Shown here: in pieces, positions 1-64,000 of the stretch
Layout of the letters: the number at the start of each line of letters is the position of its first letter
Position numbering within the stretch: the first letter of the stretch is position 1
DNA from: Synechococcus sp. PCC 6312
GTDB taxonomy: Bacteria > Cyanobacteriota > Cyanobacteriia > Thermosynechococcales > Thermosynechococcaceae
Reading direction: 5' to 3'
Length of the DNA: 64,000 nt
Assembly (NCBI RefSeq): GCF_000316685.1
Contig: NC_019680.1
Location: 1,861,501 to 1,925,500, forward strand
Position numbers and translations under genes: made by a program
Notes under the pieces: generated by a model
Database searches by the model: none
What the model saw: only the letters and a program-made list of their open reading frames with translations
What the model was told of the DNA's origin: nothing

Positions 1-232
1 CGATTTTGAAATAATCTATTGCCTTATCTAAATCTCTTTTAGTTGTATCTATAAACTTGCGCCCTGGCTTTAAGAAACTTAGTAGCCTATATCCTTGTAC
101 GGCACTACTGCTTAAAACTGATGCCCCGACTGGACTCAGTACAAAAACCTTGAAGCCTGCAGCTAATAAACTATTGGGAAGCCTATATAAGCCCACATAT
201 CTATCTGTGCAAAATATTAATATTTTCTTCAC
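1..232 (-). CDS. Truncated gene, N-terminal nucleotide-binding-like domain
   Basis: An open frame reads from a GTG at 232 down through the left edge (about 77 codons), with in-frame stops just upstream of the GTG. The product begins MKKILIFCTDRYVG and continues with LLAAGFKVFVLSP, a beta-alpha-beta pattern like the first domain of ATP-grasp ligases or some glycosyltransferases. Only the N-terminus lies in the window, so the family cannot be settled. No clear Shine-Dalgarno sequence precedes the GTG. The stretch is AT-rich and has no CAGGCC motif, unlike most genes here. Confidence 0.5.
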   Translation of the reverse strand, partial: MKKILIFCTDRYVGLYRLPNSLLAAGFKVFVLSPVGASVLSSSAVQGYRLLSFLKPGRKFIDTTKRDLDKAIDYFKI

Positions 233-385
233 AATAAGATTACATCAGCAACTTTACAAAGGTTGGTAGAACACTTTTAATTGGACATCCATAATGAATA
301 AAAAACTTTTTCGGAGATTGACAGCCTCAAAGATTCGGTGACAAATCGGACAACGCTCACGTCTGTCTCATGCGATAAAAATAGA

Positions 386-1003
386 CTAGCTCCACTGCAA
401 CACTCGCCCATTATATAAATTCATACTCTGCTCCACTCCCCTCTGCACACAGGCCGTCACCGCCGCCACCGCCAAATCGAGAACATCGGGAAGTAATTTC
501 AGGTCATCGCTGGAAAAATTGGCTAACACATAGGGCACTGCATCCCGCGGCCCTTTTTGATTCAACCGAAACTCATTGGCAATCCCGACCCGCAATCGAG
601 GAAACTCTTCACTGCCCCCATGACTGATGATCGAGCGCATCCCATTATGACCACCGGCAGAGCCACTTAGCCGAATCCGTACTCGTCCTAGGGCCAAATC
701 CGCATCGTCGTAAATGACCAGAATTGAATTTAGGGGTAGCTTATACCAATCCAGAACGGCCCGGAGAGACTGTCCCGACTGGTTCATGTAAGTAGTGGGC
801 TTGAGAAGACGAATCTTTCCCTGGCCTGGGATGATGCCTTCCCCCAGTAAACCGTGAAATTTTGACTGACTCGTTAAGGAAATATGCCAGGCCTGGGCAA
901 GGGCATCAATAACCCGAAAGCCAATATTGTGTCGGGTTTGGGCGTACTTTTCTCCCGGATTACCCAGGCCAACAATCAACTGGGGCATGACCAACCCAGC
1001 CAT
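386..1003 (-). CDS. pth: Peptidyl-tRNA hydrolase
   Basis: Cytosolic enzyme that cleaves peptidyl-tRNA released by stalled ribosomes and recycles the tRNA. The N-terminus has the family signature LIVGLGNPGEKYAQTRHN, including the catalytic His and the Asn of the active site, followed by MNQSG and SAGGHNG further on. The length of about 200 residues is normal. Translation could start at 1003 or at the ATG at 988, which puts MPQLIVGLGNPG at the N-terminus as in most homologues. The gene follows tatA by 3 bases or so on the same strand and is probably cotranscribed with tatA and psbH. Confidence 0.95.
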   Translation of the reverse strand: MAGLVMPQLIVGLGNPGEKYAQTRHNIGFRVIDALAQAWHISLTSQSKFHGLLGEGIIPGQGKIRLLKPTTYMNQSGQSLRAVLDWYKLPLNSILVIYDDADLALGRVRIRLSGSAGGHNGMRSIISHGGSEEFPRLRVGIANEFRLNQKGPRDAVPYVLANFSSDDLKLLPDVLDLAVAAVTACVQRGVEQSMNLYNGRVLQWS

Positions 1004-1006
1004 AGC

Positions 1007-1339
1007 CTAGACAGCCGATTCCAATGATTCAGGCGATTTTTCAGGATTAGCCACCGCCTCTACAACCGCACTTACTTCAGCCGACTCAACTACGGATTCC
1101 ACCGGGGACAATTCCGGGGCCTGGGCTGGTGGTAAGGAGACCGTTGGGGTAGGCTCACTCTCTAAAGCAGCAGCTTGCCGTTTAAACTCATCTTGAAAGT
1201 CACGGGATGCATCCTGGAAACTCCGCAGAGCCTTGCCCAAACTTTTGCCAATTTCTGGCAGCTTTTTCGGGCCAAAGACGAGTAATGCCACGACTAAAAT
1301 CAAGATGATTTCCGGCAAGCCGATGCCAAAAAAATTCAT
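1007..1339 (-). CDS. tatA: Sec-independent translocase subunit TatA/E
   Basis: Membrane subunit of the twin-arginine translocase, which carries folded proteins across the thylakoid or plasma membrane. The protein starts with a short periplasmic stretch and one transmembrane helix (residues about 5-22, GLPEIILILVVALLVFGPKK), followed by the FGPKKLPEIGKSLGKA hinge and amphipathic helix typical of TatA. The C-terminal half is an acidic, Pro/Val/Ser-rich tail. It lies 12 bases downstream of psbH and just upstream of pth on the same strand. TatA and TatE cannot be told apart by sequence alone. Confidence 0.92.
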   Translation of the reverse strand: MNFFGIGLPEIILILVVALLVFGPKKLPEIGKSLGKALRSFQDASRDFQDEFKRQAAALESEPTPTVSLPPAQAPELSPVESVVESAEVSAVVEAVANPEKSPESLESAV

Positions 1340-1351
1340 ATTCCTTAATCC

Positions 1352-1546
1352 TTAACCTTTCCAACTGGCAGTGAAGCCATCCAAAATCAAGCTGGAATTG
1401 TAGATTTCCAAAATAATTAGTAAAAAGACTAAAAACAGCCCCATAAACACCGCCATCAACGGAGTCGTCCCCCAGCCAGGAGCAACTTTCCCATATTCAG
1501 AGTTAAGGGGACGGAGAATATCGCCTAACCAAGTGCGCTTTGCCAT
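1352..1546 (-). CDS. psbH: Photosystem II reaction centre protein H
   Basis: Small PSII subunit of 64 residues with one transmembrane helix (about residues 28-48). The N-terminal [19 protein letters not shown] and [13 protein letters not shown] are diagnostic for PsbH. It stabilises the QB site region and PSII dimers. The cyanobacterial form lacks the phosphorylated N-terminal extension of chloroplast PsbH, as here. It is divergent from psbN, the usual arrangement in cyanobacteria and plastids, and heads a psbH-tatA-pth group. Confidence 0.97.
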
Positions 1547-1620
1547 AGGTGTATTACTTAAATGAGCAGAGTTTTAACGTTCCGTAATATTATAGAGGAA
1601 ACCGATCCCCTAAATACCCT

Positions 1621-1758
1621 ATGTCTTACGAGCCTGCAACAGTTCTTAGTATTACCCTTGCCGCTATCTGTATCGGCATTACTGGCTACTCTATCTATCT
1701 CTCCTTTGGCCCTCCTTCCAAAGAACTGGCCGATCCCTTTGATGACCACGAAGACTAA
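1621..1758 (+). CDS. psbN: PsbN, small PSII assembly protein
   Basis: A 45-residue protein beginning MSYEPATVLSITLAAIC with one hydrophobic helix, then YLSFGPPSKELADPFDDHED, the conserved PsbN C-terminus. PsbN is not a stable subunit of PSII but is needed for assembly of the reaction-centre heterodimer. It is encoded head-to-head with psbH on the opposite strand, the typical arrangement. The gene is below the size limit of many ORF callers. Confidence 0.93.
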   Translation: MSYEPATVLSITLAAICIGITGYSIYLSFGPPSKELADPFDDHED

Positions 1759-1912
1759 AAATCTTCAATTCCCTGTTGTCGTCCAATTTTCTCAAGTTTT
1801 TTAGATCAAACACCTAACCAGGCCTGCTATACTGAAAGACCGGGCATTAAATTGCCTTGAGTTGGCCTGTCCACAAACCCCCGTTTTCAAGCCAATTAAC
1901 AGGAGTGCCAGA

Positions 1913-2137
1913 GTGACCAAAGGCAGCGATGTAGAAAAGACCGCCCCAAATAATACTGGGTTTAACCCGGCTACTTTTCTGCAAGAAACTAAAGAAGAAC
2001 TGAACAAGGTAGTTTGGCCCGACCGCCAACGGTTAATTGGAGAATCCGCCGCAGTTATTTTAATTGTCTCCCTCTCGGCAGGTCTGATTTATTTGGTAGA
2101 TCAACTGTTTAGTTGGTTGGCTGGGAGTATTTTTTAG
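1913..2137 (+). CDS. secE: Preprotein translocase subunit SecE
   Basis: Single-helix SecE of the SecYEG channel. The region FLQETKEELNKVVWPDRQRL is the conserved amphipathic helix with the invariant VVWP, followed by a transmembrane helix (about 50 to 70). I chose the GTG at 1913 because AGGAG lies 7 bases upstream (1901-1905); a longer in-frame version from an ATG at 1862 has no such site. It is followed after 7 bases by nusG, the near-universal bacterial order secE-nusG-rplK-rplA. Confidence 0.92.
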   Translation: MTKGSDVEKTAPNNTGFNPATFLQETKEELNKVVWPDRQRLIGESAAVILIVSLSAGLIYLVDQLFSWLAGSIF

Positions 2138-2144
2138 AAATCCT

Positions 2145-2795
2145 ATGGTAAATGATCTAACTGATTCCCCCCCTATCTATCCAACGGAAACAGCGGATAT
2201 TGGTCAAAGTTATTGGTACATTGTCCAAGTTGCTTCTGGGTGTGAAAAAAAGGTTAAAAGCACCATTGAACAGCGGCTACACACCCTAGACGTGGCTGAT
2301 CGCATCTTTCAAGTCGAAATTCCCCAAACCCCAACCATCCGGATCAAAAAAGACGGCTCTCGGACTACTTCGGAAGAAAAAGTTTTTCCGGGCTATGTTC
2401 TGATTCGAGTTCGAGCCAACACAACGCCAGAGGGGGTCTTAGAAATTGATGATGAGGCCTGGCAGGTTATTAAAAATACTCCCAACGTGATCAACTTTGT
2501 TGGCTCGGAACAACGGCGAGCTTCTGGACGCGGCCGTGGTCACGTCAAACCCCTCCCCTTAAGTCCTGCCGAGGTTGCCCGCATCTTCAAGAAAGTGGAA
2601 GAGCAAGAGCCGATTCACAAAATTGACTTGGTGCTGGGTGACAAAGTCAAGGTTCTCAGTGGCCCATTTAAGGACTTTGAAGGGGATGTGATTGAAGTCA
2701 GCCCAGAACGGAGCAAACTGAAGGTCTTACTATCTATTTTTGGACGGGAAACCTCAGTGGAATTAGAAGTCAACCAAATTGAGAAACAAAGTTAG
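2145..2795 (+). CDS. nusG: Transcription antitermination factor NusG
   Basis: NusG/Spt5 factor that binds RNA polymerase and couples transcription to Rho or the ribosome. The N-terminal NGN domain starts at SYWYIVQVASGCEKKV (about residue 22) and includes VFPGYVLIRV. The C-terminal KOW domain has LGDKVKVLSGPFKDFEGDV (about residues 160-178). The length of 216 residues is normal for cyanobacteria, which carry a short extra N-terminus. It lies between secE and rplK, with 11 bases to rplK. Confidence 0.97.
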   Translation: MVNDLTDSPPIYPTETADIGQSYWYIVQVASGCEKKVKSTIEQRLHTLDVADRIFQVEIPQTPTIRIKKDGSRTTSEEKVFPGYVLIRVRANTTPEGVLEIDDEAWQVIKNTPNVINFVGSEQRRASGRGRGHVKPLPLSPAEVARIFKKVEEQEPIHKIDLVLGDKVKVLSGPFKDFEGDVIEVSPERSKLKVLLSIFGRETSVELEVNQIEKQS

Positions 2796-2806
2796 GATTT
2801 TGATTC

Positions 2807-3232
2807 ATGGCTAAAAAAGTCACTGCAATTATTAAATTGGCGATCCAGGCCGGTAAAGCAAACCCTGCTCCACCTATTGGTCCTGCCCTGGGACAACATG
2901 GGGTTAACATCATGATGTTCTGCAAGGAGTACAATGCTCGCACCGCTGACCAGGTGGGAACTGTTATTCCGGTAGAAATCTCGGTCTTTGAAGATCGCAG
3001 CTTTACCTTTATCCTCAAAACCCCACCGGCCTCTGTATTGATTCAAAAAGCCGCCGGTATTGAACGGGGTTCTGGAGAGCCGAACAAGAAAAAAGTTGGT
3101 CAACTCACCCGCTCCCAACTCCAGGGGATTGCCCAGCAGAAAATGCCGGATTTGAACGCCAACGATATTGAAGCTGCCATGCGGATTATTGAAGGCACAG
3201 CCCGGAACATGGGTGTGACGATTGTTGATTAA
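2807..3232 (+). CDS. rplK: 50S ribosomal protein L11
   Basis: L11 of the GTPase-associated centre, which binds 23S rRNA and the stalk base. It begins [20 protein letters not shown] with the conserved [23 protein letters not shown] region, and ends in the RNA-binding domain with [10 protein letters not shown]. The length of 141 residues is standard. It is followed by rplA after a 132-base gap that may hold regulatory sequence. Confidence 0.98.
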
Positions 3233-3364
3233 GTCGCTGATTTAGTCACACGATGAAAAGTCCAAAACGTTTTCCAGTTGTTTCCTGTTGTTGATGTTGG
3301 TTGTCTGAATTATTGATGTTTACGGGGGAGGAATATAATTCCGCAATGACCCCAGGAGAAAATA

Positions 3365-4075
3365 ATGGCAAAAGTCTCAAAACGGTTACGGGAACTCCAG
3401 GCCAAGGTAGAAGATCGCCCCTATGCGCCTTTGGATGCCTTGAATTTGCTCAAAGAAACAGCCACTGCCAAATTTCCCGAATCCGCTGAAGCCCACATTC
3501 GCTTGGGAATTGATCCTAAATATACGGATCAACAACTGCGGACGACGGTTGCACTCCCGAAAGGAACGGGCCAAACAGTCCGAGTTGCCGTGATTGCCCG
3601 AGGTGAAAAAGTCAACGAAGCCACCCAGGCCGGGGCCGATATTGCCGGCTCCGAAGAGTTGATTGACGAAATCCAAAAAGGGATGATGGATTTTGATTTG
3701 TTGATTGCCACCCCAGACATGATGCCCCAAGTGGCCAAAGTCGGTCGGATCCTCGGGCCCCGGGGGTTAATGCCCTCCCCCAAAGCCGGAACCGTTACCT
3801 TTGACTTGCCCCAGGCCATTTCTGAGTTCAAAGCTGGTAAACTGGAATTCCGTGCTGATCGGACGGGGATTGTTCACGTTCTCTTTGGTAAAGCGAGTTT
3901 TCCGGCAGAAGACCTGTTAGTTAACCTCAAAGCTTTACAGGAGACCATTGATCGGAATCGTCCTTCGGGAGCCAAAGGTCGCTTCTGGCGCAGTATTTAT
4001 GTTGCTGCCACCATGGGGCCTTCCATTCAAGTGGATATCAGCGGTTTACGCGATCTCAAATTTGGAGAAGTCTAG
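3365..4075 (+). CDS. rplA: 50S ribosomal protein L1
   Basis: L1 of the mobile stalk at the tRNA exit side. The protein has the conserved [16 protein letters not shown] start, the [19 protein letters not shown] motif (about residues 120-140) and a C-terminal [16 protein letters not shown] lies 7 to 8 bases before the ATG at 3365. In bacteria L1 represses its own operon by binding a leader site. The 132-base upstream gap could hold one, but I did not find a convincing mimic. Confidence 0.98.
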
Positions 4076-4124
4076 GAGAGAAACAGTTCTGCCAATTTCC
4101 AGGGATAAATCTTCATTCCCTCAC

Positions 4125-4265
4125 AACTAAATCGCCGGAGACAGCAGGTGCAGTTTGCTTAATATCCTGCCGAGGTAAACCCAAATCTACAGGTTTCTTA
4201 GTTCCTCTAAGCCTATCCTGATTAGTTTGCCCCCGGCCTATATGGTAAGGGGGTTTGTTTTTATC
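4125..4265 (+). ncRNA. Ribosomal protein L10 leader
   Basis: The gap between rplA and rplJ has the conserved L10 leader elements: CGCCGGAGACAGCAGGTG (4132-4150) and CCTGCCGAGGTA about 16 bases later, which pair through CAGCAGG/CCTGCCG-type stems. In bacteria this mRNA structure is bound by the L10(L12)4 complex to repress rplJ-rplL. A terminator-like hairpin follows directly at 4230-4262, so control here may act by transcription attenuation. Confidence 0.75.
4230..4262 (+). terminator. Intrinsic terminator / attenuator before rplJ
   Basis: CCCCC at 4230-4234 pairs with GGGGG at about 4249-4253 around a short loop, followed by TTTGTTTTT. It sits between the L10 leader and the ribosome-binding site of rplJ, so it could end rplA transcription or act as the regulated attenuator of rplJ-rplL. 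Confidence 0.65.
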
Positions 4266-4325
4266 CAAAGATGGCTTGAGTTTTTCGATACCAGTTTTAC
4301 GATTTTGTTGTTCAGGAGGTGACTA

Positions 4326-4847
4326 GTGGGTCGAACCTACGCCAATAAGCAAGAGATTGTGGCAGATCTCAAATCCCTGCTCAGTGAAGCTCAAATGGCC
4401 ATGGTGGTTGACTTCCAAGGCCTGACCGTGGCAGAACTGACGGACTTACGGAATCGGCTACGGCCGTCCAATACCGTCTGTAAGGTAACTAAAAACACCT
4501 TGATGGAAATTGCGATTACTGATCAGACTCAGTGGCAACCCCTGTCCCAATTTCTCCAGGGCCCTTCAGCATTTCTGTTGGTCAAGGACGATCTGGGTGG
4601 GGCAATTAAGGCCTATCAAGAGTTCCAAAAGGTTACCAAGAAAACCACGATTCGCGGTGGCGTCTTTGATGGCCAGGCCCTGAGTGAAGACCAAGTTAAA
4701 GCCATTGGTTCACTGCCATCGAAGGAAGAGTTAATGGCTCAAGTAGCCGGGGCCTTAAATGCCTTGACGACCAAGATTGCCTTTGGGATCAAAGAAGTTC
4801 CGGCCTCCTTGGCACGGGCAACCCAGGCCATTGCTGATAAAGGTTAA
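4326..4847 (+). CDS. rplJ: 50S ribosomal protein L10
   Basis: L10 forms the base of the ribosomal stalk and binds L7/L12 dimers through its C-terminal helix. The product begins with GTG (MGRTYANKQEIVADLKSLL), preceded by a strong AGGAGGT at 4316-4321. Conserved features include VVDFQGLTVAELTDLRNRLR and CKVTKNTLM. The length of 173 residues is typical. The L10 leader and terminator lie upstream and rplL follows after 85 bases. Confidence 0.97.
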   Translation: MGRTYANKQEIVADLKSLLSEAQMAMVVDFQGLTVAELTDLRNRLRPSNTVCKVTKNTLMEIAITDQTQWQPLSQFLQGPSAFLLVKDDLGGAIKAYQEFQKVTKKTTIRGGVFDGQALSEDQVKAIGSLPSKEELMAQVAGALNALTTKIAFGIKEVPASLARATQAIADKG

Positions 4848-4932
4848 AGTTTTCCCCGTTCTCTGCTGATGCTGGGCATCAAACAAATTTGACTGAGTTG
4901 AATTGACGTTTTTGTTTTTAGGAGTTTAGACA

Positions 4933-5328
4933 ATGTCTGCTGCAACCGATGAAATTTTAGAAAAGTTAAAAACCCTCAGCCTCTTGGAAGCTGCTGAATT
5001 GGTTAAGCAAATCGAAGAAGCCTTTGGCGTGAGTGCTGCGGCTCCTGTGGGCGGGATGATTATGGCGGCTCCGGCTGGTGGTGCGGCGGCCCCTGCAGAA
5101 GAAGTGGAAGAGAAAACCGCTTTTGACGTGATCTTGGAAGAAGTTCCCGCCGACAAGAAAATTGCGGTGCTGAAAGTGGTACGCTCCTTGACTGGCCTGG
5201 GCCTGAAAGAAGCCAAAGATGTGGTGGAATCTACCCCGAAACCGATTAAAGAGGGTGTACCCAAGGAAGATGCCGAAGCCGCCAAGAAAGAACTTGAGGA
5301 AGCTGGAGCCAAAGCCAGCGTCAAATAG
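4933..5328 (+). CDS. rplL: 50S ribosomal protein L7/L12
   Basis: Stalk protein that recruits translation GTPases. The N-terminal dimerisation domain ([20 protein letters not shown]) is followed by an Ala/Pro hinge (about residues 35-58) and the C-terminal domain with [30 protein letters not shown] and [12 protein letters not shown]. The length of 131 residues is normal for cyanobacteria. GGAG occurs just before the ATG. A terminator hairpin follows. Confidence 0.98.
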
Positions 5329-5364
5329 ATTTCAGTTTAATCTTTTGATTTTCATTAACTTTTT

Positions 5365-5389
5365 GAGGGGCCGACAATGGCTCCTTTTT
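5365..5389 (+). terminator. Intrinsic terminator after rplL
   Basis: AGGGGCC (5366-5372) pairs with GGCTCCT (5379-5385) with one G-U pair and a 6-base loop, followed by a T run. It ends the rplJ-rplL transcript before the EF-hand gene. Confidence 0.7.
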
Positions 5390-5480
5390 ATTTTAAAATC
5401 AAAAATTCAATTGAGACCAAACCCACTATTCTTAGTAAAGCCTCGGCAAAATGGGGATATGCTGTCTTTGGATAAATACA

Positions 5481-6065
5481 ATGCTGCCTGATAATCTGAT
5501 CCAGCGATTTCAGAAATTATTTGAGTTCATGGATCGCAATCGTGATGGCGTATTGGACTATAAAACCGATTTGGAAGTTGTGGCAGAGCATTTTGCGGCT
5601 CGTAAATTTACCCCTGGAACCCCTGAGTATGCAGAACTGTTTGCTCTTCTCGCCCACACCTACGCCTGGGAAAACAGTCGCCGAGATCTAAATCATGATG
5701 GCAAAGTGACCTTAGATGAATTTGTTCAAGGCCATGCCGCAGTGGTGCAGTTGATGACTTCCCATCCCCAGGCCGGAGTTGCCTTTATTGAGCGGGCCGC
5801 AGGTGGCTTCTTTGATATTTTGGATACTGATGGCGATGGTTACTTAACCGAGGTAGATGTTCAAGATTATGCAGAGGCCTATGAAAAAGGTGGGGCATGG
5901 GTTGTGACTAATTTTCAGCAGTTGCTTGCGAATTCCAAAACGGCTGACTTGGGGATGTCTAAAGCAGAATTTCTGGAACTGGTGCGCCAATATTGGTTTG
6001 AACCGGATGATTCCCTCCCAGGAGCTAGTTTATTTGGCGATCCCGATACAGCAACTTGGTTGTGA
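5481..6065 (+). CDS. EF-hand calcium-binding protein
   Basis: A 194-residue soluble protein with three recognisable EF-hand loops: DRNRDGVLDYKTD, DLNHDGKVTLDEF and DTDGDGYLTEVDV. Each has the Asp/Asn ligands at loop positions 1, 3, 5 and an acidic residue near position 12. Size and layout resemble bacterial calerythrin-like sarcoplasmic Ca-binding proteins, so a calcium buffer or sensor role is likely but the target is unknown. An in-frame start 30 bases upstream exists; the ATG at 5481 fits the domain better. No signal peptide is seen. Confidence 0.85.
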   Translation: MLPDNLIQRFQKLFEFMDRNRDGVLDYKTDLEVVAEHFAARKFTPGTPEYAELFALLAHTYAWENSRRDLNHDGKVTLDEFVQGHAAVVQLMTSHPQAGVAFIERAAGGFFDILDTDGDGYLTEVDVQDYAEAYEKGGAWVVTNFQQLLANSKTADLGMSKAEFLELVRQYWFEPDDSLPGASLFGDPDTATWL

Positions 6066-6182
6066 GCAAGTGTGAATACCGTTGTTCTTCTGTACCGTTG
6101 GTGGTCTATTCCCCCTAATCTCAATTTTTTGCCAAGTTGACCCAATTCATTAAGACCCTCAAGTTTGGGAATTGATCTCTGT

Positions 6183-7127
6183 TTAAACCTTTTCAATTAA
6201 CTTACGGCCCATCAACCCTTGCGGACGAATAATCAAGACTAAAAATAAGAGACTAAATCCAACCGCATCCCGAAATCCCGACCATTCAGAGGGGACAAAA
6301 CTCTCCACTAAGCCGAGGAAAATCCCCGCCAACATCGTTCCCGGAATACTCCCCAGGCCACCCAAGACAATCACCGCCAGGCCCTTCAACCCAAAACTGA
6401 GGCCAAACTGTGGTCCGGTAATACTCACACTCGCTGCCACCAAGCTCCCTGCCACCGCTGCCAAAAAGCTACTGATGAAAAATGTCAAACTAATAAACCC
6501 ATCGGGATTGATCCCCAATAACTTTGCCGTTATCTCATCCTCTGCCACTGCTTGCATCGCCTTACCCATCTGAGTTCCATTAATCCAAAGGGTTAAGGTA
6601 ATGAGTAACAGAACTGAAACGATAAAAATCACCAATTGACTGGTGCGAATCAACAGGGGAGAGGTCGTAGAGCCAAAATTAATCGCCGCTGGAATTTGAC
6701 CATAGATCCCACTTGGCAAGGTATAAACTTCAGCCCCAACAAGGTATTGGATCAGGTTGACCAGGATCACCGCCACCCCCAAACTAGAAACAACGCTTAG
6801 GAGCGGTTCAGCCCCCGCCTTCCGCAACGGACGAAAAGCCCCCCACTCAATTCCCAGGCCAACCAAGCCACATAAAACCCCACTCAAGATCACGGCCAGA
6901 GGAAAAGGCAAACTGAAGGGGAGTTGAGCATTGGCGAGGATGCCATTAAAACCGAACCGACTCCCAAGCAAACCATAGGTCAAGTAAGCACCCAAGGCAA
7001 AAACCGGCCCGTGGGCAAAGTTAATCATACCTAAAATTGAAAATACCAAGGTATACCCCAAGGCAAATAGGGCATAGACACTACCCAAGGAAAGACCGTT
7101 CAAAACCGTTTGAAGAAAGTCAGCCAT
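6183..7127 (-). CDS. Branched-chain/neutral amino-acid ABC transporter permease (LivH/NatD-like)
   Basis: Inner-membrane permease of the LivH family. Several hydrophobic helices are present, with the family motif GLSLGSVYALFALGYTLVFSILGMINFAHG near the N-terminus and GLKGLAVIVLGGLGSIPG near the C-terminus, the loop that contacts the ATPase. The closest cyanobacterial role is NatD of the neutral amino-acid (N-I) system; a UrtB-like urea permease is a less likely alternative. The start at 7127 (MADFLQTVLNG) matches homologues better than 7145. No other subunits lie nearby, which is common because cyanobacterial nat genes are scattered. Confidence 0.85.
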   Translation of the reverse strand: MADFLQTVLNGLSLGSVYALFALGYTLVFSILGMINFAHGPVFALGAYLTYGLLGSRFGFNGILANAQLPFSLPFPLAVILSGVLCGLVGLGIEWGAFRPLRKAGAEPLLSVVSSLGVAVILVNLIQYLVGAEVYTLPSGIYGQIPAAINFGSTTSPLLIRTSQLVIFIVSVLLLITLTLWINGTQMGKAMQAVAEDEITAKLLGINPDGFISLTFFISSFLAAVAGSLVAASVSITGPQFGLSFGLKGLAVIVLGGLGSIPGTMLAGIFLGLVESFVPSEWSGFRDAVGFSLLFLVLIIRPQGLMGRKLIEKV

Positions 7128-7169
7128 TTTATCAAGTTCAGGCAATTGCCTGGAAGGAAGACATTAAAA

Positions 7170-7268
7170 TTACTGAGGTATCAACCATAGCCAGAATTCA
7201 AGAAGAGGGCCAAATTTTGCTAAGGTGAATGGTGTAAATCCATCAGACAGATAAAGATTCCCACCCAT
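7170..7268 (-). CDS. Possible 32-residue protein upstream of the LivH-like gene
   Basis: A short frame starts at an ATG preceded by a strong AAAGGAGAG with 3 bases between. It encodes MGGNLYLSDGFTPF followed by TLAKFGPLLEFWLWLIPQ, a short hydrophobic peptide. It is not recognised. The good ribosome-binding site is the only support. The 300-base interval around it has no other gene. Confidence 0.3.
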   Translation of the reverse strand: MGGNLYLSDGFTPFTLAKFGPLLEFWLWLIPQ

Positions 7269-7451
7269 ATTCTCTCCTTTGCCATAACATTTTTCTATCA
7301 CACTACTATATCTACAGCTAGCATCATTGCCCGATTCTGAACAAAGATATCCCAATGGGGTTGACGAGTTCCTACTCATCTGGACAGCACTCTAGCCCTG
7401 ATCACTACAACCCACATTCCTGCTTTAGCCTCTATTTCTCCCTGCCTCTCC

Positions 7452-7820
7452 ATGACGACAACTTACTCAGTCACAATTCATGATCGCCAACGCCAGCAAA
7501 CCTACCAAGTTAGGGTTCCGGCGGATCGGTACATTCTCCATAGTGCAGAAGCCACTGGGACTGAATTACCCTTTGCTTGCCGGAATGGGGCTTGTACCAC
7601 CTGTGCAGTGCAGGTCAAATCCGGCTCCCTCAGACAACCCGAAGCGATGGGGCTTTCACCCAAACTCCAGGCCCAGGGGTATGCCCTTCTCTGTGTCTCC
7701 TATGCTGAATCAGATCTAGTCGTAGAAACCCAAGACGAAGATGAGGTCTATGAACTCCAATTTGGGCAATATTTTGGTAAGGGGAAAGTCCAAATCGGGC
7801 TACCGTTGGATGAGGACTAA
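7452..7820 (+). CDS. [2Fe-2S] plant-type ferredoxin with C-terminal extension
   Basis: Electron carrier with the cluster-binding pattern CRNGACTTC (three of the Cys ligands) and a fourth Cys in ALLCVSY. The fold spans about residues 1-100, and an acidic tail follows (EDEVYELQFGQYFGKGKVQ). The length of 122 residues and the tail match the minor petF-like ferredoxins of cyanobacteria (FdC-type) rather than the 97-residue photosynthetic PetF. The partner is unknown. It is followed after 14 bases by an inositol-monophosphatase-like gene and is probably cotranscribed with it. Confidence 0.88.
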   Translation: MTTTYSVTIHDRQRQQTYQVRVPADRYILHSAEATGTELPFACRNGACTTCAVQVKSGSLRQPEAMGLSPKLQAQGYALLCVSYAESDLVVETQDEDEVYELQFGQYFGKGKVQIGLPLDED

Positions 7821-7834
7821 TTGGCATATTTCCC

Positions 7835-8704
7835 ATGAGTGATCAGTTTTTAGCGGACTGTTTGGCCGTTGCCACAGAAGCAGCATTGGCCGGTGGGAAA
7901 ATTCTCCAGGCCCATTGGGGACAATTGGAAATGGTTGAAGAAAAAGGCCGGAGCGGCGATTTAGTCACGATTGCGGACAAAGAATCAGAAGCGGCGGTTT
8001 TAGGGATTCTGCAAAAAAACTTTCCTAGCCATCAAATTTTGGCCGAGGAATCTGGTCGGATCGGCACCAACACCAGCCCCTATCTCTGGGCGATTGATCC
8101 CCTGGATGGGACAACAAACTATGCCCACCAATACCCTTTTAGTGCGGTTTCTATTGGCCTGCTCGTTGAAGGAGAACCACAAGTTGGAGTAATCTTTGAT
8201 CCCTTTCATCAAGAACTGTTTGCCGCAGCCAAGGGCCTGGGAGCAACGGTCTCAACACCGCCATTGACAGCCGCCGCCACTAAGCATCTTCATGTTTCCC
8301 ACACCAGCCAACTGCGGGATAGCTTACTGGTAACCGGTTTTGCCTACGACCGCCGTGAAACTTCCGACAATAATTATGCTGAATTTTGCTATCTCACCCA
8401 CCTGACCCAAGGCGTTCGCCGGGCCGGAGCTGCGGCTATTGATCTTGCCTATGTGGCCTGTGGGCGGTTAGATGGCTACTGGGAGCGAGGCCTTTCGCCC
8501 TGGGATTTAGCTGCTGGAGTGGTGATTGTCCGGGAGGCAGGGGGAGTGGTGACCGCCTATGATCAGTCTGCTTTGGTTTTAGAAACAGGGCGGATTTTAG
8601 CCACTAACGGCAGAATCCACAGCCAACTCAGCCAGGCCCTAACTGCTGTTGCCCCGATCAAAGCCCAATTTCCAGATTTTTCTACCTTCCCCTTTCTGAC
8701 CTAG
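7835..8704 (+). CDS. Inositol monophosphatase family protein
   Basis: Mg2+-dependent sugar/inositol phosphatase. Metal-binding motifs are EESGRIG (residues about 70), WAIDPLDGTTNYAH (about 88-101, the DPLDGT signature) and SPWDLAAGVVIVREAGG (about 222-238). The length of 289 residues is typical. Substrate could be inositol-1-phosphate, histidinol phosphate or another sugar phosphate; cyanobacteria carry several paralogues and sequence alone does not decide. No signal peptide, so cytosolic. Confidence 0.88.
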   Translation: MSDQFLADCLAVATEAALAGGKILQAHWGQLEMVEEKGRSGDLVTIADKESEAAVLGILQKNFPSHQILAEESGRIGTNTSPYLWAIDPLDGTTNYAHQYPFSAVSIGLLVEGEPQVGVIFDPFHQELFAAAKGLGATVSTPPLTAAATKHLHVSHTSQLRDSLLVTGFAYDRRETSDNNYAEFCYLTHLTQGVRRAGAAAIDLAYVACGRLDGYWERGLSPWDLAAGVVIVREAGGVVTAYDQSALVLETGRILATNGRIHSQLSQALTAVAPIKAQFPDFSTFPFLT

Positions 8705-8720
8705 AGGTTTACTAGATACT

Positions 8721-8743
8721 AAAAAACCCCCGCTACCGAGGGT
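8721..8743 (-). terminator. Intrinsic terminator of petJ
   Basis: On the minus strand ACCCTCG pairs with CGGGGGT around a GTAG loop (one T-G pair) and is followed by six T. The T run is on the minus strand only, so it serves petJ rather than the convergent phosphatase gene. Confidence 0.75.
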
Positions 8744-8811
8744 GAAAATTTAGCTAGTTTTTCTAGAATTGAGAATTTTGGGGTTCCTTAGAGCCGCCCT
8801 CAACCACTAAC

Positions 8812-9150
8812 TTAACCCGCCCAATTCTTAGAAGATTGATCTAAAACATAGGCAGCGACATTTTCAATTTGAGCTTCGCTTAATCGACCACCAAAAGCAG
8901 GCATTGCGTTTTTCCCATTTTGGACTTGATACATAATGGCATCAGCAGAGTTCATCCCAAACTGCTCTAGGGCCTCTTTTTTGAGGGTTTTGTTGGCCAT
9001 CACGACATTACCACCGCCCATGTGACAGGCTGCACAGTTAGCACTGAATACCTTGGCTCCATCAGCAATATCAGCCGCAAATGCCGGGGTACTCAGCCAA
9101 GTCGTTAAGGTCACTAGGGTCAAAGCCAGGATCGTTAATAACGTTTTCAC
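8812..9150 (-). CDS. petJ: Cytochrome c6
   Basis: Soluble lumenal c-type cytochrome that carries electrons from cytochrome b6f to photosystem I. Signal peptide covers residues 1-25 (hydrophobic core, cut after PAFA), mature protein starts [10 protein letters not shown]. Haem motif CAACH at about residues 39-43 and sixth ligand Met in MPAFGG. The length of 112 residues fits. It is the third gene of psbV-psbV2-petJ on the minus strand, separated by 152 bases from psbV2, and has its own downstream terminator. Confidence 0.96.
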
Positions 9151-9302
9151 AAGTATTCTCCTCTTCAGGGTTCAATTCTTAGGGCAAGTATTAAAAGTGG
9201 CCAGTTCTAATTCGGGCATTTTTAAGAATGAGCTAGTCAACGGGATGCCAGCGGCCCAAGCCACCATCGGCAAGTTTACCAAATTTTTCCATCCCAAATC
9301 CG

Positions 9303-9854
9303 TTAAGGAGCTGAATCAGCAAAGGTTTCTGTTCCCCAACCCGGAGCCACGGATGCAGCTCGAAGGATAAATGCAGCTAATTCTTCCAATTGCTCAGTCG
9401 TTAACCAGTTTTCTGGGACTTCTCGGCACCAGTAGCTTTCTTCGCTTCCATCATAGGTCATGGGGAGGCGTTGAAAAGCCACCAAACTGGCAATACTGTC
9501 TCGGGGTGGGGCTGCTCCCTGAAGGTCTTTTAAGGATAAAGAGACAAGGGGATTCGGGAGAGTGGCCCCGCCAACATGGCAGTTTTTGCAATTTTCTTCA
9601 AACAGACGTTTTCCTTGGGTTAACTCGGCTGGAGTAAACTCTCGGGTAGCACCTGTGGCATCTAGGGGCAAACTGACGGGTTGAGTGGCCTTGAGATATT
9701 GAGACACATAGCCATCAATCCCATTGACCGCCCAGGCCGGGTTACCCCAAGCAAAACTCCAGGCCAAGCAACTAACAACTAATGCTGTGATGCCAACCTG
9801 GAGCCAGGGGATTATTTTTGCAAGGGTGGGGAGTAATTGCGGATAGTTATTCAT
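9303..9854 (-). CDS. psbV2: Cytochrome c-550-like protein PsbV2
   Basis: Secreted c-type cytochrome related to PsbV. A long N-terminal hydrophobic segment (about 20-42, ending NPAWA) is a signal peptide or anchor. The haem motif is CKNCH in ENCKNCHVGG. Where PsbV has its sixth-ligand His (EVHPS), this protein has Cys in YWCREVPENW; a Cys/His-ligated haem has been reported for Thermosynechococcus PsbV2. The C-terminus is shorter than in PsbV and ends in ETFADSAP. It lies 15 bases downstream of psbV. Its function is unknown; some evidence suggests it can partly replace PsbV. Confidence 0.9.
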   Translation of the reverse strand: MNNYPQLLPTLAKIIPWLQVGITALVVSCLAWSFAWGNPAWAVNGIDGYVSQYLKATQPVSLPLDATGATREFTPAELTQGKRLFEENCKNCHVGGATLPNPLVSLSLKDLQGAAPPRDSIASLVAFQRLPMTYDGSEESYWCREVPENWLTTEQLEELAAFILRAASVAPGWGTETFADSAP

Positions 9855-9869
9855 TCAGGTTAATTAGAT

Positions 9870-10361
9870 TTAGTAATAGACCTTGCCGCCGCCCCATTTT
9901 TCACCCAGGATTTTGGGAGCCACCAGGATGTGACCGGCAATGTCAGCTAAGTCTTTATCGGTCAAGTTCCGCATCTTCGGAAAGATATCGGCGCTCTTGA
10001 GGCTGGGGTGAACTTCGGCAATGGACTCTTCCCCATCATAGGTAGTTGGGTCTTTCATGTAGTCCACCAGGCCAGTAATACTATCCCGAGGTGGAGTCGC
10101 CAGGGCCAAGGTTTCTGTTGCCAAGTCAAGGCTAGGATTAGTTTTTGTTACCCCGCCCACATGGCAAGTGGCACAGGCATAGTTAAATAACCGTTGCCCT
10201 TCGTCATATTGTTGTTTGGTTAAGGTAATGGATTTCCCTTGGCTATCGAAAGGAACAGTTAACACATCGGCCGTAAGTTCAGCCGCCAGCGCGGTTCCCG
10301 TCAACACTTGCCAGGTACAGAGGATCAGGGCCGCCGCCAGCCAGAAGCATCGTCTCAGCAT
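9870..10361 (-). CDS. psbV: Cytochrome c-550, PSII extrinsic subunit PsbV
   Basis: Lumenal PSII subunit that stabilises the Mn4CaO5 cluster and its chloride. Start chosen at 10361 (MLRRCFWLAAALIL) because GGAGA lies just upstream and the signal peptide then ends normally at ALAAE; a longer frame upstream is not plausible. Mature protein begins AELTADVLTVPFDSQGK. Haem motif CATCH, with the distal His in IAEVHPSLKSADIFPKMRNLT, and the conserved C-terminus GEKWGGGKVYY. First gene of psbV-psbV2-petJ. Confidence 0.96.
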   Translation of the reverse strand: MLRRCFWLAAALILCTWQVLTGTALAAELTADVLTVPFDSQGKSITLTKQQYDEGQRLFNYACATCHVGGVTKTNPSLDLATETLALATPPRDSITGLVDYMKDPTTYDGEESIAEVHPSLKSADIFPKMRNLTDKDLADIAGHILVAPKILGEKWGGGKVYY

Positions 10362-10651
10362 AGTTCTCCGTGCATTTTCTTGATAGGTTGCAATCTCAGC
10401 AGTTAAGGTCAAGGGGATCCCAATTGAGTTCGGGTAAGATGATGTCCAGGTCTGAGCATATCTGCGGCACACCGTCACAGTATCTCCCCAATGGGATCAA
10501 TTACTAAATATCATGCCATTGCCCGGGCCTTTCCCAAAGTTGGCCTGATGAAGTCTCCCATTTCAGCAACAATTCGCGACCTTAGGCTGACCAGGCCACA
10601 AAGGAAATCGAGTAGGATCCAAGAGCTTTCTGCGGTCGAGGATATCCCGCT

Positions 10652-11461
10652 ATGGCTTCTGAGCAACCTGTAACTAGCCGCCCGGTGACCATTCCCCAAC
10701 TTCAACATTGGAAACAGCAGGGTCGACCGATTACCATGCTCACGGCCTGGGATTTCTTGTTGGCGGAAATTTTGGATCGGGCCGGCGTAGATGTGATTTT
10801 GGTCGGGGACTCTCTGGGTATGGTGGCCTTGGGGTATCCAACCACATTGCCTGTGACGCTCGATCAGATGGTGCATCATAGCCAGGCCGTGCGACGGGGG
10901 GTGAAACGAGCCTTGCTGGTAGCGGATCTGCCTTGTTTAAGTTATCAACAAAGTTCAACCCAAGCCCTGCAATCTGCCGGCCGGTTACTCCAAGAGGCGG
11001 GAGTTCAAGCTGTGAAATTAGAGGGAGCCTATTCCAGTGCCATCAGGGCCGTAACAATTCTCGTTGAGGTGGGGATTCCAGTTTTAGGCCATGTCGGGTT
11101 AACCCCCCAAGCGATTCATCAACTGGGTTCCTTTCGCCAACAGGGACAATCTGCTGCTGCCGCCGATGGGATTATTCGGGATGCCTTAGCCTTGGAAGCT
11201 GCGGGGGTCTTTGGGATCATTTTGGAGCATATTCCGGCCGATCTGGCGGAAGTGATTACTCAAAAACTGCGAGTTCCGACCATTGGGATTGGTGCAGGGC
11301 CCCATTGTGATGGCCAAGTGTTAGTGACAGCAGATCTTTTGGGATTATCGGCTCAGTCTCCACCCTTTGCCCCAGCCTATGCCCATTTGCGGGGGACGAT
11401 TCACCAAGCTGTGACGGCTTACTGTCAGGATGTCCAACAAAACCGCTTCGGGCAGACTTAG
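10652..11461 (+). CDS. panB: 3-methyl-2-oxobutanoate hydroxymethyltransferase
   Basis: First committed enzyme of pantothenate synthesis: transfers a hydroxymethyl group from methylene-tetrahydrofolate to ketoisovalerate. Family motifs include [32 protein letters not shown] (Mg2+-binding Asp), [14 protein letters not shown] and [16 protein letters not shown]. The length of 269 residues is standard. The convergent gene thrS lies 230 bases downstream; that gap shows no obvious gene. Confidence 0.95.
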
Positions 11462-11690
11462 GGATTGGCAGCTTTGGAGGGGTGGCTCAGATAACTTTAA
11501 CGACTCGGAATTAATACCAGTAAATCGGTGCTGTCTAGATGTTGTCCGGCCTGGGAAAGTAAGACGGAAACCTGACCCCGATGATGGGTTTGATCAATCT
11601 AGAACCGATTCTGATTATTACCAATACCAGGGGATGATTGAATCACTGACCAGGCCTGGATTTTAACCTATATGTTTAAGGAGTTTGTTG

Positions 11691-13538
11691 TTAAGATTCG
11701 GTATTCGCAGGGCCTGGGGTAATCCCTAACTCGGCCTGGTGATTTTTGAGAGCAGTTTGAAACTGTTGGACTACCTCTGGCACCGGCACAACCCCTAAAT
11801 CCCCTTGGGCTCGCGTCCGTAAACTGAGGCTATTGCTCTCCACTTCTTTGGCTCCAATCACGGCCATGACGGGAATTTTCTCTTTTTCGGCATTGCGGAT
11901 TTGTTTACCCAACCGTTCCCCACTCTGATCCAGTTCGGCCCGAATTCCTAGGGTTAACAGTTGAGTCAGCAAAATTTGGGCAAAGGGATGTTGATCTTCT
12001 CCCACGGGCAAGAGGCGAATCTGGACAGGGGCCAACCAGAGGGGAAAATCCCCCACATATTCTTCAATCAAAATCCCAATCAATCGTTCCAAAGACCCAA
12101 AGGGGGCGCGATGGATCATCACCGGCCGTTTGCGACTGCCATCTTCAGCCACATATTCCAGGCCAAAGCGTTCCGGCAAATTGTAATCCACTTGCACCGT
12201 ACCTAACTGCCAATCCCGACCGAGGGCGTCTTGGAAAATGAAGTCAAGTTTAGGCCCATAAAAGGCTGCCTCGCCAATGCCAATAAAATGCTCCAGTCCC
12301 AGGGTTTCCACTGCCCGTTGAATTGCCCCCTCTGCTTTTGACCAGGCCTCATCTGAGCCAATATATTTATCCGAGTCGGGATCCCGGAAACTCAACCGGG
12401 CCCGGAAGGTTTTCAGGTTGAGGCTCTTAAAGACGGAGAGGATTAAATCCACCACATCCAAAAATTCCTGATCCAACTGCTCCGGCGTGACAAACAAATG
12501 GGAGTCATCTACTGTAAAGCCGCGCACCCTGGTTAAACCGCCCAATTCCCCGGACTGTTCATAGCGATAGACCGTGCCAAATTCCGCCAACCGCATCGGT
12601 AAACTGCGATAGGAACGCAACTCGTTTTTATAGATCTGGATATGAAAGGGGCAGTTCATTGGCTTGAGGACAAATCCCTCTTCCACCGCTGCGGCATCGA
12701 GATCATCGGCCATGAGAGGGAACATATCTTCTTTATATTTCTGCCAGTGACCGGACGTTTTGAATAAATCAACCCGAGCAATGTGGGGGGTGACAACGGG
12801 TAAATAGCCCCGTTTGAGTTGCTCCTGCTTAAGAAAATCTTCCAGGGTGAAGCGTAAGACTGTGCCTTTGGGAGTCCAGAGGGGCAGGCCTGGGCCGACA
12901 ATATCCGTAAATAAAAACAGGCCCAGTTCTTTACCAAGCTTGCGGTGATCGCGGCGGAGGGCTTCGGCTTTGCGGCGTTTGTGCTCGGCTAACTGTTCCG
13001 GAGTTTCAAAGGCCGTGCCATAGATGCGTTGGAGTTGGGCTTTGGTTTCATCCCCCCGCCAATAGGCTCCGGCGACACTTTCGAGTTCAATGGCCTGGGG
13101 GTTAAGGTCGCCCGTATTTTCCACATGGGGGCCGGCGCATAAATCCCACCACTGCTCACCGAGGTGATAGATCGTGATTGGTTCGGTTTTAATATCCGCC
13201 AGAATTTCCAGTTTGTAGGGTTCGCCCAAGGCTTTGATCCGAGCTTCAGCTTCTTCTCGGCTGACTTCTTCCCGAATAACGGGCAATTTTTGTTTGATGA
13301 TTTTGACCATCTCTTTTTGGATGGCCTTCAGGTCTTTGTCGGTAAACGGCTCAGGATTGTCGAAATCGTAGTAAAAACCGGTTTCAATCCAGGGGCCGAT
13401 GGTGACTTGAGCCTTAGGAAACAGCTTTTGCACCGCCATCGCAAGAACGTGGGACGTAGTATGCCGAATCCGCTTCAGGGTTTCTGATTCACTGGTTTTG
13501 GGGAGATTGAGAAGGGACTGTGACGCAGAATTAGACAA
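11691..13538 (-). CDS. thrS: Threonyl-tRNA synthetase
   Basis: Class II synthetase charging tRNA-Thr. The N2 editing domain starts at once with HTTSHVLAMAVQ (HxxxH zinc-like motif, about residue 26), then YDFDNPEPFT and later the C of the editing site (DLCAGPHV). The catalytic domain has MNCPFHIQIYKN, RLAEFGTVYRYEQSGEL and HRAPFGSLERLIG; the anticodon domain is at the C-terminus. It lacks the N-terminal TGS domain of E. coli ThrRS, which is normal for cyanobacterial enzymes of about 600 residues. Confidence 0.96.
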   Translation of the reverse strand: MSNSASQSLLNLPKTSESETLKRIRHTTSHVLAMAVQKLFPKAQVTIGPWIETGFYYDFDNPEPFTDKDLKAIQKEMVKIIKQKLPVIREEVSREEAEARIKALGEPYKLEILADIKTEPITIYHLGEQWWDLCAGPHVENTGDLNPQAIELESVAGAYWRGDETKAQLQRIYGTAFETPEQLAEHKRRKAEALRRDHRKLGKELGLFLFTDIVGPGLPLWTPKGTVLRFTLEDFLKQEQLKRGYLPVVTPHIARVDLFKTSGHWQKYKEDMFPLMADDLDAAAVEEGFVLKPMNCPFHIQIYKNELRSYRSLPMRLAEFGTVYRYEQSGELGGLTRVRGFTVDDSHLFVTPEQLDQEFLDVVDLILSVFKSLNLKTFRARLSFRDPDSDKYIGSDEAWSKAEGAIQRAVETLGLEHFIGIGEAAFYGPKLDFIFQDALGRDWQLGTVQVDYNLPERFGLEYVAEDGSRKRPVMIHRAPFGSLERLIGILIEEYVGDFPLWLAPVQIRLLPVGEDQHPFAQILLTQLLTLGIRAELDQSGERLGKQIRNAEKEKIPVMAVIGAKEVESNSLSLRTRAQGDLGVVPVPEVVQQFQTALKNHQAELGITPGPANTES

Positions 13539-13597
13539 GGTAGCACCCTGGAAACAAATATATAGACAATGATTCTTCTATTTTAGGCAGTATCGCC

Positions 13598-14371
13598 CTA
13601 AGCCCAAGTGACTTGTCCTAAATCCGGGGGGACATCCTGCCAGCGGCCAATACCCACAGCTTTAATGGCTTCTGCTAAGTCTACCGCTCCGGTATAAATC
13701 GCTTTCCCCACAATTGCCCCAACAATCCCCCGGCCAGTCAGGGCAAAAATATCGAGAATATCGGTCAGGGAACTCACACCCCCAGAGGCGATAATTGAGA
13801 CTTCAACTTGATCGGCTAATTCCTTTAAGGCATCTAGGTTTGGCCCTTGGAGTGTGCCATCACGGGCAATATCGGTATAAATAATTCCGCCAATCCCCAG
13901 CCGCTGCATCTGTTGAGCCAGTTGAATTGCAGTGATTTCTGAGGTTTCTAGCCAGCCGTGGGTTGCGACCCGGCCATTTTTGGCATCAATCCCCACCCAA
14001 ATCTGTCCTGGAAATTCTGCGGCCAGTTCCGCCACTAATTCCGGTTGTTTGAGAGCTACAGTTCCGAGGATTGCCCGTTCCACCCCCAGGCCAAGTAAAG
14101 CTTGCACTTGTGCTTTTGTTCGTAGTCCCCCCCCCACCTGGACTGGAATTGGGAGAGTCTGGGCAATTTCAGCAATGATGTCATAGTTAACAGGTTGACC
14201 GGACTTGGCCCCATCTAGGTCCACTAAATGCAGCCGCGTTGCCCCTTGAGAAACAAAACTTTCGGCCACTTGGCGGGGATTGGTGTTGAAGACTTGGGCC
14301 TGGTCATAGTTCCCTTGAAACAAGCGCACACATTGGCCACCTAACAAATCAATCGCGGGAATGACATCCAT
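13598..14371 (-). CDS. hisA: HisA, ProFAR isomerase
   Basis: Histidine biosynthesis enzyme, a beta/alpha barrel that opens the ribose of ProFAR by an Amadori rearrangement. Catalytic motifs: [20 protein letters not shown] at the N-terminus (catalytic Asp), [36 protein letters not shown] (second catalytic Asp) and [11 protein letters not shown]. The length of 257 residues is normal. It is a single gene here, as his genes are usually dispersed in cyanobacteria. Confidence 0.96.
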
Positions 14372-14445
14372 CGTTATTGCCTAAAACTAACCCATCAATC
14401 CAGCCTACTGTGAATCTTTAGGGTTCTCCAGCTTTCTCTCGGAAC

Positions 14446-15336
14446 TTAGTAGATGGAGGGTACAAAAAATTGTTCGTTAATCGGCGGGCGGACGTAGTCT
14501 TCGGGGGCGGGGCGGCGGGGCGGCAGATCAATGGCCGGGGGCGTGATGTCTTCGTAGGGAATTTTGCTGAGTAAGTGGCTAATGCAGTTGAGGTGGGCCC
14601 GGCGTTTGTCATCGGCTTCGACTGTAAACCAGGGTGCTTCGGGAATATTCGTATGGGCTAACATCGCATCTTTGGCTTTGGAATAATCCACCCAGCGATC
14701 CCGCGATTCTATGTCCATCGGGCTAATTTTCCAGCGTTTAGCAGGTTCTAAAATCCGGGCCTGGAAGCGGCGCTCCTGTTCATCATCACTGACCGAAAAC
14801 CAATACTTAATAAGGATAATTCCAGATTTAACCAGCATCCGCTCAAACTGGGGGCAAGAGTCCATAAATTCGTTATATTGAGCCTCAGTGCAAAAGCCCA
14901 TTACCCACTCCACCCCGGCCCGGTTATACCAACTCCGGTCAAACATGACAATTTCGCCCGCCCCTGGGAGATGCTCGACATAGCGTTGAAAGTACCATTG
15001 GGTTTTTTCCCGGTCTGATGGAGTTCCCAGGGCAACGATCCGGCAACCACGGGGATTTAGGGGGGCAGAAATTCGTTTGATCATCCCACCTTTGCCGGCT
15101 GCGTCCCGCCCTTCAAAAATAATCACGATCTTCAGGCCAGCGTGTTTAACCCAATATTGCATCTTGACCAGTTCAACTTGGAGGCGAGCCAGTTCTTTGT
15201 CGTAGAAGTCACGGTCGAGTTTGCTGGGTTTTGGAGTTTCGGGCAGGGCTTTTTTCTTGTCCTTGGCTTTCTTCTTTTTTCCAGGTCCCTCGGTTTGTGC
15301 TTCAAGCGGTGCTGCTGTGATGTCTAATTCAGCCAT
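14446..15336 (-). CDS. ppk2: Polyphosphate kinase 2
   Basis: PPK2-family kinase that moves phosphate between polyphosphate and nucleotides. A Lys-rich N-terminal tail (about residues 18-40) precedes the kinase core: Walker A in FEGRDAAGKGGMIKRI (about residue 75), GTPSDREKTQWYFQRY, and the Walker B/lid region MFDRSWYNRAGVEWVMGFC. A single PPK2 domain of 296 residues indicates class I. Two TTAA repeat clusters in the upstream 280 bases resemble the cyanobacterial Pho box (see the separate site), which would fit phosphate control. Confidence 0.92.
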   Translation of the reverse strand: MAELDITAAPLEAQTEGPGKKKKAKDKKKALPETPKPSKLDRDFYDKELARLQVELVKMQYWVKHAGLKIVIIFEGRDAAGKGGMIKRISAPLNPRGCRIVALGTPSDREKTQWYFQRYVEHLPGAGEIVMFDRSWYNRAGVEWVMGFCTEAQYNEFMDSCPQFERMLVKSGIILIKYWFSVSDDEQERRFQARILEPAKRWKISPMDIESRDRWVDYSKAKDAMLAHTNIPEAPWFTVEADDKRRAHLNCISHLLSKIPYEDITPPAIDLPPRRPAPEDYVRPPINEQFFVPSIY

Positions 15337-15413
15337 AGGTCAATATCCCCATCCCTGAGCAAGTGAGCGCAATATTAATACAGTCTGCCAGGCCTGGGAA
15401 AATCTCTGTTCAT

Positions 15414-15438
15414 CATTAACACTTTCTTAAGTTGCTTA
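15414..15438. promoter_or_regulatory. Possible Pho-box half (TTAA repeat)
   Basis: ATTAACAC at 15415 and CTTAAGTT follow each other with an 11-base period, close to the cyanobacterial Pho box (repeats of PyTTAAPyPy at 11-base spacing). Only two repeats are good. It lies upstream of ppk2. Confidence 0.25.
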
Positions 15439-15542
15439 GGGCTAAATGACCAGAGCCAAGGGAATTAGCCACGATCGACACACTCGTTTTTGGCGATCCT
15501 TGTGGGATTTCCACGTTTAATCCGTTACTTATTCTTCTGAAA

Positions 15543-15573
15543 ATTTAACATTCTTTAATGTAACGTTAATCTT
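15543..15573. promoter_or_regulatory. Possible Pho box, three TTAA repeats
   Basis: TTTAACAT, TTTAATGT and GTTAATCT are arranged with periods of 10 and 11 bases, about 50-75 bases before the diguanylate cyclase start and 200 bases upstream of the divergent ppk2. The pattern resembles a PhoB/SphR site. AT-rich promoter sequence can mimic it. Confidence 0.35.
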
Positions 15574-15619
15574 ACCTGACAAGATAGAATAAATTGATGG
15601 ATATAAAACCTTATAAATA

Positions 15620-18600
15620 ATGATACTGCCGCAGTTTTCAAAGATGCGAGACTCCCTTCGTAAACCAAAATCCCTGCGAACCTTATTTATCGTTTTATTT
15701 CTGTTTCAATCGGGAGTTTTTTTAGGACTATCCTATCTCCTGTTCGAGCAATCTAAACAAAGAACGATCTCTAACTTACTGGCTGCGCTGACGATAGAAA
15801 CTAGTGAACGAATTAATAATCAAATTAGCCAAGAACTGCATACAGCTATTCGTCTCAATGCAATTAATCGAGATATTGTTGCAATTACTAACGGTACAAC
15901 AAATTACAATTCACTTATTCGTGTTGCGACGATTCAACTCAATAACTTTCCCAATATTTCCGCCATTGGAGTGAGTCAAGTTGGGGGCTACTCCTTTAGA
16001 GTGAATCGTTATGGCACTACTCCCAATCAATTTGATGTAGAACTCCTGAGTCCTGAGCGTCCCAATGAACTACAAATCTTTCGAGTTAACCATGTCGGAA
16101 ATAAATTTGTTGATCTGACAACTATGCGCCCTTTCAAGGTGACAGATTGGCCTTGGTACAAAAGCATTCAAAATATCAAACCCAATTCCTGGAGCCAGCC
16201 CCATATAAGCCGTGAGGGTTCCAACTTAGTCATCAGTACCTATATTCCTATTTATCCAACCGATACCCACCGCTTGCCCACCTTATTTGTTAGTAGCATT
16301 AGTCTCGAAAAAATTAATACTCTCTTAGAAGGACAGCAATTTAAGGTTAAGTCTCTGGCGTTTATCACCGAGTTGAGTGGGGAATTAGTCGGATCAACAA
16401 CTAGGGATAAACCTTATTCGCTAGTCAGACATAAAAATAAGCCTGGATATTCCCTCAAACGAATTCATATTCAAAATAGTTCCAATCCGCTGCTGGTATC
16501 CCTGGCTCCTCTACTCCCCCAGGCCAGTACCCTGAAACCCGGAGAGTCGCGTCTAGAAAGTCTCATCTTTGCAGGTAATCGTTATTATGTTGAGACCGAG
16601 CGATTGAACTTTGATCCCAGTTTAGATTGGCTATTAATGACCGTTATTTCCGAAGTCGAACTCACCCAGGATATTCAGAAAGACTTAATTCCGATCTTGT
16701 TTTTGCTAGTGCTGTTACTTGTGATTATGGTGATCTTGAATCTCCTGACTGCCCAGGCCATTATTCGCCCGATTCGGACACTTCAAAACCGCACCCGTGA
16801 ATTTGTTGCACCCGATACCTGCCTAGATACGATCGCTCATCCGATCAAAGAAATTAGTGAGCTTGACTCTGCCTTTGTCGAGATGGCTCAGAAAATCCAC
16901 ATCACCCTTAATCAACTTCAGACTGCCAATCACGAACTAGCCGAGCAAAAAGCCCACCTATCCCAAATTCTGGATGCAATTCCCATTGGTGTGGCAATCC
17001 ATGCTCTCCACGGCCAAGTTGAGTACCTGAATCCGGCTGGCATGAGCTTACTGGGACTCACCGCAATTCCTAACTCCCCAGGCCTGGATACACTCAACCA
17101 AGACTTTCATCTCTTTCAAGTTGGCCAAAATCGCCCCTACCCCACCGAATTACTCCCCGCTGTCCAGGCCTTGCACGGTCAAACGACTGAACTTGATGAT
17201 TTAGAATTTCGCCAGGGGGAACACCGCCGGATATTCAAGGCTTATGGTATCCCCATTTATAACCAGGCCCGTGAAATTACAGCAGCCCTCGTTATTTTTC
17301 TAGATATTACTGAGCGTAAACACCTGGAACAAATTCTCCAAAACTATAACGAAACCCTCGCAGCAGAAGTTAGAGAGCGCACCCAAGCTCTGATCAAAAG
17401 TGAAGAAAAATTCCGCTTTGCCTTGCAATCTACGGTGACAAGCTGGTGGGATTGGGATATTCAAACCAACGCCGTAGATTGGTCAGAAAACTTTGATCAG
17501 ATGATCGGCCGCGCCCCCAACTCCTATCCCAAAAATGTCGACTCCTTCCTCAGCTTTCTCCATCCCGATGATGTGGAGCCGACCCAATCCAAACTGATGG
17601 AGTCAGTCCAAACAGATGCTCCCTACAAAACTGAATTTCGCTTTGTCCACCCAGACGGCTCCATGCGCTGGATTATGGCCACCGGAACAGTCCAACGGGA
17701 TCAAAATGGGCGCGCAACCCGGATGAGTGGAATTAACCTAGACATCACCGAACGCAAACTAGCCGAAGAAGCCCTCAAAGCCAGTGAAGAAACCCTCCAA
17801 CTCGCCCTTTCCGCCGAGACAGCCAACTGGTGGAAGTGGGATATTGTGAACGACCAAATGTACTCTGCCCCATCCTTCCATGATCTCCTCGGTCGCCACG
17901 GTGATGAACTCCCCCAAACCTGGGCTGATGCCATTGCTCTCATTTATCCAGATGACCAGGCCAAAGTCCAAGCGGCGATCCAGGCCACCTTAGAACATGA
18001 CGCACCCTTTAATGTTGAATTTCGGATGATCCCACCCAATGGCAAAATAGTTTGGATAGCAGACCTCGGTGCACTGCAACGGGATGAAACGGGCCGGCCG
18101 CTCCAAGTCAGTGGCATCATGATTGACATTACTGAACGAAAACAGACCCAACTAGCCCTAGAGGAAAGTGAAGAACGGCTACGATTAGCTCTCAGTTCGA
18201 CTGGTACCAGTTGGTGGGATTGGGATATTCTCAATAACGTGATTAGATGGTCAGACAATTTTTACGCCATGGTGGGCCGAAAACCGGAAGATTGTCTCTC
18301 CCAAGTTGAAGGGTTTCTCAGTTTTGTCCACCCCGATGATCGTGAACAGGTGCATCATGCAATCCAGGCCAGTCTTGAACATGACACACCCTATCGGGTT
18401 GAGTTTCGGTTTTTGCATCCTGATGGCGCGATTTACTGGGTAATGGCGAAAGGAATCGTTCAACGGGATGAAACCGGCCGGCCAATGCGGATGAGCGGCA
18501 TCAATCTTGACATTAATGAGCGCAAAGAGATGGAAGAAGCCCTCCAAAAAAGTGAAGAACGTCTGAGAATTGCCCTAGAGTCCACGTCAACTAGCTGGTG

Positions 18601-19456
18601 GGAGCGAGACTTAATGACCAATATCTCCACTTGGTCAGAAAATACCGACTATGCCCTGGGTTACAGCCCGGATAGTTACCCCAAAAATCAAGACACCTTC
18701 ATCAACTTGCTGCATCCTGAGGATCGCGATCGCGTTGTAGCCGGAGTTGAGCAAGCCATTGCCACTGGAATTCCTTATCAAGGAGAATTTCGTCTGGTGC
18801 GGGCTGACGGTGGGGTGGTCTGGATCATGGGAACGGGCCATGTCGAATATGATGACTCTGGCCAGCCGATCCGCATGAGTGGCCTCAACGTCAACATTAC
18901 CCCCCTCAAAGAAGCCCAACAAGAATTAGAACGCCTCACCCAAATTGATGGCTTGACTGGGGTTTACAATCGTCGCTATTTCGATCAGGTTTTAGCGCAG
19001 GAGTGGCAGGTTGCTTGTCGGGAAGGAGATTGCTTGGCCCTATTAATGTTGGATATTGACTATTTCAAGAACTATAACGATGCCTTGGGACACCAGGCCG
19101 GGGATAGTTGCCTGATCCAAGTTGCCCAGACCCTCCAGCGATCGATTCACCGCTCCTCTGACCTAGTGGCCCGCTATGGTGGTGAAGAATTTGTCTTGAT
19201 CTTGCCCCGTACCGATTTATCTGGAGCCGTAGTGATTGCCCAACGAATTCAAGACCTCATCTCAGCCCAAGGCCTCCCCCATCCGACCTCAGCAATTTCG
19301 CAGCAGTTAACCGTCAGTATTGGGATTCAATGTGGCATCCCCAGGCCGGGTCAACCCCCGCAAACCTGGTTAAAAGCCGCGGATGATGCTCTCTATCTAG
19401 CCAAGGAAAAGGGGCGGAATCAGTACGTGGTGAATGGGGCTGAAGCCGCGATTTAA
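15620..19456 (+). CDS. Membrane diguanylate cyclase with extracytoplasmic sensor, HAMP and five PAS domains
   Basis: A 1278-residue c-di-GMP synthase. Transmembrane helix 1 (about 22-42) and helix 2 (about 352-375) flank a roughly 300-residue extracytoplasmic domain of Cache type. A HAMP region follows, then PAS 1 (about 445-560) and four closely similar PAS/PAC units (about 597-1105), each with SWWxWDI-like and LDITERK-like segments. The GGDEF domain (about 1110-1270) has an intact RYGGEEF active site and an RxxD inhibitory site (RSSD five residues before GGEEF). No EAL or HD-GYP domain is present. The four C-terminal PAS units look like recent tandem duplications. Confidence 0.92.
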   Translation: MILPQFSKMRDSLRKPKSLRTLFIVLFLFQSGVFLGLSYLLFEQSKQRTISNLLAALTIETSERINNQISQELHTAIRLNAINRDIVAITNGTTNYNSLIRVATIQLNNFPNISAIGVSQVGGYSFRVNRYGTTPNQFDVELLSPERPNELQIFRVNHVGNKFVDLTTMRPFKVTDWPWYKSIQNIKPNSWSQPHISREGSNLVISTYIPIYPTDTHRLPTLFVSSISLEKINTLLEGQQFKVKSLAFITELSGELVGSTTRDKPYSLVRHKNKPGYSLKRIHIQNSSNPLLVSLAPLLPQASTLKPGESRLESLIFAGNRYYVETERLNFDPSLDWLLMTVISEVELTQDIQKDLIPILFLLVLLLVIMVILNLLTAQAIIRPIRTLQNRTREFVAPDTCLDTIAHPIKEISELDSAFVEMAQKIHITLNQLQTANHELAEQKAHLSQILDAIPIGVAIHALHGQVEYLNPAGMSLLGLTAIPNSPGLDTLNQDFHLFQVGQNRPYPTELLPAVQALHGQTTELDDLEFRQGEHRRIFKAYGIPIYNQAREITAALVIFLDITERKHLEQILQNYNETLAAEVRERTQALIKSEEKFRFALQSTVTSWWDWDIQTNAVDWSENFDQMIGRAPNSYPKNVDSFLSFLHPDDVEPTQSKLMESVQTDAPYKTEFRFVHPDGSMRWIMATGTVQRDQNGRATRMSGINLDITERKLAEEALKASEETLQLALSAETANWWKWDIVNDQMYSAPSFHDLLGRHGDELPQTWADAIALIYPDDQAKVQAAIQATLEHDAPFNVEFRMIPPNGKIVWIADLGALQRDETGRPLQVSGIMIDITERKQTQLALEESEERLRLALSSTGTSWWDWDILNNVIRWSDNFYAMVGRKPEDCLSQVEGFLSFVHPDDREQVHHAIQASLEHDTPYRVEFRFLHPDGAIYWVMAKGIVQRDETGRPMRMSGINLDINERKEMEEALQKSEERLRIALESTSTSWWERDLMTNISTWSENTDYALGYSPDSYPKNQDTFINLLHPEDRDRVVAGVEQAIATGIPYQGEFRLVRADGGVVWIMGTGHVEYDDSGQPIRMSGLNVNITPLKEAQQELERLTQIDGLTGVYNRRYFDQVLAQEWQVACREGDCLALLMLDIDYFKNYNDALGHQAGDSCLIQVAQTLQRSIHRSSDLVARYGGEEFVLILPRTDLSGAVVIAQRIQDLISAQGLPHPTSAISQQLTVSIGIQCGIPRPGQPPQTWLKAADDALYLAKEKGRNQYVVNGAEAAI

Positions 19457-19538
19457 TCCGATAGCTGCCATCTGGTCTTAAACAGGAATTAGGATCAAAA
19501 TAAAGAGGCAAACTGATTGAGACACCAGGAACAGATTC

Positions 19539-20126
19539 ATGCCTAAAGCGGCTCTACTGACGGCGATTGCTGGCCTCAATCGGGGAATTCTCGCTAACCC
19601 AACGGAAAAGAAAAGGGTTGATGAGTTAGCCCAGGGCCTAGAAGCAGTCAACCCCACCCCTGATCCCCTGAAGGCTCCTGATAAACTAGCGGGTAACTGG
19701 CGGTTGATTTATACCAGTAGTCAAGCCTTACTCGGCCTGGATCGTGCGCCTCTGGTCAAATTAGGGCAAATTTACCAATGTGTCCGGCCAGAGGAACAAG
19801 CCATTTTTAATATTGCCGAGCTTTACGGGCTGCCTTACCTGGAGGGCCTGGTGAGTGTGGTGGCCAAGTTTGAGCCAATTTCTGAAGCACCTGCCAGAGT
19901 CCGGGTAAAATTCCAACGCTCGATTATTGGGTTAAGACAACTACTCAATTACCGCAACCCAGAACAGTTTATTAGTCAACTCGCCAGTGGTAAAACCTTG
20001 ATGAGTCTGGACTTCAAGCTTAACAGTGAAGAACAACAGGGCTGGCTAGATATTACCTACCTGGATGATGATCTGCGTCTGGGGCGCGGGAATGAAGGCA
20101 GCCTGTTTGTTTTGACTAAGGCTTAG
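19539..20126 (+). CDS. PAP/fibrillin family protein
   Basis: A 195-residue protein of the plastid-lipid-associated protein/fibrillin family. Conserved elements are LAGNWRLIYTSSQALL (about 50-65), YGLPYLEGLVSVVAKFEP, RVRVKFQRSIIGL and a C-terminal WLDITYLDDDLRLGRGNEGSLFVLTK. Family members bind lipids and occur in thylakoids and plastoglobules; a cyanobacterial role in photoprotection is known in outline only. No signal peptide. It is followed by argF on the same strand after 90 bases. Confidence 0.9.
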   Translation: MPKAALLTAIAGLNRGILANPTEKKRVDELAQGLEAVNPTPDPLKAPDKLAGNWRLIYTSSQALLGLDRAPLVKLGQIYQCVRPEEQAIFNIAELYGLPYLEGLVSVVAKFEPISEAPARVRVKFQRSIIGLRQLLNYRNPEQFISQLASGKTLMSLDFKLNSEEQQGWLDITYLDDDLRLGRGNEGSLFVLTKA

Positions 20127-20216
20127 GTCTCCTCCCCCATTTTCCCAAGCCTAAACTTGCTGACATAGGGTAATCTCTAAGGGTCAAGGATCAGCGATCG
20201 GAGTGCAGTAGCGGTC

Positions 20217-21131
20217 ATGGAAAGTTTGTGTGGGCGGGATGTGTTAAGCATGGCTGATTTGAGCCAGAGTGAGATTTTATATCTACTAGATTTTTCTTCA
20301 CAGATGAAATCTGGCGCGATGACTCCCCGCTGTCCCAAAGTCCTGGGCCTCCTGTTCCAAAAAGCCTCAACCCGCACCCGCGTCAGTTTTTCTGTGGCCA
20401 TGTATCAACTGGGGGGAAATGTCATTGATCTCAATCCCCAATCGACCCAAGTTGGCCGGGGTGAACCTCTCCCCGATACGGCCCGCGTCTTGGATCGCTA
20501 TTTGGATGCCTTAGCGATTCGGACGTTTGCCCAGGCCGACTTAGAAACCATTGCCAATCACGCCCGCATCCCTGTGATCAATGCTTTGACGGATCGAGAA
20601 CATCCCTGTCAAGTTCTGGCAGATTTACTAACCTTGAAAGAATCATTCGGGGGCCTGGAGGATTTAACCCTGACCTATGTCGGGGATGGCAATAATATGG
20701 CTCATTCCTTGTTGTTGGGGTGTGCTTTGGTGGGGGTCAATATTCGGATTGCGGCTCCCGTGGGCTATCAACCTTTACCGGAGATTGTCAGCCAGGCCGA
20801 GGGGATTGCGGCAGGGAAAAGTGAAGTGGTGATTACGACCGATGTGAAGGCGGCGGCGGCGGGAAGTCATGCCCTTTATACAGATGTTTGGGCCAGTATG
20901 GGACAGGAGGATGAAGCAGCGGATCGATTGCCCTTATTCCAGCCTTACCAAATTAATGATGAGCTATTACAACTTGCTAACCCCAATGCCATTGTCCTCC
21001 ACTGTTTACCGGCCCATCGGGGTGAAGAGATTACTCCGGCTGTTTTGGAAGGCCCCCAGTCACGGGTTTGGGAAGAAGCGGAAAATCGTCTCCACGCCCA
21101 AAAAGCTCTTTTAGCTAGCATTCTGGCCTAA
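20217..21131 (+). CDS. argF: Ornithine carbamoyltransferase
   Basis: Arginine biosynthesis enzyme that makes citrulline from ornithine and carbamoyl phosphate. Carbamoyl-phosphate site KASTRTRVSF (about 45-54) with HPCQVLADLLT; ornithine/catalytic motif HCLPAHRGEE (about 260-269). The SMG loop appears as VWASMGQEDE. The length of 304 residues is normal. The ribosome-binding site is weak, but the ATG at 20217 gives the usual N-terminus. Confidence 0.95.
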   Translation: MESLCGRDVLSMADLSQSEILYLLDFSSQMKSGAMTPRCPKVLGLLFQKASTRTRVSFSVAMYQLGGNVIDLNPQSTQVGRGEPLPDTARVLDRYLDALAIRTFAQADLETIANHARIPVINALTDREHPCQVLADLLTLKESFGGLEDLTLTYVGDGNNMAHSLLLGCALVGVNIRIAAPVGYQPLPEIVSQAEGIAAGKSEVVITTDVKAAAAGSHALYTDVWASMGQEDEAADRLPLFQPYQINDELLQLANPNAIVLHCLPAHRGEEITPAVLEGPQSRVWEEAENRLHAQKALLASILA

Positions 21132-21287
21132 TTTCTCGCTGATTTAAGACTCCAGCAGATTAAGGTTGGGGGTATTAAGGGTTGTGGGAGAACTGATGAT
21201 TTTGGCAATAGTCTTTTCGGTTGCCACCACTGTTAGGCCTGGGGAGAGGCGTTAAGCTAAAAAAGAACGGTGTCCAGAATACGACCC

Positions 21288-22253
21288 ATGACGAAGAACA
21301 TGATTAAAAAAGTTTGGCAAACTCTGCGCCCAGCCCTCGGTATCTTGGTGGCGGCGGTATTAATTTGGCAATTGGCTCTCGATGGGGGGACTGTCTTAGC
21401 GGCCCGGAGTGGGGGGCGAGTGGGAGGTGGCTCTTTCAGTCGGCCGGTTCCCAGTCGGTCTTACTCTCGGGGTGGCGGCTATGGGGCTCCGACCTATGGG
21501 GGCGGATTTGGTTTTCCGTTTTTAATTCCCTTTTTTGGCTTTGGGGGCGGTTTTGGCGGCCTGTTTACGCTGATTTTGTTCTTTGGCCTGGCTAACTTCC
21601 TGGTTTCGTCCTTTCGGCGATTTCGGGATGAGGGAGATGGCGGCATGGGCAGTGAATTGGGCAGTAGTAACCCAGCCGTGTCTCTGAACGTTCTCCATGT
21701 GGGCTTAACGGCTCAGGCTCGGGAACTACAGGCGGACTTAAATCGGATTGGCCTGAGTGCTGATACGAGTTCTGCCAGCGGGTTAACCAAGGTTTTACAG
21801 GAATCTACTTTGGCTCTGTTGCGGCATCCTGACTATTGGGTCTATGCGGCTTCTGAGGAAAAACAAACCAAGCTTTTAGCGGCAGAAACTCAATTTAACC
21901 AACTGGCATTAGCAGAACGGAGCAAACTCTCGGCAGAAACCCTCTCCAACTATCGCCAAGAACTTCGTCAGACCGCAGTGGTGGCCCTGAGCCAGGCTGA
22001 GAAAGATGCCCTTGCCTATGGGTCTGCCAGTGGTGAATATATTGTTGTCACCTTGATTGTGGCTTCTGAGGGTAAATTCAGCTTACCGAAAATTAACTCC
22101 AGCAGTGATCTCCGCCAGGCCTTGCAACAGTTGGGCGGAATTAGCAGTGATCGGTTATTAGCGGTGGAATTACTGTGGCAACCCCAGGCCATGGGTGATA
22201 CTCTAACCGCTGATGAGGTGCTTCTGGCTTATCCGCAGTTAAAACTTGTCTAG
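21288..22253 (+). CDS. DUF1517 family membrane protein
   Basis: A cyanobacterial and plastid protein of unknown function. Layout: N-terminal hydrophobic helix or signal (about 12-35), a Gly/Ser/Arg-rich stretch (SGGRVGGGSFSRP, GGGYGAPTYGGGFG), a second hydrophobic segment (about 75-110), then a soluble DUF1517 domain of about 190 residues starting SLNVLHVGLTAQAREL. An in-frame start exists at 21270; the ATG at 21288 (MTKNMIKKVWQTL) is preferred. Confidence 0.85.
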   Translation: MTKNMIKKVWQTLRPALGILVAAVLIWQLALDGGTVLAARSGGRVGGGSFSRPVPSRSYSRGGGYGAPTYGGGFGFPFLIPFFGFGGGFGGLFTLILFFGLANFLVSSFRRFRDEGDGGMGSELGSSNPAVSLNVLHVGLTAQARELQADLNRIGLSADTSSASGLTKVLQESTLALLRHPDYWVYAASEEKQTKLLAAETQFNQLALAERSKLSAETLSNYRQELRQTAVVALSQAEKDALAYGSASGEYIVVTLIVASEGKFSLPKINSSSDLRQALQQLGGISSDRLLAVELLWQPQAMGDTLTADEVLLAYPQLKLV

Positions 22254-22273
22254 GCCGAGTATTCACGAATTGT

Positions 22274-22912
22274 TTAATTCAGCGAGACAACGGCAACCAT
22301 AAATTCCCAGGCCCAGTCAGGACGGATCCGCTCTAGGTAGTGAAGTTTTAACTGGGCTTTTTCGATTAACTCCCTCAATTCTGCGCGGGTGTAACAGCCC
22401 CGGTAGGCCGGATCAACCCAAGGCAGTACCCAATCATAGATCTGACAGAGCCAATAGTCTTTGCACCAATCCACAATAATGAGTTTGCCAGCCGGATCGA
22501 GGACGCGTTTCATTTCGGTTAGAGCGTTTACAGGTTCGGGGAAATAATGAAAAGCACTGCTGGTCACAATCCGGTCAAAACAGGCATCGGGAAAAGGAAG
22601 TTGCTGGATATTGGCACATTGAAAGTGGGCCTCGGGAAAGGTCTGGCATTTATTTATGGCAACAGCCAGCATTTTGGGAGACAGGTCAATTCCAGTCAGG
22701 CGTAACTCTGGATATTGGCTCAAGAGGCGATAGGCAAATTCCCCAGTCCCACAGGCCAGGTCTAAAACCCGATCGGAGGCATGAATATCTGACCAGGCCT
22801 GGAGGATGTGTAAAGACTCGTCTAAATAGTGATGCCAACGGTGATCATAATGAGCCGCCAGCCGGTCATATTGCTGCTGGATTTGGGCCTCTAGGGATTT
22901 TCTTAAGGTCAT
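22274..22912 (-). CDS. Class I SAM-dependent methyltransferase
   Basis: A 212-residue methyltransferase. Motif I is VLDLACGTGEFAYRLL (about 47-62), the acidic residue of motif II lies in LTGIDLSPKM, and the later FDRIVTSSAFHYFPEPVNALTEMKRVL is typical of the UbiE/COQ5-like group. The substrate is unknown; the resemblance to small-molecule methylases is general. It lies 27 bases downstream of a glycosyltransferase gene on the same strand and may be cotranscribed. Confidence 0.85.
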   Translation of the reverse strand: MTLRKSLEAQIQQQYDRLAAHYDHRWHHYLDESLHILQAWSDIHASDRVLDLACGTGEFAYRLLSQYPELRLTGIDLSPKMLAVAINKCQTFPEAHFQCANIQQLPFPDACFDRIVTSSAFHYFPEPVNALTEMKRVLDPAGKLIIVDWCKDYWLCQIYDWVLPWVDPAYRGCYTRAELRELIEKAQLKLHYLERIRPDWAWEFMVAVVSLN

Positions 22913-22939
22913 TTCTCAGGCCTATCAATGGTTGAAACC

Positions 22940-24085
22940 CTACTTCTCCACCAAGTACCCCCCCGGCTCTAATTCTAATTCTCGGCCCCGCCAATGGACT
23001 TTGCGACCAAAGCAGCCCACGAGCCAGATTAAAAAACTCAAGCCATCTCTGAGGGGCAAAACCCAAATCCAGGCCCAAAGCTTCTCAGCGTTCATGGTTT
23101 GACAACAAATCCAGGCCTGGAACAATCGCATTCCCCAAACCGCCGCCCAAACCGCCAACGTCCATAATTCCCCAGAGACCCAAACCAGGCAAACACTATA
23201 AACCGTCCCAAAGGTGAAACCAATGCCATAATATTGCGATCCACGATTAAAGCGAATCCCGCGGGACCAACGAACTTCCCGCCCAAAAACCGTCCCGAGG
23301 GAATCCCCTGAACAATCGTTATGGAGTACATAGGTGGAAAGCTCAACCCCGTACCCTGCCGCCGCCGCCTCATACCCCAGCCGATAATCGTCCCCAATCC
23401 GGTTTTTAGCTAATTCCATTGCCCCTGTTTGAGTCAAGACCTGAGAACGAACCGCAATCGTCGGCCCAACCGCGAACTTAAGACCGCCATCTAACATCCG
23501 AGCAATTAGAATACTTGGAATAAAATCTAAACACCGCCCCAATGCTGACAGTGCTGCTCCCAGGCCCCGCGGGCGATGATCAAAATAGCCACAGGTGACA
23601 ACTCCGAGTTGGGGATTTTGTAAGGGCGCGATGACGGTGGCTAGGTAATCCGGGGTGACGCGAATATCACTATCTACAAAAACGATGATCTGGCCATTGG
23701 CATAATCACGCAGTTGGAGCAAATTACTAATTTTGTAGTTCACTCCTAAAATTTCCGGACAGTGATACCAGCGCACCAGGTAGGGATAGGTTTGCACCAG
23801 TTGTTTAAGGAAGGGAACGGCTGGGTCTGATAATTCCCGCACTCCAAATAGGACATTATAATTCGGATAATCTTGTTGACAAAGAGAAAGCCAATTTTCC
23901 CAGGCCCCGGCTTCCAATCCACAGACAGGTACTAAGATTGTCACGGGTGGGGCCGGATTGAGGGGGGGGATTTTGGCGCGACTAAAGAACTGTTTAACCG
24001 CAATAGCCTGCCACGAATAAAATATAAATCCGGTCAGACTGAGAATCCCAAAGCCGATTTCGAGGACTTGTTGCACCAATCTCAT
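22940..24085 (-). CDS. Membrane glycosyltransferase, GT21/GT2 (ceramide glucosyltransferase-like)
   Basis: A 381-residue glycosyltransferase with an N-terminal membrane helix (about 8-28), a GT-A catalytic domain with VFVDSDIRV (the DSD metal site), GDDYRLG (second acidic site) and REVRWSRG (R/QxxRW motif), and about three C-terminal hydrophobic helices. These four motifs define the GT21 (ceramide glucosyltransferase/HpnI) type. The acceptor in cyanobacteria is unknown; a hopanoid or glycolipid product is possible. Confidence 0.85.
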   Translation of the reverse strand: MRLVQQVLEIGFGILSLTGFIFYSWQAIAVKQFFSRAKIPPLNPAPPVTILVPVCGLEAGAWENWLSLCQQDYPNYNVLFGVRELSDPAVPFLKQLVQTYPYLVRWYHCPEILGVNYKISNLLQLRDYANGQIIVFVDSDIRVTPDYLATVIAPLQNPQLGVVTCGYFDHRPRGLGAALSALGRCLDFIPSILIARMLDGGLKFAVGPTIAVRSQVLTQTGAMELAKNRIGDDYRLGYEAAAAGYGVELSTYVLHNDCSGDSLGTVFGREVRWSRGIRFNRGSQYYGIGFTFGTVYSVCLVWVSGELWTLAVWAAVWGMRLFQAWICCQTMNAEKLWAWIWVLPLRDGLSFLIWLVGCFGRKVHWRGRELELEPGGYLVEK

Positions 24086-24096
24086 CCCACCAACCC

Positions 24097-24951
24097 CTAA
24101 ATCTGGGCCGGGTGAGCAATGGTTCCGGTGAGGGGTGAACTGGCACTGGCATAGGCTTTAACGGGAATCCGCCCAGCTTGATAGGCTAATCGGCCAGCTT
24201 GGGTAGCTAGGGCCATGGCGCGGGCCATCTGAGACGGCTGTTCGGCTTGGGCAATGGCGGTATTAATCAGCAAAGCATCAGCCCCTAATTCCATGGCCTG
24301 GGCCGCTTCGGAAGGAGAGCCAATCCCAGCATCCACAACCACCGGGATAGTCACGAGATCGACAATGATTTGGATATTGGCCGCATTTTTCAGGCCTTGC
24401 CCAGAGCCAATCGGAGCAGCCAAGGGCATAACGGTGGCACACCCAACCTCCTCTAATCGTTTGGCCAAAAGGGGATCAGCATTGATATAGGGGAGAACCG
24501 CAAAGCCTTCTTTGACCAGTTGAGTTGCTGCTTCTAAGGTGCCGATTGGATCGGGCAAGAGATATTTAGAGTCCGGAATGACTTCTAATTTGACAAAGTT
24601 ATTATCTTCTTGTCCCAATAGTTTGGCCATTTCCCGACCCAGGCGAGCCACTCGAATCGCATCTTCAGCCGTTTGACACCCGGCGGTATTGGGCAACATC
24701 CAGATTTTTGACCAGTCAATGGCTTCTGCTAACCCGACATGGCCAGGGGCATTGGTTTGGACGCGACGGACGGCAACGGTGACAATTTCACAACCACTGG
24801 CGGCAATACTGGCCTGCATTTCAGCCATGGAGCGATATTTCCCGGTTCCTGTCATCAACCGCGATTGGAAGCGGCGGCCGGCAATGGTGAGGGGAGCCGG
24901 ATCGGGGAGGTTTCCTGCACTGACAGGGGATGCAATATCCTGAGTCAACAT
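24097..24951 (-). CDS. thiG: Thiazole synthase ThiG
   Basis: Forms the thiazole phosphate of thiamine from DXP, dehydroglycine and ThiS thiocarboxylate. The core has [55 protein letters not shown] (Schiff-base Lys), [13 protein letters not shown] and [13 protein letters not shown]. The open frame extends 81 codons upstream to 25194 and overlaps the divergent isomerase gene. I chose the ATG at 24951, which gives a normal ThiG N-terminus; 25008 is an alternative. In many cyanobacteria ThiG is fused to ThiO; here it stands alone. Confidence 0.92.
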
Positions 24952-25062
24952 AGCCAGTAATTGTGATATTTCCTTTCTCACCATACCAGGCCTGGCTAAC
25001 TCTCCCATCAAGTCGGCCCCTCTCAGGCGAAAATTAAAGATGAAGTAGTTTGGCGTAGCACG

Positions 25063-26190
25063 ATGAACTTCCAGGCCTGGTACCAATCCCTCTCCCGCTT
25101 TTTGGCTGTGGTCATCTGTGGGGTATTCCTCTGGGGTCTGGGTTTGGGGGTAATGAGCAACGGGGCCTGGGCCAGGGGTTGGGAGAACTTGCAACTCATT
25201 GCCGCTTTACCCCAAGGCAATGCCGTCACCGATGCCAAAGCGATTTTACGGAACGCTCTGCCCATTGATAACCCAACTGTTCGGGAACTCCAAGGCAATC
25301 TTGAGGATATTTCCAATCAACTGCGGGCTAAACGCTGGAGTGGAGTGGGGGGTGATATTAAAAAAGCCAAGCGGCTCCTAGAGACCAAAACCGACAAGCT
25401 CTTGGCCAGTATTCCTACCGATAGCCAACCCCAGGCCAAAGACCATCTTGAGCAACTGAACCAGACCCTAGACGCGTTACAAACCGCCGCAGAGGCGAAG
25501 GATCGTCAACAACTGCTGCCCCTCAAAGCCCAGGCCTTAGATCAGGTTGGTCGTCTGGAAGATTTGATGGTTAAAGGGTTTCCCTTTCAAATTCCGGCTG
25601 AGTATCGCAATTTACCCCAATTATTAGGTCGAGCAACGGTCAAACTAACAACGAGTAAAGGGGATATTACCGTAGTCCTAGACGGCTATAGTGCTCCTGT
25701 CACGGCTGGCAATTTTGTGGATTTGGTCAAGCGGGGATTTTATAATCAGTTGCCGTTTACGCGGGCCGAAGAATCCTATGTTCTACAAGCTGGTGATCCC
25801 CCCGGCCCCGAAGATGGCTTTATTGACCCCAAAACGAAAGAATATCGGGCCATTCCCCTAGAGATTCTCACTGATGGCGATAATACTCCCCTCTATGGCA
25901 TCACCTTGGAAGACGCGGGACGTTATTTAGAGCATCCAGTCCTACCCTTTTCTGCCTATGGCACTCTAGCCTTAGCTCGTCCCAATGAAGATGCTAACGG
26001 GGGCTCCTCGCAGTTTTTCTTTCTTCTCTTTGAACCTGAGCTAACCCCGGCTGGTTTGAACCTACTCGATGGGCGATATGCGGTGTTTGGCTATACCGTT
26101 GATGGGCAAGATGTTCTGGGTAAACTGCGGCCTGGAGACATGATTGAAAAAGCTGAGGTGATTGCCGGGGGGGAAAATCTAGTCTTGTAG
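25063..26190 (+). CDS. Lumenal cyclophilin-type peptidyl-prolyl isomerase (CYP38/TLP40-like)
   Basis: Secreted protein of 375 residues. Signal peptide about 1-38 (hydrophobic core [18 protein letters not shown], cut near AWA). A helical N-terminal region (about 55-190) includes [10 protein letters not shown] and a repeat-like [22 protein letters not shown], as in plant CYP38, which assists PSII assembly. The C-terminal cyclophilin domain (about 195-375) begins [32 protein letters not shown]. The active-site Arg/Phe set is changed compared with classical cyclophilins, so isomerase activity may be weak. Confidence 0.9.
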
Positions 26191-26194
26191 GGTC

Positions 26195-26380
26195 TCACGT
26201 TAGAAAAATCGGCATCAACAGGCCAATGGCAAAGGCGAGGGTGAGAATAATGCCCAGCGGCAGAGAAATAGACTGCCAAAATAGGAAACTAACCACGGCT
26301 GGACTGGCATTTTGAACCGATAAAATGGCAATCCCAATCATGGTGAGGGCAATAACAGCAAAGAGAAGATTTTTAGACAT
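26195..26380 (-). CDS. LapA-domain (DUF1049) small membrane protein
   Basis: A 61-residue protein with two hydrophobic helices (about 4-22 and 37-58) and the DUF1049/LapA-like pattern AILSVQNASPAVVSFLFWQSISLPLGIILTLAFAIG. Cyanobacterial homologues have no known function. It lies 69 bases downstream of another small membrane protein on the same strand. Confidence 0.75.
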   Translation of the reverse strand: MSKNLLFAVIALTMIGIAILSVQNASPAVVSFLFWQSISLPLGIILTLAFAIGLLMPIFLT

Positions 26381-26449
26381 TTAATCCAACCAGATTTTAT
26401 TTTGTTGAGGATTTGTGTAGTTCCCGGAACGTCTGGGTCAGCGGTCATC

Positions 26450-26662
26450 CTATTTATTTTTTTGGAGTTCTTGAACTGCCTTTTCAGAGCGATTATAGGG
26501 GTTATAGGTGGCAAAGCCAGAAAAAATAGAGCTAAAAAAGTGATTGGCTCCGCTCCGTAAGGTTTGGCTGAAGCTCCCCAGGGGGCCGGGAATGGCTGAA
26601 CCATAGGCAATATAAATGAGGAGGACAACCATAACTGGTAAGGCATAATCCTTAGGGCGCAT
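26450..26662 (-). CDS. Conserved-looking small membrane protein
   Basis: A 70-residue protein: MRPKDYALPVMVVLLIYIAYG gives one membrane helix near the N-terminus, followed by a basic/polar tail with FSSIFSGFATYNPYNRSEKA. Not recognised. Its position just upstream of the LapA-like gene on the same strand suggests a short operon. Confidence 0.55.
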   Translation of the reverse strand: MRPKDYALPVMVVLLIYIAYGSAIPGPLGSFSQTLRSGANHFFSSIFSGFATYNPYNRSEKAVQELQKNK

Positions 26663-27753
26663 CGCAGTTCTTGGGTCGAGTTATATTCCCTGATTCTAAG
26701 GGTTCTGCAGATGGTTTTTGCCGACAAAGATTAGAGGAACCTAACCAATCAGCCCCTCTGTAATCGGCCTTGATTCCATCTCCAACGCTAAGACTCTGGC
26801 CAAAATGTTTAGCTAGCCCAGGCCTGGGAGCAAACCCTTGAAAAAAGGGGTAGGGAGGTTAATTTTCAGTAACATTCTCTTAAATTAATCTTAAAAATCT
26901 AAAGACTTAATAAAGAGACGCTCTGTTCAGCAGAAATACCTATAACGTAATTGTTCAAGATACCTCCTAACTGCGTCCTTGGCCCTGCCCCAAAAAAAAC
27001 GATGGGGAATTGCAGGGTCATTTTTTTGTGCGCTTTTTCAGGCCAATTGACTTAGTCCAATTTTAGTCCATTAAATATCTGAAAGTCTTGTAAGTACTTA
27101 AAAACATAGATTGTAGATACTTGCTCTATTGCGTTTTCCGCAGAAGTTCAAACTCCTTGTCCCCAATTCTGGCCTGGCGCACAAACATATCCCTCAGCCT
27201 AATCCTGAAATCCTTCTGGGCTTCTCTACCGCTTGTCCTGCCTAAATGACTCAGGCTTTGGAATTTAATATTTTCAGAACTATTGTTCAAATTTCACAGA
27301 TGCAGGTCTTATTGTTCCATCCCGATCATTGCTCAATGATTTCCCCTATCCCAGTAGCCTTAAGCAGATCCCTCTGCCCCATTAAAACCCTACAAATCCT
27401 TGCAAACAATCGTTTTTTAAAATGCCCCTATCCAAATTTCAACGGGATTACGTCCTAAAACCTCCTCCAAAACATCTATCAACTTGGTTAAAATACTAAA
27501 AAACTAGACTTAAAACAAGACTTACTATAAGTCCAAAAATCTCACATTAAAATAAATTTATACAAAATAAAGTATCCGACTAGTGGGCTGAAACGAAGTA
27601 GGTGAATTAAGGTAAAAGAAAAATCATCAAGGCCCAAAATGCTGTGGCCTCAGTTGTGGCGGTAGGCAGACTGTTCTAAGAAGGAAGTTTTTACTGCCTC
27701 TAATTTACTTCTGCCCCATCCCAATGAGTCACAGGACAATTACGAGAGTTTTT
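26663..27753. other. Gene-poor kilobase
   Basis: No convincing protein gene is seen in about 1.1 kb. The left part holds a palindrome CCAGGCCTGG (26818-26827) and a candidate small RNA near 26953-27027. The rest is AT-rich with short frames that resemble no known protein. Confidence 0.5.
26953..27027 (+). ncRNA. Candidate small RNA (Yfr2-like)
   Basis: A TATAAC at 26941-26946 could be a -10 box. Downstream comes ATACCTCCTAACTGCG (about 26960-26975), which from memory resembles the conserved loop of the Yfr2 (Cyano-1) family, and then a strong terminator: GGCCCTGC (26981-26988) pairs with GCAGGGTC (27012-27019), with an inner CCCCA/TGGGG, followed by seven T. No good -35 is visible, as is common in cyanobacteria. 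The length would be about 75 nt, within the family range. Confidence 0.45.
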
Positions 27754-30579
27754 CTAGTGAACTGAGGTCTTAGCTAAATCATCTAAAACGGCTTGGGCGG
27801 ATTGGTATCGTTGCCGGAAGTTGTAGCGCACCATCCGATTGAGAATATGCTCAAATTGCTCAGAAATTGGCCTAGCACTGGCCCAAATTAACTCGCCAGA
27901 ATTTCGATCATGCTGAATATTACTCGGACTAACTCCACTGAGGGCTTGAATGGCCACGGCTCCCAAAGCATAAATATCACTGGCAAAGGTGGGGTATCCG
28001 GCCATTTGTTCGCTGGGGGCATAGCCACGGGTGCCAATCGCAATCGTAAATTTCTGATCTATGGCGGCCATATCTTCCAGTTGAATATGGCGCACAGCTC
28101 CAAAATCAATTAAGACAAGCTGCTGATCTGAGTCCCGGCGAAGAATATTTCCAGGTTTAATATCGCGATGAATGACGTTTAGGCTGTGGACATAGACGAG
28201 GATGGTTAAGATTTCCTCTAAAAGTTTCTTAACATATCCTGGGCTAAAAGTCCGCTGTTGTTGCAACTCATCCTGAAGAGAGCGACCCTTAACATACTCT
28301 TGAACCAAGAAAAAGGCTTGGCTCTCCTCAAAGTAGGCTAGAAGTCTGGGAATGCGATCGTGCTGGCCAACCTGAGCTAACGTTGCTGCCTCCCGTTGAA
28401 ATAACCGCCGCGCCACCTGCATAAATTTGGCATCGGAGCGTGAGGGCAATAGCTGTTTCACAACACACACCGGCTTAAGGGGCATTTGCGTATCCTCGGC
28501 CAAATAGGTGCGCCCAAAACCACCCCGTCCTAACTGGGTAATGATTTGATACCGTCCCGCCAGCAGGCCTGGAATCAGTTCCGCTGAATAGCTATGGGCA
28601 TCAATATCTTTGGCAGGACTAGAGGTGGGAATAGAACTCGTAGTCGGATCATGTTCCGTTGATTTCAGACCTAGGTTATGGGGATTCAATGCTGAAATAT
28701 CGGTAATCGGAGCCTCTGTTTCCGGGGCGGCATCAAAATCAGCATCAATAACTGTTGCCTCTCCGGGGAAGACTTGGGGGGACGTTGGTATAGATGGCAG
28801 ATTTGCGGCGTGGTTGGGGTTAAGTACCGTTGGTGGTGCTGCCGAGTCTGGTTGGGACGGTAATGAACCATCACCCGTTGAACCTGGCTCACTATCGAGA
28901 ACAAAGGTTGCTTCCGAACATTGCCCAGGCCGGGGATTTGGCACAGCCTTAGCAAAGCGGGTTATTGACGGCCCATCTACGGCAAAGGTTTTTTCAGGAT
29001 CAGTCGCATCTTGACTGGTTACATCAGTAATATCTGTAAGTTCAATCAGGGTATCAGCGGGATCAGTTGGCTTGGGAGATGAGCGGGCAGGATTTTGGGG
29101 ATAACGTTGTGGCAGAGGGGCTGGATCGTGATTAAAGATGGCTGTTGATTCTTGCCCCAGGCCTGGCAGATTGGCAGATGCCGCCGGTGAGATCGCTGTC
29201 AAATCCAGAGCCGTTGGAAGCGGTTGGAATGGTTGGGGCTGACTTGGGGGCAAGGAGAGTGGATCGGGGGGGAGTACCGCTGGGGTGAGGGCTTCTGAAG
29301 GTGATTGTCCTTTCTCTAGACGAGTGGCTCCATAGATCACCATCGCTAATGAGGTTGTCACCATCCCCAGGCCCGCCGGAATCAACGGTAACCATCCTGC
29401 TGCCACTACAAACACACCATAACTGACCCCCACCAAGGCTCCGACACCAATCCCCACCCCCACGCTCGCCAACAGCCAAGAATATCGCCGGGAGAGATTT
29501 AACCAGAGCATCCCCGACAGCAAAGACCAGCCATAGACCCAAACCCATTCCCCCACCCCATCCCAGGCCCAGATTAAGGGTTGAGTCCGATTTACTGCCC
29601 CAATAATTTGTTGGACAATTTGGGCATGGATCACCAGGCCTGGGGTGCGTTCTTCTCCCTCTCTCAGGTTGTTTAAGGGTGTGATAAATTTATCGTTACT
29701 ACTGTCCGCCGTTACCCCCAACAGCACAACCCGATTGCGAATTTGGGCTGGTGGCACTTCCCCCTTTAATACCTGCGTCAAGGACACCTGTTGCCCCAAG
29801 CCTTCATCCTTTTGAAAGTCAATTAGAATCTGGTAGCCCCGCGCATCTATCCCTTGGTATCCCCCCGTATTCGACATAATCCTCTCAAACACCTGATCAC
29901 CGATTTTTAACTGCTCATTGGCATCAAACTCAGCCGGTTTTGACAGATACCGTTGCGCGAGGAGAAACCCCAAAGAGGTTGCCGTAGTACAGAGAGCCTC
30001 AGGTGTCGGTGTCCGCACTAAAATCCCCCGCCGCACCACCCCATCAGGATCCAGGGGTAAATCGGCAAATCCCACCTGATCCGACTCTAAACCCGCTGGC
30101 GATGCCACCCCAGGATTATCCTGACGACCCACTTTACACAGGGCAATGACATCAGGATGGGCAATCAGATATTGACTCAGGTTATTCTGAACCGTGTTTT
30201 CTACCTCAGGATTAAAGGGGTCAGGAATCGGTAAATCCCGAAATAAATCGAGGCCAATCACCTTTGGATTTCCGGCTTGAAGTTTTTCCAGAGCTTGGAT
30301 TAAGAGCCAATCCGGTAACGGCCATATTTTCTGGGACTGAATATCTGCTTCCGTAATCGTGACCAACAGAATTGGCGAATCTACCAATCGCTCGGGCTCG
30401 GAGCGCATCATCTGGTCATAAGCCCGCAACTCAAATGACTCCAGCAAGGTCAGCATCTTCAGACCCATAACGCCCAGAGTGGCCCCAAAGGCAATCAAAA
30501 CTGCGGGAACTTGGGCCTGGAGAACACGTCGCCAAAGGGGAGCATTACTCATGGGGAAGCTATAAAAAATGGGCATCAA
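27754..30579 (-). CDS. CHASE2-domain serine/threonine protein kinase
   Basis: A 941-residue sensor kinase. N-terminal membrane helix (about 15-38), extracytoplasmic CHASE2 domain (about 40-330), three short hydrophobic helices (about 340-410), a long Pro/Thr/Ser-rich linker (about 425-685) and a C-terminal Hanks kinase domain (about 690-935) with QLGRGGFGRTYLAED (P-loop), VVKQLL (Lys), VIHRDIKPGNIL (catalytic loop) and LIDFGAVR (DFG). All key kinase residues are present. The DUF928 gene upstream on the same strand is a frequent neighbour in cyanobacteria and may supply the sensed partner. Confidence 0.93.
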   Translation of the reverse strand: MMPIFYSFPMSNAPLWRRVLQAQVPAVLIAFGATLGVMGLKMLTLLESFELRAYDQMMRSEPERLVDSPILLVTITEADIQSQKIWPLPDWLLIQALEKLQAGNPKVIGLDLFRDLPIPDPFNPEVENTVQNNLSQYLIAHPDVIALCKVGRQDNPGVASPAGLESDQVGFADLPLDPDGVVRRGILVRTPTPEALCTTATSLGFLLAQRYLSKPAEFDANEQLKIGDQVFERIMSNTGGYQGIDARGYQILIDFQKDEGLGQQVSLTQVLKGEVPPAQIRNRVVLLGVTADSSNDKFITPLNNLREGEERTPGLVIHAQIVQQIIGAVNRTQPLIWAWDGVGEWVWVYGWSLLSGMLWLNLSRRYSWLLASVGVGIGVGALVGVSYGVFVVAAGWLPLIPAGLGMVTTSLAMVIYGATRLEKGQSPSEALTPAVLPPDPLSLPPSQPQPFQPLPTALDLTAISPAASANLPGLGQESTAIFNHDPAPLPQRYPQNPARSSPKPTDPADTLIELTDITDVTSQDATDPEKTFAVDGPSITRFAKAVPNPRPGQCSEATFVLDSEPGSTGDGSLPSQPDSAAPPTVLNPNHAANLPSIPTSPQVFPGEATVIDADFDAAPETEAPITDISALNPHNLGLKSTEHDPTTSSIPTSSPAKDIDAHSYSAELIPGLLAGRYQIITQLGRGGFGRTYLAEDTQMPLKPVCVVKQLLPSRSDAKFMQVARRLFQREAATLAQVGQHDRIPRLLAYFEESQAFFLVQEYVKGRSLQDELQQQRTFSPGYVKKLLEEILTILVYVHSLNVIHRDIKPGNILRRDSDQQLVLIDFGAVRHIQLEDMAAIDQKFTIAIGTRGYAPSEQMAGYPTFASDIYALGAVAIQALSGVSPSNIQHDRNSGELIWASARPISEQFEHILNRMVRYNFRQRYQSAQAVLDDLAKTSVH

Positions 30580-30671
30580 TTTATAGCCTTAATCTTAATC
30601 TCTCCCTTCCCAATTGAACGGATAGAGTTAAAATTCCCTGAGATTTTGCCGCGCTTGGAGCATTAACTGAG

Positions 30672-31598
30672 TTACTGGGCCTGGCAGCAGTCCAATATGG
30701 GCATTGTTGCAATACCCGGATCCACCCCTGCTTCTTGGAGATAAGTTTGCCATTGGTCTTGATAGCTAGAGTTACTAGGGCTGCTCTGTTGCAGTTGAAC
30801 CAAAGCCGTTAAGGTATCGTTCCAAATTTGATTGGCAGCATAGAGGGGGAGCCGTTCCGCCACTGGGGTACTGTTGATAGCCTGGAGCATATTTGGATCT
30901 AAATCCACCCGCTCTACCCAGCCCTCCACATAGGGAAAACCACTGGGGTCACTACTGCACACTAAGGAAAAGTTCCATTTATATTTCTTGCCAACTTCCA
31001 GGCCATTGCTTCCTCCGTTGAGCTTAACCTTGACAATACCGGCCGTTGGATTAATGCCGTAGGTACGTTGCTCAATCAGGTTACCCTGCTCATCGGACAC
31101 AATCAGTTCAATGGCTTTAGCAGAAGAAGCAGGAACATAGAAAAACAGGTCTGGATTCTTGGAAGCTGTCAGGGCCAAGCCATTATTGGGAGCCAAAGCA
31201 GTTAATTTGACTGATCCAGGTGTGCAAGTTGTCCCCCGGGTCGCCCCTGCTACTGTATTACCAGGCATTCCTAAATGACTAGGGATATAGGCTAGACGAT
31301 TAGCAACGGGCCGGTTTGCAACTCGATCTCGAGCAATATAGGCCTGAACATTACTAATCGCCACAGTGGCATAGCGATCGCCTGGACGCAGACTCAGGGC
31401 CTTCTTGAAATTGACTAGGGCAGACTGATAATCCCTGCGAGCCGTTAAGCCATAGCCCTTTTGCATCGCCCCATTATAGCCATCTGATGCTGTCTGAGCC
31501 ATCACAGCCGGAGTTACGAGGGGTAAGGCAATTAAGGGAGAGGAGAGGCCGATGACTCCAAGTAAACTGGCCTGGGCAATAAAGCGTGTGGGAAACAT
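30672..31598 (-). CDS. DUF928 secreted protein with a TPR-like region
   Basis: A 308-residue protein with a signal peptide (cut near VMAQTAS, about 35), a TPR-like pair (YNGAMQKGYGLTARRDYQSALVNFKKALSL) and a DUF928 domain (SVKLTALAPNNGLALTASKNPDLFFYVP through the Cys-containing C-terminus). The family is secreted; function unknown. It sits 92 bases upstream of the CHASE2 kinase on the same strand. Confidence 0.85.
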   Translation of the reverse strand: MFPTRFIAQASLLGVIGLSSPLIALPLVTPAVMAQTASDGYNGAMQKGYGLTARRDYQSALVNFKKALSLRPGDRYATVAISNVQAYIARDRVANRPVANRLAYIPSHLGMPGNTVAGATRGTTCTPGSVKLTALAPNNGLALTASKNPDLFFYVPASSAKAIELIVSDEQGNLIEQRTYGINPTAGIVKVKLNGGSNGLEVGKKYKWNFSLVCSSDPSGFPYVEGWVERVDLDPNMLQAINSTPVAERLPLYAANQIWNDTLTALVQLQQSSPSNSSYQDQWQTYLQEAGVDPGIATMPILDCCQAQ

Positions 31599-31751
31599 AG
31601 TGAACTCCTATTCTGAGGCAGCTTCAGTAAATAGCTAGCTTGGGTGGATACCTACAGTGTCCCTAAACCCGAAGGATGTAGGCGTGATATGAACATTTTT
31701 TTAACGTGATCCTCTGGCGACATTTCTGTGACTAGAATCACAAGCTAGCCC

Positions 31752-32057
31752 TCAATGGGTCATCCTACAGTAGAAAATTTGCCACTGAACCAGGCCTGGG
31801 GGTATCCCTAGAACGATCGGTTCACTATTCTTTTGCAACCAGTGTGCTAGCCTCTCCATACATTCCTCCTGCGATTTAAGACTAGCTGGTAAATCCTGAC
31901 AAAAAGCTACTGCATCAACCTCTGAGGCTGTAAGCTCAATTCCATTCACTGATAAGCATGTATAAACAGTAATCAGAGCTACCCTCTTATTCCCATCTCC
32001 AAAACGCGGTATTTGTTCATCCCGCGCCGCCGCAATCTTTTTCTCAACATTGGGGTT
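31752..32057 (-). pseudogene. Decayed Fic/Doc-type toxin
   Basis: The frame opens after a TAG at 32058-32060 with no proper start. It encodes IPRFGDGNKRVALITVYTC, LSVNGIELTASEVDAV and ERLAHWLQKNS, which match the C-terminal part of Doc-type (death-on-curing) Fic proteins: the GNKR of the HPFxDGNKR motif and the NGxEL helix. The HPF part is degenerate (IPRF) and the N-terminal half is missing. A residual 65-residue frame from a GTG at 31949 could still be translated. The gene is probably dead. Confidence 0.45.
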
Positions 32058-32145
32058 CTATGGTGAGATTTCAGATCCCCTAGGAGTCTTAGTCGCAAAA
32101 AGGATGTCCCTATCGTAAATATTTATGCAATCAGTTGTTGTAAAG

Positions 32146-32577
32146 CTAGGCAGCTAGGGTTAAATTCAAAGACTGCCACAACCGCCGCCGTCCCAGAGCC
32201 ACGTCCTCCGGCCGACATTGCCAACGGGGGCTAGCCGTCATTAATAAACTTTCCAAACTCTCCCGGTCAAATAAATGCCAAACCCATGCCCCTTCAACTT
32301 CATCCACAACCCCATAGCAATTGGTGGTGACACAGTGGATTTTCAGTTCTGTCGCAGCCCGCGACCATGTTAAGGATTCCCCAGGCCCCAAGTCCCAAAA
32401 ATGCTCCATAAACTGCTTTAACTCGCCCCCAGATTCCACATTCAGTCCTGGAATTGGTCTCGATAACTGTTGCTCCCCATTCACCCAAAGCCAATAATGG
32501 CGAGATGGATCTATCCCTTCCAGCCAAAGAGATTCATCATCCAAACGGTAACGGGGAGCCAGGGTAAAGCAGGGCAT
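32146..32577 (-). CDS. Uncharacterised cyanobacterial protein
   Basis: A 143-residue soluble protein, not recognised. It is rich in Trp (SLWLEGIDPSRHYWLWVNGEQQL, WVWHLFDRESLESLL) and has two Cys near the middle (IHCVTTNCYG). No signal peptide or membrane helix. Frame quality and codon use resemble neighbours, including CAGGCC motifs, so it looks native. Confidence 0.65.
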   Translation of the reverse strand: MPCFTLAPRYRLDDESLWLEGIDPSRHYWLWVNGEQQLSRPIPGLNVESGGELKQFMEHFWDLGPGESLTWSRAATELKIHCVTTNCYGVVDEVEGAWVWHLFDRESLESLLMTASPRWQCRPEDVALGRRRLWQSLNLTLAA

Positions 32578-32920
32578 AAATATTTTCCAGGTATTTAATA
32601 AAGTTATTTTTTAGAGTCAGCTAGTCTCCTAAGGGAGATGGCAACTAAGGTATTTTGAGTATTGATAAGACTCCTTAATTAGATCAATCAGACTTAATAA
32701 TGTGTTACAGACGAGTTCACAAAACTTTATTTCATCTGGGACATTGGCCAAAGTTAGCAAAAGTGACAGATAAGAATCTTTACAATCACATGAGCTGTGG
32801 TAACATTCACCTGAGTTATGCCCCTATTAGCCGGAAACGATTTTTGACTCATTTGCGTCAGACAATTCTTAAATCGGCCATGCAAGGGAACATCCCTAAT
32901 TATTGAGGACGGTATCTGGA
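32578..32920. other. Intergenic stretch with no supported gene
   Basis: A 340-base AT-rich interval between a minus-strand and a plus-strand gene. A 68-codon frame on the plus strand has no ribosome-binding site or known similarity. The oxidoreductase promoter is presumably here, but no clear box is seen. Confidence 0.4.
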
Positions 32921-34000
32921 GTGACTCAACCCAACTTTGCAAATTCTCCCCAGGCCCAGAGCCATCGTGCTCCCGTTCCCCCGGTCAAAGTCGGTGTCAT
33001 TGGGGTCGGCAACATGGGGCAGCACCACACTCGAGTCTTAAGTCTGCTCAAAGATGTGGAACTGGTGGGAATTTCGGACTTGAACTTAGAGCGGGGTATT
33101 GATACCGCCAGTAAATATCGAGTCCGTTTTTTTGAGGATTATCACGACCTACTGCCCCATGTAGATGCGGTTTGTATTGCCGTCCCCACTCGCCAGCACC
33201 ATGAGGTTGGCATTACCTGCTTACGGGCTGGGGTCCATGTTCTGGTTGAAAAACCCATCGCCGCCAGTATTGCCGAAGCGGAATCTCTAGTGAATACAGC
33301 CGCAGAACAGACTTGTATTTTGCAAGTTGGGCACATTGAGCGGTTTAACCCAGTTTTTCAAGAATTTAGTCAGGTTTTAACAACCGAAGAAATTCTCGCC
33401 CTCGAAGCCCATCGGATGAGTCCCTATTCAGACCGGGCCAATGATGTTTCCGTGGTTTTGGACTTGATGATCCATGACATTGACCTCCTGCTGGAACTGA
33501 CTAATTCTCCGGTTTCGCGGTTAACCGCCGCCGGGAGTCGTTCGGCTAATTCCGGCTATTTGGATTATGTTACTGCCACCTTAGGATTTGCCAATGGGGT
33601 AGTGGCCACCCTGACAGCTAGCAAAGTCACCCATCGCAAATTACGCCGGATTGTCGCCCACTGTAAAAAATCCCTGACAGAAGCAGATTTCTTAAAAAAT
33701 GAGATCTTGATCCATCGCCAAATGCACGCCAGTTGTCTCGCTGATCATGGGCAAGTGCTATACCGTCAAGATGGGCTGATCGAAAAAGTTTATACCAGCA
33801 ACATTGAGCCACTCCATGCAGAATTAGAGCATTTTGTCCATTGTGTGCGTGGGGGCAATCCTCCTTCTGTGGGTGGAGAGCAGGCCCTAAAAGCCTTACG
33901 TCTAGCCAGCTTGATTGAGCAGGTAGCCCTAGATGGACATGGCTGGCCGGGGGAAAATCTGGCGGCCTTAAATGCCATCACAGGGGTTGCAGCCACCTAA
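32921..34000 (+). CDS. Gfo/Idh/MocA family oxidoreductase
   Basis: NAD(P)-dependent sugar or small-molecule dehydrogenase of about 360 residues. Rossmann motif VGVIGVGNMGQHHTRVLSLL, catalytic-region EKP in VLVEKPIAAS, and IHDIDLLLELT with the usual His/Asp. The C-terminal half is the alpha/beta domain. The substrate cannot be named; resemblance to WlbA/MviM-type enzymes is general. The start could be GTG at 32921 (chosen) or TTG at 32903. Confidence 0.85.
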   Translation: MTQPNFANSPQAQSHRAPVPPVKVGVIGVGNMGQHHTRVLSLLKDVELVGISDLNLERGIDTASKYRVRFFEDYHDLLPHVDAVCIAVPTRQHHEVGITCLRAGVHVLVEKPIAASIAEAESLVNTAAEQTCILQVGHIERFNPVFQEFSQVLTTEEILALEAHRMSPYSDRANDVSVVLDLMIHDIDLLLELTNSPVSRLTAAGSRSANSGYLDYVTATLGFANGVVATLTASKVTHRKLRRIVAHCKKSLTEADFLKNEILIHRQMHASCLADHGQVLYRQDGLIEKVYTSNIEPLHAELEHFVHCVRGGNPPSVGGEQALKALRLASLIEQVALDGHGWPGENLAALNAITGVAAT

Positions 34001-34085
34001 AATCTCTCTGGAGTCGTCTAGTGGTAGCTTAAAATATAGCTGTGGTTAAAAATAAACTTAGCCTCGGTTAGAGCATCCTGAATCT

Positions 34086-35399
34086 ATGAAGCAATCTCAC
34101 AGTGGCGATCTCCTCTCTCAATACAGCCAAGGCCAACGGAATTTTCGAGGGATGAGTTTACAGGGCCTGGAATTACCTCTAGCCAGCCTGAGTCATAGTG
34201 ATTTTGCCAACTGCAATCTGAGTGGGGTGAATTGGAGCGGTGCCGACTTAATCAAGGTCAACTTTAGTAAGGCTAATCTCCGCAATGCCAAGTTGATTGG
34301 AGCAGACTTAAGTGGGGCCAATTTGGTTGATGCAGATCTGCGCGGGGCGATGTTAAGTGGGGCAATCTTAGTCGGGGCCTATCTCTCACGGGCCAACTTG
34401 GAGCAAGCGGTACTGAGTGGGGCCGTTTTGAATGGGGCTGTCCTGCGGGATAGTCGCCTCCGGGATGCCAATTTTGTTGGGGCAGATTTAAGCGGTGCGG
34501 ATTTGTCGGGGGCGGATGCGCGGGAGTCGGACTTAGCTGAGGCCCAGTTAGAAGGGGCAGTTCTCCCAGATGGTTCGGTCAGATATACTCCCGATAATCA
34601 AGGGGAACTAGCAGAAGATCTGAGTGCCCAAAACACGGTCGTAGAGACTCACAATGCGCCCGACAATGAAACCATCATCCGCCATTTTCTCCAGGCCCCC
34701 CTGGCAGAGATGGATCTCCTGGGCAACGAATACCTGCACATTGACTCCGGGGCCATAGATGCCTGCCATTTGGTTAGTCAAACAGAAGAATTAATTGCCA
34801 CGCGCACCTGGGTAGCCGGATTACCAACCGTGACCCTGTATCCAAACACATCCATGACAACCTCCGTAGACCAACTCCTAGGAGAACTTGGCTTTTTACC
34901 AGAGCGGGAAGTTTTAGAACCCATGGCCTGGGTGGAATATCGGCGTGGGTCACGATTACCCGGCCATGAACATACCTTTGGGGAGGCACGACGGCTCTGG
35001 AAAAGTTGGTGGATGGGGCAACAAGCGGGGGATAGACAGGACTGTTCAGCAATTTTGGTTTGGCGGGATGAACAGTGGGTACCCTTGGTGGATATTAATT
35101 TTGCCGGGTTTCCCGATGGCTTGATCACGATCACGTTAAGCAACGGGGTTGAGTGGATCCTGTCCCCGAATCAGAAAATTAACTGGCTAACTCCAGATGC
35201 GACTGAGATTGCCGATCAACCCGCTGAGGTTTCTTCTTTAATATCTTGGGAGCAGATCAGGGAAATTCTGGTTTATCGGGATGGGGAACTGCGAATTCAA
35301 ACGGGCCTCGGTGAGTTAGTTGTTCAAGGAGAGAAAATAACCTGCTCGTTGAATAGCGTTCCGTTGCCTGTGACTGAGTTAATTACGGACAAAAGTTAG
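34086..35399 (+). CDS. Pentapeptide-repeat protein with C-terminal domain of unknown function
   Basis: A 437-residue protein. Residues about 20-165 form many A(D/N)LxG pentapeptide repeats (for example ADLSGANLVDADLRGAMLSG), which fold as a right-handed beta helix. A Glu/Asn-rich linker follows, then a roughly 230-residue C-terminal region with Trp-rich segments (LFWRDEQW-like, VEWILSPNQKINW) that I do not recognise. No signal peptide, so likely cytosolic. It lies 9 bases upstream of the TsaC-like gene. Confidence 0.85.
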   Translation: MKQSHSGDLLSQYSQGQRNFRGMSLQGLELPLASLSHSDFANCNLSGVNWSGADLIKVNFSKANLRNAKLIGADLSGANLVDADLRGAMLSGAILVGAYLSRANLEQAVLSGAVLNGAVLRDSRLRDANFVGADLSGADLSGADARESDLAEAQLEGAVLPDGSVRYTPDNQGELAEDLSAQNTVVETHNAPDNETIIRHFLQAPLAEMDLLGNEYLHIDSGAIDACHLVSQTEELIATRTWVAGLPTVTLYPNTSMTTSVDQLLGELGFLPEREVLEPMAWVEYRRGSRLPGHEHTFGEARRLWKSWWMGQQAGDRQDCSAILVWRDEQWVPLVDINFAGFPDGLITITLSNGVEWILSPNQKINWLTPDATEIADQPAEVSSLISWEQIREILVYRDGELRIQTGLGELVVQGEKITCSLNSVPLPVTELITDKS

Positions 35400-35408
35400 G
35401 GGGCTATT

Positions 35409-36065
35409 ATGGCTAATCTAATTTCCCTCCATGCCACCACCCCCCAGCCCCGGATAGTCGAGCAACTCGTTCAATCCTTACAGACCGGTGCGGTGCTCCT
35501 CTATCCCACAGATACGGTTTATGCCATTGGTTGTGACTTGAACCACAAGGGGGCGATTCAGCGAGTCCGACAACTGAAACAACTCTCTAACGACAAGCCC
35601 TTAACATTTTTGTGTCCTTCCCTCTCAGATATTTCTCGCTATGCCTATGTCAGTGACCCGGCCTATAAACTGATGCGGCGGTTGATTCCTGGCCCCTATA
35701 CCTTCCTCCTGGGTGCAACCAAATTAGTTCCCAAACTCGTCCAAAACCCCAAGCGAAAAACCACTGGAATTCGTGTCCCCGACTCAGCTATTTGCCAGGC
35801 CCTGCTCACTGCCTTGGGCAATCCCATTATTTCTACATCGGCCCCTTTGCCCCCGGATCAGGATCATTATCGGGATACGGCGGAACTTTTTGATCGCTTT
35901 GACCGCTTGGTGGATGTGATTATTGATGCTGAAATTGTCCCAGGCCGGGCTGTTTCGACAATCATTGACTGTGGGGTTGAACCTCCCAAAATTGTCCGGC
36001 GGGGCCTGGGTTGGGAAAATTTACCCATGGAATTACAGGAGAGTGATGAGCTTGCCTACTTGTAG
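35409..36065 (+). CDS. YrdC/Sua5-type L-threonylcarbamoyladenylate synthase
   Basis: Makes threonylcarbamoyl-AMP for the t6A37 modification of tRNAs. YrdC-domain features: AVLLYPTDTVYAIGCDL (about 29-45), RVRQLKQLSNDKPLTFLC (KRxxxKP motif), PGPYTFLL and a later TSAPL. The length of 218 residues fits the short TsaC/YciO type, without the extra Sua5 domain. YciO-like paralogues are similar, so the assignment of tRNA function is likely but not certain. Confidence 0.85.
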   Translation: MANLISLHATTPQPRIVEQLVQSLQTGAVLLYPTDTVYAIGCDLNHKGAIQRVRQLKQLSNDKPLTFLCPSLSDISRYAYVSDPAYKLMRRLIPGPYTFLLGATKLVPKLVQNPKRKTTGIRVPDSAICQALLTALGNPIISTSAPLPPDQDHYRDTAELFDRFDRLVDVIIDAEIVPGRAVSTIIDCGVEPPKIVRRGLGWENLPMELQESDELAYL

Positions 36066-36220
36066 GAGAAGTTTTCTTAGTAGGAGTTGAAAAATTACGG
36101 CTCATCTGACCTGTTCCTTGATCCCAGGCCACGGCAACCCGGATAATACCTGAAGACTTGCTAACAAACTTGATCGCGAATGGTTGCATTACTTTTTTAA
36201 CACTGTTGGGAGAAATCACG

Positions 36221-36574
36221 ATGGCAATTTTGAAAAAACTCTTTTCGGCTCTCTTTGGCTTCTTAGGCGGCTTACTCGGCCTGGGTAAGAAATCTGGCTA
36301 CTATTTAGAACTGGATGAGGCTAAATCTGTTCCTAAGGCTCCGGCTCCGGCAGCAGAAACTTCAGCCCCAGTTGCCCCTGTTAAAGTCGAAACCCCGGCT
36401 CCCACACCCAACCCTCTCAACTTGCCTGCACCCACCGTAACGACCAATCCTGAACCCTTAACTACGGCTCCTGAAGCTCCAGCAGTTCCCTATTTTCAAT
36501 TTGCGCGCCGCCGGCCTGGAGCAAACATGAAGAGCTTTTTGGAACTGGCTAAACAAGTTAAAACCCCTGCTTAG
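36221..36574 (+). CDS. Cyanobacterial conserved small protein
   Basis: A 117-residue protein beginning MAILKKLFSALFGFLGGLLGLGKK (a Gly-rich amphipathic or membrane helix), followed by YYLELDEAKS, a Pro/Ala/Thr-rich linker (about 35-85) and a basic C-terminus FARRRPGANMKSFLELAKQVK. GGGAGA precedes the ATG at 36221. I recall similar proteins in other cyanobacteria, without function. It is followed 9 bases later by another unknown gene. Confidence 0.7.
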   Translation: MAILKKLFSALFGFLGGLLGLGKKSGYYLELDEAKSVPKAPAPAAETSAPVAPVKVETPAPTPNPLNLPAPTVTTNPEPLTTAPEAPAVPYFQFARRRPGANMKSFLELAKQVKTPA

Positions 36575-36583
36575 GCTATCTGT

Positions 36584-37603
36584 GTGGATCAAAACTCCTT
36601 TATTGCTTTGCCTGGCTTAGAACTTGATGTGGAGCTGCCCGATCCGGAGGATTTAGGTCTTTCGGATCAGGATTTTTTATCCAAGGTTGACCTGGCCTGG
36701 CAAGTTTGTGAACGCTTTGATCTCCAAACAGAAATTTGGCGGGGACGAATTTTACGAACGGTTCGAGACCGGGAAAAACAACAGGGGGATAGTCGGGGTC
36801 AGGGATTTTTACGCTGGCTCCAAGAACAGGAAATTAGTAAAACTCGCGCCTATAGTTTGATTGAACTGGCTAATAGTGCTGATACGCTCCTGAGTTCTGG
36901 GGCTTTGCCTGCAGCGGCTGTGGAACGCTTTAGTAAGAGAGCTTTTGTGGAAACCGCCCAGGCCCCGCCTGAAGTTCAAGAAATGGTGACTACGGCGGCC
37001 AATCGAGGAGAGCGGATTACCTATCGAGAAGTCAAGCAAATCAATGACGAGTGGACAACCCTCCAATCCGATATTTTGCCACCGATTATCAAAGAAAAAG
37101 CCGCTGATCGGAGCCTGTCCCCCCGCTATCTAGCCCCATTGGTCAAAGAGTTGGAGAAACTGCCTCTTGAGCAGCAAACTAGTCTCCAGGCCGAGGTGGC
37201 CCAAACCCCAGATGTGGATACCATTAAGCTAGTCACCGCTGCTGCCCGCAGTTTATCTCGCTACTTGGAATCGGCTCCCCAAATCCAGGCCCTTAGTCAA
37301 CTCGAACTGGATCTCACCCAGGCCCTCGGGGAAGCCCAACGCCTTGGTCAACTCCAATCTGCCGCAGATCTCGTCCAACAGGCCGCCCAACTAGAAACAA
37401 CCATTGCTCGCCTTTATACCACCTGGAAACGCCTCAGTTACTTAGCAGAGCAGCTTTATGTTGAATCAGGTAGTAGTACCCCCCACCTCCGGCAATTACT
37501 CACCGGCCTGGAAACGTTGTCAGGAGATTTGTTAGAAATTCAGTTGGGACAAGGAGATAAAGCCCGCATGGTGCGGATTCATATCTTGCCAGATGAAGGG
37601 TGA
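36584..37603 (+). CDS. Uncharacterised helical protein with DUF3102-like segment
   Basis: A 339-residue protein from a GTG, mostly helical. Residues about 40-110 (WQVCERFDLQTEIWRGRIL, GFLRWLQEQEISKTRAYSLIELAN) resemble the DUF3102-type segment of DNA-associated proteins. The C-terminal half has Gln/Leu-rich coiled-coil-like helices. No enzyme motif is seen. It follows the preceding gene by 9 bases, and its 3' end lies just before the kinase gene. Confidence 0.6.
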   Translation: MDQNSFIALPGLELDVELPDPEDLGLSDQDFLSKVDLAWQVCERFDLQTEIWRGRILRTVRDREKQQGDSRGQGFLRWLQEQEISKTRAYSLIELANSADTLLSSGALPAAAVERFSKRAFVETAQAPPEVQEMVTTAANRGERITYREVKQINDEWTTLQSDILPPIIKEKAADRSLSPRYLAPLVKELEKLPLEQQTSLQAEVAQTPDVDTIKLVTAAARSLSRYLESAPQIQALSQLELDLTQALGEAQRLGQLQSAADLVQQAAQLETTIARLYTTWKRLSYLAEQLYVESGSSTPHLRQLLTGLETLSGDLLEIQLGQGDKARMVRIHILPDEG

Positions 37604-37641
37604 GGGGTAAGAACCACAGTCCAGCAACCAGCCTGGAAAGA

Positions 37642-38985
37642 ATGGAACAAAAAACCTTATTTATCCAAACTAAACTAAAGCTAGCCGGGTATTACACCGC
37701 CGTCATGAGTTTCATCTTAGCGGTATGTAGCACTGCGTTCTATCAGTTAGAAGCCTATAACCAATGGCAAGCTCTGGATCGGGAACTCGTCTCGATTACG
37801 GGGACACTGCATGACGGCTTGGAGCCAATACTCCGCCACCCCGGCCAGATTGAGCTAGATGTCGAGCGTCTCATTCCTTCCCTGTGCATTGTGGCTCAAA
37901 ACTGTCAATCTGTTGGCAATATTCCTCGGGTTCATACCTTGAGTGTCGTTCATCAGGATGGCTACTTCATCAACTTATTTAATTTATCAAAGACATTAAT
38001 TGCTACCACTCATGCTCATGTTCAAAATCAAGAATTAACTCCATTAGCTAAAAATGCTGATCAGAATAAGCATTCCATAGAGATTCAATTAAAAACAGCA
38101 GCTGGCCAGCCGTGGGGGTACTTGGAAGTTGGCCGAACACTCACTCAATACCAGGCCCATCTTCAAACGCTGCAATTGTTTTTGTTAATCAGTTATCCCC
38201 TTGCTGTCATCGGCATTGGTCTGGCCAGTTGGTGGTTAGCCGGGATCTCGATGGCACCCATCTATCAGGCCTATCAACGAATGCAGCAATTTACTGCTGA
38301 TGCTGCCCACGAGCTACGAACCCCGGTGGCCGCCATCCAAGCCACCCTGGAAACCCGTTTAAGTTGTTTGGATGAAATGCAACCGGAGAGTCATGCTCTG
38401 CTGAAAACCCTGCATCGCCAAAGTATCCGTCTCAATGGTTTGGTTCAGGATTTATTGTTACTCTCTCGTTTTGATCTGGATGCTGTTGCGACAAACTTCC
38501 AGGCCTGTGATCTCAAGCAGATCATTCTCGACCTCATGGAAGAGTTTGCTGCCATCGCCCTAGAAAAACAAATTCATCCAACCCTAGCGGCTGAGTCAGA
38601 TATTTATGGATGGGGGGATGAAGAACAACTATACCGACTCCTGGGTAATCTGATCATCAATGCCCTTCACTACAGCCCTACGCTGGGAACTGTGACCATT
38701 ACGCTCAATCACAGCCAATCCTTTGCCCGCATTAGCGTAACGGATCAGGGAGTGGGGATTCCCCTGGCTGAGCAAGCCCGCATCTTTGAACGGTTTTATC
38801 GGGTTGGCTGTGATCGGTCGCGACGCTCAGGGGGAACTGGCCTGGGATTAGCCATTGCCCAATCCATTGTTCAGCATCATCACGGCCGCATCTCGGTTCA
38901 GAGTCAAGTCGGGGTGGGTAGTACCTTTACCGTGGAGTTACCCCTGGTCTCGGACAACATCAGTGAAATCAGCCGTCAATCCTAA
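37642..38985 (+). CDS. Sensor histidine kinase (CopS/RppB/NrsS-like), no adjacent regulator
   Basis: A 447-residue membrane kinase. Transmembrane helices near residues 15-35 and 180-205 flank a periplasmic domain of about 140 residues. HisKA has the phospho-acceptor in ADAAHELRTPVAAIQ; the HATPase domain has NLIINALHYS (N box), VTDQGVGIP (G1) and GTGLGLAIAQ (G2). The frame could start at a GTG at 37600; ATG 37642 has GGAAAG upstream. It lies 120 bases upstream of the RND pump genes, so a metal-sensing role is inferred. No response regulator is encoded nearby. Confidence 0.88.
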   Translation: MEQKTLFIQTKLKLAGYYTAVMSFILAVCSTAFYQLEAYNQWQALDRELVSITGTLHDGLEPILRHPGQIELDVERLIPSLCIVAQNCQSVGNIPRVHTLSVVHQDGYFINLFNLSKTLIATTHAHVQNQELTPLAKNADQNKHSIEIQLKTAAGQPWGYLEVGRTLTQYQAHLQTLQLFLLISYPLAVIGIGLASWWLAGISMAPIYQAYQRMQQFTADAAHELRTPVAAIQATLETRLSCLDEMQPESHALLKTLHRQSIRLNGLVQDLLLLSRFDLDAVATNFQACDLKQIILDLMEEFAAIALEKQIHPTLAAESDIYGWGDEEQLYRLLGNLIINALHYSPTLGTVTITLNHSQSFARISVTDQGVGIPLAEQARIFERFYRVGCDRSRRSGGTGLGLAIAQSIVQHHHGRISVQSQVGVGSTFTVELPLVSDNISEISRQS

Positions 38986-39002
38986 TTTCATCTCAATTTC
39001 AT
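38986..39002 (+). promoter_or_regulatory. CopR-type direct repeat upstream of the RND adaptor gene
   Basis: TTTCAT-CTCAA-TTTCAT, two half-sites at an 11-base period, as for OmpR-family regulators. It lies 105 bases before the adaptor start. The same arrangement occurs at 51163-51179 and 52478-52494. A TTTCAT direct repeat is what I recall for CopR of Synechocystis. Confidence 0.65.
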
Positions 39003-39107
39003 AATTCTCAGCCAAACTAATTATGGTCTTGTCAACTGGGTCGTTCTGACTGAGCAAATGGCATCACCCAAGGGCAAGCCCTAAGCTAATTTTCCTGAGG
39101 ATCCAAC

Positions 39108-40703
39108 ATGGTAAGGCGTTGGCAAACCTGGCAATCACCCTTATGGTTGTTCCTGATCCTGGCCACCAGTTTCACGCCCGTCAAAACTTGGGCACATGCC
39201 GGCCATGGGGATGAATTTCATCAAAGTGAATCTGCCCAATCCACCCGTGCTGTGAAATTAGAGTCAGAGGTGAAGCAACGTTTAGGCATTACTGTTCGCC
39301 CAGTTCAACGTCAGCCTTTACCCCTAGCGCTTAAAACAACCGGCACGATTGAAGCAGTCCCAAATCAGTCGGTCACTGTCACCATGCCCGTGGGGGGAAC
39401 CCTAGTGAAGCTACTGGTGACTCCAGGCCAGGCCGTCAAAGCCGGACAACCCCTCGCCATCATGAGCAGCCCCGAACTGGCCCAACTCAGCACCGAGGCC
39501 TTGGATCGCCAAAATGAAGCCATCGCTGCCGTCAACCAGGCCCAGGCCGATGTCCAACTAGCCCAAGAAAATTACCGCCAACAACAAATTATTTCGCAAC
39601 AAGAGATCGCCGAAGCCCGCAGTGCCTATGAATTAGCCCAAGAAAGTCACGACCGAGATCAAGAATTAGTCGTGGCTGGAGCCTTACCCCGGCGGCAATC
39701 CCTCACCTCTGCCAGTGAACTTGCCACAGCCAAAGCCCATCTCAGTCGGGCCGAAAGTCGGTTAAATGTCGCCACCGCCGCCACCCAACTCAAACAGGCC
39801 CAGGCCAAACTCCAGGAGGCCCAACGCCAAATCACCTTGAGTCAACGCACCTATCAAACCCGGTTAAGGCAACTGGGAACCCAGGCCAATGCCAATGGCA
39901 CGATTACCATTACCGCCCCGATTGCCGGAGTGATTACCATTCCCACCCCCACCGCCAATCCTCCAGTTCGTTTGGGTGAATCCCGAGAAGATGCCGGGGA
40001 ACCGATTTTTACCATCGTCAATACAGACCAGGTTCAAGTTACCGCTAACCTCTACGAAAAAGATCTAGAGCAGGTGCAAATTGGACAGGCGGTTCGGGGG
40101 CGGGTGAGTAATAGTCCTAACCAACAATTCCAGGGTCGGATTCGGGTGCTAGATGCCGTGGTTGATCCAGAGAGTCGCGTCGTGCCAGTGGTGGCGGAAT
40201 TAACCAATCGAGAGGGGCTGTTGCGGCCGGGAATGTTTGTTGAGCTAGAGATTATTACAGGAACCACACCCACACCCGTCTTAGCTATCCCGACCCAGGC
40301 CGTCGTTGAAACCAACGATAACCGCCAGATTGTGTTTGTCGAAAATGGGGCAGTTTATGAACCGGTCGAGGTAGAAATAGGGCGACAAGCGGGGGATTGG
40401 GTCGAAGTAACTTCTGGTTTGTTTGAGGGGGATCGAATTGTCACAGAGCGAGCGAATCAGCTTTATACCCAATCCTTACGGGGGAATAAAGAGCCGGAAA
40501 CTGAACTAGAATCCCAGGCCTCTAATCCTTTTCCCTGGTGGGGATTTATCTTAGCTGGCTTAGGTGTTGTTGGGATCGCTGGGGGCATGTTTTGGGCCGG
40601 CCTGACCTGGGCAACCCGTCAAGAACGCCATAGAAACGCCGGTCTCTTACCGGAGTATGTCTCAGAAGAACCCCGCATCTTAGAAGGCTCGCATCGGGAG
40701 TAA
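39108..40703 (+). CDS. RND efflux adaptor (CzcB/CopB-like membrane fusion protein)
   Basis: Periplasmic adaptor that links an RND pump to an outer-membrane channel. Signal-like hydrophobic helix (about 10-28), His-rich start (HAGHGDEFH), then SVTVTMPVGGTLVKLLVTPGQAVKAGQPLAIM (biotinyl-lipoyl half), a long coiled-coil hairpin rich in Ala/Gln (about 145-255) and the second lipoyl half ITAPIAGVI. A C-terminal membrane helix (about 475-500) is unusual for the family. It is followed after 60 bases by the pump gene. The genome context suggests copper, cobalt, zinc or nickel. Confidence 0.9.
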   Translation: MVRRWQTWQSPLWLFLILATSFTPVKTWAHAGHGDEFHQSESAQSTRAVKLESEVKQRLGITVRPVQRQPLPLALKTTGTIEAVPNQSVTVTMPVGGTLVKLLVTPGQAVKAGQPLAIMSSPELAQLSTEALDRQNEAIAAVNQAQADVQLAQENYRQQQIISQQEIAEARSAYELAQESHDRDQELVVAGALPRRQSLTSASELATAKAHLSRAESRLNVATAATQLKQAQAKLQEAQRQITLSQRTYQTRLRQLGTQANANGTITITAPIAGVITIPTPTANPPVRLGESREDAGEPIFTIVNTDQVQVTANLYEKDLEQVQIGQAVRGRVSNSPNQQFQGRIRVLDAVVDPESRVVPVVAELTNREGLLRPGMFVELEIITGTTPTPVLAIPTQAVVETNDNRQIVFVENGAVYEPVEVEIGRQAGDWVEVTSGLFEGDRIVTERANQLYTQSLRGNKEPETELESQASNPFPWWGFILAGLGVVGIAGGMFWAGLTWATRQERHRNAGLLPEYVSEEPRILEGSHRE

Positions 40704-40762
40704 CGGCTGGAGATTACCCCTTCTTTGACCTCATAACGTTTTTGGAGCAGTGAGAGCGGACT

Positions 40763-43700
40763 ATGCTCAATGGGATTCTTAAATGGTCAATTGCTCAACG
40801 CTGGTTGGTGGTCATTGGGGCCATCGTGGTTACGATTCTGGGCAGCTACAACTTAACCCAGATGCCCTTGGATGTCTTTCCCGAGTTTGCCCCACCGCAA
40901 GTGGAAATTCAAACGGAAGCCCCCGGCCTGGCCCCGGAAGAAGTCGAGTCCCTGGTGACATTACCGATTGAAAGTGCGATTAACGGCACACCCGGCATTG
41001 AAACCGTGCGCTCGTCTTCTGCCGTGGGAATTTCCGTGGTTCGAGCGATTTTTAGTTGGGATACAGATGTTTACCAGGCCCGGCAGTTAGTCACGGAACG
41101 CCTGCAACAAGCGCAAACAAAGTTACCCGCAGGAGTTGAAACTCCGGCCATCTCGCCCATTTCCTCTCCAATTGGGACAATTTTGATGGTTGCCCTAACA
41201 GTGAAAGCTGAGAACGGAGCCACTCCAACAACTGATTTGATGGAAGTCCGCCGCCTAGTAGATCGCACGATTACCAATCAACTCTTGGCAGTACCGGGGG
41301 TTTCTAATGTTGTCACCTATGGGGGAGATATTCGCCAATATCAAGTTTTAGTGGATCCGGCTAAGCTTCAAGCCTTTGATGTTTCCCTAGCTGATGTGAC
41401 GCTGGCGGCCGAACAGGCCAATCTCAACGGAGCCGGGGGATTTCTCATCGGCCCAGACCAGGAAGAAATTATTCGCGGGATTGGGCGGATTGAGGGCCTG
41501 GAAGATTTAGCCAACTCAGTGATCACCTCTCGTAATGGTGTCCCGATTCGCCTCGGGGATGTGGCTCAAGTCCAAATTGGGGCGGCCTTGGCGCGGGGGG
41601 ATGGCAGTGTCAATGGCCAACGGGCTGTGATTTTAGTGATTGATAAGCAACCCCAGGCCGATACGCCCACCGTGACACGGGATGTTGAACGGGTGATGAG
41701 CGCGATTAAAGCCGGATTGCCCCCAGACGTGGAGGTTTTAGAAACCTTTCGCCAAGAAGATTTTATTGCCTCTGCAATTCACAATGTCCGGGATTCCTTG
41801 CGAGACGGGATCATTATTGTCTCGGTGGTGATGCTTCTCTTTCTGATGAATTGGCGAACAGCGGCGATTACCCTGAGTGCCATTCCCCTCTCTGTCTTAA
41901 TTGGTTTGTTGATCCTGAATGGCCTGGGGCAAGGGATTAACACCATGACCTTAGGGGGCCTGGCGGTGGCCATTGGTTCGGTGGTGGATGACTCGATTGT
42001 GGATATGGAGAACTGCTATCGGGGGCTGCGGGAAAACCAGGCCCAGGGCAATCCCAAACACCCGCTGCAAGTGGTTTATGACACCTCCGTGGAAGTCCGC
42101 ACCAGTGTGATTTTTTCCACTGTAATTATTGTGGTTGTCTTTGCTCCGATTTTTACCCTGACTGGGGTGGAAGGGCGGATTTTTGCCCCAATGGGAGTCG
42201 CTTACCTGGTCTCGATTTTGGCTTCCACGTTTGTGGCCATGACCCTGTCCCCGGCCCTATGTGCCTTTCTCTTAGCTCCCCGGCAACTGCCCAGTGACGA
42301 AACATGGGTGGCCGCCTACTTCCAACGCGTTTATCGGCCACTACTGGATTTCGCCATTCATAAACCGAAACGGGTGCTCTATGCCGCCTTAGGGTTATTT
42401 GTAGCAGCAATGCTGATTTTGCCCTTTATGGGTCGCGTCTTTTTGCCGGAGTTTCAAGAGCGTTCTCTCGTCAATGCCATGTTGCTTTATCCCGGCAGTT
42501 CTTTGGAAGCAACCAATCGGGTTGGCCTGGCCATGCAAGATGCGCTCAAAGATGATCCCCGATTTCGCTCGGTACAGTTGCGGGCCGGTCGGGCGCCTGG
42601 GGATAGTGATGCCGGTGGGGTGAATTTGGGCCATTTGGATGTGGAACTTAGCGATTTGGGCTTACAAAATCGAGCCAGCAGTATTGATACGATTCGGGCT
42701 GAGTTTAATAAGATTCCGGGAGTAGCAGCCAATGTCGGTGGGTTTATTTCCCATCGGATGGATGAGGTGCTGTCTGGGGTGCGGAGTGCCATTGCAATCA
42801 AAATCTTTGGCCCTGACCTCAACCAATTGCGGCAAATTGGGCAAGATGTGGAAGCCGCGATGCGAGATATTCCTGGCCTGGTGGATCTACAACTGGAACC
42901 GCAAGTCCCGATTCGGCAAATCCAAATCCAATTTGACCGGGCCCAGGCCAGTCGCTATGGCTTATCTGTGGGGCAATTAGCCGAAACCATTGAAACAGCC
43001 TTTAACGGGCGGGTGGTGTCCCAGGTGTTACAGGAGCAGCAGTTGTTTGATTTAGTCGTTTGGCTACAGCCGCAAGCCCGCAACAATATCGAGACAATTC
43101 GGAACTTGCTGATCTCCACCCCGACTGGCAGCAAAATTCCCCTTGCCCAAGTCGCGCAAGTGAATTACGAAACCGGCCCCAACACCATCAATCGGGAAAA
43201 TGTCTCACGATTGTTAGTCGTTTCCGCCAATGTTTCGGGACGGGATTTACGTTCAGCGGTGAATGAGATTCAAGCCCAGATTGCTGAAACCGTCACCGTT
43301 CCCAGTGGTTACTTAATCCAATACAGTGGCCAATTTGAATCGGAGGAACGGGCGACCCAAAACCTCATCCTCTATGGTGGCCTGGCGATTTTAGTGATTG
43401 CAATTTTGATGTACTTTGCTGTCAAATCTATACCCGCCATGCTGATGATTATGATTAACTTGCCCTTAGCCTTAGTGGGGGGGGTGTTTGCCCTTGCTGT
43501 CACGGGAGCCGTCATTTCCGTTTCATCTCTGGTTGGTTTTGTTACCTTGTTTGGGGTGGCGGTGCGCAATGGGTTGCTGTTGGTGGATAACTACAATCAA
43601 AAGTTTGCCTTGGGCTTGCCTCTGAAACAGGTGATTGCGGCGGGTTCGATGGAACGCTTGGTGGCTATTTTGATGACGGCGCTGACTTCGGCGTTGGGGA

Positions 43701-43924
43701 TGCTACCACTGGCCTGGGGAACGGGGGCCGGGAAAGAAGTGCTGCAACCTTTAGCGATTGTTGTTCTTGGGGGATTGTTTACCTCCACAGCTCTCACTTT
43801 GCTGGTGTTACCGGCCCTCTATGCCCAATTTGGTCGCTATTTCTTGCCCAAAACGGCGTTGGAACCTGAAATCGAGGAGTTTAATCCACCAGGCCAGCCG
43901 GTTCAAGTCGGCCCCATATCCTAA
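40763..43924 (+). CDS. RND heavy-metal efflux pump (CzcA/CopA-like)
   Basis: A 1053-residue HME-family transporter with the usual two repeats of six membrane helices and two large periplasmic loops. It starts MLNGILKWSIAQRWLVVIGA and has DVFPEFAPPQVEIQTEAPGL after the first helix, VVDDSIVDMENCYRG in helix 4 (the DDxxxDxEN proton-relay motif of metal RND pumps) and GVAVRNGLLLVDNY. It exports a divalent or monovalent metal using the proton gradient. It lies between the adaptor and a small lipoprotein, the order of copBAC in Synechocystis. Confidence 0.93.
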   Translation: MLNGILKWSIAQRWLVVIGAIVVTILGSYNLTQMPLDVFPEFAPPQVEIQTEAPGLAPEEVESLVTLPIESAINGTPGIETVRSSSAVGISVVRAIFSWDTDVYQARQLVTERLQQAQTKLPAGVETPAISPISSPIGTILMVALTVKAENGATPTTDLMEVRRLVDRTITNQLLAVPGVSNVVTYGGDIRQYQVLVDPAKLQAFDVSLADVTLAAEQANLNGAGGFLIGPDQEEIIRGIGRIEGLEDLANSVITSRNGVPIRLGDVAQVQIGAALARGDGSVNGQRAVILVIDKQPQADTPTVTRDVERVMSAIKAGLPPDVEVLETFRQEDFIASAIHNVRDSLRDGIIIVSVVMLLFLMNWRTAAITLSAIPLSVLIGLLILNGLGQGINTMTLGGLAVAIGSVVDDSIVDMENCYRGLRENQAQGNPKHPLQVVYDTSVEVRTSVIFSTVIIVVVFAPIFTLTGVEGRIFAPMGVAYLVSILASTFVAMTLSPALCAFLLAPRQLPSDETWVAAYFQRVYRPLLDFAIHKPKRVLYAALGLFVAAMLILPFMGRVFLPEFQERSLVNAMLLYPGSSLEATNRVGLAMQDALKDDPRFRSVQLRAGRAPGDSDAGGVNLGHLDVELSDLGLQNRASSIDTIRAEFNKIPGVAANVGGFISHRMDEVLSGVRSAIAIKIFGPDLNQLRQIGQDVEAAMRDIPGLVDLQLEPQVPIRQIQIQFDRAQASRYGLSVGQLAETIETAFNGRVVSQVLQEQQLFDLVVWLQPQARNNIETIRNLLISTPTGSKIPLAQVAQVNYETGPNTINRENVSRLLVVSANVSGRDLRSAVNEIQAQIAETVTVPSGYLIQYSGQFESEERATQNLILYGGLAILVIAILMYFAVKSIPAMLMIMINLPLALVGGVFALAVTGAVISVSSLVGFVTLFGVAVRNGLLLVDNYNQKFALGLPLKQVIAAGSMERLVAILMTALTSALGMLPLAWGTGAGKEVLQPLAIVVLGGLFTSTALTLLVLPALYAQFGRYFLPKTALEPEIEEFNPPGQPVQVGPIS

Positions 43925-43956
43925 ATTTTCACGTTACTTTTGTGAGGAATAAAATC

Positions 43957-44451
43957 ATGCAAGTCAAAGTTTTATCGGTAATCACAATTCTTGGCCTGGG
44001 TTTGAGCCTCGGGGCCTGTGGTGGCAGTTCGGACACAACCAGCTCAGCGCTATCTCCAGCCAGTCCGTCCCCAGAAATGTCTAGCCCTAGTCCTGAAGTT
44101 GCTAATTCAGTCACGAATGCCGAACCCTCAGATGGTCATGGTCAAGGCGGACAAGTGATTGAAACCGGGAAATACCATTTAGAACTCCTGGTCGCAGAAG
44201 AACCCGCTGGTCTGCACATTGACTTTTTTATCCAAGAAGGAGAAGCTCACACCCCTGTTCCCGATGCTCAAGTTGTCGGACAGTTACAACTCCCCGGTGG
44301 CAGCCAGAAAACCCTAGATTTTCAATACAGTGATGCCGACAAACACTACACGGCCTACCTGACTGATGCACCTGCGGGAGAATATCGTTTGGTTGTTCTG
44401 ACCGATATTCGGGGTGAGAAAATTAATGGTCGGTTTACCTTTACGCCTTAA
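43957..44451 (+). CDS. Small lipoprotein (CopC-position gene)
   Basis: A 164-residue secreted lipoprotein. Signal sequence with lipobox LSLGAC at about residues 15-20, Ser/Pro-rich linker (about 25-55), then a beta-rich domain starting ETGKYHLELLVAEEPAGLH with a His in DADKHYTAY. GAGG precedes the ATG at 43957. It is 33 bases downstream of the pump gene, the position held by copC in Synechocystis copBAC, so a role in periplasmic metal handling is plausible. The domain itself is not recognised. Confidence 0.75.
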   Translation: MQVKVLSVITILGLGLSLGACGGSSDTTSSALSPASPSPEMSSPSPEVANSVTNAEPSDGHGQGGQVIETGKYHLELLVAEEPAGLHIDFFIQEGEAHTPVPDAQVVGQLQLPGGSQKTLDFQYSDADKHYTAYLTDAPAGEYRLVVLTDIRGEKINGRFTFTP

Positions 44452-44457
44452 TTCAAA

Positions 44458-44877
44458 TCATGGGGTAATGGTTTCAATCAGCGGACAAATTTCAGCGTCA
44501 GTCAGTTGGGGTGTGATGTTTTGCCACTGAGTTTGATAAGCCTCTAGTTCCTGCTTGAACATCTGCATTTGTGAAATTTGGGTGTTAAGTTGTTGAATTT
44601 TCTGCGTTAGTAAACTTTGCACCATCTCACAGGGTAATTCCCCTCGATCCCGCACATTCAGAATTTGGCGAATTTCATCTAGGGCCAACCCCAAGGCCTG
44701 GGCTTTTTTAATAAAAGCAACTTGAGAAACCACGGAGGGCGAATAATACCGATAGCCATTGTCACCTCGCTCGGCTGGACTAATTAAGCCCAAGGTTTCG
44801 TAGTAGCGCAAGGTCGGAACGGATACACCTGACTGTTTGGCCACATCACCAATTTTGAGGGCTGAACGAGTTGTCAT
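44458..44877 (-). CDS. MerR-family metal-responsive regulator
   Basis: A 139-residue regulator. N-terminal winged helix: LKIGDVAKQSGVSVPTLRYYETLGLI (about 7-32), followed by the YRYYSPS helix. The long dimerisation helix (about 80-120) follows, with Cys in ELPCEMVQSLL and another in the C-terminal EICPLIE; Cys at comparable positions bind metal in MerR/ZntR/CadR. I chose the start at 44877 (MTTRSALKIGD). A dyad operator lies directly upstream at 44900-44921. It is the intact half of a duplicated module whose other copy is decayed at 50188-50264. Confidence 0.88.
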   Translation of the reverse strand: MTTRSALKIGDVAKQSGVSVPTLRYYETLGLISPAERGDNGYRYYSPSVVSQVAFIKKAQALGLALDEIRQILNVRDRGELPCEMVQSLLTQKIQQLNTQISQMQMFKQELEAYQTQWQNITPQLTDAEICPLIETITP

Positions 44878-44896
44878 AAATAATCCTGAAAAATAC

Positions 44897-44928
44897 TTAA
44901 CTCTCAAGTATGCTTTAGACTTTGCCAT
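44897..44928. promoter_or_regulatory. MerR operator, left copy
   Basis: Dyad ACTCTCAAG-TATG-CTTTAGACT at 44900-44921. TTAACT (44897-44902) sits where the right copy has its -35 TTGACT, and 20 bases later TGCCAT replaces the -10. The geometry is that of a MerR promoter with a degraded -10 on the plus strand. Confidence 0.7.
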
Positions 44929-44968
44929 AAATCTATTTTGCCATGACAATGAGGTGTGGCGTTCTGCG

Positions 44969-45039
44969 ATGTCAATGCAAAGTCATGATTACCCGTGCGT
45001 GTGAAAGCAGTTGTCTTATTGAATGCTAAAAAATCCCCC
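44969..45039 (+). pseudogene. Remnant of the glutaredoxin-MauE gene
   Basis: In frame with the intact copy at 50350, it encodes MSMQSHDYPC and, after one frameshift, VKAVVLLNAKKSP, matching MSMPGHECPW and VKAVALLNDKNIP. The frame is broken by a TGA and the rest of the gene is absent. Confidence 0.7.
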
Positions 45040-45046
45040 ACGTAAA

Positions 45047-45298
45047 CTAGCCTGTTGAACGTTCCCAATCACCCGCCGCAGATAATCCCAACAACAAGTT
45101 TTGAACATCGGGTAAATAGGCGTTGTTATACTGCGTTGACTACGCTGATTCTGGGTGAGTGACCGGAATTTGTTCGGTTCGCTCAGGAGCTTTTACCCCA
45201 GTTGCAATAGCATGAACTGCATGAAGAATATTGGCTGAATAATATCGATTGCCGCAGGTATCACAAACACAAATCGTCACATCTTCCTGCCAATCATA
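45047..45298 (-). pseudogene. Decayed ORF with zinc-ribbon-like CxC..CxxC segment
   Basis: The frame starts directly after the stop of the monooxygenase gene, in the same frame, and reads DVTICVCDTCGNRYYSANIL, then VKAPERTEQIPVTHPESA, a TAG (45140-45142), YNNAYLPDVQNLLLGLSAAGDWE and a final stop at 45047. The CxC-x2-C pattern suggests a small zinc ribbon. I do not recognise the family. No start codon with a ribosome-binding site is seen. Confidence 0.35.
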
Positions 45299-45616
45299 TC
45301 AAGGCACTGACCCATTACGACTATTGTACAAAACAGTTGCGTAGTGTTCTACAACTGGAAATGGTTCATAGAAGTGGTGAAGCAAAGAACGCCATTCTTG
45401 ATACTGAGGCGATTGTCGAAATCCAATCGTATGATCTTCTAGTTTTTGCCAACGGACTAGCAAAATATAACGGCTTTGGGTTTCTATGCAACGCTGAAGC
45501 TCGAGAGAAATATACCCTGGCATAGTCGCAATGATGGTTGAAGCTTTTTCAAAGGCAGTTTTAAATTCTGTAGCTAAACCTGGTTTTATATCAAGAACAG
45601 CAACTTCTAGGATCAC
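45299..45616 (-). CDS. Antibiotic biosynthesis monooxygenase (ABM) domain protein
   Basis: A 105-residue single ABM domain (ferredoxin-like dimer). MILEVAVLDIKPGLATEFKTAFEKAS begins the first strand-helix, GYISLELQRCIE and YILLVRWQKLEDH follow, and the middle has FRQSPQYQEWRSLLHHFY. Family members oxidise quinones or degrade haem, or have unclear roles. It lies in the accessory insert and shows no CAGGCC motifs. Confidence 0.8.
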   Translation of the reverse strand: MILEVAVLDIKPGLATEFKTAFEKASTIIATMPGYISLELQRCIETQSRYILLVRWQKLEDHTIGFRQSPQYQEWRSLLHHFYEPFPVVEHYATVLYNSRNGSVP

Positions 45617-45698
45617 AAACTAAAGCTCAAACTCAAGATAATTCTGAACGCTTACAAATTATATAAAACTACTGCTGCCTTACCAATAATCTAGAGCA

Positions 45699-45787
45699 TC
45701 ATAATGACTTGGAGTAGAGCGGGCAGCAACTACCTTTGTATCACTTTGAAGTATATTTCTCTGTTCCACTCCAATGACTTGTTATGC
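45699..45787. repeat. attC-like site 1
   Basis: CATAATG (45700) and GTTATGC (45781-45787) are outer boxes; inner TTGGAGT (about 45709) pairs with ACTCCAA. About 88 bases. It overlaps the HicB stop codon. Weaker match to the attC consensus than the others. Confidence 0.45.
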
Positions 45788-46000
45788 GCTTAACGCTCGC
45801 ACTTTTGTGATCGCACTTCCAATATCTGGTAATTTCTGATCGTGTTTTTGAGCGGTTTCCAGCCACAAATCCCTTACCGTCATCAATTCTTTTAATGTTT
45901 CATCTAAAGTTTCTCCCTGTGCCAAGCAACCTCGTAATGCTGGAACCTCAGCTACAAAACCACCCTCTTCGCAGGGATAAACCACTATTGGATAGTTCAT
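45782..46000 (-). CDS. hicB: HicB-type antitoxin
   Basis: A 72-residue HicB fold: MNYPIVVYPCEEGGFVAEVPALRGCLAQGETLDETLKEL is the partial RNase-H-like domain. The usual C-terminal DNA-binding domain is absent or very short (ITKVRALSA), so it may neutralise without repressing. Its ATG overlaps the hicA stop by four bases (ATGA-type), and it directly precedes attC-like site 1 at its 3' end. Confidence 0.9.
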   Translation of the reverse strand: MNYPIVVYPCEEGGFVAEVPALRGCLAQGETLDETLKELMTVRDLWLETAQKHDQKLPDIGSAITKVRALSA

Positions 46001-46230
46001 TCTTGATCTCCTTCAATAAGTTCTACAACTCGTCTAACATAAATAGCCTTTACTCGTTTGTTGTGAACTGGAACTACAAAAATCACCTCGCCCTTCTTGA
46101 AGATATGATGACTGCCCGTAATTCTATCTAGCAGATACCCACTCAACTCTAAAAGTTGGCAAATGTCTGTAAATCTTGCATTATTAGGACTGTTCCTTAA
46201 TAACTGAAGTAGCTTGTCTTTCTTAGGCAT
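45997..46230 (-). CDS. hicA: HicA-type toxin
   Basis: A 77-residue mRNA interferase: MPKKDKLLQLLRNSPNNARF begins, and the catalytic His is in ITGSHHIFKKG; the C-terminal helix is VRRVVELIEGDQ. Start chosen at 46230; a five-codon longer frame reaches 46245. It is followed by hicB in the same operon. Confidence 0.88.
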   Translation of the reverse strand: MPKKDKLLQLLRNSPNNARFTDICQLLELSGYLLDRITGSHHIFKKGEVIFVVPVHNKRVKAIYVRRVVELIEGDQE

Positions 46231-46236
46231 TAGCCG

Positions 46237-46287
46237 ATTTAACACGGGTACTCTTGCTTTAAGTCTGTCTGCAAGTGTTTGTTAAGC
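46237..46287. repeat. Possible short attC site near the hicA start
   Basis: ATTTAAC (46237-46243) fits RYYYAAC and GTTAAGC (46281-46287) fits GTTRRRY exactly; the arms ACTCTTGC / GCAAGTGT pair with one mismatch. Only 51 bases, and it lacks the GCTCACCGG inner box of the others, so chance is possible. Confidence 0.3.
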
Positions 46288-46430
46288 TAACTCTACTCAC
46301 CTCACTATTCATATCTCCATTTTAGAGGAAAAGGCATTCTTTTATCACATCAAAATGGGAAACAAAAATGTTCTTTTTATAGTGTATTGCGCAAATGCTG
46401 AAACCAGAAAAACTTAAATCACCTGTAGCA

Positions 46431-46514
46431 TATCAACCAAGCTCACTGGACGCAGACAACCTTTGCAACTTAGCCAAACAACTTTCGGCGTTCCGGTGCA
46501 GCAACTTGTTAACA
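46431..46514. repeat. attC-like site 2
   Basis: Outer boxes TATCAAC and GTTAACA; inner GCTCACTGGACGCAGA (46441) and GTTCCGGTGCAGC (46490) shared with sites 3 and 4. It ends 17 bases from the stop of the antitoxin gene at 46531. Confidence 0.65.
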
Positions 46515-46530
46515 TTCATTGCTTATACCC

Positions 46531-46863
46531 TCAAGCTTTTGAAGCGTCACGAATATGCTGCTGAAAACGGGCAACAATCTCAGGGCTTAATTCTTCTTCT
46601 GGTTGAACCACTTCTCGTTTATCCAAAACTAACTTAACTTCTGCTGAAGAGGTTTGTCCCAATTCTTTGAGTAACGCTTGAAAAGCTTGCTGTTGCTGAT
46701 TGAATTCCTCTGTAGGAGTTGTTTGAACTGTATAAGCTAAGGTGGCTTGACGAGTCAGCGCATAAACAATGTACTGATTTAAGGAAACGCCTTCACTCTC
46801 AGCCAGATGAATTAGTTGTTGGTGCAGTGTTTCTGGTAATCGAAGTGTTAATCGGCTCATCAT
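46531..46863 (-). CDS. Ribbon-helix-helix (CopG/HicB-like) antitoxin
   Basis: A 110-residue protein with RLTLRLPETLHQQLIHLAESEGVSLNQYIVYAL, the RHH DNA-binding domain of toxin-antitoxin repressors, followed by a helical toxin-binding tail rich in Gln/Glu. Its ATG overlaps the stop of the PIN gene by one base (TAATG). The partner toxin is interrupted, so this may now be an orphan antitoxin. Confidence 0.82.
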   Translation of the reverse strand: MMSRLTLRLPETLHQQLIHLAESEGVSLNQYIVYALTRQATLAYTVQTTPTEEFNQQQQAFQALLKELGQTSSAEVKLVLDKREVVQPEEELSPEIVARFQQHIRDASKA

Positions 46864-47298
46864 TAGCTTCCTTCAAGTGCCAGTTTGGTAACTAATTCAG
46901 CAGGAGTCATCACTTGTAAACCTAAAGATTCTCTTGCATTTTTGAAATCACGTAGGTTGGAGGTTGTGACAATGGCATTAGCATTCATTGCACAATCAAT
47001 TACAAGGTCATCTCCTGCATCAGGTGACGTTGGTCGCCATGAATAATGAATTATTGTGAATTGAGAATGACTTAGCAGAATACCTAAAATAGGTTTGAGT
47101 TCCTGCCAACGAACTTGAGAGAGTTTACGAGATAAAACATCTTCGTACTAATAGGCAAGTGCATTGGAGACATGAACCTGCATTAAACCAGCTAACCAAG
47201 CATCAATGACGAAGCCAGCGGCATTCCCCTGTTTTGTTAAGCCCTCAAACACAACGTTGGTGTCCATGACAACACGAAGTAAGGGTGTCGTAGGCATG
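46863..47298 (-). pseudogene. PIN-domain toxin with an in-frame amber codon
   Basis: The frame begins MPTTPLLRVVMDTNVVFEGL (conserved first Asp of the PIN fold), continues with WLAGLMQVHVSNALAY, meets TAG (47148-47150), and resumes as YEDVLSRKLSQ, then DAGDDLVIDCAMNANAIVTTSNLRDF (later acidic residues) to TAA at 46863. The TAG stands where homologues commonly have Glu, so one base change (GAG to TAG) accounts for it. Otherwise it is a COG1569-type ribonuclease toxin. Suppression or sequencing error cannot be excluded. Confidence 0.75.
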
Positions 47299-47395
47299 GC
47301 ACTACTATAGCACCATATTTAGTGTCATCAATAGATGAAGAAGATTTGAGGAGCGATAAAAAGTCTTGAGGCACTATCCCGTCATCAACTCAAAG

Positions 47396-47483
47396 GTCTA
47401 ACGGTCGTGCTCACCGGATACAGATAATATTTGCTATTCAACCAACTACATTGATACGTTCCGGTGCAGCACTGTTGTTAGTC
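47396..47483. repeat. attC-like site 3
   Basis: GTCTAAC (47396-47402, perfect RYYYAAC), inner GCTCACCGGA and GTTCCGGTGCAGC, and GTTAGTC (47477-47483). About 88 bases. The first ten bases of the GTTAGTCAGC end are complementary (9 of 10) to GCTGTCTAAC at 48640-48649 of the next site, as expected for two ends of one cassette. Confidence 0.75.
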
Positions 47484-47547
47484 AGCATTACCAGACAATA
47501 TGGAAATGTTATCAAATCCATTTTTACTGTAATCAGGAGGCAAACTT

Positions 47548-48270
47548 CTATCTCAAAGCTTCAAGCTTTTTAAGAAGCAGATTAACGAAAACTAAGAAAG
47601 CTCCCCCATCTTCTGGTGTTGGATCAATTAACCTATGAGCAGACGGGTTGCGAAAAGATCCAACAATACCAGCATACAAATCTCGATATCCTTGTCTTTC
47701 AGAATCAACTGTAAGTTTTGATGCCAATGTTCCACTTTTGTTGAATATTGCATTAACTAGTCCCTGTCCTGTTTGGTTAGGATCAGATATAGAACCAACA
47801 TCTCTTAACCGAGCTTCCAAGATGACCCCCGCCGTTCTCACAACGGAATCCCATAATGTAGAGTCTGAACCTCCTGTTGCCAAAAGTGGTATGCACCGCG
47901 TTTTTAATTCCTCATCAAACCCATCTATGCCGGTTAGAGGTGTTAAATATTCAATGAATGAAGTGTCCGGAGAATTAAAGTCTGTTTCAACTGCTATGTA
48001 AGCTTCCCCTGTTAAAGCGCACGTTGGGCGTGACGAACTTCCCTGACAGGAAAGAAAACCACAGCTTTCTAATGCAGCTATTCCGCTTTTGGTCGCTAAG
48101 GGAAGCATTTCACTAGGTTTATTAGGACTAACTAACATAGCAGAATATCCAATTGCGTCATTGCCAGACCAAAAAATCTGGAACTCCTCATCTACTGAAC
48201 CTAATTGAATAAGTGTGACAAGCTCTTTGAGCAAGTTTTTCTGGTTATCGGTCAAGTTGTATCTAGTCAT
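47548..48270 (-). CDS. HEPN-type / TIGR02391 C-terminal domain protein
   Basis: A 240-residue protein. The C-terminal half (about 150-240) resembles the TIGR02391 (Ymh) domain: LEARLRDVGSISDPNQTGQGL, then YRDLYAGIVGSFRNPSAHRL, in which RNPSAH is an Rx4H HEPN ribonuclease motif. The N-terminal half is a winged-helix-like helical domain (LTDNQKNLLKELVTLIQLGS) not otherwise recognised. HEPN proteins act as toxins or in phage defence. Its 3' end lies 65 bases from attC site 3. Confidence 0.72.
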   Translation of the reverse strand: MTRYNLTDNQKNLLKELVTLIQLGSVDEEFQIFWSGNDAIGYSAMLVSPNKPSEMLPLATKSGIAALESCGFLSCQGSSSRPTCALTGEAYIAVETDFNSPDTSFIEYLTPLTGIDGFDEELKTRCIPLLATGGSDSTLWDSVVRTAGVILEARLRDVGSISDPNQTGQGLVNAIFNKSGTLASKLTVDSERQGYRDLYAGIVGSFRNPSAHRLIDPTPEDGGAFLVFVNLLLKKLEALR

Positions 48271-48341
48271 AAGAAGCTTACCTTTCTGTCCGTACCGACG
48301 CAGTATTAGCTAGAAACAATCATACAAGTAGGATTAGTTGT

Positions 48342-48608
48342 CTACGAAATCGTGTAACGTTTCCATGGAATGCGAGACGCATCAATCGACGCAAGGAAAT
48401 CAACAATGTCATGACGGCCTTGGTATGTAAATCTCCCATGTGTATCTTGTGACGCAAGAATCATTGGAAGACCTTGAAAGTCGGCAATTCCTGAGAGAGA
48501 CTGCCTCATGTCATTTGCGCTGGATTGTGTTTGAATGGCATGTGGTTTCACAATGACGATCGCGAAAGTGACTCCTTGCTCTTTTACAATTGCGCCATCA
48601 ATTTGCAT
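48342..48608 (-). CDS. Hypothetical cassette protein
   Basis: An 88-residue protein, start chosen at 48608 (MQIDGAIVKEQGVTFAIVIV) because GGGGG lies about six bases upstream. It contains KPHAIQTQSSANDMRQSLS and YQGRHDIVDFLASI. I do not recognise it. It is in the same cassette, upstream of the HEPN-type gene, with a 72-base gap. Confidence 0.6.
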   Translation of the reverse strand: MQIDGAIVKEQGVTFAIVIVKPHAIQTQSSANDMRQSLSGIADFQGLPMILASQDTHGRFTYQGRHDIVDFLASIDASRIPWKRYTIS

Positions 48609-48642
48609 GTTTGCCCCCATCTCTCAGTTATGTGTCTTCGCT

Positions 48643-48728
48643 GTCTAACGGCATAGCTCACCGGACGCAGATCAACTTTGCTACTTGCCGATCGCGCGAA
48701 TACGTTCCGGTGCAGCGCCGTGTTATGC
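48643..48728. repeat. attC-like site 4
   Basis: GTCTAAC (48643-48649), GCATAGCTCACCGGACGCAG, GTTCCGGTGCAGCGCCGTG and GTTATGC (48722-48728). GTTATGCCGCC (48722-48732) is exactly complementary to GGCGGCATAAC at 50042-50052, so a cassette with the TetR and AhpD-like genes is bounded by these ends. Confidence 0.75.
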
Positions 48729-48739
48729 CGCCGTAACTG

Positions 48740-49306
48740 TTAACTAGCATCAATCAGTACAGACAAAGCATTTTTGGCATATTGCGCTCCACCTGGGTTT
48801 CCCTCAATCGTTGCCATTAAACTAGCTCCTCCAATTAAAAGCAAATACTGCTGTGAAAACGATGCAGGGTCACGTATCCCTGCTTCAGATGCTAACTGCA
48901 TGATGTAAGCACGGATCGCTTGTCTTAAATTAATTGAGATTTGATGAGCTGGATGAGACGCATCAGCAATTTCTAAGACCGCATTGATAAATGGGCATCC
49001 TCGAAAGTCCGGCTCAGCATACCAGCCTTGAAGAACATCAAAAGTTGCCAGTAACCGATCTTTAGGCGTGTTTCCTTGGTCTGCGACTGCATCTTCAAAC
49101 CAACGCAACCATTGAGCAGCCCGATATTTCATCACTTCCTCAATCAGTTGGTCTTTTGAAGAGAACCAACGATAGAGTGTTCGCTTTGCTACACCAGATG
49201 CCGCAATGACTTCATTGATTCCTACATATTGAATTCCCTTCTGATAAAACAGTTCAGAAGCGGTTTCTAAAATTTGTTGGCGTGCAGCACTTGATTCAGT
49301 AGTCAT
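48740..49306 (-). CDS. TetR-family regulator
   Basis: A 188-residue repressor. HTH domain: RQQILETASELFYQKGIQYVGINEVIAASGVAKRTLYRWFSSKDQLIEEVM (about 9-59). C-terminal ligand domain includes CPFINAVLEIADASHPAHQI. I chose the start at 49306 (MTTESSAARQQ); a longer frame overlaps the operators. Two palindromic 18-base sites lie between it and the divergent AhpD-like gene, so it probably represses both. Confidence 0.9.
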   Translation of the reverse strand: MTTESSAARQQILETASELFYQKGIQYVGINEVIAASGVAKRTLYRWFSSKDQLIEEVMKYRAAQWLRWFEDAVADQGNTPKDRLLATFDVLQGWYAEPDFRGCPFINAVLEIADASHPAHQISINLRQAIRAYIMQLASEAGIRDPASFSQQYLLLIGGASLMATIEGNPGGAQYAKNALSVLIDAS

Positions 49307-49314
49307 AACCTTGG

Positions 49315-49332
49315 GTAGACAACTTTGTCTCC
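49315..49332. promoter_or_regulatory. TetR operator 1
   Basis: GTAGACAACTTTGTCTCC, an imperfect palindrome in the divergent promoter region, close to the TetR gene start. Confidence 0.6.
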
Positions 49333-49359
49333 ATAGGGTTATACTAGCACGCATCACAG

Positions 49360-49377
49360 GTAGACAGACTTGTCTAC
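49360..49377. promoter_or_regulatory. TetR operator 2
   Basis: GTAGACAGACTTGTCTAC, a near-perfect palindrome 45 bases (start to start) from operator 1, upstream of the AhpD-like gene. Confidence 0.65.
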
Positions 49378-49404
49378 TCCGTAGTTTATTGAAGAGGTAG
49401 AGCA

Positions 49405-49965
49405 ATGGAATTTACGATTCACACGATTGAAACTGCGCCAGAAGCTTCAAAGGAAGCTCTTATTCATGCTAAAGAGACATTTGGTTTGATCCCAAATTTA
49501 GAGGGGATTTTGGCAGAAGCTCCCGCTGTCTTAAAAGGTGGAATGGCATTGTGGGACTTATTTGAAACAACCAGCTTTACAGTGATCGAGCAACAAGTCA
49601 TTTATCTGACTGCCAATTACGAACATGAATGCCGCTACTGCATGGCAGCCCATTCCGGTTTAGCAAAAATGATTGGGATGGCTCCTGAAGACATTGAAGC
49701 TCTTCGCCAGGGTCAACCTCTAGCAGATCAGAAACTACAGGCGTTACGGCTGTTTACTCAGAGGATGATTGAGGCACGAGGTTGGGTGAACGATCGAGAA
49801 ATTGGAGAGTTTCTAGCCGCAGGTTATGCCAAGCAGCAGGTTTTGGAAGTCATTTTGGGTATTGCTGTCAAAATCATCCACAACTACACTAACCACATCG
49901 CTAAAACCCCTTTAGATAAGGCATTCCAACCTTATGTTTGGTCAAAATCTGCGATAGCTGGGTAA
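49405..49965 (+). CDS. AhpD-like carboxymuconolactone decarboxylase-family protein
   Basis: A 186-residue protein with the AhpD-type redox site ECRYCMAAHSGL (CxxC followed by His; about residues 72-83) and the surrounding helix VIEQQVIYLTANYEHE. The family includes peroxidase partners and decarboxylases; a thiol peroxidase role is inferred. Divergent from the TetR gene with two shared operators. Confidence 0.88.
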   Translation: MEFTIHTIETAPEASKEALIHAKETFGLIPNLEGILAEAPAVLKGGMALWDLFETTSFTVIEQQVIYLTANYEHECRYCMAAHSGLAKMIGMAPEDIEALRQGQPLADQKLQALRLFTQRMIEARGWVNDREIGEFLAAGYAKQQVLEVILGIAVKIIHNYTNHIAKTPLDKAFQPYVWSKSAIAG

Positions 49966-50187
49966 GTGCCGATGCCCTTGCGCTCATTTGACTCTAGGCA
50001 ATGACTGATACGCTATCGGTTACGTCCTCACCGATAGCTCAGGCGGCATAACTAGTGCTCATACAGCAAAACGCTAGATAACATTCTATAGAGTCTGATT
50101 ATCATGTATTTTGCTCAATAATCATCCATATTGACCGATGGCCGTTTTCACTCCAGTTGATCAGGCTGATTAATACAGAGTTTTGTC
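49966..50187. other. Intergenic stretch with half an attC site
   Basis: GGCGGCATAAC at 50042-50052 followed by TAGTGCTCA is the start of an attC-like site that lacks its right half, probably lost where the cassette array meets the duplicated module. No gene is seen. Confidence 0.4.
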
Positions 50188-50264
50188 GTAGCCCAAGGTC
50201 GGAACAGATACGCCAGAATTTTTTTGCCCACATCGCCAATTTTGAGGGCTGAACGAGTTGCCAT
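50188..50264 (-). pseudogene. Remnant of a second merR gene
   Basis: From the ATG at 50264 it encodes MATRSALKIGDVGK, matching MTTRSALKIGDVAK of the intact merR, then loses the frame; the similarity stops near 50188. Most of the gene is gone. Confidence 0.8.
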
Positions 50265-50284
50265 AATGAATTTCCAAAAAACAC

Positions 50285-50316
50285 TTGACTCTAAAGCCTA
50301 CTTGAGACTCTACTAT
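50285..50316 (+). promoter_or_regulatory. MerR-type promoter/operator of the grx-MauE gene
   Basis: -35 TTGACT (50285-50290) and -10 TACTAT (50311-50316) are 20 bases apart, the over-long spacer typical of MerR-activated promoters. The spacer contains the dyad ACTCTAAAG / CTTGAGACT. The intact regulator is at 44458-44877. Confidence 0.8.
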
Positions 50317-50349
50317 CAGACTATGTTGCGTTGATTAGGAGTTACAGCA

Positions 50350-51147
50350 ATGAACTTAAGTCTGACAACCGCCCCGGTGAAAGTCTATCGGATGTCAATG
50401 CCAGGCCATGAGTGTCCATGGGGAGTAAAAGCCGTTGCCTTGTTGAACGATAAAAATATTCCCTTTGAGGATATTCACCTGACCACAAAAGCCGAGGTTG
50501 AGGACTTCAAGGCCCTGCACCAAGTGAAAACCACACCGCAAATTTTCTGGGGTGAGACTCGGATTGGCGGCTATACCGATTTGGCTGCGTACTTAGAAGT
50601 CCAGGCCGAGGCAGCAGAATATTCCTACACCCCCGTGATTGCCCTATTTTCAACAGCGGGTTTGATGACCTTGGCTACCTCATTAGGGTTTACCGGGTTT
50701 ATGGGGATTGCCCTGTCAATGCTCGCCTCGCTGAAACTGATGGATTTAGATGCGTTTGCTGAGAGTTTTGCCAAATATGATTTAGTGATGCAACGCTGTA
50801 AGCCCTATGGCAAAATCTACCCATTTTTGGAGTTGTTTATTGGCCTGGGGATTTTATCTGGCCTGACTCCAATCGTGACTGGCGTGGGTGCATTAGTGGT
50901 TGGAGTTAGTGGCGGAATTTCTGTTTTTAAAGCAGTTTTTATTGATAAGTTAGCCTTGAATTGTGCTTGTATGGGTGGTAATTCTAAAGCACCGTTGGGG
51001 GTTGTTAGTTTTGCTGAAAACGCGATTATGGCTTTGATGGGAGTTATGTTGCTATTTTCTCCAGGCCAGCCTGAATCGGTTAATGTCCCTAGTCAAAGTC
51101 AAGGACTGGGGGCAGAAATGGCTCTAATTCAAGGGTATTCCCGTTAG
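50350..51147 (+). CDS. Glutaredoxin-MauE fusion membrane protein
   Basis: A 265-residue protein. Residues about 8-85 are a glutaredoxin fold with a single active-site Cys in HECPWGVKA, the TTPQIFWGETRIGGYTDL (cis-Pro) segment and a GGY motif. The rest has four hydrophobic helices of the MauE/DoxX type, with LNCACMGG carrying a Cys pair. This looks like a thiol-disulfide relay in the membrane. It starts from the MerR-type promoter and is followed by the His-rich secreted protein. Confidence 0.82.
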   Translation: MNLSLTTAPVKVYRMSMPGHECPWGVKAVALLNDKNIPFEDIHLTTKAEVEDFKALHQVKTTPQIFWGETRIGGYTDLAAYLEVQAEAAEYSYTPVIALFSTAGLMTLATSLGFTGFMGIALSMLASLKLMDLDAFAESFAKYDLVMQRCKPYGKIYPFLELFIGLGILSGLTPIVTGVGALVVGVSGGISVFKAVFIDKLALNCACMGGNSKAPLGVVSFAENAIMALMGVMLLFSPGQPESVNVPSQSQGLGAEMALIQGYSR

Positions 51148-51162
51148 CATCCAAGCCCCTGA

Positions 51163-51179
51163 TTTCATCTTAATTTCAT
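51163..51179 (+). promoter_or_regulatory. CopR-type direct repeat upstream of the His/Met-rich protein
   Basis: TTTCAT-CTTAA-TTTCAT with an 11-base period, 63 bases before the gene start. Same layout as at 38986 and 52478. Confidence 0.65.
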
Positions 51180-51242
51180 GATCATTCCTCAGAATTAGGA
51201 TCAGGGCTGTGTATCGTTTCTAAGGATCATTAAGGGAGAACA

Positions 51243-52166
51243 ATGTTAGCCAAATCGAAATTGCTTGTTGCGATTAGTGGAACCTCGATTCTGATTGGGA
51301 TTGCGGCTCTGACTCAGTTTTATGGGAAAACGACCGCTGAATCATCTAACACCGCCGGATCTGCTCATGCGGGCATGAATCACGGGATGGCTCATCATGA
51401 GGCTGATACCAGGCCAGGTGATGATTCGGCTCAAGGCAATAATGGCCACAGTAGCCATGGCAATACATCGATTTCCCCCACGGTTCGGTTAGTCAATCCT
51501 GAAGAAATTCCCGCCAATAAACCGACAGCTTTAACATTTAAGGTAGAGGATCAATCAGGCCAGGCCATTAAGAAGTTTGATGTTTTTCAAGAGAAATTGA
51601 TGCATTTAATTGCGGTCAATCGTGATCTCAATTTCTTTGAGCATTTACATCCTGAATATCAAGGTGATGGTATTTTTAGCGTGACCGTTACATTGCCCGA
51701 GCCAGGAAATTATGTCTTTTTTGCGGACTATAAACCAGCCGGAGAGTCTGAGGTAGTTTCTGTCTTAAAAACGGCTGTTCCGGGAACTTCTGCGGCACGG
51801 ACTCAACTGGATTTAAGTCAGAACCAGGTGATCGGCAATACAACCGTCGGCCTGGAGTTAAACCCCATGACTGTTAAAGCGGGTGAACCAGTTAACCTCA
51901 CCTTTAATCTCAGGGATTCCAGTCAAAATCAACCAATTCCAGATTTACAACCCTATCTTGGCGAATGGGGGCATCTTGTGATTCTCAGGCGGTCTGATAA
52001 TCTGAGCAGAAAAGACTATATTCACGCCCATGCAACCACTAAGAAATTCTCAGGCGATGTTAATTTTGCCACAGTATTTCCTCAAGCTGGAATGTACAAG
52101 CTATGGGGACAGTTCAACCGTAATGGTCAGATTATCACTTCTGGTTTCTGGGTTAAGGTGCCATAG
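51243..52166 (+). CDS. Secreted His/Met-rich protein, likely metal handling
   Basis: A 307-residue protein with an N-terminal signal or anchor helix (about 5-27), then a His/Met-rich segment HAGMNHGMAHHEAD and NNGHSSHGNTS, and two beta-sandwich-like halves (about 75-175 and 185-300). FEHLHPEYQGDGIF and DYIHAHATTKKF hold further His. This type of protein occurs in bacterial copper/silver clusters. Cu binding is inferred, not shown. The CopR-type repeat lies upstream. Confidence 0.7.
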   Translation: MLAKSKLLVAISGTSILIGIAALTQFYGKTTAESSNTAGSAHAGMNHGMAHHEADTRPGDDSAQGNNGHSSHGNTSISPTVRLVNPEEIPANKPTALTFKVEDQSGQAIKKFDVFQEKLMHLIAVNRDLNFFEHLHPEYQGDGIFSVTVTLPEPGNYVFFADYKPAGESEVVSVLKTAVPGTSAARTQLDLSQNQVIGNTTVGLELNPMTVKAGEPVNLTFNLRDSSQNQPIPDLQPYLGEWGHLVILRRSDNLSRKDYIHAHATTKKFSGDVNFATVFPQAGMYKLWGQFNRNGQIITSGFWVKVP

Positions 52167-52582
52167 TCAAGCCAATCAAAACTCAGATTTTTTCAAAACA
52201 ATCCAAAAACAAATCAAAAGTAGTGCAAGGGTTATATTTGAAATCTGATGCACTATTTTTAATAATTCAACAGATAATACTAATTTTTGATAGTTAGATA
52301 TTAGCAGGGAAGCAACTTTAACTTACAATTATGCTGCCATGTATCTAATCCTGATTCCCCAGTTTCCATTTATTTATCAGGTAATAGCAGGATACTTTGC
52401 TGTTAAACTCTCACATCGTTCTGTAAACCAATGACATTTTCATATTCCGTTGCCTAGTTATGGCTTAATTCATGAAATTTCATGACTGTTTCATAATCAT
52501 ACTCTAGACTTGATTTATAGCAAATATTTAGGATGAAAAGTATCAATCTTTGAATTGTTAATTTGATCTAAAAGGACAAGCC
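52167..52582. other. Intergenic stretch with a CopR-type promoter
   Basis: A 416-base AT-rich interval with no gene. It contains the third TTTCAT direct repeat (52478-52494) about 90 bases before the DUF2808 gene. Confidence 0.5.
52478..52494 (+). promoter_or_regulatory. CopR-type direct repeat upstream of the DUF2808 gene
   Basis: TTTCAT-GACTG-TTTCAT, 11-base period. ATTCAT at 52468 adds a weaker third half-site one turn upstream. Confidence 0.65.
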
Positions 52583-53044
52583 ATGAATACTTTCAAGTAC
52601 ATGATGATTACTTTACTATCATTTGGTTTATTTCCTCAGCCTTCTTTTTCCAATAATTTACTGTTGCCCAGCATTCAAGAGGCCTATGCTAATCCTAAGA
52701 ATGAAGGTGTTCTCTTTTCCAATTATTATATTCTGATCGATATTGGTCATGGCAATATTGAAGCACTGTCAATGACGATTCCTCAAGGATTTGGTGTGAT
52801 TAATGGAATTAGTGTTATTGATCAAGATGGCAACAAGGTAGAGATGAGCTACACTATCGATAATCATCTAATTCGATTAAGTTTCAATAAACTTCTTCAT
52901 AAAGAAAATCTAAAAATTGTTTTTAAATCTGTAAAATACTCGAATATAAATACTCGTTCTTGGCTGTTTCATTTATCCGCAAGGCTACGGGGTCGCTCTG
53001 ATTTTATTCCCTTTGGTACGGCTCGAGTGAATATTTATAGTTAA
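52583..53044 (+). CDS. DUF2808 secreted protein
   Basis: A 153-residue protein with a signal peptide (about 1-24) and the cyanobacterial DUF2808 pattern of beta strands (YYILIDIGHGNIEALSMTIPQGFG; ARLRGRSDFIPFGTARVNIY at the C-terminus). Function unknown. The CopR-type site upstream places it in the proposed metal regulon. Composition is AT-rich and lacks CAGGCC. Confidence 0.72.
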   Translation: MNTFKYMMITLLSFGLFPQPSFSNNLLLPSIQEAYANPKNEGVLFSNYYILIDIGHGNIEALSMTIPQGFGVINGISVIDQDGNKVEMSYTIDNHLIRLSFNKLLHKENLKIVFKSVKYSNINTRSWLFHLSARLRGRSDFIPFGTARVNIYS

Positions 53045-53387
53045 TTCGATCAGGAATGAGACAGTATTAGGCCTTGTTATTCCGATTAAATTCATATTTT
53101 AGTTTCATACACTGTCTCAAAATTACGTGAAACACCCATATCACACTTTTCAATATCAATCACCCAATATTTAGAAATTTCCAGTCGGACATGGAGTTGT
53201 TTTTTTCTATTAAATTCAATGCAAAACAGCTATCGGCAACTTCTCTGGCCAAATCCGGTAAACGCTGCTCAGTTAGGATCAGTTGGTAGTCATAATCGGT
53301 TGTTGGCGGGGAGTATTTTCACCTTCGCAAAGGAATAAATTAGGAACACAGGCTTGAGTTTAATTGAGTTCAGACAGATTCATCGCC
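53045..53387. other. Intergenic stretch with a possible Uma2 (DUF820)-like remnant
   Basis: On the minus strand two broken frames read DYDYQLILTEQRLPDLAREV and, shifted, RLEISKYWVIDIEKCDM. The second resembles the EYWIVD segment of Uma2 family proteins. No intact gene is present, and the match is weak. Confidence 0.25.
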
Positions 53388-55331
53388 CTAAAGAGTTGAT
53401 TTCAATCGCCAGGCCTGGTCACTATCTAACTCTAAAACGTAATTGTGATATTGCCGTAAGCTGTCCCGATGCCCGACGCTGATGTAACTGGTAGCCATGG
53501 CCTGGATGCGTTCATACACCCGCTTTTCATTGGCTAGATCTAAGGCACTCGTGGCTTCATCCAAAATTGCATAGGGGCTATTATTCAGGAGCAAACGAGC
53601 AATAGCCAACCGTTGTTGTTCTCCCAACGATAAGACATCTGCCCAATCCAAATCCACATCCAGGCCCCCAACCCGATCTGGTAAATGTTCCAGGTTGACT
53701 TCCGCTAAGGCTTCAAAAATGTTTTGGTCTGTAGTTTGGGGATTAGCCGCCGGATAAAGTAACTGAGTTCGCAGGGAGCCAAGGAGCATATAGGGCCGTT
53801 GGGGCAGAAACAAAACATCTCCCGGAGCCGGCCGGACAATTTCCCCAGAGCCAGAATTCCACAGGCCAGCAATTGCTCGTAAAAGAGAGCTTTTCCCCAC
53901 CCCACTCGGCCCCATAATCACCAAGCCCTCGCCTGGTTGTAAAGCAAAAGATAGGTCTTTCACCAAAGTGCGTTCGTAGTTGGGCGTTTGTACCGTCACA
54001 TCCTTAAGGATCAATTCATTAGCTTCAGTGACCGTAATTTCCGGATGTTCAGCAGAGGGTGGAATGGGTTCGAGAACTTCTGTAAAGCCAGCTAAACGTT
54101 CAATGCCAGCAATGAAGGCACTTAAGCTAGTGAACTGGTCAATGATAATCGAGAGGGCACTTAAGACTTGGCTAAAGGCAAATCCGGCCTGGGAAATCGC
54201 CCCAAAATCAATCTCTCCCCGGAAATACATCGGCGCAACAATTAAAGAGGGGACAATGACGGTTAGGTAGTTATAGCCTGTGGTGAAGAATCCTAAATTT
54301 CGCTGCCAACCAATCAGTAGGTTAAAATTACGCAAAACTTCTACAAAGCGTTGCCGGACTTGGAGTGACTCCTGCTGTTCCCCCCGATAAAAGGCAATGG
54401 ATTCTGCATTATCCCGCACATGAACCAGGCCATAGCGAAAATCGGCTTCTCGCCGCAATTGGGTAAAGTTCAGTCGGATTAAGCGTTGCCCCAATAACAC
54501 CGTAATAATTGTCCCGACAATGGCATAAACAATTAGGGTGGCCGTTAGGGTTTGGGAAATTGACCAGAGAATCCCAGAAAAAGCAATCAAATCAATGACA
54601 TTGCCCAAAATAATCAGCAAGAAGCCGAGGGAGGTTTGGGTAAAGGAGCGAATATCTTCGGCAATCCGTTGGTCGGGGTTATCAATGTCGGCCTGGGATT
54701 CAATTTTGTAATAAGCCCGGTTTTGAAAGTAACGCTCCAAAAAGCTGCGAGTCAACCAATCCCGCCAGCGCAGACCCAGATATTCCCGCACATAGCGATA
54801 AATCACCACAATGGGCGTACCGACAACAAACACCCCGGCATAGACAAACAAAAATCGCCAAAAAGTGGGTTGATCCTTTTCTGCCAAAGCTGTTTGGAAA
54901 AATCGCCCCACATAGCTAATAATCACGTTTAAGCCGCTGACGGACAGGGAAAGCATCAACAATAAGCCCAGTAATATCCAGGCCTGGCTGCGGGGCAGGG
55001 TTTGGCGGCGTAAAAAGATAAAAACTGCGGCTGGAATAATCAAGGTAGCCAGAATAACCCCCAGGCCAGGGCCCCCTAAAATCCCCTGAATGAGTTTGAC
55101 AAACCCGCCAGCAACCTGACCAAAAACCTCTGGAAATAGGGCATTTAAGGCCAGGGTTATCCCACTCACCAGGACAAAGAGTATCCCGAACATAAAGGCC
55201 ATGATCAGCAGCAATAGCACCAAGAAAATTGCCCCACTCCGCTTCATCTCTCTTGGGAAAAAATAGGGTTGGGCAATGGCTAAAAATTGATGCCAGGCCT
55301 GGGCACTAAACTTATGAGTCGGTTGAACCAT
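53388..55331 (-). CDS. YddA/SbmA-type ABC transporter (permease fused to ATPase)
   Basis: A 647-residue half-transporter. About six membrane helices in residues 30-330, with the EAA-like [14 protein letters not shown] typical of the YddA/ABCD group. The C-terminal ATPase has Walker [20 protein letters not shown], the signature [16 protein letters not shown], Walker [13 protein letters not shown] and the H loop in VGHRDSL. Homologues carry peptides, B12 or fatty acids; here the substrate is unknown. Confidence 0.9.
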
Positions 55332-55462
55332 GGAAACAAAACGCCGTAAATGCTCACCTGATTATATTCGTGATTCCGAAGTTAAGTCAGACCGCCACCC
55401 CAAGCCCCGCTACCCAGTTGGATAAGATAGAAAAAGTGCAAGCCCCGATTCAGGAGAAAATC

Positions 55463-55864
55463 ATGGCCCCCCCCAGACGTGTTGAACGGGTCGCAGAACT
55501 GATCCGTCGCGAAGTCAGTCAGCTTTTAGTCCACAACATCAAAGACGAGCGAGTTGGCAATGGCATGGTCAGCGTTACGGATGTGATTGTCTCCGGGGAT
55601 CTACAGCACGCCAAAATTTTTGTCAGTATCTATGGAACCGATGAAGTCCGCACCGCAACAATGGCAGGCCTGAAGGCAGCAACGGGCTATGTTCGCAGTG
55701 AAATTGGGCAACGGGTTCGGTTACGGCGGACACCAGAGATTGTTTTTGTGGAAGATCGCTCCCTCGAACGGGGAACCAAGGTGCTATCTCTCTTAAATGA
55801 CCTTGAGCGCAATCGCCCCCCAGAATCCTTAGAATCGGCGGAATCAGAAGTTCCTCTTCAATGA
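55463..55864 (+). CDS. rbfA: Ribosome-binding factor A
   Basis: A 133-residue 30S maturation factor with a KH-like fold. Start chosen at 55463 ([22 protein letters not shown]) because CAGGAGA lies about 8 bases upstream; a longer frame to 55370 is unlikely. Conserved elements are [29 protein letters not shown] and [18 protein letters not shown] Glu/Ser tail ends the protein. Confidence 0.94.
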
Positions 55865-56012
55865 CATTTCCCATGCGTGCCTCTTGCTTCAAAGGACTGG
55901 CTCGGGCCGGGTTGTCTTAGATTCAGACATAGACTCTTTCTCCTTACCCTGATGCCAAAATACAAAGCAGACAGAGAACCCAAGAAACATCCCAAACCAC
56001 CTGGCCTGGATC

Positions 56013-56486
56013 ATGACTATAACGACTCCTACCCTCTATGACGTAGATTATGCTGATTGGATTGCCGAGACGGTAGCTCGATTAAAAGCAAAAGACTTTA
56101 CAGGCCTGGACTTAGAAAACTTAATTGAGGAGATGGAAAGCTTGGGACGCTCAGAACGTCATGCCCTCAGCAGCCAATGGATCCGGGTCGTTAAGCATTT
56201 ATTCAAGCTAGAAGCCCAGCCCCAGACCACGGACTATCACAATAGTTTGGTCTCTAGTGTGGTGGAGGGTGTTAGGCAAATCAAACGTCTTCTTAGAGAT
56301 TCCCCCAGCTTAAAAGGGTACATACGTGCAAACCCGGCCGATTGGTATCCAGATGCCCGATCAGAAGCCTCCATTGAAACCAGACTGCCCCAGGCCCAAT
56401 TTCCCGAATCCTGTCCTTATGATGTGTTGGACTTGATTGCCGGAAACTATCCTGAATCGTTGCGCTATGTCTTTGTGATTGAGTAA
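56013..56486 (+). CDS. DUF29 family protein
   Basis: A 157-residue protein of the DUF29 family, common in cyanobacteria: LYDVDYADWIAETVARLKAKDFTGLDLENLIEEMESLGRSERHAL (about 8-52), then WIRVVKHLFKLEAQP. Function unknown; often found near mobile or regulatory genes. The interval of 185 bases up to sqdB holds no gene. Confidence 0.9.
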   Translation: MTITTPTLYDVDYADWIAETVARLKAKDFTGLDLENLIEEMESLGRSERHALSSQWIRVVKHLFKLEAQPQTTDYHNSLVSSVVEGVRQIKRLLRDSPSLKGYIRANPADWYPDARSEASIETRLPQAQFPESCPYDVLDLIAGNYPESLRYVFVIE

Positions 56487-56665
56487 ACCACTGGGGCCTA
56501 GAACTAAGATGTTACTTCGGAATATCGGCCCGAAAACTGGGAAAGTCAGAATTTTATTCATAGGGGCCTGTAAGAAGGCGTATTCCTGGTAACGTGGTAG
56601 CAAGGCCAACATGAACAACTGTAGCGCAGTTAACAATGGGGCCATTCATACACTCACTTCAGTAA

Positions 56666-57823
<1,158 letters not shown>

Positions 57824-57829
57824 GGGCCG

Positions 57830-59005
57830 ATGAGTAATCCAAACTCAACATTCCCAGATTGCCAAGTTTACAAACGAGTCGGGGTCATTGGTGGTGGACA
57901 ACTAGCTTGGATGCTGGGCCTGGCGGCGCGGGATTTGGGAATTGAGTTAATTGTCCAAACGCCGAGTGCTACTGATTCTGCGGTATCTGTGGCAAGGGAT
58001 GTTATTTATGCTCCGATTGACGATCTTGCTGCAACTCAAGCCCTGAGCCAAAGAGTTGATGTCATTACCTTTGAAAATGAGTTTGTGGATTTAGTCGGGT
58101 TAGAAAAACTCGCTGATGCCGGAGTGTGTTTTCGCCCCAGTTTGAGCAGTCTCGCCCCGCTGTTGGACAAATTAGAGCAACGGCAATTTTTAGAATCTTT
58201 GGGTTTAGCTATCCCGAAATTTGTGGGCGCAGATCACGTTGCAACTCTCACGGAAGTCAGCAAAACCTTTGCGTTTCCAGTGGTGGTAAAAGCGCGGCGG
58301 CATGGGTATGACGGTCAAGGTACGTTTGTAATTAAAGATGTCGGGGCCTGGGATAGTTTTTGGCAAGATCGCCCTGATTTTAATTCGTTTTTAATTGAAG
58401 CCTTTGTGCCCTTTCGCTGTGAGTTGGGGTTGATGGCGGCCCGCTCGGTCTCTGGGGAAGTTGCTTTTCATCCTTTAGTCGAAACCCAACAGGAAGATCA
58501 AGTGTGTCGTCGCGTCATTGCCCCCGGCCCCGTGAGTTCTGAGATTACCTCCCAGGCCCAGGCCATGGCCCAAACCCTTTTAGAAGCCTTAGATTTTGTC
58601 GGTATCTTGGGGATTGAGTTTTTCCTAACCGCTGACAATCAACTGCTAATCAACGAAATTGCCCCCCGCACCCACAACTCCGGCCACTACACGATTGAAG
58701 CCTGTCACACCAGTCAGTTTGCCCAACATTTACTGGCGATTACCGGCCGGGGCCTAGGCAATCCGGACTTACAATCTCCTGCCGGCGTTATGATCAACCT
58801 CTTGGGCTTTGAAACCGCCACGTCCGACTACGGTGAAAAACGCCAAACCCTGAGCCAAATTCCCCAAGCGACTGTCCATTGGTATGGTAAAACTCAAGCC
58901 TATCCAGGCCGAAAGCTGGGCCATGTAACGGTATTACTCCATAATCAAGAGCCTGAAACAATTACCAAGACCCTATCTCAGATTGAATCTATTTGGTATT
59001 CCTGA
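57830..59005 (+). CDS. purK: N5-carboxyaminoimidazole ribonucleotide synthase
   Basis: Purine synthesis enzyme that converts AIR, bicarbonate and ATP to N5-CAIR. ATP-grasp protein: VGVIGGGQLAWMLGLAARDLG at the N-terminus, ITFENEFVD, VVVKARRHGYDGQGTFVIK, and LLINEIAPRTHNSGHYTIEAC. The length of 391 residues is normal. It follows sqdB closely, perhaps in an operon. Confidence 0.95.
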   Translation: MSNPNSTFPDCQVYKRVGVIGGGQLAWMLGLAARDLGIELIVQTPSATDSAVSVARDVIYAPIDDLAATQALSQRVDVITFENEFVDLVGLEKLADAGVCFRPSLSSLAPLLDKLEQRQFLESLGLAIPKFVGADHVATLTEVSKTFAFPVVVKARRHGYDGQGTFVIKDVGAWDSFWQDRPDFNSFLIEAFVPFRCELGLMAARSVSGEVAFHPLVETQQEDQVCRRVIAPGPVSSEITSQAQAMAQTLLEALDFVGILGIEFFLTADNQLLINEIAPRTHNSGHYTIEACHTSQFAQHLLAITGRGLGNPDLQSPAGVMINLLGFETATSDYGEKRQTLSQIPQATVHWYGKTQAYPGRKLGHVTVLLHNQEPETITKTLSQIESIWYS

Positions 59006-59008
59006 GCA

Positions 59009-59692
59009 TCAACCCAGGCCGGGAACTTTTGCCTCTAAACCAACTTTTTGTAGCATCCGACTAAATTGGGGGAGTACCCGTTGGCATTGACTGACAAACG
59101 CCGTTAACCAGGACTGGAGTTGATCTAGCTGTTCTGGGGTGAGCAAAATCTCCTCGGCTGGCCGGCGATGGCGATAGGTCACTTCCGCAGCGGCACTAAC
59201 TTCATAATCAGCAAACCAACTACTGTGGGGCCGACTGGTATGCCAATAGTTACGCGTGATTAGCTCCCCTAGATATTTGCTCGCAACAATACTAACTTGG
59301 TTCAAAACAACGAGGGCATCCGCTAAGGAGATACTGGGTTGAGGCAGAGATTTGAGAGTTCCAGAAAAATAAAGCGGCAAGGTTGGCTCCTCAAGGGCTG
59401 GCAGTGAATTGAGACTTAGCCCCATCAGAGAAAACAACTTTGCTTCTAAATTATGCAGATAGGCGCGATAGCTACTACCATGCCGACTCAAAGATTGATG
59501 TAAACGCACCAGTAGATCCAAATCAGCTAATCTGTCACTGGCAAAGGACTCTAAACGAATGAGTTGTTCAGCAAAAGCGGAATCTTCGATGTCATCAGTC
59601 ATGGGCAAGGGAACAGCGGTAATCCCCAGAGCTACTGCATTTTCCTGTAATAAACGGCGAATTTGGTAGCGGGTCATCGGCGAAAGGGACAT
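59009..59692 (-). CDS. Uncharacterised protein
   Basis: A 227-residue soluble protein, not recognised. Start chosen at 59692 (MSLSPMTRYQIRRLLQENAVALG) because GAG precedes it; an upstream start at 59728 is possible. It is mostly helical, with LLTPEQLDQLQSWLTAFVSQCQRVLPQ at the C-terminus and RLADLDLLVRLHQSL. It is convergent with purK, three bases away. Confidence 0.65.
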   Translation of the reverse strand: MSLSPMTRYQIRRLLQENAVALGITAVPLPMTDDIEDSAFAEQLIRLESFASDRLADLDLLVRLHQSLSRHGSSYRAYLHNLEAKLFSLMGLSLNSLPALEEPTLPLYFSGTLKSLPQPSISLADALVVLNQVSIVASKYLGELITRNYWHTSRPHSSWFADYEVSAAAEVTYRHRRPAEEILLTPEQLDQLQSWLTAFVSQCQRVLPQFSRMLQKVGLEAKVPGLG

Positions 59693-59861
59693 GGTATCTC
59701 GTTTTATGAAGTTTACTTTTCTTAACAATTACCCTGCCTACTACCCTACAGGACTTAGGGGACGGAATAACTCCGTAGGATTACCGAATCGCCAACGTTC
59801 CTGGCCGTGGGGGAACCATTTCTAGTCTAGGCGTTGGGGGAGATTCACTCAGATTGGAAAA

Positions 59862-60230
59862 GGAAAAGAGTTAGACGTAAGCCGGGTTCTGTTCTTTGTG
59901 ACCAAAGAGTAGTTATCTATCTGGGACATTTGTTACCAAATGCCTCTTGCGGTTCTCGCTAGCGGGGCAGGAAAAAGATCAACCCTTGCACCCTCGTGAC
60001 CTTGCTTCCGGCCGGGGTTTACCGAGCCAATACCTCTCGATATTGCTGGTGCGCTCTTACCACACCCTTGCACCCTTACCTGTGCCCGTAGGCCATCGGC
60101 GGTATGTTTCTGTGGCACTATCCTCACGCTCGCGCGCACTGGGCGTTACCCAGCAGGCCTGATCTTTTGGAAGCCCGGACTTTCCTCAGGAGTATTGCTA
60201 CCCCCGCAACTACCTCGCCAACTCTTTTCC
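59862..60230 (-). ncRNA. rnpB: RNase P RNA
   Basis: Catalytic RNA of RNase P, which matures tRNA 5' ends. The 5' end has GAGGTAGTTGCGGGGG and GAGGAAAGTCCGGGC, then GATAGTGCCACAGAAA and later GGGTGCAAGGGT and GGTAAACCCCGGC, all conserved core elements. The 3' part has AGAACCCGGCTTACGTC. The two ends form helix P1 (GGAAAAGAGTTG pairs with the TAACTCTTTTCC end). About 370 nt, bacterial type A size. Exact ends are approximate by a few bases. Confidence 0.95.
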
Positions 60231-60272
60231 AGTTCCTATTGTGCCAAATCGCGAGATCACCAGACCAAGAAT

Positions 60273-60977
60273 CTAAGGATGTTGCCCCACCAAGACTCCC
60301 ATCAGTCCGCCCATTAAGGGATAAAATGTCACTGCCTGAAATCCAGCCGCTTGAGCCATCGTGATCAGTTCTGGGGGTTTGGGATAACGAGCGAGGCTAG
60401 GAATCAGATAAGTATATTCGTCTGTGAGGTTATAGGTTTTGGCCAAGGGAACCACAATCTGTTGGAGATACCAGGCCTGGAAGTTCTTGAGCCATAACTC
60501 TTGAGGATGACTAAAATCTAAGATCGCCACCCAGCCCCCCGGCCGTAAAACTCGATATAACTCACTCAGACATTGGGGAATATCACTGACATTTCGCAGG
60601 CCATAACCCAGAGTTGCCCCATCAAAACTGCCATCATCAAAAGGTAATCCGAGGGCATCGCCTTGAATCCATTTGATCTGCCCCAGACCCCGACTACGAA
60701 TTTTGGCCATCTCCAATTGAGCCGTAGAAAAATCCAAACCCACCACTTGGCCCTGAATCCCAACTCGGCGGGCTAACAGTAGGGCTAAATCACCGCTGCC
60801 ACAACAAACATCCAAAGCTGACTGGCCGGGCTGAACCTGTGACCATTTCACTGCCATCTGCTTCCAAACCCGATGCAACCCAAGACTGAGCCAATCATTG
60901 AGGGGATCATAGACCGGAGCAATCCGATTAAACAGGGCCTGGACTTGGCTAGGGGTAGGGGAGGAGGTTAATTCCAC
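60273..60977 (-). CDS. menG: 2-phytyl-1,4-naphthoquinone methyltransferase (MenG/UbiE family)
   Basis: Methylates the last intermediate of phylloquinone in cyanobacteria. UbiE-family features: APVYDPLNDWLSLGLHRVWK (about 18-37), ALDVCCGSGDLALLLARR (SAM motif I), GATLGYGLRNVSDIPQCLSELYRVLRPGGW and EYTYLIPSLARYP near the end. The length of 234 residues fits. Because cyanobacteria use this enzyme for phylloquinone, menG is preferred over ubiE. The RNase P gene lies just downstream. Confidence 0.92.
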   Translation of the reverse strand: MELTSSPTPSQVQALFNRIAPVYDPLNDWLSLGLHRVWKQMAVKWSQVQPGQSALDVCCGSGDLALLLARRVGIQGQVVGLDFSTAQLEMAKIRSRGLGQIKWIQGDALGLPFDDGSFDGATLGYGLRNVSDIPQCLSELYRVLRPGGWVAILDFSHPQELWLKNFQAWYLQQIVVPLAKTYNLTDEYTYLIPSLARYPKPPELITMAQAAGFQAVTFYPLMGGLMGVLVGQHP

Positions 60978-61027
60978 AACGAATCAATGGCGAGAGAGGA
61001 CTTGGAGGCTGTTGATTTGGGCTGGAT

Positions 61028-63127
61028 TTAATGGGAGCTACTCACCAGGCCACTGTGACGCAATAACGGTGTAGTTTCCGGTTCTCGGCCACGGAAAGAT
61101 TTGAATACTTCCATAGGGGGGTGACTACCTCCGAGCGCGAGCACCGTATCCCGGAACCGCCGGCCTGTTTTTTGAATTTCCGCTTCATTTTCCAGGCCCA
61201 CCTCTTCAAAGGCAGCAAAGGCATCGGCACTTAAGACCTCGGCCCACTTATAGCTGTAGTACCCGGCCGCATAGCCCCCGGCAAAAATATGACCAAAGGA
61301 GCATAAGAAGGCATCTTCCGGTAAGGGTGGTAAGACAGTCGTGAGTTTGGCAATCCGATCCCGAATATCGTTGGCTTTCTCAGAACTACTGGGTTGATAG
61401 CGATGATGCAGTTCTAAGTCCACCAAACTGAAGTACAACTGCCGTAACATCCCACTCCCAGAGCGATAGGTGCGGGCTGCTAAGAGTTTTTGATAGTAAT
61501 GTTCTGGTAAGATTTCTCCGGTTTCATAGTGGCGGGCCATGCCGAATAATGTGGCCTGGTCATAGCACCAATTTTCCATAAACTGGCTGGGTAATTCCAC
61601 CGCATCCCACTCGACATTATTAATTCCGGCCGCACTGGGATAATCCACTTGGGTGAGCATATGTTGTAGGCCATGGCCAAACTCATGGAAGAGGGTTTCC
61701 ACTTCCCCAAAGGTCATCAGGCTGGGTTTGCCGTCAATCGGTGGGGTTTGATTACAGATTAGATACGCTACGGGTAAGCGGGTTTTGAAATCTGTCCCGA
61801 CACGCACCTTAGCCCGGCCCAAACAATCATCCATCCAGGCCCCGCCCCGTTTTTCTGCCGGCCGACTGTAGGCATCCAGATAAAAGCCCGCAATTTCCGC
61901 CCCCGTTTCGTTTTTGATTTGGAAATATTGGACATCAGGATGCCAGACGGGAATACCAGATTTAATTTCGGTAATGGTGACACCAAATAACCGCGAGGCC
62001 AGGCCAAACAAGCCATCCAACACCCGCGGCAGGGAAAAATAGGGACGCAATTCTTCATCATTAAAGGCAAACTTGGCTTCCCGTTGCCGCTCGGCCCAAT
62101 AGCCAATATCCCAATGCTGTAACGGCTCATTCTGTCCTTGTTCACTGGCAAAGGCCTGCAATTCCTCCATTTCCTTGACAGCGGCCGGAAAACTGACTTG
62201 GCGCAATTCTTCTAAAAGACTTTCAACCGCAGCCACACTGGGAGCCATTTTGCCATCGAGACTTAATTCTGCATAGGTTTTAAATCCCAAAAGTTGCGCT
62301 TCTTCTTGCCGGAGTTTGAGGATTTTTTCGATGATCTCGCTATTATCCCATTCACCACTAGCGGCCCGACTAATGAAAGCCCGATAGACCTGCTCCCGTA
62401 AATCCCGCCGCTGACTGTGTTGCAAGAAGGGGCCAAAACTGGGGAAATCGAGACTAATGTGCCAAGGGCCTGTGTCCGGGGTAGCCGCTTCTTCTCCATC
62501 GGCCCGGGCGGTTTGGGCAGCTAAGGACAGTAAACTGGGGGGCAATCCGGCGACTTCTTCAGGTTGCGTTAATTTCAAGCGAAAGGCTTTGGTGGCATCA
62601 AGAACATGGTTAGAAAATTGGGTTCCCAGTTCTGCCAGTTGGAGTTGAATTTGGTTAAATCGTTCTTTAGCTTCCCCTGCCAGGCCCACCCCACTGTGTT
62701 CAGCACTGCGAATCGCGGCGGTAATAATTCGTTTTTGGGCCGGTTCCAGGGTTGACCACTCGCGGCTATCCCGTAAAGCTTTGTAGGCCTGGTAGAGGGG
62801 CTGGCTTTGACCAAGACGGTTATAAAACTCAATCACTTCGGGCTGCATGGTTTCATGGGCGGCGCGCAATTCCGGGCTATTTTTGACCCCCATGAGATGA
62901 TTGACAATCCCCCAAGTCCAGGCCAGGCGTTCTCCCAATCGTTCAACGGGTTCGACCAATTTTTCCCAAGTCGGGATGACGGTTGTTTCTAAGTCGGTCA
63001 GTTCCTGATTCAGTTCAACCAGGAGTTGTTTGAGGGCGGGTTCAACTAGGCTCGGTTCAATTTCCGCAAACGGGGGCAGACCATCCCCAATCAGGAGAGG
63101 ATTTTTGATCGCTGTCTCGGTTGTCAT
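61028..63127 (-). CDS. prlC: M3-family oligopeptidase A
   Basis: Cytosolic zinc metallopeptidase of about 700 residues that degrades short peptides, including cleaved signal peptides. Zinc site HEFGHGLQHML with the downstream Glu in NVEWDAVELPSQFMENW, and the conserved SFGHIFAGGYAAGYYSYKWAEVLSADAF. Start chosen at the ATG at 63127 (MTTETAIKNPLL); an in-frame ATG four codons upstream (63139) is possible. It resembles PrlC/OpdA more than the eukaryotic thimet group. Confidence 0.93.
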   Translation of the reverse strand: MTTETAIKNPLLIGDGLPPFAEIEPSLVEPALKQLLVELNQELTDLETTVIPTWEKLVEPVERLGERLAWTWGIVNHLMGVKNSPELRAAHETMQPEVIEFYNRLGQSQPLYQAYKALRDSREWSTLEPAQKRIITAAIRSAEHSGVGLAGEAKERFNQIQLQLAELGTQFSNHVLDATKAFRLKLTQPEEVAGLPPSLLSLAAQTARADGEEAATPDTGPWHISLDFPSFGPFLQHSQRRDLREQVYRAFISRAASGEWDNSEIIEKILKLRQEEAQLLGFKTYAELSLDGKMAPSVAAVESLLEELRQVSFPAAVKEMEELQAFASEQGQNEPLQHWDIGYWAERQREAKFAFNDEELRPYFSLPRVLDGLFGLASRLFGVTITEIKSGIPVWHPDVQYFQIKNETGAEIAGFYLDAYSRPAEKRGGAWMDDCLGRAKVRVGTDFKTRLPVAYLICNQTPPIDGKPSLMTFGEVETLFHEFGHGLQHMLTQVDYPSAAGINNVEWDAVELPSQFMENWCYDQATLFGMARHYETGEILPEHYYQKLLAARTYRSGSGMLRQLYFSLVDLELHHRYQPSSSEKANDIRDRIAKLTTVLPPLPEDAFLCSFGHIFAGGYAAGYYSYKWAEVLSADAFAAFEEVGLENEAEIQKTGRRFRDTVLALGGSHPPMEVFKSFRGREPETTPLLRHSGLVSSSH

Positions 63128-63189
63128 GGGAGCATCCACAAAGGTATGGCGTGATTCAATGCTTTGATCCTAGTGGATCCGGGGCCTGG

Positions 63190-63298
63190 GGGCGAACTAG
63201 GGAAAACCGACCGTTATGAATTTACCCAAGTCGCCGTTACTCAGGATCAGATTTCACTAATAGTCTATGCCCCAACCGAGGAGGTAATCTTGCAATAG
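63190..63298 (+). pseudogene. Remnant of xisH
   Basis: An open frame of about 36 codons ends YEFTQVAVTQDQISLIVYAP then TEEVILQ and TAG (63296-63298). The VYxPxxEVI ending resembles the C-terminus of XisH (fdxN-element excision controlling factor). The N-terminal part is missing. It directly precedes an xisI-like remnant, the normal gene order. Confidence 0.45.
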
Positions 63299-63301
63299 AT
63301 T

Positions 63302-63483
63302 AAGATAGATAAATATCGTAAAAATATTCAAGAGTTGTTAACTCAGTATGCCGAAGATGACATATCTAATCTAATGATGTCGAAGTCCAATTCATCTTTG
63401 ATACTGAACCAGATCACTATCCATGGCTGAATGTTAGTTGGGAAAAGTTGCATCAGGTTTATCGTTATTCAATTCATGGGTAG
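63302..63483 (+). pseudogene. Decayed xisI
   Basis: It starts KIDKYRKNIQELLTQYAED (ATA replaces the start ATG), then after a frameshift reads DVEVQFIFDTEPDHYPWLNV and SWEKLHQVYRYSIHG, ending TAG at 63481-63483. These match the N-terminus and the DTExDHYxWLxVGW core of XisI. The C-terminal half is missing and the frame is broken. Confidence 0.6.
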
Positions 63484-63576
63484 GGGTTGATAATTATTTT
63501 TAGATAGATGTCTCCAGGCCTGGGGTCAACTCCCGATTCAGCCTACAATAAAAAAGTACTGCCAATCTCGCTTCCC

Positions 63577-64000
63577 ATGACTTCTCTAGAACCAAGTGTT
63601 GATTTTAATTTGCCTCGAATTGTGTTTTTTGGCCGGACATTTGCCGAATATGAACAAATGTTTAATTTCACCGATGCAGAACTGGCGGGAAAACGAATTT
63701 TAGATTGTCCTTCTGGGCCGGATTCCTTTGTCGCCGAAAGTTTTAACCGGGGCCTGGATGTAGTCGGCTGTGATCCGGTTTATCAAAATCAATCCGCAGA
63801 ACAACTCTATGAACGGGCCAAGACAGATATTACCTTTTGCTTAGCCCAGGCCCAGGTGCGCATGGATCAATTTCCAACATTTACTGATGAAATATTTGCC
63901 CAATTCAGCCAGGCCAAGCTAGAGGCAATGGAAAAATTCTACCACGATTTCAAAGACCGGCCCCAGGCCTATCAAGTTGGGAGTTTACCCCATTTGCCCT
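63577..64000 (+). CDS. Methyltransferase-like protein, truncated at the window edge
   Basis: An intact frame from an ATG at 63577 to the right edge, 141 codons. The product has KRILDCPSGPDSFVAESFNRGLDVVGCDPVY, a Rossmann-like SAM-binding motif (usual DxGxG written as DCPSGPDSF), preceded by PRIVFFGRTFAEYEQMF. It resembles a SAM-dependent methyltransferase found in cyanobacteria; substrate unknown. The C-terminus is outside the window. CAGGCC motifs are present, so it looks native. Confidence 0.65.
   Translation, partial: MTSLEPSVDFNLPRIVFFGRTFAEYEQMFNFTDAELAGKRILDCPSGPDSFVAESFNRGLDVVGCDPVYQNQSAEQLYERAKTDITFCLAQAQVRMDQFPTFTDEIFAQFSQAKLEAMEKFYHDFKDRPQAYQVGSLPHLP

Follow-up and report, generated by a model that had tools for sequence, protein, structure and literature searches.

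The psbV2 gene of Synechococcus sp. PCC 6312 occupies positions 9303..9854 on the minus strand of the window, i.e., the entire 64,000-nucleotide stretch of DNA that was analysed, and encodes a precursor of 183 aa with an ATG start in the list of open reading frames (ORFs). It is flanked on the same strand by psbV (cytochrome c550, 9870..10361, minus strand; TIGR03045, 243 bits) and by petJ (cytochrome c6, 8812..9150, minus strand, GTG start; NF045930, 163 bits, with a cut-off of 135), in the order psbV, 15 nt, psbV2, 152 nt, petJ. The listed psbV ORF starts at GTG 10478; the likely ATG, which yields a product of 163 aa, is 39 codons further in, at 10361, and the TIGR03045 match starts close to it, at residue 41 of the longer reading frame. 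Of the 140 PsbV2 loci compared here, 133 have psbV upstream in the same orientation and 69 have a petJ-like gene within the downstream flank; among the seven loci that lack an upstream psbV, the contig ends there in two, and in five the 1.5 kb flank contains none. The two genes are described as tandem psbV1/psbV2 in Thermosynechococcus in a passage of PMC7005997 and, in a passage of PMC8832068, as tandem in Leptodesmis and separate in Thermoleptolyngbya. In the window, psbV2 is very likely co-transcribed with psbV; this arrangement is not general, given that the genes lie apart in Thermoleptolyngbya and that 5 of the 140 loci have no flanking psbV. A scan of the region for promoters and terminators detected no more sites than were found in shuffled sequences.

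The product of ORF 9303-9854 (minus strand) scores 231 bits with TIGR03046 (the NCBIfam equivalog PS_II_psbV2), well over the cut-off of 148.35, and only 90.6 bits with the PsbV equivalog TIGR03045, the cut-off for which is 177.75; the match to the Pfam family Cytochrom_C550 yields 144.6 bits. The N-terminus looks, by eye, like a signal peptide (residues 1 to approximately 42, ...AWA|VNGIDG), so that the mature protein would start at Val43. Among the 19 PDB sequences that match at an E-value of 0.001, the closest is 4lji_A (232 bits, E 3.6e-68, residues 45-183), which, according to the title of the entry, is the crystal structure of PsbV2 from T. elongatus, released in 2013. A model of the mature protein predicted with AlphaFold2 from an alignment of 40 sequences (pLDDT 90.5, pTM 0.87) retrieves the same structure as the top match both with Foldseek (E 2.6e-23, TM 0.90, 76% identity) and with VIA-align (Z 25.5, rmsd 1.0 over 133 residues). 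The PsbV chains listed by VIA-align follow, with Z between 14.3 and 17.9, and cytochromes c6 lower still. Thus, the preliminary description of this ORF as PsbV2 holds, on the strength of the equivalog score and of the top match to 4lji in both sequence and fold: the protein is an ordinary member of a named family, the structure of which has been public since 2013, and the annotation of this part of the window, psbV2 within a psbV-psbV2-petJ cluster, is settled.

Three known systems can be compared with this protein. PsbV2 of T. elongatus is alike in sequence, fold, the place of the cysteine discussed below and the gene order after psbV; identity over the aligned region is about 75%, and the T. 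elongatus protein carries Lys and Ser in the places of Met132 and Trp142. PsbV, or cytochrome c550 (TIGR03045; 1mz4, 1e29 and photosystem II entries), has the same fold and the same CxxCH half but differs in its distal histidine ligand, a longer loop after the ligand and a C-terminal tail of its own, and belongs to a separate clade. The engineered Nostoc cytochrome c6 M58C (4h0j), in which the ligand was changed from Met to Cys, matches the model with a Foldseek E-value of 2.4e-4 and a VIA-align Z of 12.1; however, it is man-made, is a c6 rather than a c550, and contains neither the N-terminal nor the loop features of c550.

The haem-attachment motif CKNCH (9576..9590, minus strand, residues 89-93) includes His93 (mature His51), the proximal haem ligand; C89, C92 and H93 are each present in 140 of the 140 PsbV2 rows of the alignment. 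The segment YWCREVPENW corresponds to residues 141-150 and contains Cys143 (mature Cys101; codon 9426..9428, minus strand), the putative distal ligand, adjoined by Arg144 (codon 9423..9425, minus strand), which is Arg in 138 and Gln in 2 of the 140 rows. These counts come from a MAFFT alignment of 281 PsbV and PsbV2 ORFs, taken from loci in those 142 of the 388 sampled class genomes that exceed the PsbV2 cut-off. By best BLAST hit, 151 rows were labelled PsbV2, and 11 that lack the Cys column were dropped to give 140: seven are the upstream PsbV of genomes of families f14, f30 and f33, and G026 contributes a spurious ORF; a further two are PsbV2 sequences that pass the cut-off but are truncated, by the contig end in G010 and by a reading-frame break in G013, and the last is a broken PsbV2 that scores under the cut-off (G246). 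The Cys143 column is Cys in all 140 PsbV2 rows and in none of the 130 rows labelled PsbV, which excludes chance; the next column is His in 127 of the 130 PsbV rows and a gap in the other three. In the neighboring psbV product, this histidine is that of EVHPSLKS, identified as the distal ligand by alignment, so that Cys143 sits one column ahead of it. Model residues 3..135 align with residues 2..134 of the 4lji chain, which places Cys143 at mature position 101 and His93 at mature position 51, and in a further alignment the same column is invariant as C102.

The loops that carry the ligands differ between the two families, and each has a nearly fixed length. From the Gly of the Y-D-G motif to the ligand, there are 7 residues in 139 of the 140 PsbV2 rows (6 in one), compared with 8 in 127 and 10 in 9 of the 136 PsbV rows. 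From the ligand to a shared Trp, there are 30 residues in PsbV2 (126 of the 133 rows where the motif was found; a count of 29 to the Gly that precedes the Trp, with one added) versus 38 in PsbV (111 of 120 such rows), a stretch shorter by about 8 residues in PsbV2. Apart from Cys143, the only invariant His, Met or Cys columns in the 140 PsbV2 rows are those of CxxCH, making it very likely from these alignments that the haem iron is held by His93 and Cys143, in place of a distal histidine; in the window's protein, the His of CKNCH is the sole histidine. That another residue, such as Met132 of PMTYDG, a Lys or a Tyr, is the ligand and the cysteine is conserved for a different reason appears most unlikely: Met132, 11 residues ahead of Cys143, is the only other His/Met-rich column, but it is Met in just 93 of the 140 rows, which led to its rejection, the other rows mostly carrying Leu, Arg, Thr, Lys or Gln, with Lys in the solved T. 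elongatus protein, whereas Cys143 is invariant, lies within one residue of the place of the PsbV histidine and belongs to a protein that a passage of PMC4423706 counts among Cys-coordinated c-type cytochromes.

The same passage, which cites Suga et al. (2013), the paper on the PsbV2 structure, alongside such cytochromes and concerns the T. elongatus protein, bears out the preliminary description where it mentions an earlier report of a Cys ligand in Thermosynechococcus PsbV2. The check proposed there, an alignment with the structurally characterised PsbV2, puts the T. elongatus cysteine at the same place (YSCRRV compared with YWCREV), and the further claim that a Cys replaces the distal His of PsbV proved correct to within one alignment column, with Cys in 140 of 140 rows. 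Mature His51 and Cys101 are also the two PsbV2 haem ligands that Suga et al. reportedly described in 2013. The identity as PsbV2 and the His/Cys ligation, taken jointly, can be regarded as very likely. The literature search, with subscription journals mostly outside its reach, found no family-wide survey of this cysteine, and the papers that were reached discuss PsbV2 mostly for Thermosynechococcus; the present survey shows a wide spread, with the cysteine retained in all rows long enough to include it.

PsbV2 exceeds the cut-off in 142 of the 388 genomes of the class and does not in the other 246. It was found in 24 of the 43 families represented by the 382 listed genomes, with no over-cut-off match in several large families (f2, 0/62; f13, 0/56; f24, 0/38; f32, 0/23), and a sample of 38 genomes from across the phylum outside the class yielded no PsbV2 match at all. 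In a named collection, 105 relatives were confirmed and 80 of these were kept; their records include Microcoleus, Leptolyngbya, Phormidium, Acaryochloris and Gloeomargaritaceae. In the window's own family, 4 of the 29 genomes have no over-cut-off match, among them G009 and G006, which are 99-100% complete. It had been suggested that the presence of psbV2 supports the taxonomic placement of this DNA; given the occurrence in 24 of 43 families and the gaps within the window's own family, this suggestion is not supported. The gene is a weak taxonomic marker and says little on placement in or near Thermosynechococcus. Carriage of psbV2 by phages or plasmids was also considered and rejected: none of the 26 stretches matched in a scan of IMG/VR encodes a relative, and the plasmid collection gave no nucleotide match. 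At one locus (L157, G246:C225), psbV2 is broken, the N-terminal portion with CxxCH ending early and the remainder matching in another frame with a stop; this is a draft assembly, and the break could reflect either error or decay.

Phylogenetic analysis places PsbV2 on one side of a branch that sets it apart from PsbV, with an SH-aLRT of 99 (68 rows); the branch has support of 100/100 when PetJ is included (58 rows). When the input is shortened to the stretch that starts 20 residues ahead of CxxCH and stops at the YDG motif, which removes the ligand loop and the C-terminus, the branch is retained at 100/99 (52 rows, 68 columns), and hence the grouping is independent of the ligand loop. So far as these sequences go, PsbV2 is one clade separate from PsbV. 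When the tree is rooted with PetJ, a distant outgroup (branch of 1.8), PsbV is recovered as one clade in 0 of 200 bootstrap trees, so that the root is not assigned to the branch separating the two families; it is possible that PsbV2 arose from within PsbV.

The age of PsbV2 was assessed against a tree of threonyl-tRNA synthetase (ThrRS) rooted on other classes of the phylum, with G038, G045, G388 and G029 left out. A group of 18 other rows of the class (97/96) excludes families f14, f30, f33, f5 and f29, and the split of f14, f30 and f33 from the rest has weak support (53/40). All 18 genomes from these five early-branching families encode PsbV2, in each case with the cysteine. The common ancestor of the class probably already had PsbV2, with several subsequent losses, the deepest ThrRS split being weak and the root between PsbV and PsbV2 unplaced. 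Families f14, f30 and f33 are believed to be Gloeobacterales. No Psb27 match was detected in any of their nine genomes, compared with nine of the nine other genomes searched (eight over the cut-off and one under), and a passage of PMC7368068 states the same situation for Gloeobacter.

Two side observations emerged from these comparisons. In exactly the nine genomes of f14, f30 and f33, the distal histidine of PsbV is located at position +10 from the YDG Gly instead of the +8 found in 127 others (the nine rows are L035, L038, L039, L071, L076, L086, L146, L148 and L154), i.e., the approach to the ligand is two residues longer in these early-branching lineages. In addition, the ThrRS sequences of L266 (G038) and L267 (G045) are 61% and 53% identical to that of the window, compared with 67-83% in the other class genomes searched, and pair together in a ThrRS tree that includes them, which suggests a second, transferred type; a further ThrRS copy (55%) is present in G028:C75.

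The observations on the window's protein and its relatives are best explained, with high probability for the reading as a whole, by a secreted cytochrome of the c550 fold with His/Cys ligation, encoded by a psbV-linked gene and having a photosystem-II-linked role. In detail, PsbV2 would be a monohaem c-type cytochrome, presumably exported to the lumen, with the haem bound by CKNCH and the axial ligands His93 (mature His51) and Cys143 (mature Cys101), the latter on the shortened loop; the His/Cys pair would produce a low-spin, low-potential haem. The protein would be linked to photosystem II on the lumenal side and overlap PsbV structurally in part, and the low potential would keep its haem out of the main electron-transfer chain. 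This specific role is put forward tentatively, as somewhat less than an even bet. According to Katoh et al. in 2001, psbV2 is said to partly cover for the loss of psbV in T. elongatus. In the same organism, the transcripts of both genes increase with irradiance, according to a passage of PMC5340862. A protein called PsbV2 is mentioned, in a passage of PMC9843442, in a far-red photosystem II preparation, where it is less abundant than PsbV1; the match to the present family is one by name. A passage of PMC12661325 notes that even the redox role of PsbV is unclear. The function of PsbV2 is dispensable, given that the 246 of 388 genomes without an over-cut-off PsbV2 belong to organisms that photosynthesise with PsbV or with neither protein.

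The lack of an over-cut-off PsbV2 in these 246 of the 388 genomes, along with the adjoining psbV in 133 of 140 loci, is also what would be expected if PsbV2 were a neutral backup of PsbV without a distinct role, its cysteine being a historical accident. Such a reading is unlikely in view of the two separate clades kept side by side, the residues conserved specifically in the 140 PsbV2 rows (C143, R144, W150, R165, A166 and A167) and the ligand loops, which differ between PsbV2 and PsbV and are each of fixed length; together, these features argue that the two proteins are under different, steady constraints.

Cysteine-ligated haems also occur in the thiosulfate-oxidising cytochromes SoxA and TsdA, which contain a His/Cys haem c, as PsbV2 is predicted to (passages of PMC4423706 and PMC9562282), but whose active complexes hold at least two haems and perform sulfur chemistry at the cysteine. 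Passages of PMC9562282 give potentials of -180 to -470 mV for the SoxA/TsdA His/Cys haems and argue that the ligand must have reasons beyond a low potential; the TsdA cysteine comes off the iron and becomes the reaction site, in a pocket lined by two conserved Arg, and replacement of the Cys by water raises the potential by more than 200 mV. The thiolate charge-transfer band of TsdA is placed near 1240 nm in the same paper. The preliminary statement that a Cys ligand lowers the potential stands with a qualification: low potential alone does not explain the ligand, because His/His haems such as that of PsbV can be low as well. On the argument made for SoxA/TsdA, a thiolate that reacts or switches is conceivable in PsbV2 too. 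By analogy, the PsbV2 haem might serve chemistry or sensing, with the thiolate leaving the iron under some condition and Arg144 positioning an anion or the thiolate. The conservation of Cys143 (140/140) and Arg144 (138/140), the TsdA precedent of a dissociating Cys with two pocket Arg and the insufficiency of low potential as an explanation (both from the passages of PMC9562282) are compatible with this scenario. Nevertheless, it appears quite unlikely: no SoxA/TsdA relationship is apparent among the matches listed, by sequence or by fold, the 183-aa PsbV2 has no partner haem or second domain, and Arg144 may do no more than contact the loop or one of the haem propionates. As to kinship, SoxA/TsdA are not among the 19 PDB sequences at an E-value of 0.001, nor among the 50 rows listed for each fold table, an absence that proves nothing.

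A broader and improbable version of this scenario would be that a Cys-ligated lumenal haem already belonged to the photosynthetic apparatus of the last common ancestor of the living photosynthetic cyanobacteria and was kept, with its invariant Cys and nearly invariant adjoining Arg, for a thiolate function beyond that of PsbV. If so, ligand-switching redox sensing or sulfur/oxygen chemistry, rather than electron carriage, might take place beside photosystem II. With a rare set of haem ligands, an invariant residue and many culturable species, PsbV2 is a good subject for direct biochemistry.

As regards the composition of the window, the G+C content falls to 42-45% over the 12 kb between positions 44001 and 56000, compared with 47-52% elsewhere in the window (per 4 kb).
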